Origin: Fervidibacillus halotolerans
GTDB lineage: Bacteria; Bacillota; Bacilli; Bacillales; Caldibacillaceae
Assembly: GCF_026547205.1 (NCBI RefSeq)
Contig: NZ_CP106877.1
Span: 1,142,771 to 1,206,770 of the forward strand
DNA: 64,000 bases
Direction of reading: 5' to 3'
Shown: piece by piece, positions 1 to 64,000 of the stretch
How the letters are laid out: every line of letters begins with the position of its first letter
Numbering within the stretch: the stretch's first letter is position 1
The notes under the pieces: model-generated
Databases searched by the model: none
What the model was told of the DNA's origin: nothing
Seen by the model: the letters and a program-made list of their open reading frames with translations, nothing else
Position numbers and translations under genes: made by a program

Positions 1-638
1 CGATGATAATTTTTATTTTACAATTTACAATTATTTGGCTCCCGTTAGAAATGTTCCTACAGTTTCTGATCGGTGTAATGATGGTAAGCATCGGATTAAT
101 TTTATTTCTACTCGGTGTGAACATTGGATTAGAGAAAGTAGGAGAATTCATTGGTGCTGCATTACCAAAGACGAAAAAAATCTCCGTCGTCATCTTTTTC
201 GGATTTCTTTTAGGGGTCATAGTAACAGTTGCAGAACCTGATGTTCGAGTATTAGCTACACAAGTCGATATCGTTTCTGGGGGTGACATACCAAAAAGTA
301 TTTTAATTTTATCGGTTGGTTTAGGCGTTGGTATTTTTACTGTTTTAGCATTACTTCGCATCGTTTTCAATTGGAATATGGCCCTATTACTAGCAATCGG
401 ATATGGATTCGTATTTTTATTAGCACCCTTTACACCAGCTTCCTTCGTCCCCATTTCCTTTGATTCCGGAGGTGTAACGACAGGACCATTAACCGTCCCT
501 TTTATTCTCTCCCTTGGGATTGGAATTGTTAACGTCGTTAAAGGAAAATCTGCTTCCAGTGATGGATTCGGCCTCGTCGGTTTAGCTTCCATTGGTCCAA
601 TTTTAGCTGTTTTGCTTCTAGGAGTGATCTATCAATGA
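1..638 (+). CDS. DUF1538 family membrane protein, first half-size subunit (5' end outside the window)
   Basis: Very hydrophobic protein with about six predicted membrane segments. It carries two motifs shared with the next gene: an acidic EP-x-V-x-VL-x2-QV-x2-VSGG stretch and FDSGGVTTGP. I place it in the DUF1538 family, putative transporters of unknown substrate. The first ATG at position 3 is probably internal: aligned with the downstream paralogue, about 25 N-terminal residues are missing, so the true start lies left of the window. It overlaps the next gene by 4 bases (ATGA), implying translational coupling. The family is confident; the function is unknown. Confidence 0.8.
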   Translation, partial: MIIFILQFTIIWLPLEMFLQFLIGVMMVSIGLILFLLGVNIGLEKVGEFIGAALPKTKKISVVIFFGFLLGVIVTVAEPDVRVLATQVDIVSGGDIPKSILILSVGLGVGIFTVLALLRIVFNWNMALLLAIGYGFVFLLAPFTPASFVPISFDSGGVTTGPLTVPFILSLGIGIVNVVKGKSASSDGFGLVGLASIGPILAVLLLGVIYQ

Positions 639-1402
639 TTCAGTCGATTTTTGAAAATTTTGATAAAGTTCTTTTCGAAGTTGCTACCGCGTTACTTCCC
701 CTCTTCGTTGTATTTTTATTGTTTCAGATGGTTCTATTAAAACTACCGAAAAAGAAAGTGATCGATATTACAATCGGATTCATTTTATCTTTTTTCGGCT
801 TGGCTTTCTTTTTACAAGGGGTTCATTTTGGATTTTTACCAATTGGTCAAACGATCGGGGAAAAACTTGGCTCTCTCCCCTATAAATGGATTATTATTCC
901 CATCGGTTTTATTATTGGATTTTTTACCGTTTATGCAGAACCTGCCGTCAGCGTGTTAATCCACCAAGTAGAAAAAGTATCTGGAGGTTATATACCACAA
1001 AAATTTTTACTATATGCTCTATCGATCGGTGTTGGATTAGCCATTAGTTTATCAGCAATTCGCATACTATTCGGACTCTCCCTATGGTATTTTGTTATTC
1101 CAGGGTATATAATAGCATTTATAATGATTAAATATGTTCCGAAAACCTTCATTTCCATTGCGTTCGATTCTGGTGGAGTAGCGACTGGACCTATGACCGC
1201 TACCTTTATATTAGCTTTATTTGTCGGACTCGCAAGTGTAACGGATGGGAGAGATCCACTCCTTGATGGATTTGGGATGGTTGCTTTAGTCGCTTTGGCT
1301 CCCATTTTATCGGTATTGACGCTAGGTACCCTTTACGGAAGAAAGGAGAAGGAACTATATGGAAAAGATTGTGGGGCAGAAATTAATCGTCACGATCGTT
1401 AA
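635..1402 (+). CDS. DUF1538 family membrane protein, second half-size subunit
   Basis: A 255-residue polytopic membrane protein, paralogous to the preceding gene. It has about six or seven hydrophobic segments, the EP-x-V-x-VL-x2-QV-x2-VSGG motif at about residues 90-110 and FDSGGVATGPMT at about 185-195. My recollection is that many DUF1538 proteins are about 500 residues with two such halves in one chain; here the halves are separate, which suggests a heterodimer (inference). The last 44 bases overlap the PII-like gene in another frame. The substrate is unknown; the adjacent PII-like protein suggests control by a small-molecule signal. Confidence 0.82.
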   Translation: MIQSIFENFDKVLFEVATALLPLFVVFLLFQMVLLKLPKKKVIDITIGFILSFFGLAFFLQGVHFGFLPIGQTIGEKLGSLPYKWIIIPIGFIIGFFTVYAEPAVSVLIHQVEKVSGGYIPQKFLLYALSIGVGLAISLSAIRILFGLSLWYFVIPGYIIAFIMIKYVPKTFISIAFDSGGVATGPMTATFILALFVGLASVTDGRDPLLDGFGMVALVALAPILSVLTLGTLYGRKEKELYGKDCGAEINRHDR

Positions 1403-2084
1403 AAAAGAAAAGGCGAAAAAAATTATTGAAGCGACAAAAAGGGCTGGAGCGAGAGGTGGAACAACCCTTTATGGGGAAGGATTCCGTCGAGGTGATAAGG
1501 ATTATTTTTTCGGTATTCCAATTATAAGAGAACGGGAAATTATCTTTACGATTGTAGATGAAAAAATTTACGAACGGGTGCTCGATTGTATTATTCATAC
1601 TGGATGTTTAAATCGACCGAAACAAGGGATATCTTTTGTCATTGATGTCGATCATGTAATCGGGATGCATCCGACCGAAAATGGTAACAGGGACCATTTT
1701 AAAGATAGTAGGGGGAAAGAGAGAATGGTGGACAATCGCTCAATCGAATACGATCTGATTATTACGATTGTTAACAAAGGGGACTCTGAAAAGGTGATTG
1801 AATCGTCAAAAAGGGCTGGAGCGGAAGGTGGAACGATTATTTCTGGTCGAGGAACGGGAATTCATGAAAAGGCAAAACTATTCAATATTTTAATCGAGCC
1901 TGAAAAGGAAGTCGTGCTAACGCTTATAAATAAAGAAAAAACGACAGAAGTTTTAAAAGCGATTGAAAAAGAAACCCAATTGCATAAACCGGGGAAAGGA
2001 ATCGCCTTTGTTTTAAATGTGGAAAGGGCTGTCGGAATTAATCATCCGCTAAGGGCGACAATCAACGAACATTCGGAGAAATAA
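1359..2084 (+). CDS. Tandem PII-like signalling protein (two GlnB-type domains)
   Basis: The 241 residues split into two similar halves. Each begins LI-(V/I)-TIV and contains K-RAGA-x-GGT, then a KPGKGIAFV or RPKQGISFV strand close to the C-terminal part of PII folds. Domain 1 covers about residues 8-105 and domain 2 about 128-225, joined by a charged linker. The canonical uridylylated T-loop tyrosine is not evident, so this is a divergent PII-like sensor rather than GlnB/GlnK. The ATG has a good AGAAAGGAG site upstream and starts inside the preceding gene. It probably regulates the DUF1538 pair (inferred from operon structure). Confidence 0.82.
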   Translation: MEKIVGQKLIVTIVKKEKAKKIIEATKRAGARGGTTLYGEGFRRGDKDYFFGIPIIREREIIFTIVDEKIYERVLDCIIHTGCLNRPKQGISFVIDVDHVIGMHPTENGNRDHFKDSRGKERMVDNRSIEYDLIITIVNKGDSEKVIESSKRAGAEGGTIISGRGTGIHEKAKLFNILIEPEKEVVLTLINKEKTTEVLKAIEKETQLHKPGKGIAFVLNVERAVGINHPLRATINEHSEK

Positions 2085-2244
2085 AAAGTTGAAAAGACAT
2101 TTCTCATATGAATCGATTGAAAGTCCGCTAATCATTAAAAAGGGTCTTTGTCAAATCGTGTTGGAGAATAATTTCGTAATTTTTTTCAGTAAAATGTAAT
2201 TGGATCAGGTTGTCCATTCATCCAAAATTGGTTTAAAGTTATTC

Positions 2245-2352
2245 GTTCCATTGGCGGACGCGCATCCAGTGGTACGGCTCAAACCTCCTCGTCACTTCTC
2301 TCCTGCGGAGTCTCGAGACCCGTGCTTTCCCCGCAGGAGTCGCCGCAAATGT
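2245..2352. repeat. GC-rich imperfect palindrome inside IS copy 1
   Basis: It begins GTTCCATTGGCGGACGCGCA and contains TCTCGAGACCCGTGC and TTTCCCCGCAGGAGTCGCCG, far more GC-rich than its surroundings. It corresponds to the complete palindrome at 26862-26972, but the outer right arm is decayed (GCAAATGTT instead of CCAATGGAAC). In the IS it lies just 3' of the transposase remnant. Confidence 0.7.
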
Positions 2353-2696
2353 TTTCTATTTTGGACTTAATGGACACCTTTTTTATGGTTACGAAATGAT
2401 TGGTAAAAAGAATACGATGTATAAAATAATCAAAGCACTTATAACCAAAGGCAATGGGTTTCATCGTCTTCGTCTTTATTGATTCCTTCCAAAACCCCGT
2501 TGTTGTATTTTCATGTAAACGTATTTTCTACATGAGGTATGTATTTCATCATTGTGTTTGATGGCGGTTTTCAAATATTTGGAGACGTGTTTTGTTTCTT
2601 TGACAACACCTTCTTTAAGAGCTTAAAGTTCTTCGTTCTTAAACATAAAAGATATTTAACAAAATGCGTATACAATATAGATGAGACATGTGACAT
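2345..2696 (-). pseudogene. ISL3-family transposase remnant (start plus C-terminal part)
   Basis: The reading starts at ATG 2696, behind an AGGAG at 2699-2703, with MSHVSSI. It then jumps to a C-terminal transposase region: KYIPHVENTFT, a stop, KYNNGVLEGIN, then after a frameshift KTMKPIAFGYKCFDYFIHR. This matches the ISL3 pattern of NG-x2-EG-x-NN-x-IK-x2-KR-x-AFGY, in which the glutamate is the last acidic residue of the DDE triad. There are two in-frame stops and one frameshift, and most of the roughly 400-codon gene is gone. The boundary near 2345 is approximate. Confidence 0.75.
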
Positions 2697-2958
2697 TACT
2701 CCTATAAATGTGGTTTGGTGATTACATTTTTCCAGGGGAATGTCACTTTTTTTGATTAAAAAAAGGTGCTGGTATTTAGTCACCAACACCAAAAATTATA
2801 GAGCCGTTAAAAATAGCGGATTTTTCCATCGGGTGTTTTTTTACTTGTCAATATGTCATCTCCCAAATCCCCTTTTTCAAAAGGGAAAGGAAGGTCGTTT
2901 TAGTTTACATAATATAATTATAATCAATAAATCGTTTCATTTTTACAGGTAAATGAAT

Positions 2959-4206
2959 TCATTCGGCTTTTAGTTGCTTCAAGACTTCCCAAGCCCCAAC
3001 TTTAACCGCTCTCCGACGAATCGTTTGCCGATTTCCAAAAAGATGGTATTCAAAGGCTTCGGGTGTTTTTCCGTCTATGGAAATTCCAATATAGACCGTT
3101 CCAGGATTTTTCCCTTCTAACGGCGACGGTCCAGCTACTCCGGTAAAACTGATTCCAATATGTGCTTTCATCTTTTTTCTTACATTTTCAGCCATTTCCA
3201 TTGCACATTGTTTACTTACTGCTCCAAAGGTATCAATCGTTTCCTTCTGAACGCCAAGAAAGCCGATCTTTACTTCGTTTGTATAGGAAACAATACCACC
3301 TTGGAACCAATGACTAGCACCGGGAATGGAAGTCAGTTCCTCTTGAAATAATCCCCCAGTCAAACTTTCTGCCGCAGCGATCCTTTTACTCTTCACTTGG
3401 AGAAGCTTTGCCATTTCATCTATAATCGTCGTCTCATCGTAACCATAAAAATAAGGACCGACTCGAGATAAAATTTCCCCTTCCAATTGGTCAATTAACT
3501 CCTTGCGTTTCCTTTTATCAGAATGTTTCACCGTCAGTCGCAAGGTTACTTCACCATCCGATGCTAATGGAGCGATTGTCGGGTTGGACTGGCGATCGAT
3601 TAAATCCTCGATTTCCTTTTCTAATGTGGATTCTCCGATACCGAAAAATCGTAATACCTTCGACTCGATTGTTTCGCATTTTCCTAAACGTTTCAATAAT
3701 GATCGTTTCCCATATTTTTTAAACATAGGCTCCAATTCTGACGGTGGCCCTGGTAATAACATATACGTAATATCATCTTGTGTAAAAACCATCCCCGGTG
3801 CCATTCCCGTATCATTGGGCAAAACTTCACTTCCTGCTAAAACATATGCTTGCTTTTTATTATTTTCGGTCATTGTTCTATTCATTTTTTTAAAAAAGGC
3901 TTTAATCGATTGGAAGGATTCTTCATCCATTACTAAATCTCTTTGTACGATTTCTGCCAAAGTTTCCTTTGTTAAATCATCCTTCGTCGGACCGAGACCA
4001 CCGGTAAATAAAATAAATTGGGATCGCTTTTTAGCGATTTCGACAGCATTTTTTAATCGATTTCGATTATCCCCCACCACGGTATGGAAATAAACATTGA
4101 CACCGATAGTCGCTAACTCTTTCGACAAAAATTTTGCATTCGTATTTGCAATTTGTCCTAAAAGTAATTCCGAACCTACGGCGATAATTTCCGCATTCAT
4201 TTTCAT
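2959..4206 (-). CDS. cinA: CinA, competence/damage-inducible protein
   Basis: At 415 residues it has the usual family length. The N-terminal half is a MoaB/MogA-like domain with GGLGPTKDD at 69-77; the C-terminal third is a PncC-type nicotinamide-nucleotide amidase domain with AAESLTGG at about 280. CinA proteins are linked to pyridine-nucleotide salvage, and in B. subtilis the gene belongs to the competence regulon and is followed by recA. Here no recA follows; the next thing downstream is the IS remnant. An AAAGGTGG site precedes two possible ATGs (4206 and 4200); the family usually starts at the second (MNAEII). Confidence 0.95.
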
Positions 4207-4239
4207 CCAACCACCTTTGGAGATGTTCTCTCCTTTACT

Positions 4240-4818
4240 TTATTTCGAATTGGCAAAAACATGCTTATTTTTCGCGAAATAATCCCAACCGGACCAGATC
4301 GTGAAGAATGTTGCAATATACAGGGCGAGATCAGCAAAAGGTATGCCTAAATATGAAAAAGGTATATTATTTAATAAAAGGGCCGTTACGGCGATAATTT
4401 GTGTCCACGTTTTTATTTTTCCAAGCATATTGGCTGCAACAACTTCACCTCCTCCAGCTAGTACGAGTCGAAGTCCTGTTACAGCAAATTCCCGACTGAT
4501 GATAATAATCACAATCCATGACGGAGCCAGTTGCATTTCAACTAAAATGATTAAGGCAGATGATACGAGCAACTTATCTGCTAACGGGTCCAAAAACTTC
4601 CCTAAATTTGTAACTAGATTATATTTTCTCGCGTAATACCCATCTATCCAATCCGTTGTTGAGGCAATGATAAATAAAATTGTACCGATCAGTTGTGAAA
4701 CGGGGAGTTCGGTATCTCCAAATGTCAATACCCCCCAAGACCAATCAATCACCATGATTATAACAAAAACAGGAATTAAAAAAACACGGGAAATCGTTAT
4801 TTTATTTGGTAAATTCAT
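4240..4818 (-). CDS. pgsA: CDP-diacylglycerol--glycerol-3-phosphate 3-phosphatidyltransferase PgsA
   Basis: This 192-residue integral membrane enzyme makes phosphatidylglycerol phosphate, the committed step to phosphatidylglycerol and cardiolipin. The full CDP-alcohol phosphotransferase signature is present: D56-x2-D59-G60-x2-A63-R64-x8-G73-x3-D77-x3-D81, where the aspartates bind Mg and the substrate. Hydrophobic segments lie at about 10-28, 45-55, 85-110 and 130-180. It is followed by cinA after 33 bases and preceded by the terminator of the rodZ-like gene, so it probably has its own promoter. The order ymfM-pgsA-cinA matches Bacillus. Confidence 0.96.
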   Translation of the reverse strand: MNLPNKITISRVFLIPVFVIIMVIDWSWGVLTFGDTELPVSQLIGTILFIIASTTDWIDGYYARKYNLVTNLGKFLDPLADKLLVSSALIILVEMQLAPSWIVIIIISREFAVTGLRLVLAGGGEVVAANMLGKIKTWTQIIAVTALLLNNIPFSYLGIPFADLALYIATFFTIWSGWDYFAKNKHVFANSK

Positions 4819-4901
4819 CAGTAAACCTCCATGTATAGAATTAAGACTTTCAACTATTTTTTAAAGGAAGGGATTGGTTCATGCCTTTCAATCTGTTTCC
4901 G

Positions 4902-4943
4902 AAAAAGAAGGAAAATAGTCTTCTCCTTTGACTATTCTCCTTC
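4902..4943 (-). terminator. Intrinsic terminator after the RodZ-like gene
   Basis: On the minus strand the 14-bp arms GAAGGAGAATAGTC and GACTATTTTCCTTC (one mismatch, 9-nt loop) are followed by TTTTTC. The upstream arm includes the last codons and stop of the RodZ-like gene. Confidence 0.85.
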
Positions 4944-5861
4944 TTTTACTACATAGCGAATAATAATATTTTGCGTTACATTTTCATTCGGATCATTCAT
5001 AAAGGTTAACTTTTCATCATTTATATATATTTCCGTTTCATAGGCTCTTCCAATCCGAATGTTCACTGTGTCCTCTTCTGAAAAATCGCGAATAATTTCT
5101 GGGTTGTTATCGTTTAACGTAACACCATCTTGGAGTACATTGTTATTTTCATCGAAGATTTTGATCCAAGTAGCTCCATTTTTTGTCGCTTTAATTTTCA
5201 ATTCAAAGCGTTCAGCATTTTTTAATTCATAAAGGGTATTTTCTCCATCCGATTCAACGGCTGTCAATTCTTGACTTTTCTCTTCTCCTTCTCCTTCATC
5301 CGTTTCCGTTTGGTCGTTTCCTACAGACGGATCGGAATTTTCACTTTCATCACTGTTGTCAACTTCTGTTTCTTTATTCTCAGGTGGTGTACCCGATTCA
5401 CCGATTTCTACTAAATCGTCAGTGGTAGGATCTGTAGATTGATCACTCAACGTATTCGTTAAGATTTTTTGAGCGAAATACCATACTAAAATAGCTAAAC
5501 CAATGATAAAAATGGTTAGCAATATTTTCGGGAAAATCTCAAATAACTTAGAATTTGTAGAAATTTCCCTTCTTGAATGGGTGCGGGAAAGCTGTTCAGG
5601 CAAATCATCCTCATAAACGGAAGGTATCTCAGTCTTGAATTCTTCAAAAAGACGCTCAGGCTCTAAACCTACAGCCTCCGCATATTGTTTAATAAAGGCT
5701 CGTACATAAAATTTTCCTGGAATGATATCGTATTTTCCTTCTTCAATTCCTGCTAAATAACGCTTTTGAATTTTCGTTATATTTTGCAGATCATCTAATG
5801 TTAATCCTTTTTCTTCACGTGCTTCTCGTAACCTTTTCCCTAATTCTGTCAATGAAAACAC
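4932..5861 (-). CDS. ymfM: RodZ-like (YmfM) membrane-anchored HTH protein
   Basis: The layout is that of RodZ. A Cro/XRE-like helix-turn-helix covers residues 1-75 (LGKRLREAREEKGLTLDDL), a basic segment precedes a single membrane helix at about 109-131, then comes a strongly acidic, Ser/Glu/Asp-rich linker at about 140-205 and a C-terminal DUF4115-type beta domain ending in a strand-rich 210-305 region. RodZ links MreB filaments to the elongation machinery and affects rod shape. In B. subtilis the gene lies between ymfK and pgsA, as here. At 309 residues it is typical for the family. Confidence 0.88.
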   Translation of the reverse strand: MFSLTELGKRLREAREEKGLTLDDLQNITKIQKRYLAGIEEGKYDIIPGKFYVRAFIKQYAEAVGLEPERLFEEFKTEIPSVYEDDLPEQLSRTHSRREISTNSKLFEIFPKILLTIFIIGLAILVWYFAQKILTNTLSDQSTDPTTDDLVEIGESGTPPENKETEVDNSDESENSDPSVGNDQTETDEGEGEEKSQELTAVESDGENTLYELKNAERFELKIKATKNGATWIKIFDENNNVLQDGVTLNDNNPEIIRDFSEEDTVNIRIGRAYETEIYINDEKLTFMNDPNENVTQNIIIRYVVKEGE

Positions 5862-5872
5862 CTTCCATTTAT

Positions 5873-6658
5873 TTATAAATCGATACCGCCTAAATTGTTT
5901 CCGGGCATGAAATAATTTAAGGAATCGTAACGGATCTCCTCTTCCGGATCGTTTCTTAATTCGATTATGTAATCAAAATCATCCATCGTATATTCAGAAT
6001 ATCGAATAAATAAATCCGGGTGTTCGACGACCTTTATAGCAGGAATCCTCATCAATTCCCTTATGAGCGACCAATGTTGTTCATTACCCCTTTTAATGGA
6101 AACTGCACCATCGATAATATAAATCGTATTTTCATTATATTCTTCTTCCATCAGACGACTACGTATCGTTTGCTTTAATAATGTGGAAGAAATAAATAGC
6201 CAACGTTTATTAGCAGAAACACTCGCAGCGACGATCGATTCCGTTTTTCCTACGCGAGGCATTCCACGGATCCCTATTAGTCGGTGCCCCTTTTTATTAA
6301 ACAATTTGCTCATAAAATCAACGAGAATCCCAATTTCATCCCTCGTAAAACGAAAGGTTTTTTTATCATCTGCACCCTTTTGTATATATCGTCCGTGACG
6401 CACGGCTATTCGGTCCCTCAATTTTGGCTTGCGAAGTTTTAAAACTTTGATCGTTTCCATCGTTTGCAAAATAGGTTCCAATCGTTCGATGGCATATGGG
6501 TTTTTCGCCAAAATTAACAAACCCCTTCTTCCTTGATCCACTCCGTTAATCGTCACAATATTGATCGAAAGCATCCCTAATAAAGAAGAGATATCTCCTA
6601 GTAAGCCAGGACGATTAATTAAAATTTCGTACTCTAAATACCACTCCCTTTTTTCCAC
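5873..6658 (-). CDS. ymfK: YmfK-like DUF3388 protein with ACT-like N-terminus
   Basis: The 261-residue protein starts with GTG; the AAGGTGGGG site nine bases upstream supports this. Residues 1-75 look like an ACT ligand-binding domain (EYEILINRPGLLGDISSLLG). The rest is the DUF3388 region and contains GMPRVGKT at 132-139, a P-loop-like GxxxxGKT, followed about 40 residues later by a hydrophobic strand ending in D (TIYIIDG), like a Walker B. The biochemical function is unknown; the name rests on sequence and position between ymfJ and ymfM. It has its own upstream region after the ymfJ terminator. Confidence 0.85.
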   Translation of the reverse strand: MEKREWYLEYEILINRPGLLGDISSLLGMLSINIVTINGVDQGRRGLLILAKNPYAIERLEPILQTMETIKVLKLRKPKLRDRIAVRHGRYIQKGADDKKTFRFTRDEIGILVDFMSKLFNKKGHRLIGIRGMPRVGKTESIVAASVSANKRWLFISSTLLKQTIRSRLMEEEYNENTIYIIDGAVSIKRGNEQHWSLIRELMRIPAIKVVEHPDLFIRYSEYTMDDFDYIIELRNDPEEEIRYDSLNYFMPGNNLGGIDL

Positions 6659-6874
6659 TATACAAACCCCACCTTATATCGAAGAGTCCTTATGTAAAGT
6701 CATCTTGATTCTATAATATATGATTTTTTCACGTTTAGAAAGATTTATCAGTGATTTTCATGATTTTATTCCGAATTTCTCTTATTTTTTTCCTATCATC
6801 ATTCGATGAATATGAAAATAATGAAATAAAAAGCCTAAGTCTATTTTACCATATCATTCCATACGTATAAATGG

Positions 6875-6900
6875 AAAAAGAGGGAGATTAATCCCTCTTT
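6875..6900 (-). terminator. Intrinsic terminator after ymfJ
   Basis: Perfect 9-bp stem AAAGAGGGA / TCCCTCTTT with a 6-nt loop, ending in TTTTT. The first arm overlaps the ymfJ stop codon. Confidence 0.85.
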
Positions 6901-7156
6901 AATTTGTTTCATTATTTTGTACTAATTTTACCATTAAATTCGCAATCGCATGTTGCTCCTGTTCGTTTGCGACTGACCAAAGATCCGCCAGTACCCGTTC
7001 TTGTTCATTTTTCGGCTCGACTTGTTTTGCTAAATAGTCCCCAATTTGGTAGGCTAAATCATTGATTACATTTTGACTTAAACCTTGTTCTTGAGCTTGG
7101 TTTAAACGATCTCCTAAGAAATCTTTCCACTGCTCCCAATTATCCAAAACGCTCAC
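6899..7156 (-). CDS. ymfJ: YmfJ family small acidic protein (DUF3243)
   Basis: This 85-residue soluble helical protein (MSVLDNWEQWKDFLGDRLNQ) carries the DUF3243 pattern of DW-x3-FL-x3-L and a C-terminal LANLMVKLV helix. It is a conserved Bacillaceae protein of unknown function, located between ymfI and ymfK as in B. subtilis. A GGAGGAAT-type site precedes the ATG. An intrinsic terminator follows at once, so it ends the ymfF-H-I-J transcription unit. Confidence 0.85.
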   Translation of the reverse strand: MSVLDNWEQWKDFLGDRLNQAQEQGLSQNVINDLAYQIGDYLAKQVEPKNEQERVLADLWSVANEQEQHAIANLMVKLVQNNETN

Positions 7157-7240
7157 GAATATTCCTCCTTTTTACACATATTCAGTGATAGTTTGGATTA
7201 TTGAACAAAAAATATTCATTTACACGAAGCCACTATACTT

Positions 7241-7969
7241 TTATACATACCACCCACCATTGACATTTAGAACGTGACCAGTTATATAGGAGGCTTGTTC
7301 AGATAACAAAAAGGTAACAGCTTGTGCTACATCCTTTGGAGTTCCGATCTTTCCAATCGGAATTTCATCGATTAATTCCTTCTTATCGTCTTCAGTTAAA
7401 TTCGAAAGCATTTTTGTATCAATTGCCCCGGGAGCGACCACATTGACTCGAATACCGCTACTTGCCAGTTCTTTACTCAACGCCTTTGCAAAGGAAATTT
7501 GTCCCCCTTTTACTGCAGAATACACTGTTTCACAGGATGCCCCTGTCTGTCCCCATATGGAAGAAATAAACACGATATTTCCATTTCGATTTCGGATCAT
7601 TTTCGGCAATAAAATTTTTGTAATTTGGATCGGAGCTGTTAAGTGAAGAGAGATGAGGCGATTGATTTCCTCTTCCTTCATGTCAATTAACATTTTAGAA
7701 ATGGCAATACCACTATTATGAACAAGGCCATGTAACTGAAAGATTTCACTACATAGTTTTCCTATCCCATCTGTCGTCGTTAGATCAGCTTGAATAGGTA
7801 TAAATTCTTGATTCGACTCCAACTTTTTAAATTTCACTAATAGATCCGTCATCCCCTGTTCATTTTTATTATAATGGAGGTATAAGGAATATCCCTGTTT
7901 TGCCAATTGTTGTGCAATCATTCCTCCGATTTCTCCACTGGCCCCCGTAATTAAAATGAATCGTTTCAA
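7241..7969 (-). CDS. ymfI: YmfI, SDR family elongation factor P 5-aminopentanone reductase
   Basis: Short-chain dehydrogenase with the NADPH-binding TGASGEIG near the N-terminus, an NSGIA motif, the catalytic Ser and Y-x3-K (YSAVKGG) and a C-terminal NVNGGWYV like FabG. In B. subtilis YmfI reduces 5-aminopentanone on EF-P to 5-aminopentanol, tuning translation of polyproline stretches. I place the start at TTG 7969, preceded by AAGGAG, which gives 242 residues (MKRFILITGASG), the length of the B. subtilis protein as I recall it; the longer reading would overlap ymfH. FabG-type ketoacyl reduction is the alternative, but the ymf context favours YmfI. Confidence 0.87.
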   Translation of the reverse strand: MKRFILITGASGEIGGMIAQQLAKQGYSLYLHYNKNEQGMTDLLVKFKKLESNQEFIPIQADLTTTDGIGKLCSEIFQLHGLVHNSGIAISKMLIDMKEEEINRLISLHLTAPIQITKILLPKMIRNRNGNIVFISSIWGQTGASCETVYSAVKGGQISFAKALSKELASSGIRVNVVAPGAIDTKMLSNLTEDDKKELIDEIPIGKIGTPKDVAQAVTFLLSEQASYITGHVLNVNGGWYV

Positions 7970-7997
7970 AATTTTTTCGCTCCTTCTTCCACGATGT

Positions 7998-9284
7998 TTA
8001 TTTTGGAACAATTTGAAAACTAGTCATTCGGTTTTCATCGATGAATTGTTCACTAACGTTCATCAGGTCCTCAAAGGTAATCGTTTCTAAAACGGGTACG
8101 GCTTCGAACAAATTCATACCATTAAATGCATATCGGGTAAATTGATTCGCTATATACTCCGGCGAATTCAATAAACGTAAAAAGGTTCCGATTTTCTTTT
8201 TCTTCACCCGGTTTAATTGCTCCTCCGTTAATATTTCACCCTTTTTAACGAAATGAAAAGTTTTTTGGATAAATTCAGCTAGTCGGTCCGGATCTTTCGT
8301 ATCACCACCAACGAGTGCAAAACCGAAATTTTCCTCCTGGGTATAATCAGCAGAAAAAGTATCGTCAATTAAACCTTCATTATAAAGTTTTTCATACTGA
8401 CCAGAACTTTTGGAAAATAGCATATCTAACAACAATTGGACGGTCAATTCTGTTTTCATCATTTCTCGTCCCCTTTGGCGGATGAAATTCCCTTTTATTC
8501 CCACCATACATTTCGGAATTCTTACATTCATCGATATAAAACGGTTCTTCTTCAGCACATGATCTGGTTCTTCCTTTCGAATCCGTTGAATCTCCATGTC
8601 TTTAGAAAATGATTTTTTTCTTTGATTTTCTTGAACAAAATCTAAGATTTCCCTTGGGTCAACAGGTCCTACGATAAATAAAAGCATATTGCTTGGGTGG
8701 TAAAAGGTATGGTAACATTCATACAATAATTCTTTTGTAATATGAGAAATCGATTCAATCGTTCCTGCAATATTCGTTTTTACCGGATGATGATGATACA
8801 TATTTTCAATCGTTCCGAAATAAAGACGCCAATCCGGATGATCTTCATACATTTGAATCTCTTGACCGATAATCCCTTTTTCCTTCTCAACCGTTTGATC
8901 TGTAAAATAAGGTTCTTGAACAAAATCGAGTAATGTTCTAAGATTTTCTTTTACATTGGACGTAGCGGAAAACAAATATGCCGTCCTCGTAAAGGAAGTG
9001 AAGGCGTTGGCAGAAGCTCCCTGTTTACTAAATGTGTGAAAAACATCCCCATCTTCCTTTTCAAACAATTTGTGCTCGAGAAAATGGGCGATTCCATCCG
9101 GAACGATTTTTTCCGTTTGGTTACCAATGGGAACAAAATGATCATCGATGGAGCCGTATTTCGTTGTAAATGTGGCGAACGTTTTATGAAATCCCTTTTT
9201 CGGTAAAATGTATACGTCTAAACCGTTTTTCAACTTTTCAAAATACAGTTGTTCATTCAATTGGGGAAAAGGTATTTTTTTCAT
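7998..9284 (-). CDS. ymfH: YmfH, M16 family zinc peptidase (catalytic type)
   Basis: The 428-residue pitrilysin/insulinase-type protease has the inverted zinc site H67-F-L-E70-H71 and the distal glutamate region EKGIIGQEI about 75 residues later. Its partner ymfF, 2 bases upstream in the operon, lacks this site, so the pair probably forms a catalytic/non-catalytic complex as in mitochondrial processing peptidase-like enzymes (inference). The natural substrates are not established. It is followed by ymfI. Confidence 0.9.
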   Translation of the reverse strand: MKKIPFPQLNEQLYFEKLKNGLDVYILPKKGFHKTFATFTTKYGSIDDHFVPIGNQTEKIVPDGIAHFLEHKLFEKEDGDVFHTFSKQGASANAFTSFTRTAYLFSATSNVKENLRTLLDFVQEPYFTDQTVEKEKGIIGQEIQMYEDHPDWRLYFGTIENMYHHHPVKTNIAGTIESISHITKELLYECYHTFYHPSNMLLFIVGPVDPREILDFVQENQRKKSFSKDMEIQRIRKEEPDHVLKKNRFISMNVRIPKCMVGIKGNFIRQRGREMMKTELTVQLLLDMLFSKSSGQYEKLYNEGLIDDTFSADYTQEENFGFALVGGDTKDPDRLAEFIQKTFHFVKKGEILTEEQLNRVKKKKIGTFLRLLNSPEYIANQFTRYAFNGMNLFEAVPVLETITFEDLMNVSEQFIDENRMTSFQIVPK

Positions 9285-9286
9285 TT

Positions 9287-10549
9287 TTATTCCTCCATTC
9301 CCGTTAAAAAATAAATGGTATCAAATTGAATTTTTTTCGCAACATCCAATACTTCTTCTTTCGTCACCTTCTCTATTCCCTCAAACCATTTTTCTTTGTC
9401 TATATTTTTCTTACTGATCACATTATGATAAAGAACTTCAATCGTCCCTTGAGGGGTATCTAACGTTTCTAACATTTGATTTTTAATGACCGCCTTCGTT
9501 TGAACAAGTTCTTCCTCAGAAAAATTTCCACTTTTCATCGCTTCCATTTGCTCTTTTATAATCGATAACGCCTGTTCATAATTTTTCGGTTCAATTCCAG
9601 TCATCACCATTAGTAGCCCTTTATGACTTTCCAAACGACTCACCGCATAATAGGCGAGACTTGCCTTCTCCCGAACATTTAAAAATAATTTTGAATGGGG
9701 AAAGCCACCAAATAGTCCATTAAACACTTGCAAAGCGAAATAATCGTAGTCACCGTATGATATATTCGTCCGATAACCGATATTTAGTTTCCCTTGTTGG
9801 ATATCTTGCCGCTCGATAATCATTGGATCGTTCTTTTCCTTTTTCACTTTTCGTTCCATTCTTTTTCGTTCAGTACGAGCTGAAAAGGAAAAGAAACGTT
9901 CACATTGTTCCAAGATTTCCTCTTCGTTGAAATCACCTATGATATACAAATCCAATTGATCTTCAGATAGTGCCTTTTGATAATATTCGTATAATTCGTT
10001 CGGAGATATCCGATCCACATCTTCTAAAACTCCATACACATTAATTGCATACGGTTCATTTTTACACATTTCCTCAATTAAACGCATATTTGCATATCGA
10101 ATTTTATCGTCATAGATTGCTTCGATTCGTTGTTTTAAAGTGCGTTTTTCCTTTTGTACAATTCCTTCGTCAAATGCTTCACCATTCGTTTTTGGATTTA
10201 AAAGAATTTCCCGAAGAAAATGTAAAGCTTTTTCCAATAAAGGTTCCTTTTCAAATAAAAATTTTTCGTTTGCTACTTCTAATGAAAAGGAAAGGATATG
10301 GTTTTCACCTTTCTTTTGAAGATTAACATTGAATGTTGCCCCGTATAATTGTTCCAAGTAGGATCTCAATTCCCGCGTAGTAGGATAAGTATTCGTCCCA
10401 CTTTGCAAACAATAGGCAAGTAATGCCCGGGATGTAGCTTCTTCTCTTATTAAAGGTGCCAGCATTTTAAAAACAATCGTATTCGTTTTATATTTTTCCG
10501 TTCGGATGAAATGAAAGGTAATCCCATTCCGATTTACAATATTCTCCAT
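9287..10549 (-). CDS. ymfF: YmfF, M16 family peptidase-like protein (non-catalytic)
   Basis: This 420-residue M16 fold protein is related to YmfH, but no HxxEH motif appears in the N-terminal region where it belongs (ALLAYCLQSGTNTYPTTREL). The C-terminal substrate-binding part is conserved (REKASLAYYAVSRLESHKG, the R-Y type motif of M16 partners). It is probably the structural subunit of a YmfF-YmfH heterodimer. It has an AAAGGAGGAAT ribosome site and a good promoter at 10615-10644, so it starts the ymfFHIJ unit. Confidence 0.88.
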   Translation of the reverse strand: MENIVNRNGITFHFIRTEKYKTNTIVFKMLAPLIREEATSRALLAYCLQSGTNTYPTTRELRSYLEQLYGATFNVNLQKKGENHILSFSLEVANEKFLFEKEPLLEKALHFLREILLNPKTNGEAFDEGIVQKEKRTLKQRIEAIYDDKIRYANMRLIEEMCKNEPYAINVYGVLEDVDRISPNELYEYYQKALSEDQLDLYIIGDFNEEEILEQCERFFSFSARTERKRMERKVKKEKNDPMIIERQDIQQGKLNIGYRTNISYGDYDYFALQVFNGLFGGFPHSKLFLNVREKASLAYYAVSRLESHKGLLMVMTGIEPKNYEQALSIIKEQMEAMKSGNFSEEELVQTKAVIKNQMLETLDTPQGTIEVLYHNVISKKNIDKEKWFEGIEKVTKEEVLDVAKKIQFDTIYFLTGMEE

Positions 10550-10614
10550 TTTATTCCTCCTTTAATGATAACCTGATCCTACTTTTGGTTACGATGTTAT
10601 TATTTCCTGAATTT

Positions 10615-10644
10615 ACTATACATGTTATGAAAAAAGCATATCAA
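10615..10644 (-). promoter_or_regulatory. Sigma-A-like promoter of ymfFHIJ
   Basis: TTGATA, an 18-base spacer, then TATAGT, 66 bases before the ymfF ATG and just after the terminator of the ABC transporter operon. Confidence 0.55.
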
Positions 10645-10675
10645 ATTTTAGCAAAAAATGAAAAGAATGGATAGA

Positions 10676-10703
10676 AAAACACCCAACCAAATGGTCGGGT
10701 GTC
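10676..10703 (-). terminator. Intrinsic terminator after nupQ
   Basis: Stem ACACCCGACC / GGTTGGGTGT (one G-T pair, short ATTT loop) followed by TTTTC. It ends the nucleoside importer operon. Confidence 0.85.
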
Positions 10704-10729
10704 TTGAAGTTCTTTTATATTTATATCAC

Positions 10730-11692
10730 TTATCGATTTCCTTTTACGTAAGGAATATTCAACGCCTTCGGAGCTTCGGACTTGCCAATAAATCCAGCAA
10801 TGGCCAAAATGGTTAAAACATACGGTAATATGAACAAATAGACAGACGGAATGTCTTCGATAATCGGTAAACTTGAACCGACTGTACTTAAACTTTGGGC
10901 AAATCCGAAAAATATGGCTGCACCCATCATACCTAACGGATTCCATTTTCCGAAAATCATTGCGGCAATGGCCATAAACCCTTGTCCACTAATTGTAGCG
11001 TGACTGTAATCTAAGGAAATGGATTGGGCATAAATCGCTCCACCAATACCAGCTAAAGCACCACTGATCATTACTCCGATATAGCGCATACGATTTACTT
11101 TAATCCCCATCGTATCTGCTGCCATCGGGTGTTCACCAACCGAACGGAGTCGTAATCCAAATGGGGTTTTATATAAAACGATCCAACCGATGATGGCAGC
11201 TAAAATAGCTAAATAAGATGTCAGATAAACATTTTCAAAAAAGATCGGTCCAATAATTGGAATTTCACTTAAATACGGAATATCAAAACGCAATATCCGT
11301 TCTTGAATCATCGGCGTTTGACCGTGACCATCAAATAATTTTTTAACGAGGAATAAAGTTAATCCAAGGGCTAAAAAGTTGATGGCAACTCCTGTTACGA
11401 TTTGGTCAGCACGGAACGTAACAGATGCGACAGCCAATAATAGAGAAAATATCATCGAGACGACCATCGCAACTAATATGGCGACCCAAAGTGTCATGGA
11501 AGATAAAACATCTGCCATCGCTAAGTTAAATACGATTGCGGTAAAAGCACCGATTTGCATAAGACCTTCCGCACCGATATTTGTTACTCCAGAACGTTCT
11601 GTAAACACAGTACCTAAACCAGTGAAGATAAGAGGAGCTGCATAAAACAAAGCGTTAGGAACAATAAACGCAATGATTTCTAGAAAACTCAT
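10730..11692 (-). CDS. nupQ: ABC nucleoside importer permease (NupQ/YufQ type)
   Basis: A 320-residue permease of the BPD-2 type with about eight to ten membrane segments. The conserved GLGTVFTERSGVTNIGAEG near the N-terminus and SGALAGIGGAIYAQSISLDYS at about 215-240 are typical of BMP-family and simple-sugar permeases. It pairs with the next permease and the double ATPase. In B. subtilis NupNOPQ imports guanosine and other nucleosides; the exact substrate here is inferred. It is separated from nupP by one base, so the two are translationally coupled. Confidence 0.86.
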   Translation of the reverse strand: MSFLEIIAFIVPNALFYAAPLIFTGLGTVFTERSGVTNIGAEGLMQIGAFTAIVFNLAMADVLSSMTLWVAILVAMVVSMIFSLLLAVASVTFRADQIVTGVAINFLALGLTLFLVKKLFDGHGQTPMIQERILRFDIPYLSEIPIIGPIFFENVYLTSYLAILAAIIGWIVLYKTPFGLRLRSVGEHPMAADTMGIKVNRMRYIGVMISGALAGIGGAIYAQSISLDYSHATISGQGFMAIAAMIFGKWNPLGMMGAAIFFGFAQSLSTVGSSLPIIEDIPSVYLFILPYVLTILAIAGFIGKSEAPKALNIPYVKGNR

Positions 11693-11693
11693 C

Positions 11694-12740
11694 TTACTTC
11701 ACCTCCTTTTTTTTGGAAAACTTTTCAAGAAGCAATTTGAATATATATCCACTGGCTACAAAGAAGATAATAATCGCGATAATAACTGAAACGAGTTCTT
11801 CCGGAATTCCTGCTGCACTCGGCATATTTCCGGCACCGTATTTCAGTGAACCGAATAAAGTAGCACCGAATACGACTCCTAGTGGTGAGTTTGCACCTAG
11901 TACCGAAACAGCGATTCCATCAAATCCAATGCCTGTAAAGCCACTTTTTACAGCAACGTAACCGAACGTTCCTAAACCTTCCATCGCTCCAGCAAGACCA
12001 GCAAGTGCACCAGAAATAACCATTGACACAACGATATTTTTCTTGACGTTCATTCCAGCATATTCGCTCGCATGGCGGTTAAATCCGACCGCTTTTAATT
12101 CATAGCCTAATGTCGTTTTTTGTAAAATGAACCAAATGACAAACACGGCAAGAAGCGCGATAAAAATTCCATTATGCATTCTGGAAATATCCGTGATTTG
12201 TTCGAAAAACGAAGATTTTAATGATGCAGATTCGTGAATTCGTTCCGTTGAATCACTTCCATCGGACATGTTCTTAATTAGAGCGTTTGTTACGTGCAGG
12301 GCAACATAATTCATCATAATCGTAACGACAACTTCGTTTACCCCAAGATACGCTTTTAAAACACCAGGAACAAAAGCCCAAATTGCTCCAGCAATCGCTG
12401 CTGCAAGTAATGCTAAAGGTAGATGAACAATCATCGGTAAATCAAACACAACACCAATCCAAACGGCTGCAAACCAACCGACGATGAGTTGTCCTTCTAC
12501 TCCAATGTTAAAAAGTCCAGTACGGAAAGCAAAAGCAACTGCCAATCCTGCTAATAAATATGGAGTGATCGTTCGGACAGATTCTCCAATGTTATATGAA
12601 TCCCCGAGAATTCCTTCCCAAAGGGCTTGATAACCAACAACAGGATTATAGCCACTGATGGCCATGATGATCGCTCCGACGATTAAACCGAGAATTACCG
12701 CTAAAACAGGAACAACAATATTGGTCATCCTGTTAGACAT
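11694..12740 (-). CDS. nupP: ABC nucleoside importer permease (NupP/YufP type)
   Basis: A 348-residue membrane permease with an N-terminal signal-anchor-like segment (IVVPVLAVILGLIVGAIIMA), RTGLFNIGVEGQLIVGW at about 70-90 and SGALAGLAGAMEGLGTFGY at about 240, the same signature positions as its partner. It is in the same operon as the ATPase (2-base gap) and second permease. The two permeases form the heterodimeric channel of a BMP-type nucleoside importer. Confidence 0.86.
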   Translation of the reverse strand: MSNRMTNIVVPVLAVILGLIVGAIIMAISGYNPVVGYQALWEGILGDSYNIGESVRTITPYLLAGLAVAFAFRTGLFNIGVEGQLIVGWFAAVWIGVVFDLPMIVHLPLALLAAAIAGAIWAFVPGVLKAYLGVNEVVVTIMMNYVALHVTNALIKNMSDGSDSTERIHESASLKSSFFEQITDISRMHNGIFIALLAVFVIWFILQKTTLGYELKAVGFNRHASEYAGMNVKKNIVVSMVISGALAGLAGAMEGLGTFGYVAVKSGFTGIGFDGIAVSVLGANSPLGVVFGATLFGSLKYGAGNMPSAAGIPEELVSVIIAIIIFFVASGYIFKLLLEKFSKKKEVK

Positions 12741-12742
12741 AT

Positions 12743-14302
12743 TTATTCACCTGCTTCCCCTGTCTGATCTATTAATGGCGTTTCCTCATTTTTTTCCAAC
12801 TGTTGTCCAGCCATTAACAGTCCTAATTCATTTTCATCGGTCTTTTTCGGATCCAAGATGTCAATGATTTGTCCATCGAAAATAACTGCAATACGATCAC
12901 TGACATCCATCACTTCATCCAGTTCCAATGAAATAAGTAAAACCGCTTTTCCATTATCCCGTTGTTCAATAAGTCGTTTATGAATAAACTCAATCGCTCC
13001 TACGTCAAGCCCCCGTGTCGGCTGTGCCGCAATAAGTAAATCCGGATCTCGTTCAATTTCTCTACCAATAATTCCCTTTTGTTGGTTTCCACCTGAAAGG
13101 GCTCGCGCAAGTTCGAATTCGCTTTGAGTTCGAACATCGTATTTATCAATGATATCACGTGCTTTTGCATATATATTTTTATAGTTGAGAATCCCAACTT
13201 TCGAATACGGTTCTTTATAATAGGTTTGTAAAACCATATTTAAACCGATTGAATAATTCAATATAAGTCCGTGTTTATGACGATCTTGTGGGATGTGCCC
13301 AACTCCTTTTTCAGTAATATATCGAGGGGGTCGATTCGTAATATCGATCCCATTTAAGGTAATTTTACCGCTTTCAACTTTTCGTAACCCTGTAATAGCT
13401 TCAATTAATTCCGTTTGACCATTGCCATCGATTCCTGCGATACCGAGAATTTCTCCCCGTTTCACTTCCAAATTTAACCGTTTTACTCTTTCGATTCCTC
13501 GATTATCTTTCACGACTAAATTCTCGATTATTAACGCTTCATCCGTCGGTTTAGCTTCTGTTTTATCAACTGAAAAAACAACATTACGCCCAACCATTAA
13601 ACTAGCTAATTCTTCTGGATTCGTGTCTTCTACATTTAACGTCTTAATCCCTTTTCCACGACGAATAACGGTCACTCGATCAGCAACTTCCATTATTTCT
13701 TTTAATTTATGAGTAATTAAAATAATCGATTTACCTTCCTGAATTAACCTTTTCATAATTTGGATTAATTCAGTGATTTCTTGTGGAGTTAATGAAGCTG
13801 TTGGTTCATCGAAAATAAGAATGTCTGCACCCCTATAGAGCGTCTTAAGAATTTCCACACGTTGTTGCATACCAACGGAAATATCCGAAATTTTTGCATA
13901 TGGATCGACTTGTAATCCGTAGTTTTCTGAAATTTTCTTAATTTCTTCGGCAGCCTCTTTCACATTAATTGTACCGTTTTTCGTCGGTTCGCTACCGAGA
14001 ATAATGTTTTCTGTAACGGTAAATTTGTCAACGAGCATAAAATGTTGATGGACCATTCCGATACCTAGGTCATTTGCAACATTCGGATCCGTTATTTTCA
14101 CCGATTTCCCTTTTACACGAATTTCACCACCGTCTGGTTGGTATAATCCGAAAAGAACATTCATTAAAGTAGATTTCCCAGCTCCATTTTCACCAAGAAG
14201 GGCATGGATTTCCCCTTTTTTTACTTGTAAAGTAATATTATCGTTCGCAACAAAAGTGCCAAACATTTTTCGTATGTTTAGCATTTCAATTACGTAGTCC
14301 AT
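12743..14302 (-). CDS. nupO: ABC nucleoside importer ATPase, two nucleotide-binding domains (NupO/YufO type)
   Basis: This 519-residue double ABC protein has a first Walker A GENGAGKST, signature SVGMQQR and Walker B ILIFDEPTA. The second domain has a degenerate Walker A GIDGNGQTE, signature LSGGNQQK and LLIAAQPTRGLD, the usual asymmetric pattern of sugar/nucleoside importers. I start it at ATG 14302, preceded by AAAGGGAGG; the reading is open 39 codons further upstream, but that part has no ribosome site and runs through an AT-rich inverted-repeat region. It energises the two permeases that follow. Confidence 0.92.
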   Translation of the reverse strand: MDYVIEMLNIRKMFGTFVANDNITLQVKKGEIHALLGENGAGKSTLMNVLFGLYQPDGGEIRVKGKSVKITDPNVANDLGIGMVHQHFMLVDKFTVTENIILGSEPTKNGTINVKEAAEEIKKISENYGLQVDPYAKISDISVGMQQRVEILKTLYRGADILIFDEPTASLTPQEITELIQIMKRLIQEGKSIILITHKLKEIMEVADRVTVIRRGKGIKTLNVEDTNPEELASLMVGRNVVFSVDKTEAKPTDEALIIENLVVKDNRGIERVKRLNLEVKRGEILGIAGIDGNGQTELIEAITGLRKVESGKITLNGIDITNRPPRYITEKGVGHIPQDRHKHGLILNYSIGLNMVLQTYYKEPYSKVGILNYKNIYAKARDIIDKYDVRTQSEFELARALSGGNQQKGIIGREIERDPDLLIAAQPTRGLDVGAIEFIHKRLIEQRDNGKAVLLISLELDEVMDVSDRIAVIFDGQIIDILDPKKTDENELGLLMAGQQLEKNEETPLIDQTGEAGE

Positions 14303-14335
14303 GAATAGACCTCCCTTTAGAACATTGAAAAAGCA

Positions 14336-14396
14336 ATACATAAAAAGATAAAAAAAGTAATGTTGAATTTTTTTTATGTATCGTTTTTTCAACATT
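14336..14396 (-). repeat. Interlocking inverted repeats in the nupO leader
   Basis: Two perfect inverted repeats overlap: the 9-bp arms 14388-14396 and 14359-14367 (AATGTTGAA / TTCAACATT), and the 11-bp arms 14371-14381 and 14336-14346 (ATACATAAAAA / TTTTTATGTAT). Each pair encloses one arm of the other, so the simple hairpins exclude each other or form a pseudoknot. T-runs between the arms are compatible with weak termination. Confidence 0.45.
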
Positions 14397-14432
14397 TCAT
14401 CATGTTCGAAAATCAACAAATTTCCTCATAAA

Positions 14433-14464
14433 TACAGTGGGGAGAAAACGCGTTCCCCACTGTA
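14433..14464 (-). terminator. Intercistronic hairpin between the binding-protein gene and the ATPase gene
   Basis: Perfect 11-bp stem TACAGTGGGGA / TCCCCACTGTA with a 10-nt loop, 17 bases after the nupN stop. No strong T-run follows, so it is more likely a 3'-end stabiliser or partial terminator that keeps the lipoprotein mRNA more abundant than the downstream part. Confidence 0.6.
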
Positions 14465-14480
14465 TGTAAGTAGCCATTAT

Positions 14481-15584
14481 TTATTCTGCACTAAATGCTT
14501 CCAACTCATCATAAGTTTGAGGCACAACCACTTCACCGTTAACGATCTTATCTGTCCATTCATCTACAGCGGCAAGAATATCTTCTGAAAGAACACCTCT
14601 TGAATCAGCGATTCCAACGCCACCTTCTTTTAGACCGTATTCAATCGTTTCTCCACCAGGGAAGTTACCATTCATCGTTCTTTCAGAAACGTCTTTTACA
14701 CCTACGCTAACGAGTTTCAATGAAGATGTTAACGTAACGTTGTATTCCTTACCATCGACCGTTACGGCTCCTTCATCATATTGGTCACGGTCAACACCGA
14801 TTACCCAAACATTTGCATCTGGATCTTTTTGCTTAATTTCTTTTGCTTCATTAAACACACCATTTCCGGTTGCACCAGCAGCATGGAAAATAATGTCTAC
14901 TCCTGAAGAATACATTTGGTTGGCGGCAGCTTTTCCTAATTCAGCTTTATCGAAGGCACCTGTGTAGTTAATTTGCACTTCTGCATCTGGATTTACTGAT
15001 TGAACGCCCGCACGGAATCCGCTTTCGAAACGTTCGATAACCGGGATTTCCATTCCACCGACAAAACCGATTTTATTCGTTTCAGTAAATAAGCCTGCTA
15101 CAACGCCTGCTAAGAAGGCACCTTCATGGTCTTTAAACAAAATGCTTGCAACGTTCGGTTTGTCAACAACACCGTCAACGATAGCAAATTGTGAATCTGG
15201 ACGTTGATCAGCAATTTCACCCATTGGTTTTTCAAACAAATATCCAATTCCAAAGATTAGATCAAAACCTCTTCGAATTAATTTGTTAATGTTTGTTGTA
15301 TAGTCGGCGTCACTTTTCGATTGTAGATAATCGTATCCGCCATCTCCTTTTTCCAATCCGTTATCTTTACCGAATTCTTGTATTCCTTCCCAAGCAGATT
15401 GGTTAAAGGACTTATCATCTACACCGCCAACATCGGTAACCATTGCAACGGAAAATTTGTCTTCACTATCACCGTCACCGTTGTCACCACTTTTTGAACC
15501 TTCGTCATCTCCTCCACCACATGCTGCTAATACTAAGCCGAGTGAGAGAAGAAGGGTCATTAAAAACCATGTTCTTTTTTTCAA
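14481..15584 (-). CDS. nupN: BMP family nucleoside-binding lipoprotein (NupN/YufN type)
   Basis: The 367-residue solute-binding protein has a lipoprotein signal: MKKR, a hydrophobic core and the lipobox LAAC with the lipidated Cys at 22, then a Gly/Asp/Ser-rich linker. The mature part is a BMP/Med fold ([41 protein letters not shown]), where the conserved Asp and Phe contact the nucleoside. It is the first gene of the importer operon, with a long AT-rich upstream region. It would sit on the outer membrane face and deliver guanosine-like nucleosides to the permeases. Confidence 0.9.
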
Positions 15585-15981
15585 GAGAAATACCCCCTTA
15601 AAATTTTGTTAGCAGAAATGAAAAGAAGAAACATTGACCATTCTTATATTATATTATGTATGATCCTTTGTCGAATCATGAGTTTTTTTGGCCAATTTTT
15701 TTCTATCATTTCTACTGACTAAACATAATATACCATGAAATTGGAAAACAAGGAATAATATTAAACAGATTTTATTGAAAAACCGGTGAAAATTTTTGGA
15801 AACGGTTTAAATGTTTTTATATCAAAGGATTTGATTAAACCATAAACAAACATTTTTTCGTAAAGGTCGTCGAAATCCCATTCGATTTTTCCTTATCGAT
15901 CGAATATTTCATCCTTTCTACCGGTTCGATTCAATCTTTTGAAATTATTTGATTAAACATATTTTTACATTTTTCAACTTT
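15585..15981 (-). other. 397-bp AT-rich intergenic region between spoIIIE and nupN
   Basis: I see no gene here. The nupN-proximal part carries a possible promoter (15648-15675). The spoIIIE-proximal part has repeated GATTAAAC words (near 15832 and 15951) and the palindrome-like ATCGATCGA, but no convincing terminator for spoIIIE. A CodY or PurR operator would be expected by analogy with B. subtilis nup; I found no clear match. Confidence 0.5.
15648..15675 (-). promoter_or_regulatory. Possible promoter of the nupNOPQ operon
   Basis: TTCGAC, a 16-base spacer, then TATAAT, 64 bases before the nupN ATG. The -10 is consensus and the -35 is weak. Confidence 0.4.
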
Positions 15982-18285
15982 TTAAGATGATCGGATTTCT
16001 TCATCATCCGGTTTTGGAATTAAGACCGTTCGTGGTTTACTACCCTCATATGGGCCAACAACCCCTCTTTTTTCCATTTCATCTATTAATCTGGCCGCCC
16101 TTGTATAACCAATTCGAAACCGTCTTTGTAGAAGTGAAACGGATGCGGTTTGCATTTCCGAAATTAATCGGACGGCTTGCGGATATAAATCATCTTCCAC
16201 ATCAAATTCATCATCTGCTTCGCCATCTGGGATCATTTCTTCTTCATATTGGGCCTTTTGTTGAGAAATAACAAAGTCGACGACATGTTCCACTTCTTCA
16301 TCGGAAAGGAATGCACCTTGAATACGAATCGGTTTGGAAGCACCTACCGGTAAGAAGAGCATATCACCTCTACCTAGTAGTTTTTCCGCTCCCCCTGTAT
16401 CGAGTATCGTTCGAGAATCCGTTTGGGAAGAAACTGCGAAGGCAATTCTCGACGGGATATTCGCCTTAATTACACCGGTAATGACATCGACAGAGGGACG
16501 TTGGGTTGCGATAATTAAATGAATACCCGCCGCCCTTGCCATTTGCGCAAGCCGTGTAATCGCCTCTTCCACATCGCTTGAGGCAACCATCATTAAATCG
16601 GCCAATTCATCGACGATTACGACAATGTAGGGTAAAAGGGGTTGATTTTCATTATTTTCTTCATTTTTTCTTCGAATAAAATCATTATATCCTTCAATAT
16701 TTCTTGTACCGGTTTCGGAAAATCGTTCATATCGTCGTTCCATTTCATTAACGATTTTCTTCAAAGCTTGGGACGCCTTTTTCGGATTCGTTACTACTGG
16801 TGCCAACAAATGGGGTACCCCATTATACACGTTCAATTCTACCATCTTTGGATCGATCATCATCATTTTAACTTCATGGGGCTTTGCCCGCATTAGAATA
16901 CTTGTAATGATCCCGTTAATACATACACTTTTTCCTGATCCGGTAGCACCTGCAACGAGTAGATGGGGCATTCGATTTAATTCAGCGAAAACAGCTTCAC
17001 CGGTAATATCCCTACCTAAACCGATTAAAAGTTTGGAATCCTCTTTATCAACCGCTTCTTCCAATACTTCCCGCAAAGAAACGACAGCAATTTCCGAATT
17101 CGGCACTTCAATTCCAATTGCTGATTTACCAGGGATAGGAGCTTCGATCCGAATATCCTTAGCAGCTAAAGCTAAAGCAATATCATCGGTTAAATTGACA
17201 ATTTTACTAACCTTTACACCAACATCCGGATGCACTTCGTATTTCGTCACGGCTGGTCCAATATGAACTTGAGTCACCCGTGCTTTTACACCGAAACTTT
17301 GAAAGGTGCGTTCCAATTTTGCTGCATTGGCGTGAATCAAATCGTATTCACTACTTTGATCTGCTTGTTTCGGAGGATTTAATAAGGATAATGGCGGTAA
17401 CTGATAATCCGCATTTTCAATCTCCTCAGGAAAATGAACGGTTACCGATTGTCGATCCTCTTCCTCTTCTTCCTCAAACTCGGTCGATTTTAATTCCGGC
17501 TTTTCTTCTTTATACACCTTTTCCGCAAAATTTGAAATAATCGGTTCACTCGACTCGTTTTCATTCAAATCTCCAGTTGGGAAAACGACCTTTCCTTCCT
17601 CTCCTTTTTCATTCGATTTTTTCTTCGTCTTATTTTTCTTCCCCTTGTTCCGCCATTTTTTTACATCTTTTTTTAACTGATCCGTCGTATTTTTGAAAAA
17701 GCTTGTAATCGAATGAAAGATTTGGCTTATCAAATCGGTGAAGGATTTACCTGTCAACAACATAATTCCAACAATTAAAATAACATAACCGAATAATTTG
17801 GCACCTTTTACAGCAAATAGTAAATGAAAGATAGCGAATAAAAGGGCTCCGATCATTCCTCCACCTAAGTCCACCCCTTCATTGGGTGTATGTACGTCCA
17901 TCCAAAATAATTCCCACGTATTAATAATAACGCTCGGTTTTTCAAAGGGACCTTCTCTCGCTAAAAGCTCAAATAATGTAACATGGCTAAGAAGGAGAAT
18001 GGATGTGAAAATCATATACATGCCGATCAATCTTTGAGTAAAAAAATTCGGCCATGACCGTTTCCAAATAAGGGTAATACTCAAAGCGATTAAAAAGATT
18101 GGGATTGCAAAAAACCATTCCCCGATTAAAAATCGATATAAATAAATTAAACCGCGACCGATGGCTCCCGAATCCCAAAAGGAAATAAGGGATAGGGCAA
18201 ATAAAACGAGTCCGCCGATCTCAAATTGTACATTCCGTTTAATATTTTGTCGTTTTTTCGTTTTTCTTTTTTTTCGTTTTGCCAT
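15982..18285 (-). CDS. spoIIIE: DNA translocase SpoIIIE/FtsK
   Basis: The 767 residues comprise a basic N-terminus, four membrane helices (about 25-180), a charged variable linker (about 200-310) and a RecA-like motor domain with Walker A GATGSGKS and Walker [15 protein letters not shown]-terminal winged-helix gamma domain ([21 protein letters not shown]) reads polar SRS sequences. It pumps the chromosome into the forespore through the septum. B. subtilis SpoIIIE is 787 residues. The terminator of ylzJ lies in front, so it is probably expressed from its own promoter. Confidence 0.97.
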
Positions 18286-18341
18286 AATCTATCACCTTTA
18301 TATCAATTATATCAATTTCTCCAGCCTCATTTTGAAAAACG

Positions 18342-18371
18342 AAATAAAAGCAGCCCATAGTTCTTGGCTGC
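18342..18371 (-). terminator. Intrinsic terminator after ylzJ
   Basis: GCAGCC, a 9-nt loop, GGGCTGC, then TTTTATTT, between ylzJ and spoIIIE. Confidence 0.75.
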
Positions 18372-18444
18372 CTTCCGTATGTTTCATTATACCATAATTT
18401 TTCCTAAACATTTGGTTTTCTTTCTAGTTTTAACGATTTGTTTT

Positions 18445-18672
18445 TCACAAAAGATTACTTGGAAACAGGGAAACGGTTCTACCTGGGATACAATGTGGAT
18501 GTAAAAAATGATTCGGATTCGTACTTAGAACTTGTGAAATACGTAATTGATTATCTTCCGTGGGCTGGGCAATAATGGGAATTCCATGATAGAGGTACAT
18601 TTGTTTTTCCTCATGTGATTGATCCAACTCTTGAAAAATTAGTTCACGTGGCAAAGTCGTATGTAAAATCAT
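18445..18672 (-). CDS. ylzJ: YlzJ-like small protein
   Basis: A 75-residue protein beginning [14 protein letters not shown], as in the YlzJ family found between tepA and spoIIIE in Bacillus. It overlaps tepA by 4 bases, indicating translational coupling. There is no membrane segment and no recognisable domain; a Pro/His-containing C-terminal part ([15 protein letters not shown]) precedes a basic end. The function is unknown. Confidence 0.82.
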
Positions 18673-19418
18673 TGAATGAGTTCCTTTCCTCCTTTTCGTT
18701 TGATTTCAATGAGTTCATTTAGTTTTTTCATCGCCTCTCCAATCCCTCCCACTTCGTCAATAATTCCCATTTTTACCGCATCGGCACCGACGACATTTGT
18801 TCCGATATCCCTCGTTAAATTTCCTTTAGCAAACATTAAGTTTTTAAAGGTTTCTGTAGATATGTTGGAATGTTTCGTTACAAATTGAATGACCCGATCT
18901 TGCATTTTATCTAAATATTCAAAGGTTTGGGGAACACCGATGACAAGTCCTGTTAATCGAATCGGATGAATCGTCATCGTCGCTGTTTCTGCGATAAAGG
19001 AATAGTCCGTCCCAACGGCAATAGGCACGCCGATTGAGTGACCCCCACCGAGGACGATGGAAACGGATGGTTTGGACAAGGAGGCTAACATTTCCGCAAT
19101 CGCTAATCCCGCCTCCACATCTCCACCGACCGTATTTAATACGACGAGCAATCCTTCAATGTTCGGATTTTGTTCGATCGCTACGAGTTGTGGAATCACA
19201 TGCTCATATTTTGTCGTTTTATTTTGTGGGGGCAATTGGATATGACCTTCAATTTGACCGATAATTGTTAAACAGTGGATGTTTGAATCACGGGAAAATT
19301 GCGGTACATTCGTTTGTCCCAACTGTTGGATTTTTTCCACGAGCGTTTGTGCAGGTGGACTCGACTCTTCCTTATTTGGCTGTTGTTCTTCGTTTGTTTT
19401 CGTATCCATCGATTTCAT
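18669..19418 (-). CDS. tepA: ClpP-like peptidase TepA
   Basis: A ClpP/crotonase-fold protein with a charged, glutamine-rich N-terminal tail, then the core with [14 protein letters not shown]. The nucleophile serine lies in GGGHSIGVP, the histidine in MTIHPIR and an aspartate in [14 protein letters not shown], so the ClpP triad is retained. TepA was linked to protein translocation or quality control in B. subtilis. The start is uncertain: an AAGGAG lies 3 bases before ATG 19418 and 12 before ATG 19409, while the longer TTG reading to 19478 has no ribosome site. It is coupled to ylzJ. Confidence 0.88.
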
Positions 19419-19590
19419 AATCTCCTTTTTCTTAGTTACAAATAGTATGTTCTTCCTTCGTTTTTTCATTCTCGGCAATAAGTAAATTCATATAAAAAAT
19501 TCATGGCTAAAAACATGTCGATCATTCGAATTAATAAAACTTGTACGTACGAATTCCTTTTGAAATAAAATTGAGGTCAGCTAGCCCATC

Positions 19591-19616
19591 AAAAAAAGCC
19601 CCAAAAGGAGCTTTTT
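19591..19616 (-). terminator. Intrinsic terminator after rnjB
   Basis: AAAAAGCTCC / GGGGCTTTTT (one mismatch) with a TTTT loop, ending in a seven-T run. Confidence 0.85.
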
Positions 19617-19624
19617 CCTGAATC

Positions 19625-21301
19625 TTATACTTCCATGATGATTGGGATAATCATCGGTCTTCGTTTTGTTTGGTTAAATAAAAAGCCGTTTAATTGATCC
19701 CGAATTTCTTGTTTCACATTCGCCCATTCAAAGGTTTGATTTTTAATATTCTTTTCAACGATGTCACGGACAATTTTCGTCGCCTTCATCATCAACTCTT
19801 CCGATTCCCGAACATACACAAATCCCCTTGAAATAATTTCAGGACCGGAAACGATTCTTTTTTCGTTCCGATTAATCGTCACAACAGAAATAAAGATGCC
19901 GTCTTGAGAGAGCATTCTTCGATCCCGCAAAACGATATTGCCAACATCACCGACACCGCTTCCGTCGATCAGTACATTCCCCGCTTGTACCCGACCAGAT
20001 AACTTGATTTGATCCCCTTTGATTTCAATAATATCTCCCTTTTCTGGGATAATCATATTTTTTCGATCCACACCCATATGGGAAGCGATTTTTCCATGGG
20101 CAACGAGCATTTTATATTCACCATGAATCGGAATAAAAAATTTCGGTTTCATTAAATTGAGCATCAGTTTCAGTTCTTCCTTCCGACCGTGCCCACTTAC
20201 ATGAATTTGATCCTGATTGAAAAAAACCGTCGCACCTGCTCGATATAACATATCGATCGTCTTTAATAAAAATAATTCGCCGCCTCGATGGGGAGAAGCA
20301 GCAATCAAAACCGTATCTCCTTTTTGAATGTGCAGTTGTCCATGTTGTTTCCGTACCATTTGTTGCAAAGCATCGAGTGGTTCCCCTTGGGTTCCAGTCA
20401 TGAGTACGACGAGCTCTTCATCTTTGTACTGATCCATTTCGTCATATTGGATGATTCGATCCCGATCCACATGTAAATAGCCTAATCGATACGAAATATC
20501 GAACACGTCCTGTAACGTTTTTCCAATCATAACTACTTTACGATTCATTCTTTCGGCAATATGGAACATGCGCTGAATGGCGTTAATCGACGAGGCATAA
20601 CAGGCATAAATAATTCGACCATCCGCCTTTTGAAATACATTTTCCAACTGCTTTTCAACAAACACTTCCGATGGTGTATATCCTGGCTTTTCCGCTTCCG
20701 TACTGTCGGAGAGAAGGCAGAGCACACCTCGGTCTCCAATTTTTGCCATTTTACTAATATTTGCTTGATATAGTTCATCTGCACTTTGATCAAATTTAAA
20801 ATCGCCGGTATAAACGATCGAGCCTTCATCCGTCTCAATACAAATTCCAACCGAGTCAGGAATGCTATGATTAACATGGAAAAAGGTAATCTTCGCCGAT
20901 GGAAAATTTAATACGATATCCTCATGAATGACTCGAAAATCTACTTTCCCTTTAAAATCTTGCTCGGTTAATTTCGCCTTTGTAAGGGCGACAGTTAGTT
21001 TAGTTCCGTAGACAGGAACTGGAATTTTATCCATTAGGTAAGCGAGTGCTCCCGTATGATCTTCATGACCATGGGATAAAAAGACCCCTTGAATTCGCTC
21101 TTTATTTTCTAATAAATACGTAATATCAGGAATAACGATATCGATTCCGTACATTTCATCCTCGGGAAATTTTAAACCGGCATCGATGACGAATAAATCA
21201 TTTCCAACTTCAACGATATACATATTTTTTCCAAGTTCTCCCACACCTCCTAATGGAATGATTTTTTTCGTTTTTACTTTTTTTCTCGTCAAACTAAACA
21301 T
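19625..21301 (-). CDS. rnjB: Ribonuclease J (RNase J2 locus)
   Basis: A metallo-beta-lactamase/beta-CASP ribonuclease of up to 558 residues. All metal ligands of an active RNase J are visible: HGHEDH at about 76-81, the His of NHSIPDS, the Asp of TGDFKFD and the His of IPIHGEY; the beta-CASP SGHG motif and C-terminal domain are also present. It acts in mRNA decay as an endonuclease and 5'-3' exonuclease. The position next to dapA and tepA is that of rnjB (ymfA) in B. subtilis. The ATG at 21301 abuts its GGGAGG; TTG at 21292 (MTRKKVKTKK) has better spacing. Confidence 0.93.
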   Translation of the reverse strand: MFSLTRKKVKTKKIIPLGGVGELGKNMYIVEVGNDLFVIDAGLKFPEDEMYGIDIVIPDITYLLENKERIQGVFLSHGHEDHTGALAYLMDKIPVPVYGTKLTVALTKAKLTEQDFKGKVDFRVIHEDIVLNFPSAKITFFHVNHSIPDSVGICIETDEGSIVYTGDFKFDQSADELYQANISKMAKIGDRGVLCLLSDSTEAEKPGYTPSEVFVEKQLENVFQKADGRIIYACYASSINAIQRMFHIAERMNRKVVMIGKTLQDVFDISYRLGYLHVDRDRIIQYDEMDQYKDEELVVLMTGTQGEPLDALQQMVRKQHGQLHIQKGDTVLIAASPHRGGELFLLKTIDMLYRAGATVFFNQDQIHVSGHGRKEELKLMLNLMKPKFFIPIHGEYKMLVAHGKIASHMGVDRKNMIIPEKGDIIEIKGDQIKLSGRVQAGNVLIDGSGVGDVGNIVLRDRRMLSQDGIFISVVTINRNEKRIVSGPEIISRGFVYVRESEELMMKATKIVRDIVEKNIKNQTFEWANVKQEIRDQLNGFLFNQTKRRPMIIPIIMEV

Positions 21302-21456
21302 CCTCCCATTTTCGATACTTTATAATATATAATAAACGTTCATTTCCATAAACGTATCATCATCTTTTTACTGAAATACTTTTCATCAAACCCTCATTTC
21401 AAAATCATATCGTTTTCATTATGTAAACATATCCGTTTGGTCTATTATTAAACTAT

Positions 21457-21485
21457 ATATTATCCTTTTCTGACAGTTTTCGCAA
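21457..21485 (-). promoter_or_regulatory. Sigma-A-like promoter of rnjB
   Basis: TTGCGA, a 17-base spacer, then TAATAT. Confidence 0.55.
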
Positions 21486-21616
21486 ATAGGACATTTAATG
21501 AATCATATAGCACACGTTTGTACATCTTTTTTTATTTTAACATATTTATTCGAGCCCTCGTCCCATTTTGTTCAAAAGTAAAAGGAAAGTTGAATCATTA
21601 AATGAGAAAGAGACAT

Positions 21617-21640
21617 AAAAAAACACCCCTAAAAGAGGTG
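21617..21640 (-). terminator. Intrinsic terminator after dapA
   Basis: CACCTC, loop TTTTA, GGGGTG, then TTTTTTT; it ends the asd-dapG-dapA operon 15 bases after the dapA stop. Confidence 0.88.
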
Positions 21641-21655
21641 CACAATGGGTTTGGA

Positions 21656-22537
21656 TTATTCGTTTTCAGCCAATTCGTTTAATAATTGGAGTAGGGTGGA
21701 TCGCTCAGTTCCTGTAAGGGGGACGAGCGGCAAACGTACAGAACCAACGTTAATCCCCTTTAATTGAAGGGCAGTTTTTACTGGAACAGGATTCGGTGCA
21801 GCAAACAACCCTTTCATTAGAGGGAAAAGTTTTTGATTCAGTCGACTAGCAGATTGGATATCTCCTTGTAAAAAGGATTCAATCATCCGTTTCATTTCCA
21901 ATCCGATGACATGGGATGCGACAGAAACAACTCCAAAACCACCGATGGAAAGAACAGGTAAAGTTAAACTATCGTCACCACTATAAAGACGGAAATCTTT
22001 TGGAGTTTTAGCGATAATCTCCGTCATTTGATTTAAATTACCACTTGCTTCCTTTACTGCGACAATATTCGGTATCTCGCTCAATCGAATGATCGTTTCA
22101 GATTGGATATTAATCCCGGTCCGTCCCGGAATGTTATAAATCATGATTGGTAGTTTTGTACTTTCCGCAATTGAACGGAAGTGTTGATACAATCCCTCTT
22201 GATTCGGTTTATTGTAATACGGAGCGACGATCATCACCGCATCAACACCGATTTCTTCTGCCCTTTTTGTCAATTCGATGGATGCTTTCGTATTATTTCC
22301 GCCCGTCCCGGCGATTACGGGAACACGATTTTTTACAACATTTACTACATGTTTGAAAAGGGCCAGCTTTTCCTCCACGGTCAAAGTAGGTGATTCACCT
22401 GTCGTTCCTGCTACGACAAGGGCGTCACTTCCGTTTTCAATCAAATACTCGATTAATTTCGTCGTTTTTCCAAAATCGATGTTTCCCTTATTATCAAAGG
22501 GCGTTACCATCGCAGTGACGATGCGACCAAAATCCAT
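21656..22537 (-). CDS. dapA: 4-hydroxy-tetrahydrodipicolinate synthase DapA
   Basis: A 293-residue class I aldolase that condenses pyruvate with aspartate semialdehyde, the first step specific to lysine, diaminopimelate and dipicolinate. The Schiff-base lysine is in VAVKEASGN, the catalytic tyrosine in MIYNIPGRTG, and the pyruvate-binding GTTGES is at about 43-48. The start is ATG 22537 with AAGGAG eight bases upstream; a GTG three codons earlier overlaps that ribosome site. It is the last gene of the asd-dapG-dapA operon, whose product also feeds SpoVFAB. Confidence 0.96.
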   Translation of the reverse strand: MDFGRIVTAMVTPFDNKGNIDFGKTTKLIEYLIENGSDALVVAGTTGESPTLTVEEKLALFKHVVNVVKNRVPVIAGTGGNNTKASIELTKRAEEIGVDAVMIVAPYYNKPNQEGLYQHFRSIAESTKLPIMIYNIPGRTGINIQSETIIRLSEIPNIVAVKEASGNLNQMTEIIAKTPKDFRLYSGDDSLTLPVLSIGGFGVVSVASHVIGLEMKRMIESFLQGDIQSASRLNQKLFPLMKGLFAAPNPVPVKTALQLKGINVGSVRLPLVPLTGTERSTLLQLLNELAENE

Positions 22538-22542
22538 TTCCC

Positions 22543-23820
22543 TCACTCCTTCATATTTTGAACAAACGTACTAATTTCATCAATCGGATCGATTCCCTCG
22601 AGTTCCATATGTAACTCGAAAGCATCGTGCAAGGCGTTAACTGCTTCTTTTAAGTGCTTCTGTTTGACGAGTACCCAAATGGTCGTATAACTATCTGCAG
22701 ATTGCAAAATATCGATTCCCCTTTCAGAAAGGGCGGTGACGATTTTCGCTGCCACACCTGGGACGCCAGTAATCCCTGCCCCAACGATGGATACTTTTGC
22801 ACAATGGGGTTCTAAAACGGGTTGATAACCCATTTTTTCTAAAACTGCCTTCGCTTTTTCGGCAACATGATCATTAACCGTATAGACGACTCCGTTTGGA
22901 GAAATGTTAATAAAATCGACGGATATTTGTTCACCGGCCATCGCTTTAAAAACTTCCACTTGTATATTGTATTGATCTTTTTTCGCATATACTTTAATCT
23001 GGGTTAAATTCGGAACGTGAGCAATACCCGTTACAAGACGTTCCCGAATATCCGTTCCCCGTCCTTTTCGGAATAATTTCGTAACCAACGTTCCTGGAGA
23101 TTTAGAAAATGGAGAACGAATGCGAAGGGGAATTTCTGCCTGCATCGCAATCTCCACCGCTCGAGGGTGAATGACTTTCGCTCCTTGATAGGCGAGATTA
23201 CAAACTTCATTATACGTCACAACAGAAAGAGCCCTTGCCCGATCCGTTAATTTCGGATCTGCGGTCATCACACCTTCCACATCGGTAAAAATGTCGATCC
23301 ATTCCGCTTTTAAAGCGGCACCTAAAGCGGCTGCAGATGTATCACTACCTCCCCTTCCAATCGTCGTAATATCTCCCTTTTCATTTACACCTTGGAATCC
23401 AGCCACGACGAGGGCATCGTGCTGTTCCAATTCTTCTAATAATCGGTCCGTTTTTACTTCCATTATTTTCGCATTCGTAAAATCGCTATTTGTCAAAAAT
23501 CCGGCTTGGGCACCTGTTAACGCTTTCGCATGAATTCCTTCTTCCAGTAACATTTCCGCAAAAACAACCGCCGAGATCGTTTCCCCACAAGACATCAATA
23601 AATCTTGTTCTTGTTTTGAGATCAGCGCCTTTTCTCCCCCGATTAAAGATAGTAACGTATCGGTAGCATAAGGATCACCAAGTCTTCCCATTGCAGAAAC
23701 GACGATAACGGGCTTATAGTTTTGTGCAATTGCGTCCTTTATATGGGTAAGGACAGCCCTTCGATTGCTTTCCGTTCGAACGGACGTGCCGCCGAATTTT
23801 TGAACGATTATTTTCATCAT
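22543..23820 (-). CDS. dapG: Aspartokinase I DapG
   Basis: The 425-residue aspartate kinase has the N-terminal KFGGTSV, the substrate-site region TIGRGGSDTSAAALGAALKA at about 155-175, and two C-terminal ACT domains starting at about 260 that bind the feedback inhibitor. The position between asd and dapA identifies the DapG isozyme, which in B. subtilis is inhibited by meso-diaminopimelate and serves cell-wall and spore needs. It phosphorylates aspartate for Asd. ATG 23820 and 23817 are both usable. It is slightly longer than the roughly 404 residues I recall for B. subtilis. Confidence 0.95.
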   Translation of the reverse strand: MMKIIVQKFGGTSVRTESNRRAVLTHIKDAIAQNYKPVIVVSAMGRLGDPYATDTLLSLIGGEKALISKQEQDLLMSCGETISAVVFAEMLLEEGIHAKALTGAQAGFLTNSDFTNAKIMEVKTDRLLEELEQHDALVVAGFQGVNEKGDITTIGRGGSDTSAAALGAALKAEWIDIFTDVEGVMTADPKLTDRARALSVVTYNEVCNLAYQGAKVIHPRAVEIAMQAEIPLRIRSPFSKSPGTLVTKLFRKGRGTDIRERLVTGIAHVPNLTQIKVYAKKDQYNIQVEVFKAMAGEQISVDFINISPNGVVYTVNDHVAEKAKAVLEKMGYQPVLEPHCAKVSIVGAGITGVPGVAAKIVTALSERGIDILQSADSYTTIWVLVKQKHLKEAVNALHDAFELHMELEGIDPIDEISTFVQNMKE

Positions 23821-23851
23821 ATACCACTTCCACCCATTCCATTAAAATAAA

Positions 23852-24898
23852 TTAAATTAAATTCAACTTTTGCAAACTCTCTGCAATTTGAATGGAATTC
23901 CATGCTGCTCCCTTCAGTAAATTGTCGGAAACAACCCACATATGGAAACCGTATTCGTCATCCAAATCCTTCCGAATCCGACCGACGAAAACTTCCCGGC
24001 GGTTAACCGAATCCAAAGGTAGCGGGTATATTTGTTCAGATGGACGGTCCTGCAAGATTACCCCTGGAGCTTCAGCTAATACGGACCTAATTTGATTTGG
24101 GGTAACATTTGGTTTTTCTACTTCAAAATAAACGGACTCAGAATGGCCACGGACGACAGGAATCCGTACACAAGTGGCTCCCACTTTCAAGTCGGGCATA
24201 TGCATAATTTTTCGAGTTTCATTGATCATTTTCATCTCTTCAAAGGTAAATCCATTATCTTGAAATACATCGATTTGAGGAATGGCATTGAATGCAATCG
24301 GATAATGTTTTGGATCGTTTTTTACCGGTAAAATGTTCGCTTCCGGTTTTTTCCCTTCCATAATCTCCTTCGACTGCATGTACAATTCATCCACCGCACG
24401 ATTTCCAGCACCGCTTACCGCTTGGTACGTAGAAACTAGCACCCGTTTTAATCCGTATTTTTTCCGAATCGGTTCTAAACTAACGACCATTTGAATCGTA
24501 GAGCAATTTGGATTGGCTATAATTCCGTTATGGTTTTTCAAGTCTTCTTCATTTACCTCAGGAACGACTAACGGTACGTTCGGTTCCATACGGAAGGCAC
24601 TCGTATTGTCAATGACGACTGTACCATGTTTCACCGCTTCTGGTGCAAGGGCTTTTGAAACACTTCCTCCTGCAGAAAAAAAAGCGATATCCACATTTTT
24701 GAAAAGTTCACCCTTCGCCTCAACGATCGGGATTTCTTCACCTTTAAACTGCATTTTTTTCCCACTAGATCGTTTTGAAGCCATGAATGTTAATCGGCGA
24801 ATTGGAAAATCCCTTTCTTCCAAAGTACGAATCAAATGTTCACCGACAGCCCCCGTTGCACCGACGATAGCGACATGATAACCGTTATTTGACGACAT
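23852..24898 (-). CDS. asd: Aspartate-semialdehyde dehydrogenase Asd
   Basis: The 348-residue NADPH-dependent enzyme turns aspartyl phosphate into aspartate semialdehyde. The dinucleotide site GATGAVGEHL is at the N-terminus, the catalytic cysteine lies in NPNCSTIQ, the QAVSGAGN loop follows, and the acid-base histidine is probably in VRGHSESVY. The start is ATG 24898 with AAGGAG eight bases upstream; a 13-codon extension has no ribosome site. It is the first gene of asd-dapG-dapA, with an extended -10 promoter at 24980-25008. Confidence 0.96.
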   Translation of the reverse strand: MSSNNGYHVAIVGATGAVGEHLIRTLEERDFPIRRLTFMASKRSSGKKMQFKGEEIPIVEAKGELFKNVDIAFFSAGGSVSKALAPEAVKHGTVVIDNTSAFRMEPNVPLVVPEVNEEDLKNHNGIIANPNCSTIQMVVSLEPIRKKYGLKRVLVSTYQAVSGAGNRAVDELYMQSKEIMEGKKPEANILPVKNDPKHYPIAFNAIPQIDVFQDNGFTFEEMKMINETRKIMHMPDLKVGATCVRIPVVRGHSESVYFEVEKPNVTPNQIRSVLAEAPGVILQDRPSEQIYPLPLDSVNRREVFVGRIRKDLDDEYGFHMWVVSDNLLKGAAWNSIQIAESLQKLNLI

Positions 24899-24979
24899 AT
24901 TCCATTCTCCTTCCAAATAAAAACATCCTCGATCCACATGAATCTTCCGAGTTTAAATCCCTTTTCAAACTTATCGTTC

Positions 24980-25008
24980 ATTTTACCACAATTCTAAGTG
25001 GATGAATA
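24980..25008 (-). promoter_or_regulatory. Sigma-A promoter of asd-dapG-dapA
   Basis: TATTCA, a 17-base spacer, then TAAAAT with a TGG extended -10 element, 82 bases before the asd ATG. Confidence 0.6.
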
Positions 25009-25077
25009 TTAATTTTCATTAAAAAATTCTGGCTGTTTTCCTATCGTTTTTATCTTTCCGCTCGATGAATTTGAATG

Positions 25078-25116
25078 AAAAAAATCCGATGCGAAAGGCG
25101 CGGGTTCCTACGCATC
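25078..25116 (-). terminator. Intrinsic terminator after spoVFB
   Basis: GATGCG and CGCATC arms around a GC-rich 17-nt loop, with T-rich sequence on both sides (TTTTTTT on the minus strand after GGA, and TTTTTTT on the plus strand). It separates spoVFAB from the asd promoter. Confidence 0.7.
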
Positions 25117-25133
25117 TTTTTTTATTATAATTC

Positions 25134-25730
25134 TTATTTTTGATAACGGTCAATAACAACCGGTTGTAACTGACGATGTTCTAAAGCGGCTTCTACCGTT
25201 TCAATAAGCTTTGTCATATCAGATACCATCGATTTCGGTTTTTTGAAAGGATCGTCTTGACCAAAGGGGATAAAATAAATATCTTTTGCAGACATTAGTC
25301 GCATGATGTTTACTCCGTTGAGTCCTAGGGCATCGTTCGTGGAAATGCCTAATACGATTGGTCGATGATTTCTCATAGTCGCTTTTGCAGCCATAAGTAC
25401 CGGAGAATCGGTTAAGGCATTGGCTAATTTACTAACGGAATTTCCTGTTGCCGGAGCAATGACCATGCAATCGAGGGGATTTTTCGGTCCAAGAGGTTCG
25501 GCTTCGACAATGGAATCGATCACTTTTTTCCCGGTCACTTCTTCGATTTTTTTTACCCAGTCGTCACCAGAGCCGAATCGGGTCGTCGTAGTTTTTACTG
25601 TAAATGTAACGATTGGAATCACATCGGCCCCCTTTTCCACCAGTTTTTCAATTTCAGGAAAAACGGAGTCATACGTACAATGGGAACCGGTTAGCCCGAA
25701 GCCAATCCGTTTACCTTTCACATCCATCAT
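25134..25730 (-). CDS. spoVFB: Dipicolinate synthase subunit B (SpoVFB)
   Basis: A 198-residue flavoprotein-like subunit with GFGLTGSHCTYDSVFPE at the N-terminus and MVIAPATGNSVSKLANALTD in the middle, the flavin-dependent decarboxylase-like fold of DpaB. With SpoVFA it oxidises dihydrodipicolinate to dipicolinic acid in the mother cell; the product is pumped into the spore core with calcium. It overlaps spoVFA by 4 bases, so the subunits are co-translated. Length and order match B. subtilis. Confidence 0.96.
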   Translation of the reverse strand: MMDVKGKRIGFGLTGSHCTYDSVFPEIEKLVEKGADVIPIVTFTVKTTTTRFGSGDDWVKKIEEVTGKKVIDSIVEAEPLGPKNPLDCMVIAPATGNSVSKLANALTDSPVLMAAKATMRNHRPIVLGISTNDALGLNGVNIMRLMSAKDIYFIPFGQDDPFKKPKSMVSDMTKLIETVEAALEHRQLQPVVIDRYQK

Positions 25731-26626
25731 TCATCTTCCTTTCTTTGTATTGAGTCTTCTCGCAATAATTCGACTAACACATTCGCCAAAATTTGCCCAG
25801 CTGTTTTCGGAGCGACAATCCCTGGTAAACTTGGGGCGAGCAATGCTTGAATTCCCCTTTTTTCAGCATATCGAAAATCCGTCCCTCCAGGCTTTGATGC
25901 TAAGTCAATGATTAACGTATGGGCCGGCATTTTTGAAATGACACTAGCGGTAACGACGAGATGTGGAATAGTATTAATGCAAATATCTACATCGCTTACC
26001 ATTTTTTCTAAATCTTGTAAATGAAATGCTTCCATCCCCATTTCCTTAATTCTAGCTAATGAATCTCGCTTTCTTGCACCCACTTTCACCTTTGCGCCTA
26101 AGGTATGGAATACCCTTGCCACAGTCATTCCTACCCGACCAAAACCAAGGATTACCGTTTGTGAGCCGTGAATTGTAAAATCTGTATGTTGGATCGCCAT
26201 CATTAACGTTCCTTCAACCGTCGGAATTGAATTATATATAGCAACATCGTTTCGTTCAAACAATAAAACTAATTTTCTGTTCGCAAGCTTTACGATTTGA
26301 TCCAAATACGGTGTGGAAATACCTGAAAATATCGTACAATGGGGCGGTGTTTTCTTTAACTCCTCTTCAGTGATTACGATTTTTTCATTGGAAAAAATCG
26401 TGTCCACTTCCCCGTGATCATTCGTTCCTGCAACGGGTAAAATAATTGCATCCAAGTCTTTCCAATCCATATCTTGAATTTTTTCCTTCACTGCTCCTGT
26501 AAAAGAATGATCTAATTGTTCAAAACCTACGAGGAAAACTTTTGCATCCATTTCAATGAACTTACGAATGATTTCAATCTGTCTTGCATCCCCGCCGATG
26601 ACAGCAACTTGCAATCCTGTTAACAT
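25727..26626 (-). CDS. spoVFA: Dipicolinate synthase subunit A (SpoVFA)
   Basis: The 299-residue dehydrogenase-like subunit has an N-terminal catalytic domain (MLTGLQVAVIGGDARQIEII) and a Rossmann motif GFGRVGMTVARVF at about 160, ending in PGIVAPKTAGQILANVL as in the family. I choose ATG 26626, with an AAGGTGAAGG region upstream; the reading is open 15 codons further with no better ribosome site. A sigma-K promoter lies at 26683-26711. An insertion element sits directly upstream of that promoter. Confidence 0.95.
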   Translation of the reverse strand: MLTGLQVAVIGGDARQIEIIRKFIEMDAKVFLVGFEQLDHSFTGAVKEKIQDMDWKDLDAIILPVAGTNDHGEVDTIFSNEKIVITEEELKKTPPHCTIFSGISTPYLDQIVKLANRKLVLLFERNDVAIYNSIPTVEGTLMMAIQHTDFTIHGSQTVILGFGRVGMTVARVFHTLGAKVKVGARKRDSLARIKEMGMEAFHLQDLEKMVSDVDICINTIPHLVVTASVISKMPAHTLIIDLASKPGGTDFRYAEKRGIQALLAPSLPGIVAPKTAGQILANVLVELLREDSIQRKEDE

Positions 26627-26682
26627 CAAATCCTTCACCTTCTTTTTCATTCGACAAGCTTCAAACAACAATCGTTTATCAA

Positions 26683-26711
26683 TATCCTATGAAGTGGATT
26701 AACTTCATGTG
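26683..26711 (-). promoter_or_regulatory. Sigma-K promoter of spoVFAB
   Basis: CACA, a 16-base spacer, then CATAGGATA, matching the sigma-K pattern of mACm at -35 and CATAnnnTA at -10, 57 bases before the spoVFA start. In B. subtilis spoVF is a late mother-cell sigma-K operon. The target duplication of the adjacent insertion element begins at the very next base (26712). Confidence 0.7.
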
Positions 26712-26719
26712 AAAAAAAC

Positions 26720-27075
26720 AGCTCTATAATTTTTGATGTTGGTGACTAAACCTAGAACCTTTTTTGATCAAAAAAATAGAGACAAGTGACACTCCCCTGG
26801 TAAAATGTAATCGCCAAACCACATTTATAGGAGTAATGTCACATGTCTCATCATTATTGAAGTTCCATTGGCGACAACTCCTGCGGGGAAAGCACGAGCC
26901 TCGAGACCCAGCAGGAACGAAGTGACAAGGAGACTCGAGCCGTGCTACTGGATGCGCGTCCGCCAATGGAACGAATCACTTCAAACCGATTTTGGATGAA
27001 TGGACAACCTGATCCGATTACATTTTACTGAAAAAAGTCACGAAATTATTCACCAACACGATTTGACAAAGAACC
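26720..27075 (+). mobile_element. MITE-like ISL3 derivative, copy 2
   Basis: The 356-bp element has the same ends as copy 1: AGCTCTATAATTTTT...GTTGGTGACTAA at 26720 and, inverted, GGTTCTTTGTCAAATCG...GTTGGTGAATAA ending at 27075. The flanks AAAAAAAC (26712-26719) and AAAAAAAA (27076-27083) form a 7-of-8 target duplication. It keeps the transposase ribosome site and start codon (ATG 26836, MSHVSS) but then passes directly into the GC-rich palindrome and the 3' end. All coding sequence between is gone. It would need a transposase supplied from elsewhere. Its orientation is opposite to copy 1. Confidence 0.85.
26862..26972. repeat. GC-rich nested palindrome inside the MITE-like element
   Basis: The outer arms GTTCCATTGGCG (26862-26873) and CGCCAATGGAAC (26961-26972) are exact complements. 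Inner arms AGCACGAGCCTCGAG (about 26891-26905) and CTCGAGCCGTGCT (about 26934-26946) pair imperfectly, and the middle contains CAGGAACGAAGTGACAAGG. Transcribed, this would be a long branched hairpin. A decayed copy lies at 2245-2352. Confidence 0.8.
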
Positions 27076-27099
27076 AAAAAAAAACCGGAAATACCGGTT
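27076..27099 (-). terminator. Intrinsic terminator after ymxH
   Basis: AACCGG, loop TATTT, CCGGTT, then a run of T reaching 27076. The run doubles as the target duplication of the adjacent element. Confidence 0.82.
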
Positions 27100-27129
27100 G
27101 TTAACTGTTTCGAATATTTATGTTGTCGT

Positions 27130-27396
27130 TTACGATTGATTGAATTCATCTTCAGGAAAGTCAATAATAATCATATCTGTCCCAATTTTTTTTACATATT
27201 TCCAAGGTACGCGAATTTCTCCGCCCGTTTTACGAAATTGAAACCATTTTCCAGTCGGTATAATTAACGCGACGATCTGTCCTGTCTGTTCATTGATCTC
27301 CAAATCCGTTTGACCGAGTACCCCTAGTCGTTCCGCTTTTTTTATATCGACGATTTCTTTACCGCTCAATTCACTTAATCGCACCAATGTACTCAC
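27130..27396 (-). CDS. ymxH: YmxH/YlmC family PRC-barrel protein
   Basis: This 88-residue small beta protein of the PRC-barrel type (RLSELSGKEIVDIKKAERLG, then VLGQTDLEIN, IPWKYVKKIGTDMIIID-like strands) belongs to the YlmC/YmxH sporulation-associated family. In B. subtilis ymxH lies between mlpA and spoVFA, as here. The function is undefined. A terminator follows directly. It reads from ATG 27396 with GGAAAGGGTGAG upstream. Confidence 0.88.
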   Translation of the reverse strand: MSTLVRLSELSGKEIVDIKKAERLGVLGQTDLEINEQTGQIVALIIPTGKWFQFRKTGGEIRVPWKYVKKIGTDMIIIDFPEDEFNQS

Positions 27397-27482
27397 CCTT
27401 TCCTGTCCTTCTTGTATTAATGTATTCCGATATGGATTAATTTAGAAGAAGGAGTCAGGAAAAGTGTTCGACGATTCATCCA

Positions 27483-28715
27483 TTATTCCTTTGGTAATCT
27501 TCCCGTCGGATTAATGACCGCAATGGAGAAATGGTTTGAAAAAATTTTCTGAATTAACGAATTCACTTCTTCCTTCGTCACACCATCGATCAATTGAATC
27601 GTTTCATCTAACGTTCGATGTTTTTTTAAATATAATTCATTTTTCCCGTTTCTACTCATCCGACTATTCGTACTCTCTAAACTTAACATGATGTTTCCCT
27701 TTAGTTGTTCCTTACTATTTTTTATTTCTCGATCGGTTATTCCCTTTTCCACAAATCGGTGAATTGAAGTCTGAATTGATTCAAATAGGGTATCCATTTG
27801 GTCTACACCTGTACCCCCATATATCGTTACCATTCCCGTGTCATAAAAGGAAGAGTGGTAGGAAAAAATCGAGTAAGCCAAACCTTTTTCTTCTCGAATT
27901 TCTTGGAATAAGCGACTGCTCATTCCCCCACCTAAAATATTATTTGCAATGATTAACGGATACATTTGATGGTGGGAAACAGGAATCCCTTCAAATCCTA
28001 TGCAAAGATGGGCCTGTTCTGTATCCTTCCTTTTTACAATTTGATTTTGGTGAAACTTCGGTAATTCCTTTTCAATCCTTCGATTGTTCACTTGATAAGA
28101 TCCAAATAGGTTTTCCACCTCTTGAATCAATGTTTCATCCACGTTCCCAGCAATGGATATGACGACATTTTCCGGTGTATACATTTGTTCCATATATGTT
28201 TTTAACGTCTGTCTGTTAAATGACGCCACCGTTTCCTCAGTACCTAAAATCGGATAACCTAAGGAATGATTTTCGTAAACAGCTTTGCTTAACAGATCGT
28301 GTACGATATCATCGGGTGTGTCCTCATACATTTTAATTTCTTCCATAACGACTTTTTTTTCTTTCGACAACTCTTCTTCATCGAAAGTCGAATTAAAAAA
28401 CATATCCGCTAAAATATTTAAGGCGTAAGACGTGTGTCGATCTAAAACTTTCGCATAATAACAAGTATATTCTTTTGAAGTGAAAGCATTCACTTGTCCA
28501 CCAATTCGGTCAAAAGACTCGGCAATATCCCGTGCACTTCTCGTTTTTGTACCTTTGAAAAACATGTGTTCTAAAAAATGGGAAATCCCGTTTAGTTCTT
28601 TTGGTTCATTTCGAGATCCTGTTTTAATCCAGATGCCTAAGGATACGGATCGGACGGTGGGTATTTTTTCCATAACAATCCGAACGCCATTTTTGCACGT
28701 ATATTTATTTACCAA
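27483..28715 (-). CDS. mlpA: M16 family zinc peptidase MlpA (YmxG)
   Basis: The 410-residue single-chain M16 peptidase has the zinc site H46-F-L-E49-H50, the distal EKKVVMEEIKMYED glutamates, and the C-terminal REEKGLAYSIFSYHSS motif. It resembles mitochondrial processing peptidase beta. B. subtilis MlpA (YmxG) lies at the same place after ylxY. It begins with TTG, supported by GGAGGAGG upstream. The third M16 protein in the window after ymfF and ymfH, it carries both motifs in one protein and so may act as a homodimer (inference). Confidence 0.92.
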   Translation of the reverse strand: MVNKYTCKNGVRIVMEKIPTVRSVSLGIWIKTGSRNEPKELNGISHFLEHMFFKGTKTRSARDIAESFDRIGGQVNAFTSKEYTCYYAKVLDRHTSYALNILADMFFNSTFDEEELSKEKKVVMEEIKMYEDTPDDIVHDLLSKAVYENHSLGYPILGTEETVASFNRQTLKTYMEQMYTPENVVISIAGNVDETLIQEVENLFGSYQVNNRRIEKELPKFHQNQIVKRKDTEQAHLCIGFEGIPVSHHQMYPLIIANNILGGGMSSRLFQEIREEKGLAYSIFSYHSSFYDTGMVTIYGGTGVDQMDTLFESIQTSIHRFVEKGITDREIKNSKEQLKGNIMLSLESTNSRMSRNGKNELYLKKHRTLDETIQLIDGVTKEEVNSLIQKIFSNHFSIAVINPTGRLPKE

Positions 28716-28853
28716 ACAAAGTCCTCCTCCAAGTTGCTATGAAATCTTTTATAAGCATTATTATAGTATTTTACCGAAAATTTACAAATAAATCGCCTTT
28801 TCATATACCCATTTGTAATCTGAAATTTCCCTTCAAAGGTTAAATAGCGAAAG

Positions 28854-29813
28854 TCACTTGATTCTTTTTTCATCCAATAGTTCAGAAATCGTACTCGGAA
28901 TATAACCACGATCTTTCAATTCGATCAAAATTTGTTCGAGGGCGTTTGAAGTCGATTCGGTCGGATGCATTAAAATAATGGCCCCGTTATGTACTTGTTT
29001 CCTTACCCGATTAAGGACCACTTCGGTAGGCGGATTTCTCCAATCGATCGTATCCACCGTCCACATAATCGTTTGCATATTCATTTCATCAGCGATTTGC
29101 ACCGTTTCTTCACGAAAGCTACCACTAGGTGGAGCAAATAAAGAGGGTTTGACACCGATTGCTGCTTCGATGATTCGATTCGTTTCTTCCAATTCTTTTT
29201 TCGTCTCCGCTACCGTCAATCGAGCAAAGTCGGGATGGGAATAGGAGTGATTTCCAATTTCATGCCCTTCATTGAAAATCATTTTGACCAAATCCGTATT
29301 TTGTTTCGCCCATTTTCCTTCTAAAAAAAAAGTGGCATGTACTTGTTGTCTTTTTAATGTGGCAAGAATGGAAGAAATATATTCATTTCCCCATGCTACA
29401 TTGATGGTTATAGCTACGGTCGGTTTTTCCGGATGGCCTCGATAAATAGGAGCAGGGGGAAGATCTTCCAAATGAATTTTTGGGGGAACTTGTTTGAAAA
29501 CTAGTTTTTTCTCGTCAAACATTCCATCAATTTTCATTTTTTGATACGTTGATTCCACATCAACCCGTAATCCGTTGTAACCAGGTATTTTTTTCCAAAC
29601 TTTATCTATTCTTGCATTCTCAGGTTCTTTTTCATACTCTTTTCGTCGCTGTTCGATCTCCATATATAAAGAATCCTTGATCGCTGTTGCGGTGATCGCT
29701 TCTGTTCGAAGTTTTTCTACATAAAGTTCAGATAATGGGTTTTGAACAATAAAATAGCCGAATATCATGATGGTTATAAGTATGATTGGACGCTTGAAAG
29801 ATTGTTTCTTCAT
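28854..29813 (-). CDS. ylxY: Polysaccharide deacetylase family protein YlxY
   Basis: At 319 residues it matches B. subtilis YlxY. An N-terminal hydrophobic anchor (about 8-28) is followed by a NodB-like domain in which TINVAWGNEYISS replaces the usual TFDDG, and HSYSHPDF supplies the metal-type histidines. The missing TFDDG aspartates suggest loss of metal-dependent deacetylase activity, as noted for some sporulation homologues. The start at ATG 29813 is preceded by GGGAGGGG; the reading is open six codons earlier but those codons contain the ribosome site. It is located after pnp, the usual order. Confidence 0.88.
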   Translation of the reverse strand: MKKQSFKRPIILITIMIFGYFIVQNPLSELYVEKLRTEAITATAIKDSLYMEIEQRRKEYEKEPENARIDKVWKKIPGYNGLRVDVESTYQKMKIDGMFDEKKLVFKQVPPKIHLEDLPPAPIYRGHPEKPTVAITINVAWGNEYISSILATLKRQQVHATFFLEGKWAKQNTDLVKMIFNEGHEIGNHSYSHPDFARLTVAETKKELEETNRIIEAAIGVKPSLFAPPSGSFREETVQIADEMNMQTIMWTVDTIDWRNPPTEVVLNRVRKQVHNGAIILMHPTESTSNALEQILIELKDRGYIPSTISELLDEKRIK

Positions 29814-29883
29814 TCGCTCTACCCCTCCCATTTAAATCTATGATTTACATGGACAGGATAGAACGTGGATTTTTTTTCCAATT

Positions 29884-29919
29884 AAAAAGGGACCTACTCT
29901 TTAATGAGAAAGTCCTTTT
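29884..29919 (-). terminator. Probable intrinsic terminator after pnp
   Basis: AAAAGGAC and GTCCCTTTTT arms (one bulged C) around an AT-rich loop that contains CTCATTAAAGAG, between pnp and ylxY. Confidence 0.6.
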
Positions 29920-29986
29920 GCCATGTAAGTCGATATGGAAAGGGAGAAGGAAAATCCCCATAAATAGGAAGATTCATTCCTTCATT

Positions 29987-32098
29987 TTAATTACCCTTGT
30001 GTTTATTTTTCTCCCGTAACGCTGCTTTTCGGGATAAATTTACACGTCCTTGTCGATCGATATCAATTACTTTTACAAGCACTTCATCACCGATGTGAAC
30101 GACGTCTTCTACCCTTCCGACCCGTTCTTCAGCCAATTCCGAAATATGAACGAGACCATCTTTTCCATTGAATAGTTCGACGAAGGCACCGAATTTTTCA
30201 ATTCTACGCACTTTACCGATATACATTTTTCCGACTTCAATTTCTTGAACAATCGATTCAATCATTTTTTGTGCTTTTTCATTCATATCTTGATCTGTAG
30301 AAGAGATATAAATTGTTCCATCTTGTTCAATATCAATTTTTACGCCAGTTTCGTCAATAATCCGTTTCACCACTTTACCACTCGGTCCGATCACATCTCC
30401 TATTTTGTCAGGATTAATATGCATCGACAAAATTTTCGGAGCATACGGTGATAATCTTTCTCGAGGTTTGGATATCGTTTGTAACATATGTTCTAAAATT
30501 TGCAACCGACCTTTTTTGGCTTGTTCTAAGGCTTCTTGTAAAATTTCTTTGGACAGTCCGTCGATTTTGATATCCATTTGCAAAGCGGTAACTCCTCGAT
30601 CCGTCCCAGCAACTTTGAAATCCATATCTCCAAGATGGTCTTCCATTCCTTGAATATCCGTTAAAATCGTATAATGTTCACCGTTTTTTACAAGCCCCAT
30701 AGCAATTCCGGCAACCGGTGCTTTTATTGGAACTCCTGCATCCATCAAAGCCAATGTACTACCACAAATACTCGCTTGTGATGTCGATCCGTTCGATTCC
30801 AACACTTCAGATACTAACCGAATCGTATACGGGAATTCTTCTTCAGAAGGAATTATCGGTTCTAAAGCCCGTTCACCTAACGCACCATGTCCAATTTCCC
30901 TTCTTCCTGGTCCTCGAATGGGGCCTGCCTCACCGACGGAAAATGGAGGGAAATTATAGTGATGCATAAAACGTTTTTCTTCTTCAATTCCAAGGCCATC
31001 TAATATTTGCACATCTCCAAGGGCTCCAAGGGTACAAACGGATAAAGCTTGTGTTTGACCGCGCGTAAATAATCCAGATCCGTGAGCACGGGGCAGAATG
31101 CTAACAGACGAAGACAGTGGTCGAATCTCGTCAATTCTTCTTCCATCTGGACGGATTTTTTCGACGGTAATCAATCTTCTTACTTCTTCTTTCACGAGCT
31201 TGTCCATCATGGACTGCACTTGTTTCAGTAATTCCTCATCCGCTTCCTCATTTTCATATTTCTCGATAATGTCTTGTTTAATCGACTCGATTGCCGTATC
31301 CCTTGCTTGTTTTTCTGGAATACGGATCGCTTCAAGCAATTGTTTTTCACAGAGGGAACGTACTTCTTTTTCCACTTCTGGGTCAATTTCAAATAATGGA
31401 ACATCCATTTTATCTTTACCGACTTTTTGAGCAATTTCCTCTTGGAAAGCGATTAATTTTTTAATTTCCTCATGACCAAACATGATCGCTTCAAGCATCG
31501 TTTCTTCCGGTACTTCATCGGCTCCGGCTTCAACCATATTAATGGCATCCTTCGTACCTGCCACACTTAAATGCATTTTACTTCTTTCCGATTGTTCGAC
31601 AGTCGGGTTAATCACAAATTTTCCATCAATCAAGCCGACGATCACACCTGCAATCGGACCGTTAAATGGAATATCCGAAATAGTCAATGCAAGGGACGAG
31701 CCAAACATTGCAGCCATTTCCGTTGAACAATCTTGGTCGACGCTCAAAACGGTACTTACGACTTGAACTTCATTCCGAAATCCTTCTGGGAATAATGGCC
31801 GAAGGGGGCGATCGATAAGGCGAGCCGCCAAAATGGCTTTTTCACTCGGTCGACCTTCCCTTTTAATAAACCCACCAGGTATTTTCCCGACAGCATATAA
31901 TCGTTCTTCGTAATTAACCGTCAAGGGAAAAAAGTCGACGGATTTTGGTTCCTTCGAAGCGACCGCTGTACTTAAAACAACGCTATCTCCATAACGGACG
32001 AGCACTGCACCATTTGCTTGTTTGGCTAGTCGTCCTAATTCAACAGACAGCTTTCGTCCAGCCAAATCGATGGAAAAAACATGTATTTCATTTTCCAT
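29987..32098 (-). CDS. pnp: Polyribonucleotide nucleotidyltransferase (PNPase)
   Basis: The 703-residue phosphorolytic 3'-5' exoribonuclease has two RNase PH domains separated by a helical domain (about 210-310), a KH domain at about 555-615 ([16 protein letters not shown]) and an S1 domain at about 620-690 ([17 protein letters not shown]), ending in a basic tail. The second PH core has the catalytic aspartates in [18 protein letters not shown]. It works in RNA turnover as a trimer. It is placed downstream of rpsO as in most bacteria. Confidence 0.98.
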
Positions 32099-32221
32099 AT
32101 ACGGACTCCTCTCTTATTACAAATTTCGCAACAACGATTTCTTTTTATTATGTATTGTAAACAAAGGACAAGGGTTCATAAACGTCACTTTTTGGTATTC
32201 CAAGAAGTTAGCAAAGCTAAC

Positions 32222-32243
32222 AAAAAAGCGGGATGACTCCCGC
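32222..32243 (-). terminator. Intrinsic terminator after rpsO
   Basis: GCGGGA, loop GTCA, TCCCGC, then TTTTTT, between rpsO and pnp. Confidence 0.9.
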
Positions 32244-32248
32244 TTTTT

Positions 32249-32518
32249 TTATCGGCGTAAACCGAGCTTGTTAATTAATTCACGGTAACGTTGAACATCT
32301 TTATTACGCAAATATGCTAACAAGTTACGGCGTTTACCAACCATTTTGTATAGCCCGCGACGGGAATGGTGGTCTTTTTTATGAACTTTCAAATGTTCAT
32401 TTAACAAATTAATTTGTTCTGTTAAAATCGCAATTTGAACTTCCGGTGATCCTGTGTCGTTTTCGTGAATTTTAAACTGTTCAATGATTTCATTTTTTCT
32501 TTCTTGCGACAATGCCAT
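32249..32518 (-). CDS. rpsO: Ribosomal protein S15
   Basis: 89 residues, the standard S15 length, with [17 protein letters not shown] and [19 protein letters not shown] contacting 16S rRNA. ATG 32518 has a strong ATAGGAGGTG site; the longer upstream reading is through the leader. S15 organises the central domain of the 30S subunit and in several bacteria represses its own mRNA. It has its own promoter (32614-32642) and terminator. Confidence 0.98.
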
Positions 32519-32607
32519 GTTGATTTCACCTCCTATATCTTTACATCCCCTATTACTGAGCAAGCGCCGGAGTCATCGACTTGCCAAGCAAAGGTTCATA
32601 GAATACG
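32519..32607 (-). promoter_or_regulatory. rpsO mRNA leader, possibly structured
   Basis: The leader contains TTGGCAAGTCGATGACTCCGG followed by CGCTTGC, able to form hairpins before the AGGAGGTG site. S15 autoregulatory leaders are known in several bacteria; the assignment here is inference, as I cannot fold it. Confidence 0.35.
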
Positions 32608-32613
32608 CTAATT

Positions 32614-32642
32614 AGAATACTACTTTTTTTCGAAAAATGCAA
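32614..32642 (-). promoter_or_regulatory. Sigma-A promoter of rpsO
   Basis: TTGCAT, a 17-base spacer, then TATTCT, between ribF and rpsO. Confidence 0.6.
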
Positions 32643-32660
32643 GTATGGTTTACCATTTTT

Positions 32661-33617
32661 TCACCGATGGTCGATGGATGAAATCGAGTTGAAAAAATCC
32701 ATCGCTTGTTTTTTATCCCTTGTAATTTGTTTACTGAGTTCATCGACGGAGGTAAATTTTCGTTCTTCTCGAATCCTCTTATACCATTTGATATTGACGC
32801 TTTCGCCATATAGGTCATCTTGAAAATTTAGTAAATGAACTTCGATCATTCTTTGTCTTCGCTCATTATGAAATGTAGGTTTGAAACCGATATTACAAAC
32901 CCCTGGAATCCATTGGCCATTTACAAAAACTTCAACCGCATAAACTCCGTCCTTCGGAAGTACGTAACGATGATCCACATCAATATTTGCTGTTGGGAAT
33001 CCGATGGTTCTTCCCCGCTTCTCTCCGTGAACAACCGTACCAGAAATGGTATAATGCCTGCCTAACATCGCAGGAACTTGATCCACATTGCCCAGTTTGA
33101 TTAAATTTCGAATTGAAGTTGAACTAATCTTTTCATTTTGAACCATCATTTTTTCAATAACGGTATAAGAAAATCGATTTTCACTTAATTGTTTAATCGT
33201 ATTCATATTTCCTTTACCATATCTTCCATATGTATAATCAAATCCTGCAACGAGATGTTTTACATTCAACTGAACGATATATTGTTCGATAAACTGCTCT
33301 GGGGACAATTTTGAAAATTCCTTCGTAAAAGGGACGATAATGAAATAATCGATTCCTAACGCTTGAATTCGTTGCTTTTTTTCATGTAATAGTGTTAAAT
33401 ACTTAACTTTTTCCGGATTTCCTAAAACGGCTTTTGGCGAAGGATCAAAGGTCATCACTCCACTATGTAATCCCCTTTTTTCGGCCTCTTCCTTTGCTGT
33501 TCCAATCACTTTTTGATGGCCAATGTGAATCCCATCAAAATAGCCGATGGCGAGGGACAGGGGGGGCAACTCATCCACGGCGTTTTTATTCTCTTCCGTC
33601 AAATAAATGACTTTCAC
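32661..33617 (-). CDS. ribF: Bifunctional riboflavin kinase/FAD synthetase
   Basis: The 318 residues have an N-terminal nucleotidyltransferase domain (AIGYFDGIHIGHQKVI, then TSSTSIRNLI-like ISSTSIRNLIKLG) and a C-terminal flavokinase barrel (GRTIGFPTANI, then CNIGFKPTF). It makes FMN and FAD from riboflavin and ATP; the B. subtilis name is ribC. I choose GTG 33617, preceded by AGAAAGG at good spacing; a GTG four codons earlier lies in that ribosome site. It follows truB, as in Bacillus. Confidence 0.95.
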   Translation of the reverse strand: MKVIYLTEENKNAVDELPPLSLAIGYFDGIHIGHQKVIGTAKEEAEKRGLHSGVMTFDPSPKAVLGNPEKVKYLTLLHEKKQRIQALGIDYFIIVPFTKEFSKLSPEQFIEQYIVQLNVKHLVAGFDYTYGRYGKGNMNTIKQLSENRFSYTVIEKMMVQNEKISSTSIRNLIKLGNVDQVPAMLGRHYTISGTVVHGEKRGRTIGFPTANIDVDHRYVLPKDGVYAVEVFVNGQWIPGVCNIGFKPTFHNERRQRMIEVHLLNFQDDLYGESVNIKWYKRIREERKFTSVDELSKQITRDKKQAMDFFNSISSIDHR

Positions 33618-33634
33618 TGTTAAACGCACCTTTC

Positions 33635-34564
33635 TTATCGGTCTTTCATCTCGTTATCCAGATTTAACACACGGATCGGCTTTATAAACCCATTTTTGTT
33701 CGGGTGTAGCTGATACAAAGCGATCATTTTCTCGTGGTTCGTTATTGCTATGGGACCATTGGAGGAAAGCAAGAATTCCGGTGCCTGTATTACCGCTCCG
33801 TTTTTCACTCTCGTAGCTAATTTATCATGAATTTCATATTTCGGCAATCGATTCAGTACTTGTTCAATAGGTATAATGGCCTCTTCAATTTTTCTGCGAG
33901 CAACCAATTGTTCAATTTCTTCAAAGGTGAGACTATTTTTTGCCGTAATTCCCGCTGACTCAATCCGAACGAGCTTTGACATATGGGCTGGATAACCTAA
34001 CATGTCTCCTATCATCACGGCAAGGGTGCGGATATACGTCCCTTTACTACACTTCACCCGAAAGTTAATGTGAACCGGATCCCCCTCAAATGTATCCAAA
34101 TCATCTAGTAATTCTAGTTCAAAGATTTTTACTTTCCTTTTTGGCCGTTCAACCGTTTTTCCTTCCCTCGCATATTCGTATAAACGTTTCCCGTTCACCT
34201 TCACTGCAGAATACATAGGTGGAACTTGGATGATTTCACCGGTTAAACGGTGAAATACCTTTACGATGTCTCCTCTACGGAACGGTTTTGTAATCGACTT
34301 TTGTTCAACGATTTCTCCATCGGCATCTTCTGTCGTAGTGGAAATGCCAATCGTTACTGTGCCTTCATAACTTTTATTTTCATTTTGTATAAATTGAACA
34401 ACCTTCGTTGCCTCGCCAATAGCGATGGGGAGCACTCCGGTTACACTAGGATCAAGCGTTCCTGTATGCCCGATTTTTTTAATACCTAACAATCTTCTTA
34501 ACTTTACGACACAATCATGGGAAGAGTACCCGGAAGGTTTCCAAAGGGGTAAAATCCCATTCAT
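33635..34564 (-). CDS. truB: tRNA pseudouridine-55 synthase TruB
   Basis: 309 residues, the same as B. subtilis. MNGILPLWKPSGYSSHD at the start and the catalytic aspartate in KIGHTGTLDPSVTGVL are characteristic. It modifies U55 in the T-loop of tRNAs. ATG 34564 has AGAAGGTG upstream; the GTG three codons earlier is part of that site. A very strong hairpin lies between rbfA and this gene, so truB-ribF may be transcribed from readthrough or a separate promoter that I do not see. Confidence 0.96.
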   Translation of the reverse strand: MNGILPLWKPSGYSSHDCVVKLRRLLGIKKIGHTGTLDPSVTGVLPIAIGEATKVVQFIQNENKSYEGTVTIGISTTTEDADGEIVEQKSITKPFRRGDIVKVFHRLTGEIIQVPPMYSAVKVNGKRLYEYAREGKTVERPKRKVKIFELELLDDLDTFEGDPVHINFRVKCSKGTYIRTLAVMIGDMLGYPAHMSKLVRIESAGITAKNSLTFEEIEQLVARRKIEEAIIPIEQVLNRLPKYEIHDKLATRVKNGAVIQAPEFLLSSNGPIAITNHEKMIALYQLHPNKNGFIKPIRVLNLDNEMKDR

Positions 34565-34582
34565 ACCATTCACCTTCTATTC

Positions 34583-34615
34583 AAAAGGGTCTGACGAAAC
34601 CAGTCAGACCCTTTT
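34583..34615 (-). terminator. Strong hairpin/terminator between rbfA and truB
   Basis: Perfect 13-bp stem AAAAGGGTCTGAC / GTCAGACCCTTTT with a 7-nt loop. The rbfA side carries a seven-A run, so the hairpin could work in both directions; on the minus strand the stem itself ends in TTTT. Confidence 0.82.
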
Positions 34616-34616
34616 T

Positions 34617-34973
34617 TTAATTTTCTTCCTTTTTTTCATGATTAATATTTTGTAGGAGTGTTTCAATTCGGTTTCCGTATTCGATTGATTCGTCGAATTC
34701 GAAATCGATTTCCGGGGTTTTTCTTAAACGAATCCGTCTACCGATTTCTGAACGGATAAACCCCTTTGCCTTTGTGAGGCCAATTAGCGTATTTTCCCTT
34801 TCCTCTTCTCCACCTAAAACAGAAATAAATACCTTTGCTTGCTGTAGATCTCCAGTCACTTCCACATCAGTTACAGTAACAAATCCAATTCTCGGATCTT
34901 TAATTTTCCGGCTGATGATATCGCTCAGTTCTTTTTTCATTTGTTCCCCAACTTGTTTTGCACGGATTTTCAA
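34617..34973 (-). CDS. rbfA: Ribosome-binding factor A
   Basis: This 118-residue KH-like protein matures the 16S 5' helix. [20 protein letters not shown] at the start and the [20 protein letters not shown] segment are typical. The start is TTG 34973, directly after a near-ideal GGAGGTGATC; a longer reading runs through that site. It is the last gene of the rimP-nusA-infB operon, followed by a strong terminator. Confidence 0.95.
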
Positions 34974-34989
34974 GTTGATCACCTCCGGG

Positions 34990-35268
34990 TTAAAGCCACT
35001 CAATTTCAGTTATTGTCAGTTCAATTTCAGGAAAGGAGTCGATGAGTTTTAAAACTTGTTGGTATTCCTTTTCAGCGACTTCTTTTACTGTCGATACGGT
35101 AACGAGTGCTATTTTAGACCGTTGCCACTGATTTTGAAAATCGATTTCTGCTACGGCAAAATTGAATTTCTGTCGAATTCGCGTTAAAATACGTTGTAAA
35201 ATGGCCCGCTTGTCTTTCAACGATTGACAATGATAGAAATAACACTCAATTTCCGCAGAAAGAATCAT
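34990..35268 (-). CDS. ylxP: YlxP (DUF503) protein
   Basis: A 92-residue ferredoxin-fold protein ([20 protein letters not shown], then [24 protein letters not shown]) of the DUF503 family, found between infB and rbfA in Bacilli. It overlaps infB by 4 bases (translational coupling). Its role is not established; the location suggests a link to ribosome assembly or translation initiation. Confidence 0.9.
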
Positions 35269-37556
35269 GATCGTCTAATTTCCTCCATGATATACGCTTC
35301 GATTGTATCTCCTTCTTTAATATCATTAAAGTTTTTAATGGTCACACCACATTCATAACCTTGAGCCACTTCTTTTACATCATCCTTGTATCGTTTAAGG
35401 GAATCGATTTCTCCTTCGTATATAACGATGCCATCTCGGATTAGTCGAACCCCGCTATTCCTCGTTACCTTTCCTTCCATTACATAACATCCAGCAATTG
35501 TACCGACTTTGGAAACTTTAAAGGTGGTGCGAACTTCCAATTGCCCGATTACTTTTTCCTCATATTCTGGATCGAGCATTCCTTTCATTGCAGACTCAAT
35601 TTCATCGATTGCTTTATAAATAATCCGATGTAAGCGGATATCAACTTTTTCCGATTCGGCCATTCGTTTTGCATTCGTCGTCGGGCGAACGTTGAAACCG
35701 ATTATAATCGCGTTGGATGCAGTAGCTAACAGGATATCCGATTCGGTAATCGCACCGACACCTGTATGGATAATATTTACCTTCGCACCCTCCACATCGA
35801 TTTTTTGTAAAGAAGAGCTAAGGGCTTCTACAGAACCTTGAACATCGGCTTTTACAATGATGTTCAATTCCTTAACGTCCCCTTGTTTCATTTGGTCAAA
35901 TAATTTATCGAGACTGACTCGTGCGGTTTCATTTCGATTTTCTTGTAACGCCTTTTGGGCCCTTGCTTCCCCTACTTGACGGGCCGTCTTTTCATCATCG
36001 AATACGACAAATCGGTCACCGGCTTGCGGTACTTCGTTCAATCCAGTGATTTCAACTGGTGTGGAAGGTCCTGCCGATTTTACCCGCCGTCCTAAATCAT
36101 TCACCATCGCTCGTACACGTCCAAATGTATTTCCGACAACGATCGGATCACCAATTTTCAGTGTACCGTTTTGAACAAGAAGGGTGGCAACGGAACCTCG
36201 ACCTTTATCCAATTCCGCTTCAATAACCGTTCCATAGGCTTTTCGATTCGGATTTGCTTTTAATTCTTCCACCTCACTGACGAGGAGGACCATTTCTAAT
36301 AGTTGATCCACACCTTCTCCTGTCAAAGCAGAAATCGGGACGAAAATTGTATCGCCTCCCCAACTTTCTGCAATCAAACCATATTCGCTCAATTCTTGCA
36401 TTACCCGGTCTGGATTCGCTGTCGGTTTATCCACTTTATTCACCGCAACGATAATCGGTACATTAGCTGCTTTTGCGTGGTTAATGGCTTCAACAGTTTG
36501 CGGCATCACGCCGTCGTCAGCAGCTACAACTAAAATGGTAATATCCGTCACCTTTGCACCTCGTGCCCGCATCGTCGTAAAGGCGGCGTGACCAGGTGTA
36601 TCTAAGAAGGTAATTTTCTTCCCATCAATTTCTACTTGGTATGCACCGATATGTTGGGTAATACCACCTGCTTCCAGCTGGGTTACTTTTGAATGGCGAA
36701 TGTGATCTAGGAGGGTCGTTTTCCCATGGTCGACATGCCCCATAATTGTAACAACCGGAGGACGTTCGATTAAATTTTTTTCCGAATCATCCTTAGAAAT
36801 ATATGCTTCCAAATCGGTCATATCGACCTTTACTTTCTCTTCTACTTCTACGCCGTATTCACTTGCAATCAATTCGATGGTATCTGCATCCAACGACTGG
36901 TTAATCGTCGCCATGACACCGAGCATTAACAATTTTTTAATGATTTCTGAAGGCTCGAGATGGAGCTTTTTCGCTAATTCATGAACGGTCAACGATTCGG
37001 TAAATGTTATTTTTTTCGGGAGTTCTTTTTCCTTTTTCTGTTGTTGGGATTGGGCATTTTCTTGTTTTTGTTTTTGTGCACCTTTTCCTTTTTGTTTCTT
37101 TTTAAAGACTTTGTTTTCCTTTGGGCGATATTCTTGATCGGATTTTTTTTCTTCTTTCATTTTCGACTGCACACTGTTTCCTTTTCCTTTTTTTGACTTC
37201 ACATCTATTTTTTCATCGTTCATTACTTTTGAGGTCGGTTCCATTTTCGGTGATTTTATTCCGTTTCCGTTCGCTTTCGATTGTCCGGATTTTGTACCTT
37301 TTTCTTTTTGATTCGTCTTATTCGATCCCTTATTTTGTTGGGAAGGGGTCCGTTTTTGTCTTTTCTGATGATCTCGTTTTATTTTTTGTGTTTGTTGATT
37401 TTTTCCAAACACTTGATCTAATTGGCGAATGACGTTTTCATCGATCGCCGTCATATGATTCGACACTTCGATATCCATTTCTTTTAATTTATTAATCACT
37501 TGTCTACTAGTGATGTGATTCCTCTTAGCGTATTCATATACGCGTAATTTCGTCAT
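35265..37556 (-). CDS. infB: Translation initiation factor IF-2
   Basis: The 763-residue GTPase brings fMet-tRNA to the 30S subunit. It has an N-terminal helical IF2_N domain, a long Lys/Gln/Asn-rich low-complexity stretch (about 50-175), a second IF2_N domain ([18 protein letters not shown]), then the G domain with [13 protein letters not shown] and NKVD, and C-terminal beta barrels. The linker has many Lys/Gln repeats and accounts for the weak antisense reading frames. In the usual ylxQ-infB-ylxP order. Confidence 0.98.
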
Positions 37557-37574
37557 ACTTTCACCCCCGTATAA

Positions 37575-37877
37575 TTAATCGAGCAAGGTTAACAATTTTT
37601 TCGAGAATCCTTCGTCCGTTACCGCGACGACGACACGAGCATGTTTTCCGATCGCAGCGCCAATCATTTGTCTGTTCCCTTTCTGTTTTACCGGGATACC
37701 GTAATAGGAACATTTATCTTTAATCCTTTTCGATGTAAGATTGGATACGTCTTCGGTCAAAATAACTAATTTTGCCCGCTTTTTTTGTATTTCTTTTAGG
37801 ACGAGTTCTTCTCCGGTAACGATTTTTCCAGCCCGATTAGCTAAACCTAACAACGACAACCATTTCTCTTGGACCAT
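37575..37877 (-). CDS. ylxQ: YlxQ, L7Ae-family ribosomal-associated protein
   Basis: 100 residues with the L7Ae/L30e fold: LLGLANRAGKIVTGEELVL, then AKLVILTEDVSNLTSKRI and the GIPVKQKGNRQMIGAAIG region. Such proteins bind kink-turn RNA; B. subtilis YlxQ (RplGB) is ribosome-related but its role is not settled. It lies 3 bases after rnpM and 18 before infB in the nusA operon. Confidence 0.92.
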   Translation of the reverse strand: MVQEKWLSLLGLANRAGKIVTGEELVLKEIQKKRAKLVILTEDVSNLTSKRIKDKCSYYGIPVKQKGNRQMIGAAIGKHARVVVAVTDEGFSKKLLTLLD

Positions 37878-37880
37878 CTT

Positions 37881-38159
37881 TTAAGAAGTTGGCTCCTTTT
37901 CAATGTATTGAGTGATTTCTTCGTAAATCTTTTCGTCAACTTCTACTTTTAAATGTTTTTCTAAAATGTTTTTCTTTTTCGCTAATACGACCGCATCTTT
38001 ATTTTTTGAAAGGTATGCACCACGCCCAGATTTTTTTCCCGTTGGATCGATGGAAACTTCCCCATCCTTTGAACGTACGATTCGAATCAATTCCTTTTTC
38101 GGTAGCATTTCACCTGTGGCAACGCATTTCCGCATAGGTATTTTTTTTTGCCTCGTCAC
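37881..38159 (-). CDS. rnpM: RNase P modulator RnpM (YlxR)
   Basis: A 92-residue RNA-binding protein with the family pattern KCVATGEMLPKKELIRIVR and the GRGAYLSK motif. B. subtilis YlxR was shown to bind RNase P RNA and modulate its activity (RnpM). It is between nusA and ylxQ as usual, with a strong GGGTGGTG site upstream. Confidence 0.92.
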   Translation of the reverse strand: MTRQKKIPMRKCVATGEMLPKKELIRIVRSKDGEVSIDPTGKKSGRGAYLSKNKDAVVLAKKKNILEKHLKVEVDEKIYEEITQYIEKEPTS

Positions 38160-38173
38160 GGTATCACCACCCC

Positions 38174-39331
38174 TTACTCTTTATCTTGTGGAAGTTCATC
38201 ATCGACCAATAGATGTTCTTGTTCTTGATCTTGACTATTCGCTTCCATAATTACATCCTCCGAGAAGAAAGGTTCTTCCCTTGGATAAATCCCCATTTCT
38301 CTTGCGTCTGTTTCACTTTTTATATCAATTTTCCAACCGGTTAATTTCGCCGCTAATCGGGCATTTTGTCCACGTTTACCAATGGCGAGGGATAATTGAT
38401 AATCTGGGACGACTACAACGGTCGATTTCTCCTCTTCGTTGACGAGGACATCTAATACTTTGGAAGGACTAAGGGCATTTGCAACAAATTCAACAGGATC
38501 TTTTGAATATTTTACGATGTCGATTTTTTCTCCACAGAGTTCATCCACAACTGCTTGAACCCGAGAACCCTTCGGTCCGACGCACGCTCCAACTGGATCG
38601 ACATCTTTATTTGCTGAATAAACAGAGATTTTGGATCGATCCCCTGCTTCCCGGGCTACGGACATAATTTCTACTTCTCCTTCATATATTTCCGGCACTT
38701 CCAGTTCAAACAATCTTTTTAAAAGATTTGGATGGGTACGAGAAACGAAAATTTGCGGTCCCTTTGTCGTCATTTCTACTTTCGTGATGTATACCTTTAT
38801 TCGATCGTTATGATTGTAAGTTTCATTGGGCATTTGTTCATGTACAGGCATAAGTGCTTCGGCTCGACCGAGACTGACATACACAAATCGATGATCTTTT
38901 CGTTGAACGATTCCCGTCATGATATCATCTTCCCGATCGGAAAATTCTTCGAAAATAATTCCCCTTTCAGCTTCACGCACCCTTTGTGTAACGACTTGTT
39001 TTGCTGTTTGGGCTGCAATTCGACCGAAATTTCTCGGCGTTACTTCAATTTCGACAATATCACCGATCTCATAGTTCGGATCTATTTTTCTCGCTTCTTC
39101 CAGAGAAATTTCCAATCGGGTGTCAAATACTTCATCGACGACTTCCTTTCGAGCAAAAACTTTCATCGATCCCGTTTCAAGATTAAAATCGGTACGAACA
39201 TTTTGCGCCTGATTAAAATTTCGTTTATAGGCAGAAACTAATGCAGCTTCGATTGCTTCGACTAATAAATCTCGAGAAATTCCCTTTTCCTTTTCTAGTC
39301 TATCCAAGGCATCCAATAATTCGTTACTCAT
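38174..39331 (-). CDS. nusA: Transcription factor NusA
   Basis: The 385 residues comprise an N-terminal RNA polymerase-binding domain (about 1-130), an S1 domain ([20 protein letters not shown]) and two KH domains ([15 protein letters not shown] and [16 protein letters not shown]). It promotes pausing and intrinsic termination in Bacillus. The C-terminal acidic tail is about 14 residues longer than the 371 I recall for B. subtilis. Second gene of the rimP operon. Confidence 0.98.
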
Positions 39332-39380
39332 TTTTTGCGGTATCCCCCTTAATTTGATCTTTTTGATCTTTTCGAATACA

Positions 39381-39848
39381 TTAAAAACTTACGGCCAAAC
39401 GAGCAAGTGCAATTTTTTTCAACGGTATCATCACTTGCTTTTTTCTCGTTTTGATTAGGATTTCGACATATACATTTTCACCGTCAAAATTCGTTAATGT
39501 TCCTTCGAATATTTTTTCCTTTTCAATCGGTTCATATGTTTTTATGTAAACCCGTTTTCCAACGGATTTTTCAAAGTCTTCTTTCCTTTTAAGTGGACGC
39601 TCCGCACCGGGAGAGGATACTTCTAAATAATAATTGTGTGGAATTGGATCAACTTCATCCAATTTTTCACTTAAACGCTCGCTGACCATTTCGCAGTCTT
39701 CAATATCTATCCCGGTTTCTTTATCGATAAACACACGTAAAAAATAATTTTTTCCTTCTTTTACATACTCTATATCCACGATTTCCATATTGAGCTCACG
39801 GACAATCGGCAATGCTAAATCATGGACCGTTTGGGCTATTTTACTCAT
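39381..39848 (-). CDS. rimP: Ribosome maturation factor RimP
   Basis: A 155-residue two-domain protein needed for 30S assembly. [22 protein letters not shown] and [21 protein letters not shown] are family hallmarks, and the C-terminal Sm-like domain ends [16 protein letters not shown]. It heads the nusA-infB operon with a TAAGGAGGGG site and lies just after the polC terminator. Confidence 0.96.
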
Positions 39849-39930
39849 ACAACCCCTCCTTACATAAAAAAGTCCTTTATAAATAAAGTCCTAGGATAGA
39901 CCATGTTAAAAAGGATGCCATACAAATAGG

Positions 39931-39954
39931 AAAGAGTGGGAAATCCCACTCTTT
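39931..39954 (-). terminator. Intrinsic terminator after polC
   Basis: Perfect 10-bp stem AAAGAGTGGG / CCCACTCTTT with a 4-nt loop; the tail is T-rich but interrupted (TTTCCTATTT). Confidence 0.8.
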
Positions 39955-40027
39955 GTTTCAAACCAAAGATTACACTTTCAATAAAGAATATACCATAACG
40001 AAAATGTTTATGCAAATAGGCATTCCT

Positions 40028-43000
40028 TTAAAAAAGCGATAATTGGTTTTGTTCCGGTAACGATTCGAGACAACCTTGTTTTTCTAAATATTCTAAGATC
40101 GTCTTCGAAACCTTACCGCGTTTTTGTAAATCTTCTTTCGATAAAAATTCTCCTTCTTCCCTAGCCTTAACAATATTCATCGCAACGGATGTTCCAAGGC
40201 CTGGGACCGCATTGAACGGTGGAATTAGTGAATCGCCATCAATAATAAATTCTGTTGCTGACGAACGATACAGATCGATATTTGTAAAGGAAAATCCTCT
40301 TTCACACATTTCTAGGGCAACTTCTAGCACCGTTAACAAGTTTTTTTCCTTTTGGGAAGCACCCATTCCTTTCTCCTCAATTTCCAGGATTCTTGCACGA
40401 ATCGCATTTGAACCACGAATCATCGCCTCTAAATCAAAGTCCTCTGCGCGAACGGTAAAATAGGCTGCATAAAACAGTAAAGGATGGTGAACTTTAAAAT
40501 AGGCAATTCGAACAGCCATCAATACGTAAGCAGTGGCATGGGCCTTCGGAAACATATATTTAATTTTTTTGCACGAGTCGATATACCAATCCGGTACGTT
40601 TTGCTTACGCATCGCCGACTCCATTTCTTCCGTTAAACCCTTCCCTTTTCGAACCGATTCCATAATTTTAAAGGCAAGGGATGGTTCAATTCCTTGATAG
40701 ATCAAATAAACCATAATGTCATCTCGACAACCGATCACTTCTTTTAAAGAACATGTTCCGCTCTGAATTAATTCTTGAGCATTTCCTAACCATACATCGG
40801 TTCCGTGGGATAATCCGGAAATTTGTACAAGTTCGGAAAAGGTCGTCGGATTCGTTTCCTCCAACATCTGACGGACGAAACGTGTACCAAATTCTGGAAT
40901 ACCAAGGGTGCCCGTCTTGCACATAATTTGTTCTTCAGTGATGCCTAAAGGTTCGGTAGAACTGAATATTTTCATGACTTCCGGATCATCCGTCGGTATC
41001 GTTTTTGGATCAATACCACTTAAATCTTGTAACATCCGGATGACGGTCGGATCATCGTGACCGAGTATATCCAATTTCAATAAATTATCGTGGATCGAAT
41101 GGAAGTCAAAATGGGTCGTTCGCCACTCAGAATCTTGGGCATCTGCAGGATATTGAATCGGAGTAAAATCATAAATATCCATATAATCTGGAACGACGAT
41201 AATTCCACCAGGATGTTGACCTGTCGTTCGTTTAACACCCGTCATACCCTTCGACAACCGATCGATTTCCGCTTGTCGCAAAACTAACTGATGATCTTCT
41301 GCATATCCTTTAACGAACCCATAAGCGGTTTTGTCAGCCACTGTACCGATCGTTCCTGCCCGATATACGTAGTCTTCACCGAATAATACTTTAGTGTAAT
41401 TATGTGCTGTCGGTTGATATTCTCCAGAAAAGTTTAAGTCAATATCTGGAACTTTATCCCCTTTAAAACCTAGAAACGTTTCAAAAGGAATATCATGGCC
41501 ATCCTTTTTATACAATGTCCCGCATTTCGCACAATTTTGATCGGGCAAATCGAATCCACTACCGACCGAACCGTCATTGAAAAATTCAGAGTTTTGGCAT
41601 GATGGACAAACATAATGGGGGGGTAACGGATTTACTTCTGTGATGCCCGTCATCGTTGCAACAAAGGAAGAACCAACCGATCCCCTAGATCCGACCAGAT
41701 AGCCATCATCAAGGGATTTTTTTACTAGCTTATGGGCAATTAAATAAATGACGGCAAATCCATTTTCAATGATACTTTTTAATTCTTTTTCCAATCGCTT
41801 TTCAACGATTTCAGGTAGCGGATCACCGTATATTTTTCGAGCTTGTTCATAACTCATCGATCGAATCTCTTCTTCTGCCCCTTCGATTTTCGGAGTATAC
41901 AATTCATCCTTGATCGGTTTAACATCTTCAATGAAGTCGGCAATTTTGTTCGAGTTTTTGATGACGATCTCTTCCGCCTTTTCTTCTCCTAAAAAACGAA
42001 AGGAAGTTAACATTTCATCCGTCGTACGGAAATGAACATCAGGCAAGTTTTGTCGATTCAGTCGATTCGCCCCACCTTGAGAGGCAATTAATATTTTTCG
42101 ATAGATTTTATCTTCCGGATTCAAATAATGGACATTGCCCGTAGCGACGACTGGGATATCTAATTTTTCACCAAGGGAAACAATTTTTGCGATCGTATCT
42201 TCTACTTGTTTTTCCGATTCAAAAACTTCTCCGGTCTGATATACTTCTTTTGGATGAACTTCAAAAAAATCGTAAAATTTCCCGATTTCTTCTAATTCTT
42301 CGGTCGGTTTTTGCTGGGCTGCTTCAAATAATTCTCCCAGCCCGCATCCAGATCCAATAAGTAATCCTTCCCGATACGTTTGTAAAACAGAACGCGGTAT
42401 GCGCGGAACACGATAAAAATATTGGATATGGGATAGGGAGATGAGTTTAAATAAATTTTTTAGTCCTTTTTGATTTTTGACGAGTATTGTGCAATGAAAT
42501 GGACGTGTCCTTTGATAAGCCGTTTCATTTTTCCCTAATTCATTTAATTCATCGTGATAATAAATTCCTTTCGATTCTGCATCCTTGATCATTTTAATGA
42601 AAAGGTGTCCCGTAGCTTCCGCATCATAGATTGCCCGGTGATGTTTCGTCAATTCGACATTGAATTTTTTGGCCAATGTATTTAAACGGTGATTTTTCAA
42701 CTCTGGATATAAAAATCGGGCTAATTCAAGGGTGTCGATCACTGGGTTTTTTACTTTTCCGAATCCAATTCGATCGTATCCCGCATTTAAAAAACTAATA
42801 TCAAAGGATGCATTATGAGCTACTAACGTAGTATTTTTCGACCACTCATAAAAATCTTCCAATACTTTTTCAACATCTGGTGCATTTTTCACCATATCAT
42901 CGGTAATGCCGGTCAGTTCAATCGTCGTAGCTGATAATGGTTGCTTCGGATTCGCAAAGGATTCGAAGCGATCGATGATTTCCCCATTTTGAATTTTAAC

Positions 43001-44335
43001 CGCAGCAAGTTCGATAATCGTATGGTAAATGGCAGATAGCCCGGTCGTTTCCACGTCGAAAACAACGTACGTTTCCTCATCGAGTTTTCGATGGGTCGGA
43101 TTGTAAGCGATAGGAATACCGTCATCTACAATATTTGCTTCCATACCGTAAATGATCTTAACCCCATGTTTTTTTCCAGAATAATACGCTTCCGGAAAGG
43201 ATTGGGCTACTGAATGGTCGGTGATGGCAATGGCTCGATGCCCCCATTTTTTCGCCTGACCGACCAGTGCATCGACGGAAGAGACAGCATCCATTTGGCT
43301 CATCGGTGTGTGCAAATGTAATTCTACCCGTTTATCTTTGGCCGTATCCTGCCGTTCCTTTCCACTGATTTCATTAATATCGTTTGCAATTAATACGAGA
43401 TCACGAACAAAGGTGTCGTTTTGAACGTTCCCACGAACACGAACCCACATTCCTTTTTTGATTTGTTTTAATTTTTCACCGTCTTCCTTCGTATCTTTGG
43501 AAAACATTTTCACTAAAATCGAATTCGTGTAGTCTGTAATCTTACATTCTAACAATGTTCGACCGCTTCTCAGTACCTTCGTTTCACTTTCAAAAATATA
43601 TCCTTCAACGACGACTCGTCTTTCTTCATCGGTAATCTCTTCCAATTTACGAATCGGCTGATCAGTTTGTATCGGATAACCAATGATAACAGGTCCTTCC
43701 TTTTGTTTGGATTCGACCTGTACCTCTTTCTTTTTTATCTCCACGATTGCTTGTTTTGCCCGGATTTCATCTTCTTGTTTCCTTTTTTCTAGGAATTTTT
43801 CATATTCCCCATTATCTTCTTTATATTGATCTTCAATGGAAAATAGAAGAGGAGGGAAACCGAACTGTTGATATATTTGGGAGATAGTCTGGCCGTATTT
43901 CTTTTTTAATGTTAAGGCCTCCATCTCATTTCTTGCATATACAGATATCTTATTCCCCTGTATTTTCGGTATTTGTTCATTTAATAAAGATAATAAAGCC
44001 GGTGACATTCCATCCAATTGATTTATACAATAATTCCAATACTCAATGACGAAGGAAGGATCGAATTGTTTTTCTTTCGACTCTATTGTGAAATGAACAT
44101 TGGCTATATGTTGAAAAGCCTTTTTCATATGAAATTCGAACTGGTGAAAAACGGAAAAAGGTAGGATCGACTCTAAGGAAAAATGAAAGTTCCATGTTTT
44201 CGCTTCCCTTTCAACGACTAATTTTTCTATTTTTCCATTTTGAAAATAAGGCATCCATTCATCTTTATTCAGTCCGATTTGGCTTAGCAATATTTGAAAC
44301 CGTTGCCGTTTTTCCTGTTCTATTTGTTCACTCAA
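40028..44335 (-). CDS. polC: DNA polymerase III PolC (Gram-positive replicase)
   Basis: The 1435-residue protein has an N-terminal domain and OB fold (about 230-330), a PHP domain ([14 protein letters not shown] at about 335) and an inserted DEDD proofreading exonuclease ([14 protein letters not shown] at about 425). Then come the polymerase core with a CPSC...CAKC zinc site, [12 protein letters not shown] with catalytic aspartates, and helix-hairpin-helix repeats near the end. This is the essential replicative polymerase of low-GC Gram-positives; the length is within two residues of what I recall for B. subtilis. It follows proS as usual. Confidence 0.98.
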
Positions 44336-44457
44336 TTTTTTCCCCCCTTAACAAGGAAAAAGAAATGTCTTCCCTTTCCTCAAAACTTCATCAACGTTCA
44401 TTATAACATAAGCGGAAACGTTACAAACTGATGGCGTATTTCCTTAAACTCTAGCTG

Positions 44458-44486
44458 AAAAAAGCTTGACTCTAAAAGAATCAAGC
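44458..44486 (-). terminator. Intrinsic terminator overlapping the end of proS
   Basis: GCTTGATTC / GAGTCAAGC around TTTTA, one internal mismatch, then TTTTTTC; the stem includes the proS stop codon. Confidence 0.8.
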
Positions 44487-46181
44487 CTGAACAATTCGAT
44501 CGATCTCTAATATTAAGTTTTCTTTCTTTATATCTTTTGACTCGCCTGTGCTACGCTCTTTTAATTCGACAATCCCTTGGCTAGCATTTTTTCCAACGAT
44601 AATCCGATATGGAATACCGATTAAATCCGCATCTGCGAATTTCACCCCAGCCCGCTCATGTCGATCATCGAAGAGAACTTCAATTCTTCTTTCCTTGAGC
44701 TGTTTGTAAATTTCCGTTGCTAAATCCATTTGGGTCTGATCTTTTGTATTGACGATGATCAAATGAACCATATAAGGGGCGATTGATTTTGGCCATACGA
44801 GACCTTTTTCATCTGCTAGTTGTTCACTAACGGCAGCGAGCAAACGGGATACACCAATTCCGTAACATCCCATAATCATCGGCTGACTTTTTCCCTTTTC
44901 ATCTAAAAAGGTTGCATTCATTGCTTCACTGTAACGGGTACCTAACTTAAACACATGACCGACTTCAATTCCCTTAGCAAATTTAATCGTCCCTTTACCA
45001 TCAGGTGACGGATCACCTTCTTGAATAAATCGAAGATCGGCATATTGGTCAATATGGAAATCCCGATCGGGGTTCACATTGATAAAATGTTTACCCACTT
45101 CATTTGCCCCGCAAACGCCGTTAACGACATACTTGATTGCATGATCGGCGATAATTTTTACATTTTTTGTCCCAATTGGCCCGACGAACCCGATCGGGCA
45201 GCCTATGATTTCTTCCGTTTGTTCCGGTGTTGCCATCTCTACAACCGAAGCATCGAGTATGTTTTTTAATTTCACATCATTTACTTCATGATCTCCCCTT
45301 ACTAATGCGAGAACAAATTCGTCATCAACGACAAATAAGATAGATTTAATACAATCGGAAGGGGAAACGTGTAAAAATTGTGCCACATCTTGAATCGTTT
45401 TGTGGTCTTTTGTGTCGACTTTTTCCAACGGTTTTTCATTTTCCTGCTTTTTGTCGTATTTCGTGATTACTTCTGCCATTTCAATATTGGCTGCATAGTC
45501 CGATTCATCCGAATAGGCAATCGTATCTTCCCCAGTATCCGATAAAACCATAAATTCGTGGGTATCCTTCCCACCGATTGCTCCAGAATCGGCAATTACT
45601 GCACGATAATTTAAACTAAGACGTTTCAGAATATTCGAATATGCTTGAAACATCAAATCGTATGTTTCATCTAAACTTTCTTTATTCGTATGGAAGGAAT
45701 ACGCATCTTTCATAATAAATTCCCGACCACGTAATAGACCGAAACGGGGTCGCTTTTCATCGCGAAATTTCGTTTGGATTTGGTAGACGGTAAGCGGAAG
45801 CCGTTTATAACTTTTAATTTCATCCCGAATATGGCTTGTAATGACTTCTTCATGGGTGGGACCTAACACGAATGGACGTTCATGACGGTCTTCCATCCGC
45901 ATTAATTCAGCACCGTAAGAGTACCAACGACCTGTTTCCTTCCATAATTCGGCAGGTTGAAGGGCAGGCATAAACATTTCAACTGCATCGATCGCATCCA
46001 TTTCTTCACGAATAATATTTTCGATTTTTTGCAATACCCTTTTACCTAATGGGAGGAAAGTATAAATCCCACTTGCTACTTGCCGTATAAATCCTGCCCG
46101 AACTAAATATTGATGGCTTTTAATTTCTGCTTCAGAAGGAACTTCCCTTAATGTAGGTATAAATATTTTACTTTGCTTCAT
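44481..46181 (-). CDS. proS: Prolyl-tRNA synthetase ProS
   Basis: This 566-residue class II synthetase is of the bacterial type with an inserted editing (INS/YbaK-like) domain at about 230-390. Motif 2 [17 protein letters not shown] and motif 3 [13 protein letters not shown] are clear, followed by the anticodon-binding domain. It charges tRNA-Pro and edits mischarged alanine. There is no T-box leader in the 74 bases upstream. Situated between rasP and polC as in Bacillus. Confidence 0.97.
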
Positions 46182-46255
46182 ATTGCACCTCTAATTTTTA
46201 CCAGTTTCAAATAATTATTTAATATTGTAAACATATTTTGAAAATTGTCAATCAG

Positions 46256-47509
46256 TTAAAGAAAAAACCGTTGAATATCGTTCCACGTTACGACTAGCAT
46301 TAACAAAAAGAGTAATGCAAAACCGATAAAATGGACGAAGCCTTCCTTATTTTTATCAATCGGTTTCCCTCTAACAGCTTCGATGCCCAGAAACACTAAC
46401 CTTCCCCCGTCAAGGGCTGGAATCGGTAAAAGATTCATTATGCCTAAATTGATGCTCAATAGGGCTCCCCATCTCATTAAACTAAAAATACCGGTTTGGG
46501 CGACGATCTCCGTCGATGCATAAATGCCGACAGGACCAGCCAGAGCATCGATGGTAAATCCACCAGTGATTAGATCTCCTAAAATAATAAAAATTTGTTT
46601 CGTCCAAAAGGCGGTTTGTTCAAATCCTAAAACAAAAGCTTTCAACGGGGATTTATCCATCGGTTGATACACTCCGATTTTACCTCCCCCGTCAACGTTT
46701 TGAGGAACGACTGGAATTTCCAAAAACTCCCCATTTCTTTCTATTTGGAACGTTAACGTTTTTTCTGGATTTGCCTGGATGACCTCAACGATGTCTAGCC
46801 AACTTGTTACTTCTGCCCCATCGATTGCATAAACGATATCCCCTTCCTGCAAACCTGCTTCAATGGCAGATCCATCCGGTGTAATTTTACCTAATCTCGG
46901 TTCATCCGACGGGTTTCCTTGGACGATTCCTAAGAAAATAAAGATTACTGCTGCCAAAATAAAGTTAAATAAGGGTCCTGCAAAAATGGTCAACGTCCTT
47001 GCAAGTAACGGTTTTGAATGAAATTGTCGATTCCAAGGAGCAATTTGTGTTTCAATACCATTTTCCACATAACAGGCTTTTTCATCGACGGGGTAACGAT
47101 TAACCTGCTCTTCCCCTTCTTCATAACCGCGAATGACTAATTCCCTTTCCATATCTGCCTGTTCTACTTCGACAATCTTCGCCTCTGGATATTGTTCCTT
47201 TTTGTTCAAAACAATTTTTTGAACGATTCCTTCATTATTCAAAATCAGACCTACAATTAGACCGGGACGGAGTTCGATCGTTTCTGGATCTTCACCAGCC
47301 ATCCTGACATATCCGCCAACGGGAAGAAGGCGAATGGTATACATCGTTTCATTTTTTTTCCAAGCAAATACCTTTGGACCGAAACCGATCGCAAATTCTC
47401 GACATAAAATACCGGCTCGTTTAGCAAAAATGAAATGCCCTAGTTCGTGAAAAAATACGAGGGCTCCAAATAAAATAATGAAAGCAATCACTGTGCTAAA
47501 TGTGCTCAT
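46256..47509 (-). CDS. rasP: Site-2 protease RasP (RseP family)
   Basis: The 417-residue intramembrane zinc metalloprotease has HELGH at about 21-25 in the first membrane helix, a PDZ domain at about 190-280 (ITPDGSAIEAGLQEGDIVYAI in part) and the second motif LLPIPALDGGRL near the C-terminus with the metal-binding Asp. It cleaves anti-sigma factors such as RsiW and FtsL in B. subtilis. Four membrane segments are visible. It lies between dxr and proS. Confidence 0.95.
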   Translation of the reverse strand: MSTFSTVIAFIILFGALVFFHELGHFIFAKRAGILCREFAIGFGPKVFAWKKNETMYTIRLLPVGGYVRMAGEDPETIELRPGLIVGLILNNEGIVQKIVLNKKEQYPEAKIVEVEQADMERELVIRGYEEGEEQVNRYPVDEKACYVENGIETQIAPWNRQFHSKPLLARTLTIFAGPLFNFILAAVIFIFLGIVQGNPSDEPRLGKITPDGSAIEAGLQEGDIVYAIDGAEVTSWLDIVEVIQANPEKTLTFQIERNGEFLEIPVVPQNVDGGGKIGVYQPMDKSPLKAFVLGFEQTAFWTKQIFIILGDLITGGFTIDALAGPVGIYASTEIVAQTGIFSLMRWGALLSINLGIMNLLPIPALDGGRLVFLGIEAVRGKPIDKNKEGFVHFIGFALLFLLMLVVTWNDIQRFFL

Positions 47510-47546
47510 TTTAAAAAACCACCTTTATGGTAAAATATATCGTTGG

Positions 47547-48725
47547 TTACGTTCGCCATTTTTCTTTCGAACCCCATTTTTTCATTTCGTTTCTCGTTTC
47601 TTCATCGACTTTCAAAATCGTCTCCAGATCTGGATTTGGAATCGAATGGTGTTGATTCATCGCCCGTTCAATCCAATTTTCAATTTCCAAAAATCGAATT
47701 GTACCTTCTAAAAAGGCATTGACAGCCACTTCATTCGCAGCATTTAACACAACTGGCATCGTTCCACCGATTCGCCCTGCATCGTAGGCGAATTGCAAAC
47801 AAGGGAATCGTTTCATATCCATCGGTTGAAAATGAAGGGTGCCTAATTTGGCTAAATCCAACGATTCCGATTCATTTGGAATCCGCTTCGGATACGTAAG
47901 GGCATACTGGATTGGAATGCGCATATCCGGTGTTCCTAATTGGGCGATCACACTTTTATCTTGGAACTCTACCATCGAATGAATCGTACTTTCCCGATGG
48001 AGGAGAACATCGATTTGATCATAAGGAACATCGAATAGCCAATGGGCTTCTATCACTTCTAAGCCTTTATTCATCATAGTTGCAGAATCGATTGTAATTT
48101 TCGCACCCATCAACCAATTTGGATGTTTTAGTGCATCTTCAACAGTAACGGATTTCAATTGTTCTCGGTTTAAGTCCCTGAAACTGCCACCTGATGCGGT
48201 CAAAATAATTTTTTTAATCTCTTTCTGATTTTCTCCCTTTAACGATTGAAAAATAGCGGAATGTTCACTATCCACTGGGATGATTTCAACGCCGAAGTCC
48301 CTCGCTTTCTTCATGACAAGATGTCCTGCTGTAACAAGGGTTTCTTTGTTCGCAATGGCAATACGTTTTCTTCCTTCGATCGCTTTCAAAGTGGGCAATA
48401 ATCCGACGCTGCCTAAAATTGCGTTGACAAGAACATCGGTATCGTTATGAATCGCCACTTGAATTAATCCATCCATACCGTATACAAAATGGATATTCCC
48501 TACATATTCCGATTTTAAACGGCTCCAGTCTTCCCTATTTTTCACTGAAACAAGTTTCGGTTGAAATTCTTCAATGATTTTCCTCGCTAAAGGGATATTT
48601 TCCCCAACACTAAAAGCGACTAGTTCAAATTCATCCCGATGATTTCGTATCACATCCAACGTTTGTTTGCCGATTGAACCAGTAGCACCTAGAATGCTAA
48701 TCCCTTTCCTACTCAACGATTTCAT
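47547..48725 (-). CDS. dxr: 1-deoxy-D-xylulose-5-phosphate reductoisomerase Dxr
   Basis: The 392-residue second enzyme of the MEP isoprenoid pathway has NADPH site [14 protein letters not shown] at the N-terminus, [10 protein letters not shown], the metal-binding [11 protein letters not shown] and the [10 protein letters not shown] loop. Its products supply UppS, two genes upstream, through the isoprenoid pathway. The gene is in the classic uppS-cdsA-dxr-rasP order. Confidence 0.97.
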
Positions 48726-48775
48726 CTCCTATCAGGTAGGATGATCCTATTGATGTATCCTTCTCCACTTATATT

Positions 48776-49573
48776 TTACAAGTTAAATAAAAATTGAAAA
48801 AGGGGCATGACAAATAGCCAACTATCTGTCCGATCTAAAATCCCCCCATGTCCAGGTAAAATCCATCCCGAGTCTTTTACACCGTAATGGCGTTTCAATG
48901 CAGACTCCACTAGGTCACCAAGTTGACCGAAAACGGATAAAATGATGGAAAAAATAATAAAACGGGCAAAATCAATCCCATTAGAAATATCGGATAGATA
49001 ATAAAATAAAAGCGCAACGATGAGGGCGAAAAAAATTCCACCGATTGAACCTTCCACCGTTTTATTCGGACTAATGGATGGAGCGAGTTTCCTCTTTCCA
49101 ATCGCTCTTCCGATAAAGTATGCCCCAGAATCCGTTGCCCAAATAAGAAATAAAGAAAAAAAGATAAAGAGAATCCCCATAAATCTCGTTTCCATTAAAT
49201 AATAAAAACCTGTACCGATATATAAAACGGATAAGATGGTAAACCCAATTTCATCAAAGGAATAGCGATTGTTCGTTATGACAGTAATCGTTAATAAAAC
49301 TAACACGAGAAATAAAAAGACCTTTCCTTTTACTGCCATATCTATATGTACAAAAGTAAAGTCATATTCGACTGGAAAAAGGAAAACCCATAATAATAAC
49401 AAAGAAACGATTCCTGCAAGTGAAAAAGTAGGGATTTGTTTCATACGCAACATTTCGAATAAGGCAACAGAAGCCATCAAATAAATCAGTATAATAAACG
49501 GGAATTTACCGATATATACAATCGGTAAAAATATCAATGCGGCAACAATGGCCGTCAAAATTCTTTCTTTCAT
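48776..49573 (-). CDS. cdsA: Phosphatidate cytidylyltransferase CdsA
   Basis: A 265-residue integral membrane enzyme with about eight hydrophobic segments and the C-terminal signature GDLVESALKRHYGVKDSG-WILPGHGG-ILDRTDS. It makes CDP-diacylglycerol, the substrate used by PgsA at the left of this window. It follows uppS by 15 bases, and dxr follows it by 50. Confidence 0.96.
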   Translation of the reverse strand: MKERILTAIVAALIFLPIVYIGKFPFIILIYLMASVALFEMLRMKQIPTFSLAGIVSLLLLWVFLFPVEYDFTFVHIDMAVKGKVFLFLVLVLLTITVITNNRYSFDEIGFTILSVLYIGTGFYYLMETRFMGILFIFFSLFLIWATDSGAYFIGRAIGKRKLAPSISPNKTVEGSIGGIFFALIVALLFYYLSDISNGIDFARFIIFSIILSVFGQLGDLVESALKRHYGVKDSGWILPGHGGILDRTDSWLFVMPLFQFLFNL

Positions 49574-49588
49574 GGAAAAACCTCACCC

Positions 49589-50356
49589 TTATATTCCCCC
49601 AAAACGGCGGGAACGTTTTTGATATTGTTCGATGGCATCTAAAAATAATTGTTCGTTGAAGTCGGGCCAAAGAACGTCTGTAAACCAAAGTTCGGTATAA
49701 GCAATTTGCCATAACATAAAATTACTTAAACGAATTTCTCCACTCGTGCGGATGAGCAAATCGGGATCGTGAAAATCTTTCGTCATTAAATACTGGGAAA
49801 ACAGTTCATCGGTTAAATCATTTTCATTTATTATACCATTTTTTGCATCCTTTATGATGGATTTAATCGCATTAAGTATTTCTAATCTACTTCCATAATT
49901 TAGCGCAAAATTTAAAACCATTCCAGTATTTTCTTTCGTATCAGCAATCGCCTTTTCCACCGCCCGTAAAGTATGATTCGGTATTTGTTCCTTTATGCCA
50001 ATCATTCGCACTTGTACATTATTTTCGACTAATTCTGGAAGATATACGTCCAAAAATTGTTCGGGGAGTTTCATTAAATAATTCACTTCATCTTTCGGCC
50101 TTTTCCAATTTTCCGTGGAAAAAGCATACAATGTAAGCGTATCAACATGAAGGTCGTTTGCCAACATCGTTATTTTTCTGACCACTTTCATTCCTTCGTG
50201 ATGGCCTGCGATTCGGGGAAGGGATCTTTTTTTCGCCCATCGACCATTCCCGTCCATAATAATAGCTATATGTGAAGGGATGTCCATCGATTTTATTCGT
50301 TCAATCCGTTTATGTAGCAATTCCGCCTTCGGTATCTTTAACCATTTTTGGAACAT
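49589..50356 (-). CDS. uppS: Undecaprenyl diphosphate synthase UppS
   Basis: The 255-residue cis-prenyltransferase has MDGNGRWAKKRSLPRIAGHH with the catalytic Asp and the Mg/phosphate-binding residues, and the C-terminal RTSGEIRLSNFMLWQIAYTE region. It makes the C55 lipid carrier for cell-wall precursors. There is a promoter at 50448-50477 and a GGAGG site upstream of the ATG. It heads the uppS-cdsA-dxr-rasP-proS unit. Confidence 0.97.
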   Translation of the reverse strand: MFQKWLKIPKAELLHKRIERIKSMDIPSHIAIIMDGNGRWAKKRSLPRIAGHHEGMKVVRKITMLANDLHVDTLTLYAFSTENWKRPKDEVNYLMKLPEQFLDVYLPELVENNVQVRMIGIKEQIPNHTLRAVEKAIADTKENTGMVLNFALNYGSRLEILNAIKSIIKDAKNGIINENDLTDELFSQYLMTKDFHDPDLLIRTSGEIRLSNFMLWQIAYTELWFTDVLWPDFNEQLFLDAIEQYQKRSRRFGGI

Positions 50357-50447
50357 TCGATTGATCCTCCAGTGATTTCATCCAAAATTTTCTCAACAAT
50401 CATTTCACCATTTTACGATTACCCATTTTCTTTTCCTACTCCTTTTT

Positions 50448-50477
50448 ATTATCCGATAAAGGGAAATAAAAAGTAAA
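50448..50477 (-). promoter_or_regulatory. Sigma-A-like promoter of the uppS operon
   Basis: TTTACT, an 18-base spacer, then GATAAT, 92 bases upstream of uppS and just after the frr terminator. Confidence 0.5.
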
Positions 50478-50520
50478 GGATGAGAAAGAACGATTTGGGA
50501 ATAAGTTCGTTATTAGAAAG

Positions 50521-50544
50521 AAAAAGCCCCTATGAAACAGGGGC
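50521..50544 (-). terminator. Intrinsic terminator after frr
   Basis: GCCCCT, a 7-nt loop, AGGGGC, then TTTTTC. Confidence 0.88.
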
Positions 50545-50570
50545 GCATAAAGGATTTATGGGTCGATTAA

Positions 50571-51903
<1,333 letters not shown>

Positions 51904-51931
51904 TCAATGCACGTTTATTAGTCCATCTTTT

Positions 51932-51985
51932 AAAAAAGGTTGACATTGATGTGGTTACCGAATCGATATCCACATGTCAACCTTT
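51932..51985 (-). terminator. Intrinsic terminator between tsf and pyrH
   Basis: 12-bp arms AAAGGTTGACAT / ATGTCAACCTTT, with inner GTGG / CCAC pairing possible, followed by TTT. It stands directly after the tsf stop. Confidence 0.88.
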
Positions 51986-51993
51986 CTCAATCA

Positions 51994-52875
51994 TTAATTT
52001 TTCACTTGGTTCATGACTTCTTCAGCGAAGTTGTCTTGTCGTTTTTCTAACCCTTCCCCTACTTCATAACGAATAAATGTTTTTAATGTAGCGTTATGGG
52101 ATTTGACATATTGTTTTACTTTCATATCCGAATCTTTTACAAAATTTTGTTCTAGCAAGCAAATTTCTTCAAAAAATTTACCGAGGCGGCCTTCTACTAT
52201 TTTTTCAACAATATTTTCTGGTTTTCCTTCATTTAAAGCTTGTTGTTTTAAAACTTCACGTTCATGGTTAATTTCTTCTTGAGGGACGTCATCCCTTGAT
52301 ACGTATTTCGGGTTTAAAGCAGCCGCATGCATGGCAACATCTTTTGCAACCGTTTCATCTGTCGTACCTTCCAAAACGGTTAATACAGAAATGCGACCAC
52401 CCATATGCAAATAGGCTCCGAACACATCGTTATCCGTTTTCGTCACAATTTCAAAACGACGCAATGTGATTTTTTCACCGATTTTTGCAATAGCAGCATT
52501 GATAAATTCTGAAACGATAGATCCGTTATCCATCGTTTGTTTCAATGCTTCATCGACGCTTGATGGTTTCGCCTTTAAAAGATGGGAAGAAAGATCTTTT
52601 ACGAGATTTATAAAAGAATCGTTTTTCGCAACAAAGTCTGTTTCTGAATTGACTTCTAAAATAACGGCATCATTGCCTTCTGTCAAAATAAAAGTGGTTC
52701 CTTCGGCTGCAATTCGATCCGCTTTCTTCGCAGCTTTAGCAATACCTTTTTCCCGTAAATAATCGATCGCTTTTTCCATATCACCGTTTGTTTCCGTTAA
52801 CGCTTTTTTACAATCCATCAGACCAGCACCGGTTTTTTCACGTAATTCCTTTACCATTTGGGCTGTAATCGCCAT
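51994..52875 (-). CDS. tsf: Elongation factor Ts
   Basis: 293 residues, the typical Bacillus length. [21 protein letters not shown] marks the N-terminal domain contacting EF-Tu, and [14 protein letters not shown] the core. It is the nucleotide exchange factor for EF-Tu. ATG 52875 is preceded by AAGGAGG; an eight-codon extension has no site. Lies after rpsB with a terminator-like hairpin between. Confidence 0.97.
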
Positions 52876-52930
52876 AAATGTACTCCTCCTTAAAGTCACT
52901 TTTTAATCACACATCCGAATTCTTTCTGAA

Positions 52931-52963
52931 AAAAAGGTGATAAGGGCTTCCCGCTTATCACCT
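52931..52963 (-). terminator. Intrinsic terminator/attenuator between rpsB and tsf
   Basis: Perfect 10-bp stem AGGTGATAAG / CTTATCACCT with a 9-nt loop and a TTTTT tail. As tsf has no obvious separate promoter it probably acts as a partial terminator. Confidence 0.85.
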
Positions 52964-52974
52964 ACTTTTATCCC

Positions 52975-53700
52975 TTACTCGGCTTCAACCATTTCTTCGA
53001 CCGTTTCGTTTACTTCTTCACCTTGGTTCGCTTCCATAATCGCATCAGCCATTTTACCCGTTAAAAGTTTTACAGCACGGATGGCATCATCGTTTGCTGG
53101 AATCACATAATCGATTTCGTCAGGATCACAATTCGTGTCGACAATACCGACGATCGGAATATTTAATTTGCGGGCTTCTTGAACCGCAATCCGTTCTTTC
53201 CGTGGATCGATGACAAATAAACAATCCGGAAGTTGATTCATTTCTTTTATGCCGCCGAGGAATTTTTCAAGTTTTTCCTTTTCCTTTTTCAAACCGACGA
53301 CTTCTTTTTTCGGCAATACGTCGAACGTACCATCTTCAGCCATTTTTTCAATTTCTTTCAAATGTTGAACACGTTTTTGTATCGTCGCAAAGTTCGTTAA
53401 AGTACCACCTAACCAACGATGGTTCACATAGTACATACCTACGCGTTCTGCTTCTGCTTTTACGGATTCTTGAGCTTGTTTTTTCGTACCCACGAATAAA
53501 ACTTTGCCACCGTCAGCAGCTAATTGTTTCATAAAGTTGTACGCTTCTTCGACTTTTTTAACCGTTTTTTGTAAGTCGATAATGTAAATACCGTTTCGTT
53601 CCGTAAAAATGTATTTTTTCATTTTCGGATTCCAACGGCGCGTTTGGTGACCGAAATGGACACCGGCTTCCAATAATTGTTTCATGGATATAACAGACAT
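52975..53700 (-). CDS. rpsB: Ribosomal protein S2
   Basis: The 241 residues begin [45 protein letters not shown] and [16 protein letters not shown] are all S2 signatures; the acidic C-terminal tail is typical. S2 joins the 30S late and is needed for S1 binding where present. It has a strong promoter and a structured leader upstream. Confidence 0.98.
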
Positions 53701-53810
53701 TCAGTTTCCTCCTATACTTGGTTTTTCCTCCGCCCGTTTCCCCTTTAAACAGGACCGCTTGACGGCACCCCCGCTTAAATCCACAGGCGTGTGTATTCAC
53801 ACCACGAAAT
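53701..53810 (-). promoter_or_regulatory. rpsB mRNA leader, GC-rich and probably structured
   Basis: Between the promoter and ATG lies a 110-base leader with GGTGTGAATACACACGCCTG, GCGGGGGTGCCGTCAAGCGG and GGGGAAACGGGCGGAGG, unusually GC-rich for this genome and rich in potential hairpins. Autoregulatory r-protein leaders are common; that this one binds S2 is inference. Confidence 0.45.
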
Positions 53811-53840
53811 ACTATAACATAAACAGGGGATACAAATCAA
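53811..53840 (-). promoter_or_regulatory. Sigma-A promoter of rpsB
   Basis: TTGATT, an 18-base spacer, then TATAGT, after the swrB stop codon. Confidence 0.6.
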
Positions 53841-53886
53841 GAAGGACCGGTGAGGTTATAAAAAATTTTTTCCTTTTTTCTAAATT

Positions 53887-54435
53887 CTATGCTTCCCTTT
53901 TTTCTCGGGAAGCTGCTTCAGCAATTTTGAAAAGTGAAGGGGTAAACTTGATTAACAGTTCGATTTCTGTTTTTCCTTTTTTTAGTTGTTTTGCAATTTC
54001 TTCAACAGTATACCCGGATTCTAATAATTGTTTAACGTCATTAAGTAAGCGATCATGTTCTTTAATCGTTTGGACACTTTCATCGTGAACAGGAGGGCTA
54101 GCTTGTTTTGAAGACGATTTTTTTTCCTTACTTTCATTATCTTCTTCGAGTTCTTTACGTTCGTTTCCTATATGTTTTTCATATTTTCCTTCTTCTTTTC
54201 TACCATCGAAAGGTTGTTGTTGTTTTTTTAATTGTCGTAATTTCCCTAGAAATTGATCGTTTTCTTCTTTCATTTCTATAAGAAAGGAAGAAATCATCTC
54301 TTCCATTTCCCGATTTAATCGTTCAAACTTTTTTTCCAAATCGTGATAGCGATTTTGCCTTAAAAATAAAAGGATTATTAAAAAAAAAGCGAAAATAACA
54401 AGAATGAAGTTCACAACCATTAAAAAGTCCATCAT
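53887..54435 (-). CDS. swrB: SwrB-like membrane-anchored protein
   Basis: A 182-residue protein with one N-terminal membrane helix (about 4-26), a predicted coiled coil (LEKKFERLNREMEEMISSFL), a charged low-complexity middle and a C-terminal segment SGYTVEEIAKQLKKGKTEIE-LLIKF that matches the end of SwrB. B. subtilis SwrB promotes flagellar export-apparatus activation and swarming. The place between sigD and rpsB fits. It is preceded by a small unknown gene not found there in B. subtilis. Confidence 0.8.
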   Translation of the reverse strand: MMDFLMVVNFILVIFAFFLIILLFLRQNRYHDLEKKFERLNREMEEMISSFLIEMKEENDQFLGKLRQLKKQQQPFDGRKEEGKYEKHIGNERKELEEDNESKEKKSSSKQASPPVHDESVQTIKEHDRLLNDVKQLLESGYTVEEIAKQLKKGKTEIELLIKFTPSLFKIAEAASREKREA

Positions 54436-54445
54436 CTTCCATTAA

Positions 54446-54754
54446 TCATCCTTTGTAATCGATAAATTTACCTTTAAAGGGGTGCATTTCCTCTTCCTTA
54501 GCATTTTGTTGTTGTTCAATTTCCCTTTCGGAAAAAGAAGACTGATTGTTTCCTCGTCCATCTTTTTTTAGTTTCAAATTGTTCGTTTCATGATTTTTAG
54601 AAACGGTTTTTCGCTTTCGTTCTTCATTTTTTTCAACGGATATATGAGTTTGTGCATTCATAATAAGTGCTCGATTATTTTGGTCATGCTGAATTTTTCC
54701 TGCATCCACAGTTTTTGGAATAGCAATTTGCATTTCAACATTTTTCAAACTCAT
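54446..54754 (-). CDS. Small conserved hypothetical protein between sigD and swrB
   Basis: 102 residues, strongly charged, no membrane segment. The N-terminus MSLKNVEMQIAIPKTVDAGK and the C-terminus HPFKGKFIDYKG look conserved, the middle is Lys/Glu/Asn-rich and probably disordered. I recall similar short proteins at this place in other Bacillaceae and some Clostridia, but not in B. subtilis; I cannot confirm that here. It lies 26 bases after sigD and 10 before swrB, in the same operon, so a motility-linked role is plausible. It has a GGCGGG-type site upstream. Confidence 0.7.
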   Translation of the reverse strand: MSLKNVEMQIAIPKTVDAGKIQHDQNNRALIMNAQTHISVEKNEERKRKTVSKNHETNNLKLKKDGRGNNQSSFSEREIEQQQNAKEEEMHPFKGKFIDYKG

Positions 54755-54780
54755 CGAAAATCCCGCCTTTTATATACGAC

Positions 54781-55581
54781 TTAACGTAGTAAATGTTTCA
54801 ATTTCGAGATCGCCTTTCGATGGATTTGTGAAATTCGAGATGTAGATAAATTGAGAATTTGTCCAATTTCTGTAAACGTTAATTCCTCTTGATATAATAA
54901 GCTTAACACGTATTGTTCCTTCTTGGAAAGTTTAGTAATCGCATTTGCCAATTCCTGAACGTTTTCTGAATAGATTAATTCTTCTTCCGGTGTTTTCATT
55001 TGTTCATCTCGAATCACATAGGATGGCATTTCCTCTTCGTGATCCTGGTTATGGTCATCGATGGATAACACGTTCGCAAAATAACTATCTTCCAATAGTT
55101 CGGACACTTCTTTTTCGGATAAACCTGCTTCTTTTGCTACTTCTTGAACCGTTACGTTTCGTAAAAATTTCTGTTCTAAACTCGCTACAATATGTTCAAT
55201 TTTTTTCGTTTTCTCCCTCGTTTTTCTTGGCAGCCAATCCTCTTTACGTAATCCATCTAAAATGGAACCACGGATTCGAAAGGATGCATACGTTTCAAAT
55301 TTTAATTGACGTTCAGGGTCGTATTTTTCAAGTGCCTCATATAAACCGAATAAACCGAGACTGAACAACTCATCTTTACTAACGGACTTCGGAAGTGTCC
55401 GCTGAATTTTATCTACGATAATATTCACTAAAGGAACATATTTTTTAACGAGGAGATTGGCGGAATACTCATCCCGTTTTTCTAGCCAATTTTTAAATAA
55501 TCGTTGATCATCCATCGACTTGTTGCCTTCATTTTGATCAAAAGCCATCGATTGCTGATCGGAATGTATAGAAAAAGGCAT
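54781..55581 (-). CDS. sigD: Motility sigma factor SigD (FliA type)
   Basis: The 266-residue sigma-28 has region 2 (LFSLGLFGLYEALEKYDPER, then YASFRIRGSILDGLRKEDW), region 3 and region 4 with the helix-turn-helix LTFTEIGQILNLSTSRISQI. It drives late flagellar and chemotaxis genes. Its N-terminus is about ten residues longer than the B. subtilis protein; ATG 55581 has a strong AAAGGAGGGG. It sits at the end of the che block as in B. subtilis. Confidence 0.96.
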   Translation of the reverse strand: MPFSIHSDQQSMAFDQNEGNKSMDDQRLFKNWLEKRDEYSANLLVKKYVPLVNIIVDKIQRTLPKSVSKDELFSLGLFGLYEALEKYDPERQLKFETYASFRIRGSILDGLRKEDWLPRKTREKTKKIEHIVASLEQKFLRNVTVQEVAKEAGLSEKEVSELLEDSYFANVLSIDDHNQDHEEEMPSYVIRDEQMKTPEEELIYSENVQELANAITKLSKKEQYVLSLLYQEELTFTEIGQILNLSTSRISQIHRKAISKLKHLLR

Positions 55582-55638
55582 ATTTCCCCTCCTTTGCCAA
55601 GAAAAGGTGTAGCATTTTCAAGGGAAACGGAGTTCACA

Positions 55639-56136
55639 TCAAATCTCCTTAATCCCTAGGTTAACGGTTCGAATCGTTAAAACACCATTTTCTGGATTAA
55701 ACTCGATCGTCCGTCCGTTTGATCCTCCCGTATCTTCTGCAATAATTGGAATTCGGTATTTTTCCAATTGTTTTTTGACCGCTTCCACATTTCTCGGTCC
55801 AATTCGCATAATTTCGCTTTTCGAAGCGGTCTGAAACATCTGTGCACCACCTGCAATTTTCGCCCTTAAGGTTACTTTTCTTACGCCGACTTCTTCTAAT
55901 TTCCGAATCAATGTTTCTACAGCAGTATCGGCGTATTTTGCCATATGGATCGTTTTCCCTCGAGCTAAAGTGGAGTCCGGAAGCATAATATGTGCCATTC
56001 CTGCTGTTTTCTTATGTAAGTCATAAAGAATAATACCGACACATGAACCCAATCCAGCCGTACGTAATTTATCTGGGGCCTTTGCAATTTTCATGTCTGC
56101 AATACCGACTTTAATCGTTTTTCCGTTCTCTATCAT
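55639..56136 (-). CDS. cheD: Chemoreceptor glutamine deamidase CheD
   Basis: 165 residues; the triad T26, C32 (GLGSCVG) and H49 (GMAHIMLP) is intact. It deamidates receptor glutamines and is the partner of CheC, whose phosphatase activity it raises. The start overlaps the cheC stop by one base. Belongs to the fla/che operon. Confidence 0.96.
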
Positions 56137-56759
56137 TATTGATTGACCCCTAATGAAGAAAAGATTTTTTGAAATGAATCCGGATCTGGAAGTAAAAGAA
56201 AATGACCTTTAATGAAGCCGTTTTTATCTTTGGAAAAGGGATCTTTTATTTCCGCATCGATCACGATTGCATGATCACTAACTTTAGAAATTTCAATCAA
56301 ACCATACGTAATTATAGCCCCAAACATATCGATACTAACAGCAGGAACGGATGGAATGATAGATAAGCGTAAAAATTCCGACAAAGCTGTTAAATAAGAA
56401 CTGGCCACAATGTTTCCTAATTCCTGAAAAGCGGAAATGGCCATTTCAGAATACGGTGGTAGAACGAATGAGCATTGATCCAATCCAGGTAATTGTTGGA
56501 TAAATGTAGATGCCTTTTCCACCGACAAAACGAAAAACATATTTCCAGTTAAATCCCCAGAAAACTGTAAAAATATGGATGCGACTTTTTTATCTGCGCT
56601 ACCGTATAGTTCCATCATCTCGTCAAAGGATAAAATACGAACCATCGGAACGTTCATTTCGATTTTTTTGTTTAACAGTTGGGAAAGGGCTGTAGAAGCA
56701 TTTCCCGCACCTATATTTCCAATTTCTTTTAATATATCTAACTGCATTTGATTAAACAT
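56136..56759 (-). CDS. cheC: CheY-P phosphatase CheC
   Basis: 207 residues with the two expected active-site segments: a first D/S-x3-E-x2-N ([20 protein letters not shown]) and a second ([16 protein letters not shown]). It removes phosphate from CheY-P and binds CheD. I chose ATG 56759 ([12 protein letters not shown]), which matches the family; the reading is open 14 codons further. An AAGGTGG lies 12 bases upstream. It follows cheW. Confidence 0.93.
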
Positions 56760-56793
56760 AAATGTACATGCCACCTTCATCCCTTTTGTTTTG

Positions 56794-57234
56794 TTACACA
56801 TTCATGATTTGTTCGATGTTTAAAAGCATGAGGAGCCTGTCTTCAATTTTTATGATCCCATCGATATACTCCTTTTTTTCCGAACCGATAATATCCGGTT
56901 GTGCTTCTACATTTCCTTCACTTATTTGGATTACATCATGGGCTTCATCGACGATAAAACCAACTTGTTTATCTTTTATTTTAATGATAACGATTCGAGT
57001 ATGCTCATCATAAGGTTTTTCCTCGATTTGAAATCGAGTTCGTAAATCGATGATCGGAATAATGATTCCCCGTAAATTAATAACCCCTTTTATGTAGGAC
57101 GGGACATTTGGAACCCGTGTAATCGGCATGATTTTTTCAATCGAAACAACATACTGAACATCGACACCGTATTCCTTATCATTAATGGAAAAAGCGACAA
57201 TTTTCGAAAGCGTGTCATTAGTATTGTCGATCAT
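56794..57234 (-). CDS. cheW: Chemotaxis coupling protein CheW
   Basis: 146 residues, a single CheW domain with EYGVDVQYVVSIEKIMPITR and YIKGVINLRGIIIPIIDLR, the latter being the receptor-binding hallmark. It links receptors to CheA. Located between cheA and cheC with a 23-base gap from cheA. Confidence 0.96.
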   Translation of the reverse strand: MIDNTNDTLSKIVAFSINDKEYGVDVQYVVSIEKIMPITRVPNVPSYIKGVINLRGIIIPIIDLRTRFQIEEKPYDEHTRIVIIKIKDKQVGFIVDEAHDVIQISEGNVEAQPDIIGSEKKEYIDGIIKIEDRLLMLLNIEQIMNV

Positions 57235-57257
57235 GGGAACTGACTCCTTTCAACCTT

Positions 57258-59294
57258 CTATTTAATTAAGGCATTACAATCGATAATCAATGCAACTTGT
57301 CCATTTCCGAGAATTGTTGCACCGGAGATGGCAAAAACGTTTGTTAAAAAGTTGCCTAGGGATTTCAATACGATTTCTTGTTGTCCTATAAAGGAATCAA
57401 CAACAAGTGCAGCTAGTTTTTCTCCTTTACGGACAATGACGATCGATAAAAAGTCATCCTCCAGTTCTTCTCCTGGAACTTGGAAAACATCCTTTAAAAA
57501 TATAAGTGGTACAACTTTCCCCCGAAAATCAATCACAGGTTGTTCATGGGCGTATTGAATTTCCGAGCGTTTGATAATAGCCGTTTCTATAATCGATGTA
57601 AGTGGTATAGCATATTTTTCCTGTTTAATTTCCACGAGCATAACAGAAATAATCGTTAACGTAAGCGGTAATTGAATGGTAAACCGGGTCCCTTTATCAC
57701 GTTCTGATTGAACAGTGATTGAACCCCCCAAGGATTCGATCGTATTTTTCACAACATCCAAGCCAACGCCTCGACCGGATATATCTGTAATTTTTTCCGC
57801 CGTCGAAAAACCGGAAGAAAAGATTAAATCATAAACTTCCTTATCCGTCAATCGATCTGCTTTTTCTTCAGAAACAACTCCTTTCCGGATCGCTTTTTCC
57901 AAAACCTTTTCCCGATTAATTCCAGCACCATCATCTATAATTTCAATAAAAACATGATTTCCACTATGATATGCCTTAAGCTCGATGGACCCTTCTTCCG
58001 GTTTCCCTTTTTTCCTCCGTTCTTCCGGCATTTCGATACCGTGATCGATGGAATTTCGTAGTAAATGTACAATTGGATCACCAATTTGGTCGATTACAGT
58101 CCGATCCAATTCCGTTTCTTGACCGATAATTTGCAAGTTGATTTTCTTATGTAATTCCCTTGACAATTGGCGAACCATTTTTGGAAAACGATTGAACACA
58201 GACTCGACCGGAACCATTCGCATCGTTAAAATAATCGATTGCAAATTACTAGAAACTCTCGACATTTTTTCCACGGTATCCGTCAACTCAGGGTGATTAA
58301 TATCTTTACTGATTTGTTCTAACCTGCCTCGATCGATCACTAATTCTTCAAATAAATTCATCAATTCATCAAGGCGATTAATATTAACTCGAATCGTTTT
58401 ATGTAAATTTCCCCTTTTATTTTTTTGTTGTACTTGTTCTTTAGGTTCGGTATCCTTCTTTTGATTCGTATCTTCCTTTTTGGGATGAGTTTCTCCGGTA
58501 GACTTTTGTTTGTTTTGAAGGTCCTCCAACTGGATTGGCACGACATGAACGTTGTCAATCTCAGATACTTTCATAATTTTCTTTACGATATCTTCCTTTG
58601 ATTCGTTGGTAATCACGGTCATTGTAAATTGGAGATCAAATTGCTCTTCTTCAAGTTGTTCAACCGGTGGGTTTGATTTAATTATGTCGCCTAATTTTTC
58701 TAAAACATTAAAAACCATATACACCCTTGCCGATTTTAATAAACAATCCGGGCGTAGTGATACCGTTAATTCATATGCAATGTAGCCTTGTTCAAAGGAT
58801 TGTTCTAAAACGGTCATTTCATATGTATCATATGTTAATTTCAGAGAGGAACTCGTTTCATTTATGTCAGATGTGACCTTTTCTTTTTTTGAATCGCTCT
58901 GTGGAGGTAAGGATCCTTCCGTTCCAAAGAATTTTAGTTTTTCCACCGTCTCCTGCACATCTGCACTGCCGTCTCCTCCGGATGCAATGGACTCGACCAT
59001 GGCTTCCAATTGGTCGATGGCGATAAAGATCAAATCGATTAAATCTGAAGATACATCGAATTTTCCATTTCGAATTCCGTCGAGAACATTTTCCATTTGA
59101 TGGGTCAAGTTTGCCATATCTTCATAACCCATCGTAGCAGACATCCCTTTTAACGTATGGGCCGAACGAAATATTTCATTGACAATTGTTATATTTTCTG
59201 GATTCTTTTCCAACTGAAGTAATTGTTCATTACAGTTTTGTAAATGTTCCCTGCTTTCTTCGATGAAAACTTCTAAATACTGATTCATTTCCAT
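57258..59294 (-). CDS. cheA: Chemotaxis histidine kinase CheA
   Basis: The 678-residue kinase has the P1 phosphoacceptor H46 in RSAHTLKGMSA, a P2 domain at about 160-260, a charged linker (about 265-300) and a P3 dimerisation domain. The P4 ATP site has LLRNSIDHGIE (N box), DDGAGI (G1) and ISGRGVGLDVV (G2), and P5 is CheW-like. ATG 59294 (MEMNQYLEVF) matches B. subtilis and has GGGGTG six bases upstream; a GTG three codons earlier is within that site. Confidence 0.97.
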   Translation of the reverse strand: MEMNQYLEVFIEESREHLQNCNEQLLQLEKNPENITIVNEIFRSAHTLKGMSATMGYEDMANLTHQMENVLDGIRNGKFDVSSDLIDLIFIAIDQLEAMVESIASGGDGSADVQETVEKLKFFGTEGSLPPQSDSKKEKVTSDINETSSSLKLTYDTYEMTVLEQSFEQGYIAYELTVSLRPDCLLKSARVYMVFNVLEKLGDIIKSNPPVEQLEEEQFDLQFTMTVITNESKEDIVKKIMKVSEIDNVHVVPIQLEDLQNKQKSTGETHPKKEDTNQKKDTEPKEQVQQKNKRGNLHKTIRVNINRLDELMNLFEELVIDRGRLEQISKDINHPELTDTVEKMSRVSSNLQSIILTMRMVPVESVFNRFPKMVRQLSRELHKKINLQIIGQETELDRTVIDQIGDPIVHLLRNSIDHGIEMPEERRKKGKPEEGSIELKAYHSGNHVFIEIIDDGAGINREKVLEKAIRKGVVSEEKADRLTDKEVYDLIFSSGFSTAEKITDISGRGVGLDVVKNTIESLGGSITVQSERDKGTRFTIQLPLTLTIISVMLVEIKQEKYAIPLTSIIETAIIKRSEIQYAHEQPVIDFRGKVVPLIFLKDVFQVPGEELEDDFLSIVIVRKGEKLAALVVDSFIGQQEIVLKSLGNFLTNVFAISGATILGNGQVALIIDCNALIK

Positions 59295-59299
59295 CTTTT

Positions 59300-60364
59300 T
59301 CACCCCAAATTTACTTTATTTGTTATGAAACTAGCAATTTGATCAATCGGACCAATTTGATCGACGAGTCCCGTTTGAATCGCCGATTTCGGCATACCAA
59401 AAATAACCGCCGTTTCTTTTGATTCTGCAATGGCATATGTTTTCGTCTGCTGCTTTAATTTTTTTAATCCTTTTGTCCCATCAGAACCCATCCCTGTTAA
59501 TATCACCGCGATAATGTCTACTTCCTTCAATTTCGCCGCAGAATAAAATAATTGATCGACGGATGGTCGATGGCCGTTTACCGGAGGAAGATCGGTTATT
59601 TCTGCCGTTAATGTTTTTCCAAGTTTTTTAATTTCCAAGTGAAAGCCACCTGGAGCCAAATAAGCTACTCCATTTCGTAAAATATCGCCGTTTTCCGCTT
59701 CTTTTACAGTAATCTCACTTATATGATCAAGTCGATTCGCTAACGATTTTGTAAATTTTGCCGGCATATGTTGGACGATTAGTATTGGGGCATGAATGTT
59801 TTTCGGAATTCGCATTAAAACTTCTTGTAATGCCCTCGGCCCTCCTGTAGACGTACCAATTAAAACGATTTTCTTTTTCCGGGATTTTTTAATGATTTGT
59901 CCCTTTTCCTTTTCTTTTACATCCGTTTGTTTCATCTCGTTGGGTAATTGATATAATTGTAAATTGATTGCTTTCGCTTTAATAATCTTAGCGATTAATT
60001 CTTCTTTTACTTTATGTATATCTAAAGAAATCGTACCGGATGGTTTCGGAACAAAATCGAACGCTCCCATTTGAATCGCTCGAATCGTATTTTCTGCCCC
60101 TTCCGTTGTTGTATTCGAAAGCATAATGACAGGTAAAGGGGTTTCTTTCATAATGATATCCAATGTTTCTAAACCGTTGAGTACCGGCATTTCCACATCG
60201 AGGGTAACGACATCCGGTTTGAATGTTTGGATTTTCTTTAATGCCTCTTTCCCATTGGATGCTGTTGCAATTACCTCGATTCGATCGTCCTCGTTCAATA
60301 AATTGGATATTAATTTCCTCATAAACAACGAATCATCTACAACTAAAACTTTAATTCGAGTCAT
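59300..60364 (-). CDS. cheB: Chemotaxis methylesterase CheB
   Basis: The 354 residues have a receiver domain with VVDDS and the phospho-acceptor Asp in VTLDVEMPVLNG, then a C-terminal methylesterase whose triad is visible as Ser in IGTSTGGP, His in IVQHMP and Asp in TGMGSDG. It demethylates receptors. ATG 60364 has AGTAGG at six bases; ATG 60370, two codons earlier, overlaps that spacing. It starts just after the flhG stop. Confidence 0.96.
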   Translation of the reverse strand: MTRIKVLVVDDSLFMRKLISNLLNEDDRIEVIATASNGKEALKKIQTFKPDVVTLDVEMPVLNGLETLDIIMKETPLPVIMLSNTTTEGAENTIRAIQMGAFDFVPKPSGTISLDIHKVKEELIAKIIKAKAINLQLYQLPNEMKQTDVKEKEKGQIIKKSRKKKIVLIGTSTGGPRALQEVLMRIPKNIHAPILIVQHMPAKFTKSLANRLDHISEITVKEAENGDILRNGVAYLAPGGFHLEIKKLGKTLTAEITDLPPVNGHRPSVDQLFYSAAKLKEVDIIAVILTGMGSDGTKGLKKLKQQTKTYAIAESKETAVIFGMPKSAIQTGLVDQIGPIDQIASFITNKVNLG

Positions 60365-60371
60365 TTGCATC

Positions 60372-61232
60372 CTACTTTCTTAGAAGAAACGATTTTAGTT
60401 TTTCCACAAATTGCTTCGGCTCATTTTTAATTTCCGTTTTCAAAAAGTAATTTGCTACCTTTTCGATCGATTTTGCAGCGGGGGATTTCGGTGCAAGGAT
60501 TAGAATCGGTGTTTGTTTTTTTACTGCCGTCATGACGGTATGATCTTCCGGAATCGTACCGATAATCTCAACTCGTTTATGGAGAAAATGCTGGATAACC
60601 GTCGACAGTCGATCGACTGTTTCCTTTCGTTCCTTCGTTGAATGAATCCGATTTCCAAGGAGATAAATCGTCGCTTCCCTTTTTATACTTAATATATATT
60701 TAATGGATGAATATGCATCCATGATTGACGTCGGTTCAGGTGTAACAATCGTTATAATATGGTCGACTGACGTTAAAAAATGTACCGTATCTTTCGTCAT
60801 GCCTGCACCTAAATCGAAAATAAAATAATCATATTCATATGTAATCCGCTGAATTTCCCTTAAAAAAGCAGCCAAACGTTGTTCATTTAACATGATTAAC
60901 TGATTTAAACCGGTACCACCTGCGATATAAAAGATCCCTTCTGGTCCGCGTTCGATAATTTGTTCTAAAGATAAATTATCATTGAAAAAATGACTCAAAT
61001 TCTTTTTCGCTGTCATACCCGTTAATAAATCGATATTCCCCATACCGATATCTAAATCAAATAATAATACTCTTTTTCCTGATTTGGCGAGGGAAATGGA
61101 AAAATTTAACGAAATATTCGATTTCCCAACCCCTCCCTTTCCACTAATGATTGCGATTGTTTGGGCATATTTTCCACTTATTTGTTTCCTCAAACGTTGT
61201 CTAAGTTTTTCCGCTTGGTCATGCATCTTCAT
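60372..61232 (-). CDS. flhG: Flagellar number/site regulator FlhG (YlxH, MinD-like)
   Basis: The 286-residue MinD/ParA-type ATPase has a deviant Walker A ISGKGGVGKSN at about 30, and DLDIGMGNIDLL and FDLGAGMTKD (Walker B/A' region). The N-terminal DQAEKLRQRLRK helix is the part that stimulates FlhF GTPase. It controls flagellar number and placement. The start overlaps the flhF stop by 4 bases (ATGA), so the pair is co-translated. Confidence 0.95.
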   Translation of the reverse strand: MKMHDQAEKLRQRLRKQISGKYAQTIAIISGKGGVGKSNISLNFSISLAKSGKRVLLFDLDIGMGNIDLLTGMTAKKNLSHFFNDNLSLEQIIERGPEGIFYIAGGTGLNQLIMLNEQRLAAFLREIQRITYEYDYFIFDLGAGMTKDTVHFLTSVDHIITIVTPEPTSIMDAYSSIKYILSIKREATIYLLGNRIHSTKERKETVDRLSTVIQHFLHKRVEIIGTIPEDHTVMTAVKKQTPILILAPKSPAAKSIEKVANYFLKTEIKNEPKQFVEKLKSFLLRK

Positions 61233-62353
61233 TCACCAACAATCCGATTGACAATTGTCTGAATCGTCCCTTCCATAATATCATCGGGAACATCTTGTCC
61301 AGTTGTTATATAGGCAACTCCCTTTTTATATTTTAATGGGATGTTGATCAACGAACCATAATGATCCGTTTCATCTAATTTTGTAAAAATTAATTTATCG
61401 ATCGCTACGTTAGAAAATTGCTCGTAAATCGCGGACATATCATCCTCTTTTGCCGTTAATGAAAACACTAAATAGGTTTCCATATCCCTTGTGGAATCGA
61501 TGATGCGGTCTAATTCTTGAACATTTTTAGAGTAACGAAAATTTCTTCCGGCTGTATCGATGAAGGTCATATCATACGTCTGGAATCGATGAACTGCCCT
61601 TTGAAAATCTTTGGATGTATAACATACTTCCAAAGGAACATCGAGTATTTTGGCATAGGTTTTCAATTGTTCCACAGCGCCGATCCGATATGTATCCGTC
61701 GTAATAAATGCGATTGATTTTTGTAAATCCAATTTTGCATGGGCAGCTAATTTTGCCAATGTAGTCGTCTTTCCGACACCCGTTGGACCTAAACACATTA
61801 CCATCTTTTTCTGAAAACTCATCCCTCCAAAGGAATAGGGTTGTAATTTTTTTGAAAAAAATTGTTTTGCATACTTTTTCCCTTCGACATCCGTTACATT
61901 TTTATTATGTTCATAATATTTTTCTAAAAGAAAATCCGATAATTCGTCCAATAACCTCTGATCGATTCTCTGCTGTGACAGCCTGCCCATCAACGGACGA
62001 AAAGGAGGTGGAACATTTCCGAAATCCTTGTTTTCATCGGCGATTGTTGCAACCATGTTTTTGATCGATGCAATCTCTTTTAAAAGGTTTTCTTCCTCCC
62101 TTTTCGTTTGGAAACCTGTTATTTGTTTCGAATGATTGTATGTAGACAGTTCTTGTTTATGGATATTCCGAGAAATTGGACGTTCCTTATCTATTGCTGC
62201 AATCACTTCAATTCTTTTTTTTCGAAAAAAACGTAACAACCCTCCTTTGTGAATTTCCCTCGAATTTAGGATGATGGCATCTCGGCCTAATTCGGACCGA
62301 ATTTGTTTCATCGCCTCCTGCATATTCGGAGCAGTATATTTTTTTACCTTCAA
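61229..62353 (-). CDS. flhF: Flagellar biosynthesis GTPase FlhF
   Basis: The 374-residue SRP-type GTPase has an N-terminal basic region (MKVKKYTAPNMQEAMKQIR), an N domain, then the G domain with P-loop LGPTGVGKTTTLAK at about 190, TDTYRIGAVEQL and DTAGRN, plus TKLDE. It recruits the first flagellar components to the assembly site. It overlaps flhA by 4 bases. Confidence 0.96.
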   Translation of the reverse strand: MKVKKYTAPNMQEAMKQIRSELGRDAIILNSREIHKGGLLRFFRKKRIEVIAAIDKERPISRNIHKQELSTYNHSKQITGFQTKREEENLLKEIASIKNMVATIADENKDFGNVPPPFRPLMGRLSQQRIDQRLLDELSDFLLEKYYEHNKNVTDVEGKKYAKQFFSKKLQPYSFGGMSFQKKMVMCLGPTGVGKTTTLAKLAAHAKLDLQKSIAFITTDTYRIGAVEQLKTYAKILDVPLEVCYTSKDFQRAVHRFQTYDMTFIDTAGRNFRYSKNVQELDRIIDSTRDMETYLVFSLTAKEDDMSAIYEQFSNVAIDKLIFTKLDETDHYGSLINIPLKYKKGVAYITTGQDVPDDIMEGTIQTIVNRIVGE

Positions 62354-64000
62354 TCGATATTCACCACCCCAACACTTTGAACTTCAATACTAGGTTCCAA
62401 TTCGTTATACGATAAAATTGGAACTTGCGGAAAATGCCTTTCTGTCAAATCCTTAACGTACATCCGGATTCCTGGTGAACATAAAACGATCGGTGTTTCA
62501 TTTCGACTCATCATTTTTTCAATTTCTTTAGCCAATCTTTCAATAATCAACTGGGTTGTCGTTGGATCCAAAGATATGTAATTTCCATGTTCCGTTTGTT
62601 GAATGGAATCGGCGATCGTTTTTTCAACTTTTCCAGATAAGGTAATCACTTTTAACATTTGTTGATCTGAAACATATTGGTGAGTGATTTGACTCGATAA
62701 AGCTTGTCTAACATATTCGGTTAAAATATTCGGATCGGTCGTTACTTTACCAAAATCCGCCAACGTTTCAAAAATGACCGGCAAATTTCGTATCGACACC
62801 CGTTCTTTCAATAAATTCGCCAATACTTTTTGCACATCTCCTACTGAAAGGGGATTTGGGGTCACTTCTTCCACTAATATTGGATAAGATTCCTTTAAAT
62901 GATCGATCAATTGTTTCGTTTCTTCCCTTCCGAGCAATTGATAAGCGAAAGCCTTCAACACTTCCGTTAAATGGGTGCTTACGACTGATGGAGGGTCAAC
63001 GACGGTATATCCTGCTAGCTCCGCCTTCTCTTTCATTTCTTCATTGATCCATTTTGCTGGAATGCCAAAAGCAGGTTCGACCGTATCAATTCCGACAATA
63101 TCAGGGCTATCTTCGCCAGAAACCATCGCTAAGTAATGATCCAATAGAACTTCTCCTCGACCAACTTCATTCCCCTTAATTTTTATCCGGTATTCATTAG
63201 GAGCCAGTTGAATATTGTCACGAATCCGAACAACCGGAATGATAAAACCAAGTTCAATCGCCAATTGTCGACGAATCATGACAACACGATCGAGCAAATC
63301 TCCGCCTTGATTCGTATCCGCTAAAGGAATCAACCCGTAACCAAATTCAAATTCAATCGGATCTATATTTAATAATTGGACGACATTTTCCTGTTTCCGC
63401 AATTCCTCGCCAGCGGCTTCTTCTTGAGCTTGGATCTCCTTTTCAATCGGAACCTGATCTTCCCTCGTCATTACATACCCACCAATAAATAACAAAGCAG
63501 ATATTGGCACCGTTAAAATCGACTCGATTGGTGTAAACAAACCTAATAGAAAAATCGTTCCCCCAGCCACATATAACATTTTCGGAAAAGCGAAAAGTTG
63601 GTTCGTTACATCGTGACCGAGATTATCCTCTGAAGCTGCACGGGTGACGATAATGGCAGTTGCAGTGGAAATCAACAATGCAGGCAACTGGCTGACGATG
63701 CCATCGCCAACCGTTAACAAAGAATATTTATTCGCCGCTTCTGCAAAGGACAAACCTTCCTGCACCATGCCGATTATCATTCCAAATATAAGGTTAATTA
63801 AAACGATAACAATCCCTGCAATAGCATCCCCTTTTACAAATTTACTAGCTCCATCCATCGCTCCATAGAAGTCAGCTTCACGGCCAATTTTTTCTCTACG
63901 GATTTTCGCTTCTTGTTCCGAAATCATCCCTGCATTTAAATCCGCATCGATGCTCATTTGCTTTCCGGGCATCGCATCTAACGTAAATCGGGCAGCTACT
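62350..64000 (-). CDS. flhA: Flagellar export gate protein FlhA (N-terminal part outside the window)
   Basis: The gene enters from the right edge. The reading is open to base 64000 (VAARFTLDAMPGKQMSIDAD), so the ATG at 63972 is internal. Visible are the FHIPEP-type cytoplasmic loop (ISEQEAKIRREKIGREADFYGAMDGASKFVKGD), four membrane helices up to about 160, and the cytoplasmic domain ending near PQVPILSYNELEPSIEVQ. About 549 residues are in the window, of a family that is usually about 680 long. FlhA is the nonameric export gate of the flagellar secretion system. Confidence 0.96.
   Translation of the reverse strand, partial: VAARFTLDAMPGKQMSIDADLNAGMISEQEAKIRREKIGREADFYGAMDGASKFVKGDAIAGIVIVLINLIFGMIIGMVQEGLSFAEAANKYSLLTVGDGIVSQLPALLISTATAIIVTRAASEDNLGHDVTNQLFAFPKMLYVAGGTIFLLGLFTPIESILTVPISALLFIGGYVMTREDQVPIEKEIQAQEEAAGEELRKQENVVQLLNIDPIEFEFGYGLIPLADTNQGGDLLDRVVMIRRQLAIELGFIIPVVRIRDNIQLAPNEYRIKIKGNEVGRGEVLLDHYLAMVSGEDSPDIVGIDTVEPAFGIPAKWINEEMKEKAELAGYTVVDPPSVVSTHLTEVLKAFAYQLLGREETKQLIDHLKESYPILVEEVTPNPLSVGDVQKVLANLLKERVSIRNLPVIFETLADFGKVTTDPNILTEYVRQALSSQITHQYVSDQQMLKVITLSGKVEKTIADSIQQTEHGNYISLDPTTTQLIIERLAKEIEKMMSRNETPIVLCSPGIRMYVKDLTERHFPQVPILSYNELEPSIEVQSVGVVNID

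Follow-up and report, generated by a model that had tools for sequence, protein, structure and literature searches.

What happens to the transcripts of an operon when a mobile element enters the terminator behind it, and is such an event an accident or a habit of the element? Both questions are raised by a locus in a 64,000-nt stretch of the Fervidibacillus halotolerans genome (hereafter the window), where a small insertion sequence lies between a nitrogen regulatory gene and cinA.

The insertion site behind the PII gene

The gene in front of the element (1359-2084, plus strand) encodes a two-domain PII-type nitrogen regulatory protein (Pfam P-II, PF00543, matched in two stretches, E=6.5e-15). 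With a DUF1538 match upstream of it (Pfam, E=6e-77), it is the final gene of a DUF1538-PII operon, whose own terminator is the insertion site. This operon, with its two-domain PII gene, spans 3-2084 and adjoins cinA. The presence of recA behind cinA was considered as an ancestral context, but recA lies ~11 kb from cinA here and is uninformative on the insertion. An Rfam search of window positions 1-5000 gave no match.

Read directly on the plus strand, the locus starts with the 5' part of the ancestral terminator, the AAGTCCGCTA arm and the loop start ATC (2121-2133), within which the left arm TCCGCTA occupies 2124-2130. The left copy of the target duplication, ATTAAAAA (2134-2141), the 664-bp element (2142-2805) and the right copy, GTTAAAAA (2806-2813), follow in turn, and the 3' part of the terminator (2814-2825) consists of the arm TAGCGGA (2814-2820) and TTTTT (2821-2825). 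The arm and border coordinates of the first-pass annotation of this DNA are thus exact to the base; the target duplication that it proposed is present as two 8-bp copies, but these are imperfect, matching at 7/8 positions (A2134 vs G2806).

To obtain the empty site, the flanks were joined in silico, 2141 to 2814. The result reads TCCGCTA, an 11-nt loop and TAGCGGATTTTT, and folds as GTCCGCTA-ATCATTAAAAA-TAGCGGAT followed by TTTT (-9.5 kcal/mol); with the A/T tract included the stem grows to 12 bp (-13.4 kcal/mol). The reconstructed site therefore has the stable hairpin and the T-tract (TTTTT) of an intrinsic terminator, ~40 nt downstream of the PII gene, and this T-tract is short (TTTTTCC). 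An equally strong terminator around the join appeared in only 3/2000 dinucleotide shuffles of the joined flanks, and just 1.15% of the window positions lie inside the loop of a comparable hairpin. Folding thus supports the proposal, already made in the first-pass annotation, that the element entered the loop of a predicted intrinsic terminator behind the PII gene. The two arms are now ~680 nt apart, which precludes local formation of the original hairpin.

The ancestral terminator is a reconstruction and not an observed sequence, because the empty site was found in no sequenced relative among the 7 family genomes and the PII homologues compared. Indeed, the PII gene is absent from all 7 further genomes examined within this taxonomic family, and its closest relatives, 56-63% identical, are followed by DNA unrelated to that of the window. 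A terminator-like hairpin nevertheless begins <=70 nt from the stop codon in 6/11 PII relatives. One could argue, from the lack of an empty site and from the shortness of the arms (7 bp), that their complementarity is fortuitous and that no terminator existed before the insertion. We regard this as highly improbable in view of the shuffling result, the extension of the stem to 12 bp by the A/T tracts, the position of the hairpin just behind the operon, the hairpins of the PII relatives and the inclination of the element family towards terminators described below.

The element and its family

The element matches 35 stretches of the window's genome, corresponding to about 20 separate copies, and the same two ends, GGTTCTTTGTC... 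and ...TATAGAGCC, recur in copies elsewhere in this genome. Since these other copies share the ends and carry their own 8-bp duplications, the borders of the window copy are confirmed without recourse to the terminator, and the first-pass annotation had placed them correctly. Several features link the family to the ISL3 insertion sequences: (i) The terminal inverted repeats have the form GGxTCT...GTGTTGG, the left end of the window copy being GGGTCTTTGTCAAATCGTGTTGG and the right end, read on the reverse strand, GGCTCTATAATTTTTGGTG, of which GGCTCTATAATTTTTGGTGTTGG is the repeat. The left-end pattern also recurs in other genomes, mostly those of Firmicutes, where at least 115 stretches contain it. 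(ii) An AT-rich 8-bp target duplication, as in ISL3 elements, is found in most copies with two readable ends, with 0-1 mismatches in L001, L002, L003, L009, L012, L014, L015, L016, L017, L019, L025 and the putative parent L004/L020; it is poor in L018 and L022. (iii) A full-length relative in the same genome (L225, G000:C1:2374807-2378815) has the same two ends, with the GGTTCTTTGTC end at 2378815 and the other at 2374807, is flanked on both sides by CCTTTTTT, and contains the DDE transposase domain of the family (PF01610, DDE_Tnp_ISL3, at G000:C1:2375424-2375807 and 2378245-2378532).

In contrast to a complete ISL3 element, the 664-bp window copy has no functional transposase gene of its own: its ORFs gave no Pfam match, and the fragments of the tnp region that remain correspond to the ISL3 transposase genes of L225/L226. 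Because the full-length relative with the same ends encodes an ISL3 transposase, the window copy is, judged by its sequence, an internally deleted, non-autonomous ISL3 derivative, of which L225 is the likely parent. This parent is probably inactive, since its transposase gene is interrupted by what a reading of the ORFs identifies as an IS21-type (istAB-like) pair (L225:2467-4678). Further ISL3 transposase genes lie at G000:C1:2887827, where the frame is open, and at 9223, with one in-frame stop.

The copies fall into length classes of about 219, 350 and 670 bp, separated by internal deletions. Like the bacterial MITEs, they are short, non-coding, bounded by terminal repeats and present in many copies (review PMC10969869); they differ from them in having several length classes, which appear to derive from a single ISL3 parent by internal deletion. 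A GC-rich inner part of the window copy (2232-2376, element positions ~91-235; CGTTCCATTGGCGGACG...CCGCAGGAGTCGCCGC) also has matches by itself in further genomes of this taxonomic family; in one of them (G003) it recurs at 23 places that lack the ends of the element. It may be a separate mobile repeat.

Predicted fate of transcripts at the element

The first-pass annotation had concluded that the PII operon now probably reads through into the element and on towards cinA, antisense to it. All statements on terminators, here and elsewhere, rest on folding, and folding makes this conclusion doubtful. The element carries, on the plus strand, a predicted terminator (2690-2753) composed of a stem-loop at 2690-2746 (-24.5 kcal/mol) and a T7 tract. 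Nothing separates this T7 from the stem, since 9 nt that would precede the T-tract (TTGTCTCTA) are missing from the window copy, an arrangement peculiar to it within the alignment; in the ten other aligned copies TTGTCTCTA or similar bases stand in that place. A second putative terminator, GGTGTTGGTGACTAAATACCAGCACC-TTTTTTT (2758-2790, minus strand; 2790-2765 followed by T7, -14.9 kcal/mol), faces transcripts arriving from cinA.

At the right junction (2804-2825, plus strand) a small hairpin, CCGTTA-AAAA-TAGCGG, is predicted to have re-formed before ATTTTT (stem-loop 2804-2819, -6.1 kcal/mol), the two terminal bases of the element being paired there with the former right arm. The arms had been said to make sense only once the element is taken out; they do pair when the flanks are joined, but the right arm also has this weaker partner in the element as it stands. 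With the A of the left duplication copy in place of G2806 the small hairpin is not formed (-1.6), which means that the hairpin is perfected by the very base at which the two duplication copies differ.

It could still be that the insertion destroyed termination and that the operon is transcribed through the whole element, antisense to cinA. The separation of the original arms speaks for this, as does a case from Enterococcus faecium, where an ISL3-associated insertion halfway through a terminator gave read-through (PMC11702846). We nonetheless consider it unlikely, for a transcript on this route would meet first a strong hairpin directly before T7 and then the hairpin of the right junction with its ATTTTT. 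Termination inside the element or at its end appears more likely for plus-strand transcription on these folding predictions.

A statistical preference for terminators

Is the window copy alone in its choice of site? We scored a copy as terminator-associated when it lies 0-12 nt after a hairpin stem of dG <= -6, in a terminator scan anchored at the stem end. By this measure 10/19 of the genome's own copies follow a hairpin, compared with 4.2% of the 3'-intergenic positions of the window (P=1.6e-9), and when only T-rich octamers are considered the figures are 9/9 vs 24% (P=4e-6), all P values here and below being approximate because the control positions overlap one another; a control with all intergenic positions gave a similar result. 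The octamer that is duplicated is the T-tract of the hairpin itself, for instance TGTTTTTT (L002), AAATTTTT (L003), CCTTTTTT (L004) and CATTTTTA (L012). The window holds a further case, a second and shorter copy (L009, ~355 bp, 26721-27075, minus strand) whose site is likewise a T-tract, that of the host terminator AACCGGTATTTCCGGTT-TTTTTTT, with the duplication (G/T)TTTTTTT. Insertions of this kind are probably harmless to the host: the duplication retains hairpin and T-tract together, which should preserve the host terminator.

The association is also oriented. Both ends were readable in 13 copies, of which 7 have the hairpin on the GGTTCTTTGTC side and none has it facing the GGCTCTATAA end; in one copy of which only the right end is present (L005) it is on the other side. 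The window copy and L019 depart from the T-tract mode in that they lie within the hairpin and split it, and L006, L010, L015 and L018 have no adjacent terminator, for which reason the preference is statistical and not absolute.

Two sets of flanks are worth recording. Beside a strong terminator, L008 (G000:C1:1948837) has a flank whose last bases, GGCTCTATAATAA, resemble the end of another ISL3 copy; this terminator seems to have been the site of two insertions. The left flanks of L014 and L025 adjoin similar sequences (GATAGACGCCCCT and TATAGACGCCCT) that may represent the terminus of some unrelated mobile element, and the terminator-like hairpin of L025 may belong to this adjoining sequence.

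The association extends beyond this genome. Among ISL3-type ends collected from other genomes by the left-end pattern, 16/79 stand after a hairpin, compared with 3.7% of control positions (P=1.5e-7), and for T-rich octamers 16/34 do so vs 18% (P=1.5e-4); both counts see one side of each insertion and are therefore lower bounds. On the sequences compared, the terminator preference looks like a trait of the element family. An explanation without any targeting is that insertion favours AT-rich DNA, that insertions into genes are purged, and that the sites left between genes happen to be terminators. AT-rich duplications and the presence of only about half of the copies at terminators are in keeping with it, but the excess persists, in two data sets, over 3'-intergenic positions and over equally T-rich ones, and mere composition sits poorly with the 7 to 0 asymmetry of the two ends. 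We therefore judge this explanation quite unlikely.

Discussion

We favour, with a probability of about 0.8 for the explanation as a whole, a scenario in which a non-autonomous ISL3-type element split the terminator loop of the DUF1538-PII operon, as a member of a family with a general preference for terminators, and in which replacement hairpins took over termination. An ISL3 transposase acting in trans would have mobilised an internally deleted element and inserted it, with an 8-bp target duplication, into the terminator loop, separating the two arms. While members of the family would usually enter the T-tract immediately downstream of a hairpin, the GGTTCTTTGTC end turned towards it, this copy would have taken the A-run of the loop instead, and the terminator was split as a consequence. 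Transcripts of the PII gene would then enter the element and most likely stop at 2690-2753 or at the re-formed hairpin of the right junction.

A broader and more tentative proposal, to which we give somewhat less than even odds, is that in Firmicutes ISL3-type transposases select intrinsic terminators as their targets, with a preferred orientation, and recognise them by DNA structure or by an encounter with terminating RNA polymerase. Insertion into the T-tract would in that case be a "safe-site" strategy, the 8-bp duplication leaving the host terminator intact, and where a hairpin is split instead, the hairpins of the element together with small later changes, here the 9-nt deletion and the A/G change in the duplication, would restore termination.

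Terminators as targets have precedents, which differ from the present family in instructive ways. IS1272 and TnSha1 (IS1182 family) of the staphylococci also target terminator hairpins, without primary sequence specificity, but with IS1272 no target duplication arises and the stem-loop is replaced or cut (PMC4923244, PMC5678879). In contrast, the insertions described here produce 8-bp duplications, mostly lie in the T-tract and keep the hairpin; a replaced hairpin without target duplication is not what this family leaves behind. Closer is a case from E. faecium OI25, in whose revertants an ISL3-associated insertion with an 8-bp duplication split a rho-independent terminator of an rRNA operon about halfway, and RT-PCR demonstrated co-transcription across it (PMC11702846). 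Resistance genes were part of that insertion, which caused read-through (PMC11702846), whereas the window element is small and non-coding and has terminator-like hairpins. A large survey found ISL3 elements over-represented between co-directional genes (PMC9208149). Apart from the one E. faecium case, no preference of ISL3 elements for terminators or their T-tracts is described in the literature searched, in which subscription papers are poorly covered, and this absence does not prove that the T-tract preference is new.

A single insertion sequence in a terminator is an ordinary event. A preference of the family for T-tracts, if true, would explain how these elements reach a high copy number without damage to genes, and would predict where ISL3-type elements land, by a mode distinct from the hairpin replacement of IS1272. 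It would also bear on the rarer ISL3-associated insertions that split a terminator and alter the expression of what lies downstream, the one at the rRNA operon of E. faecium being an example.
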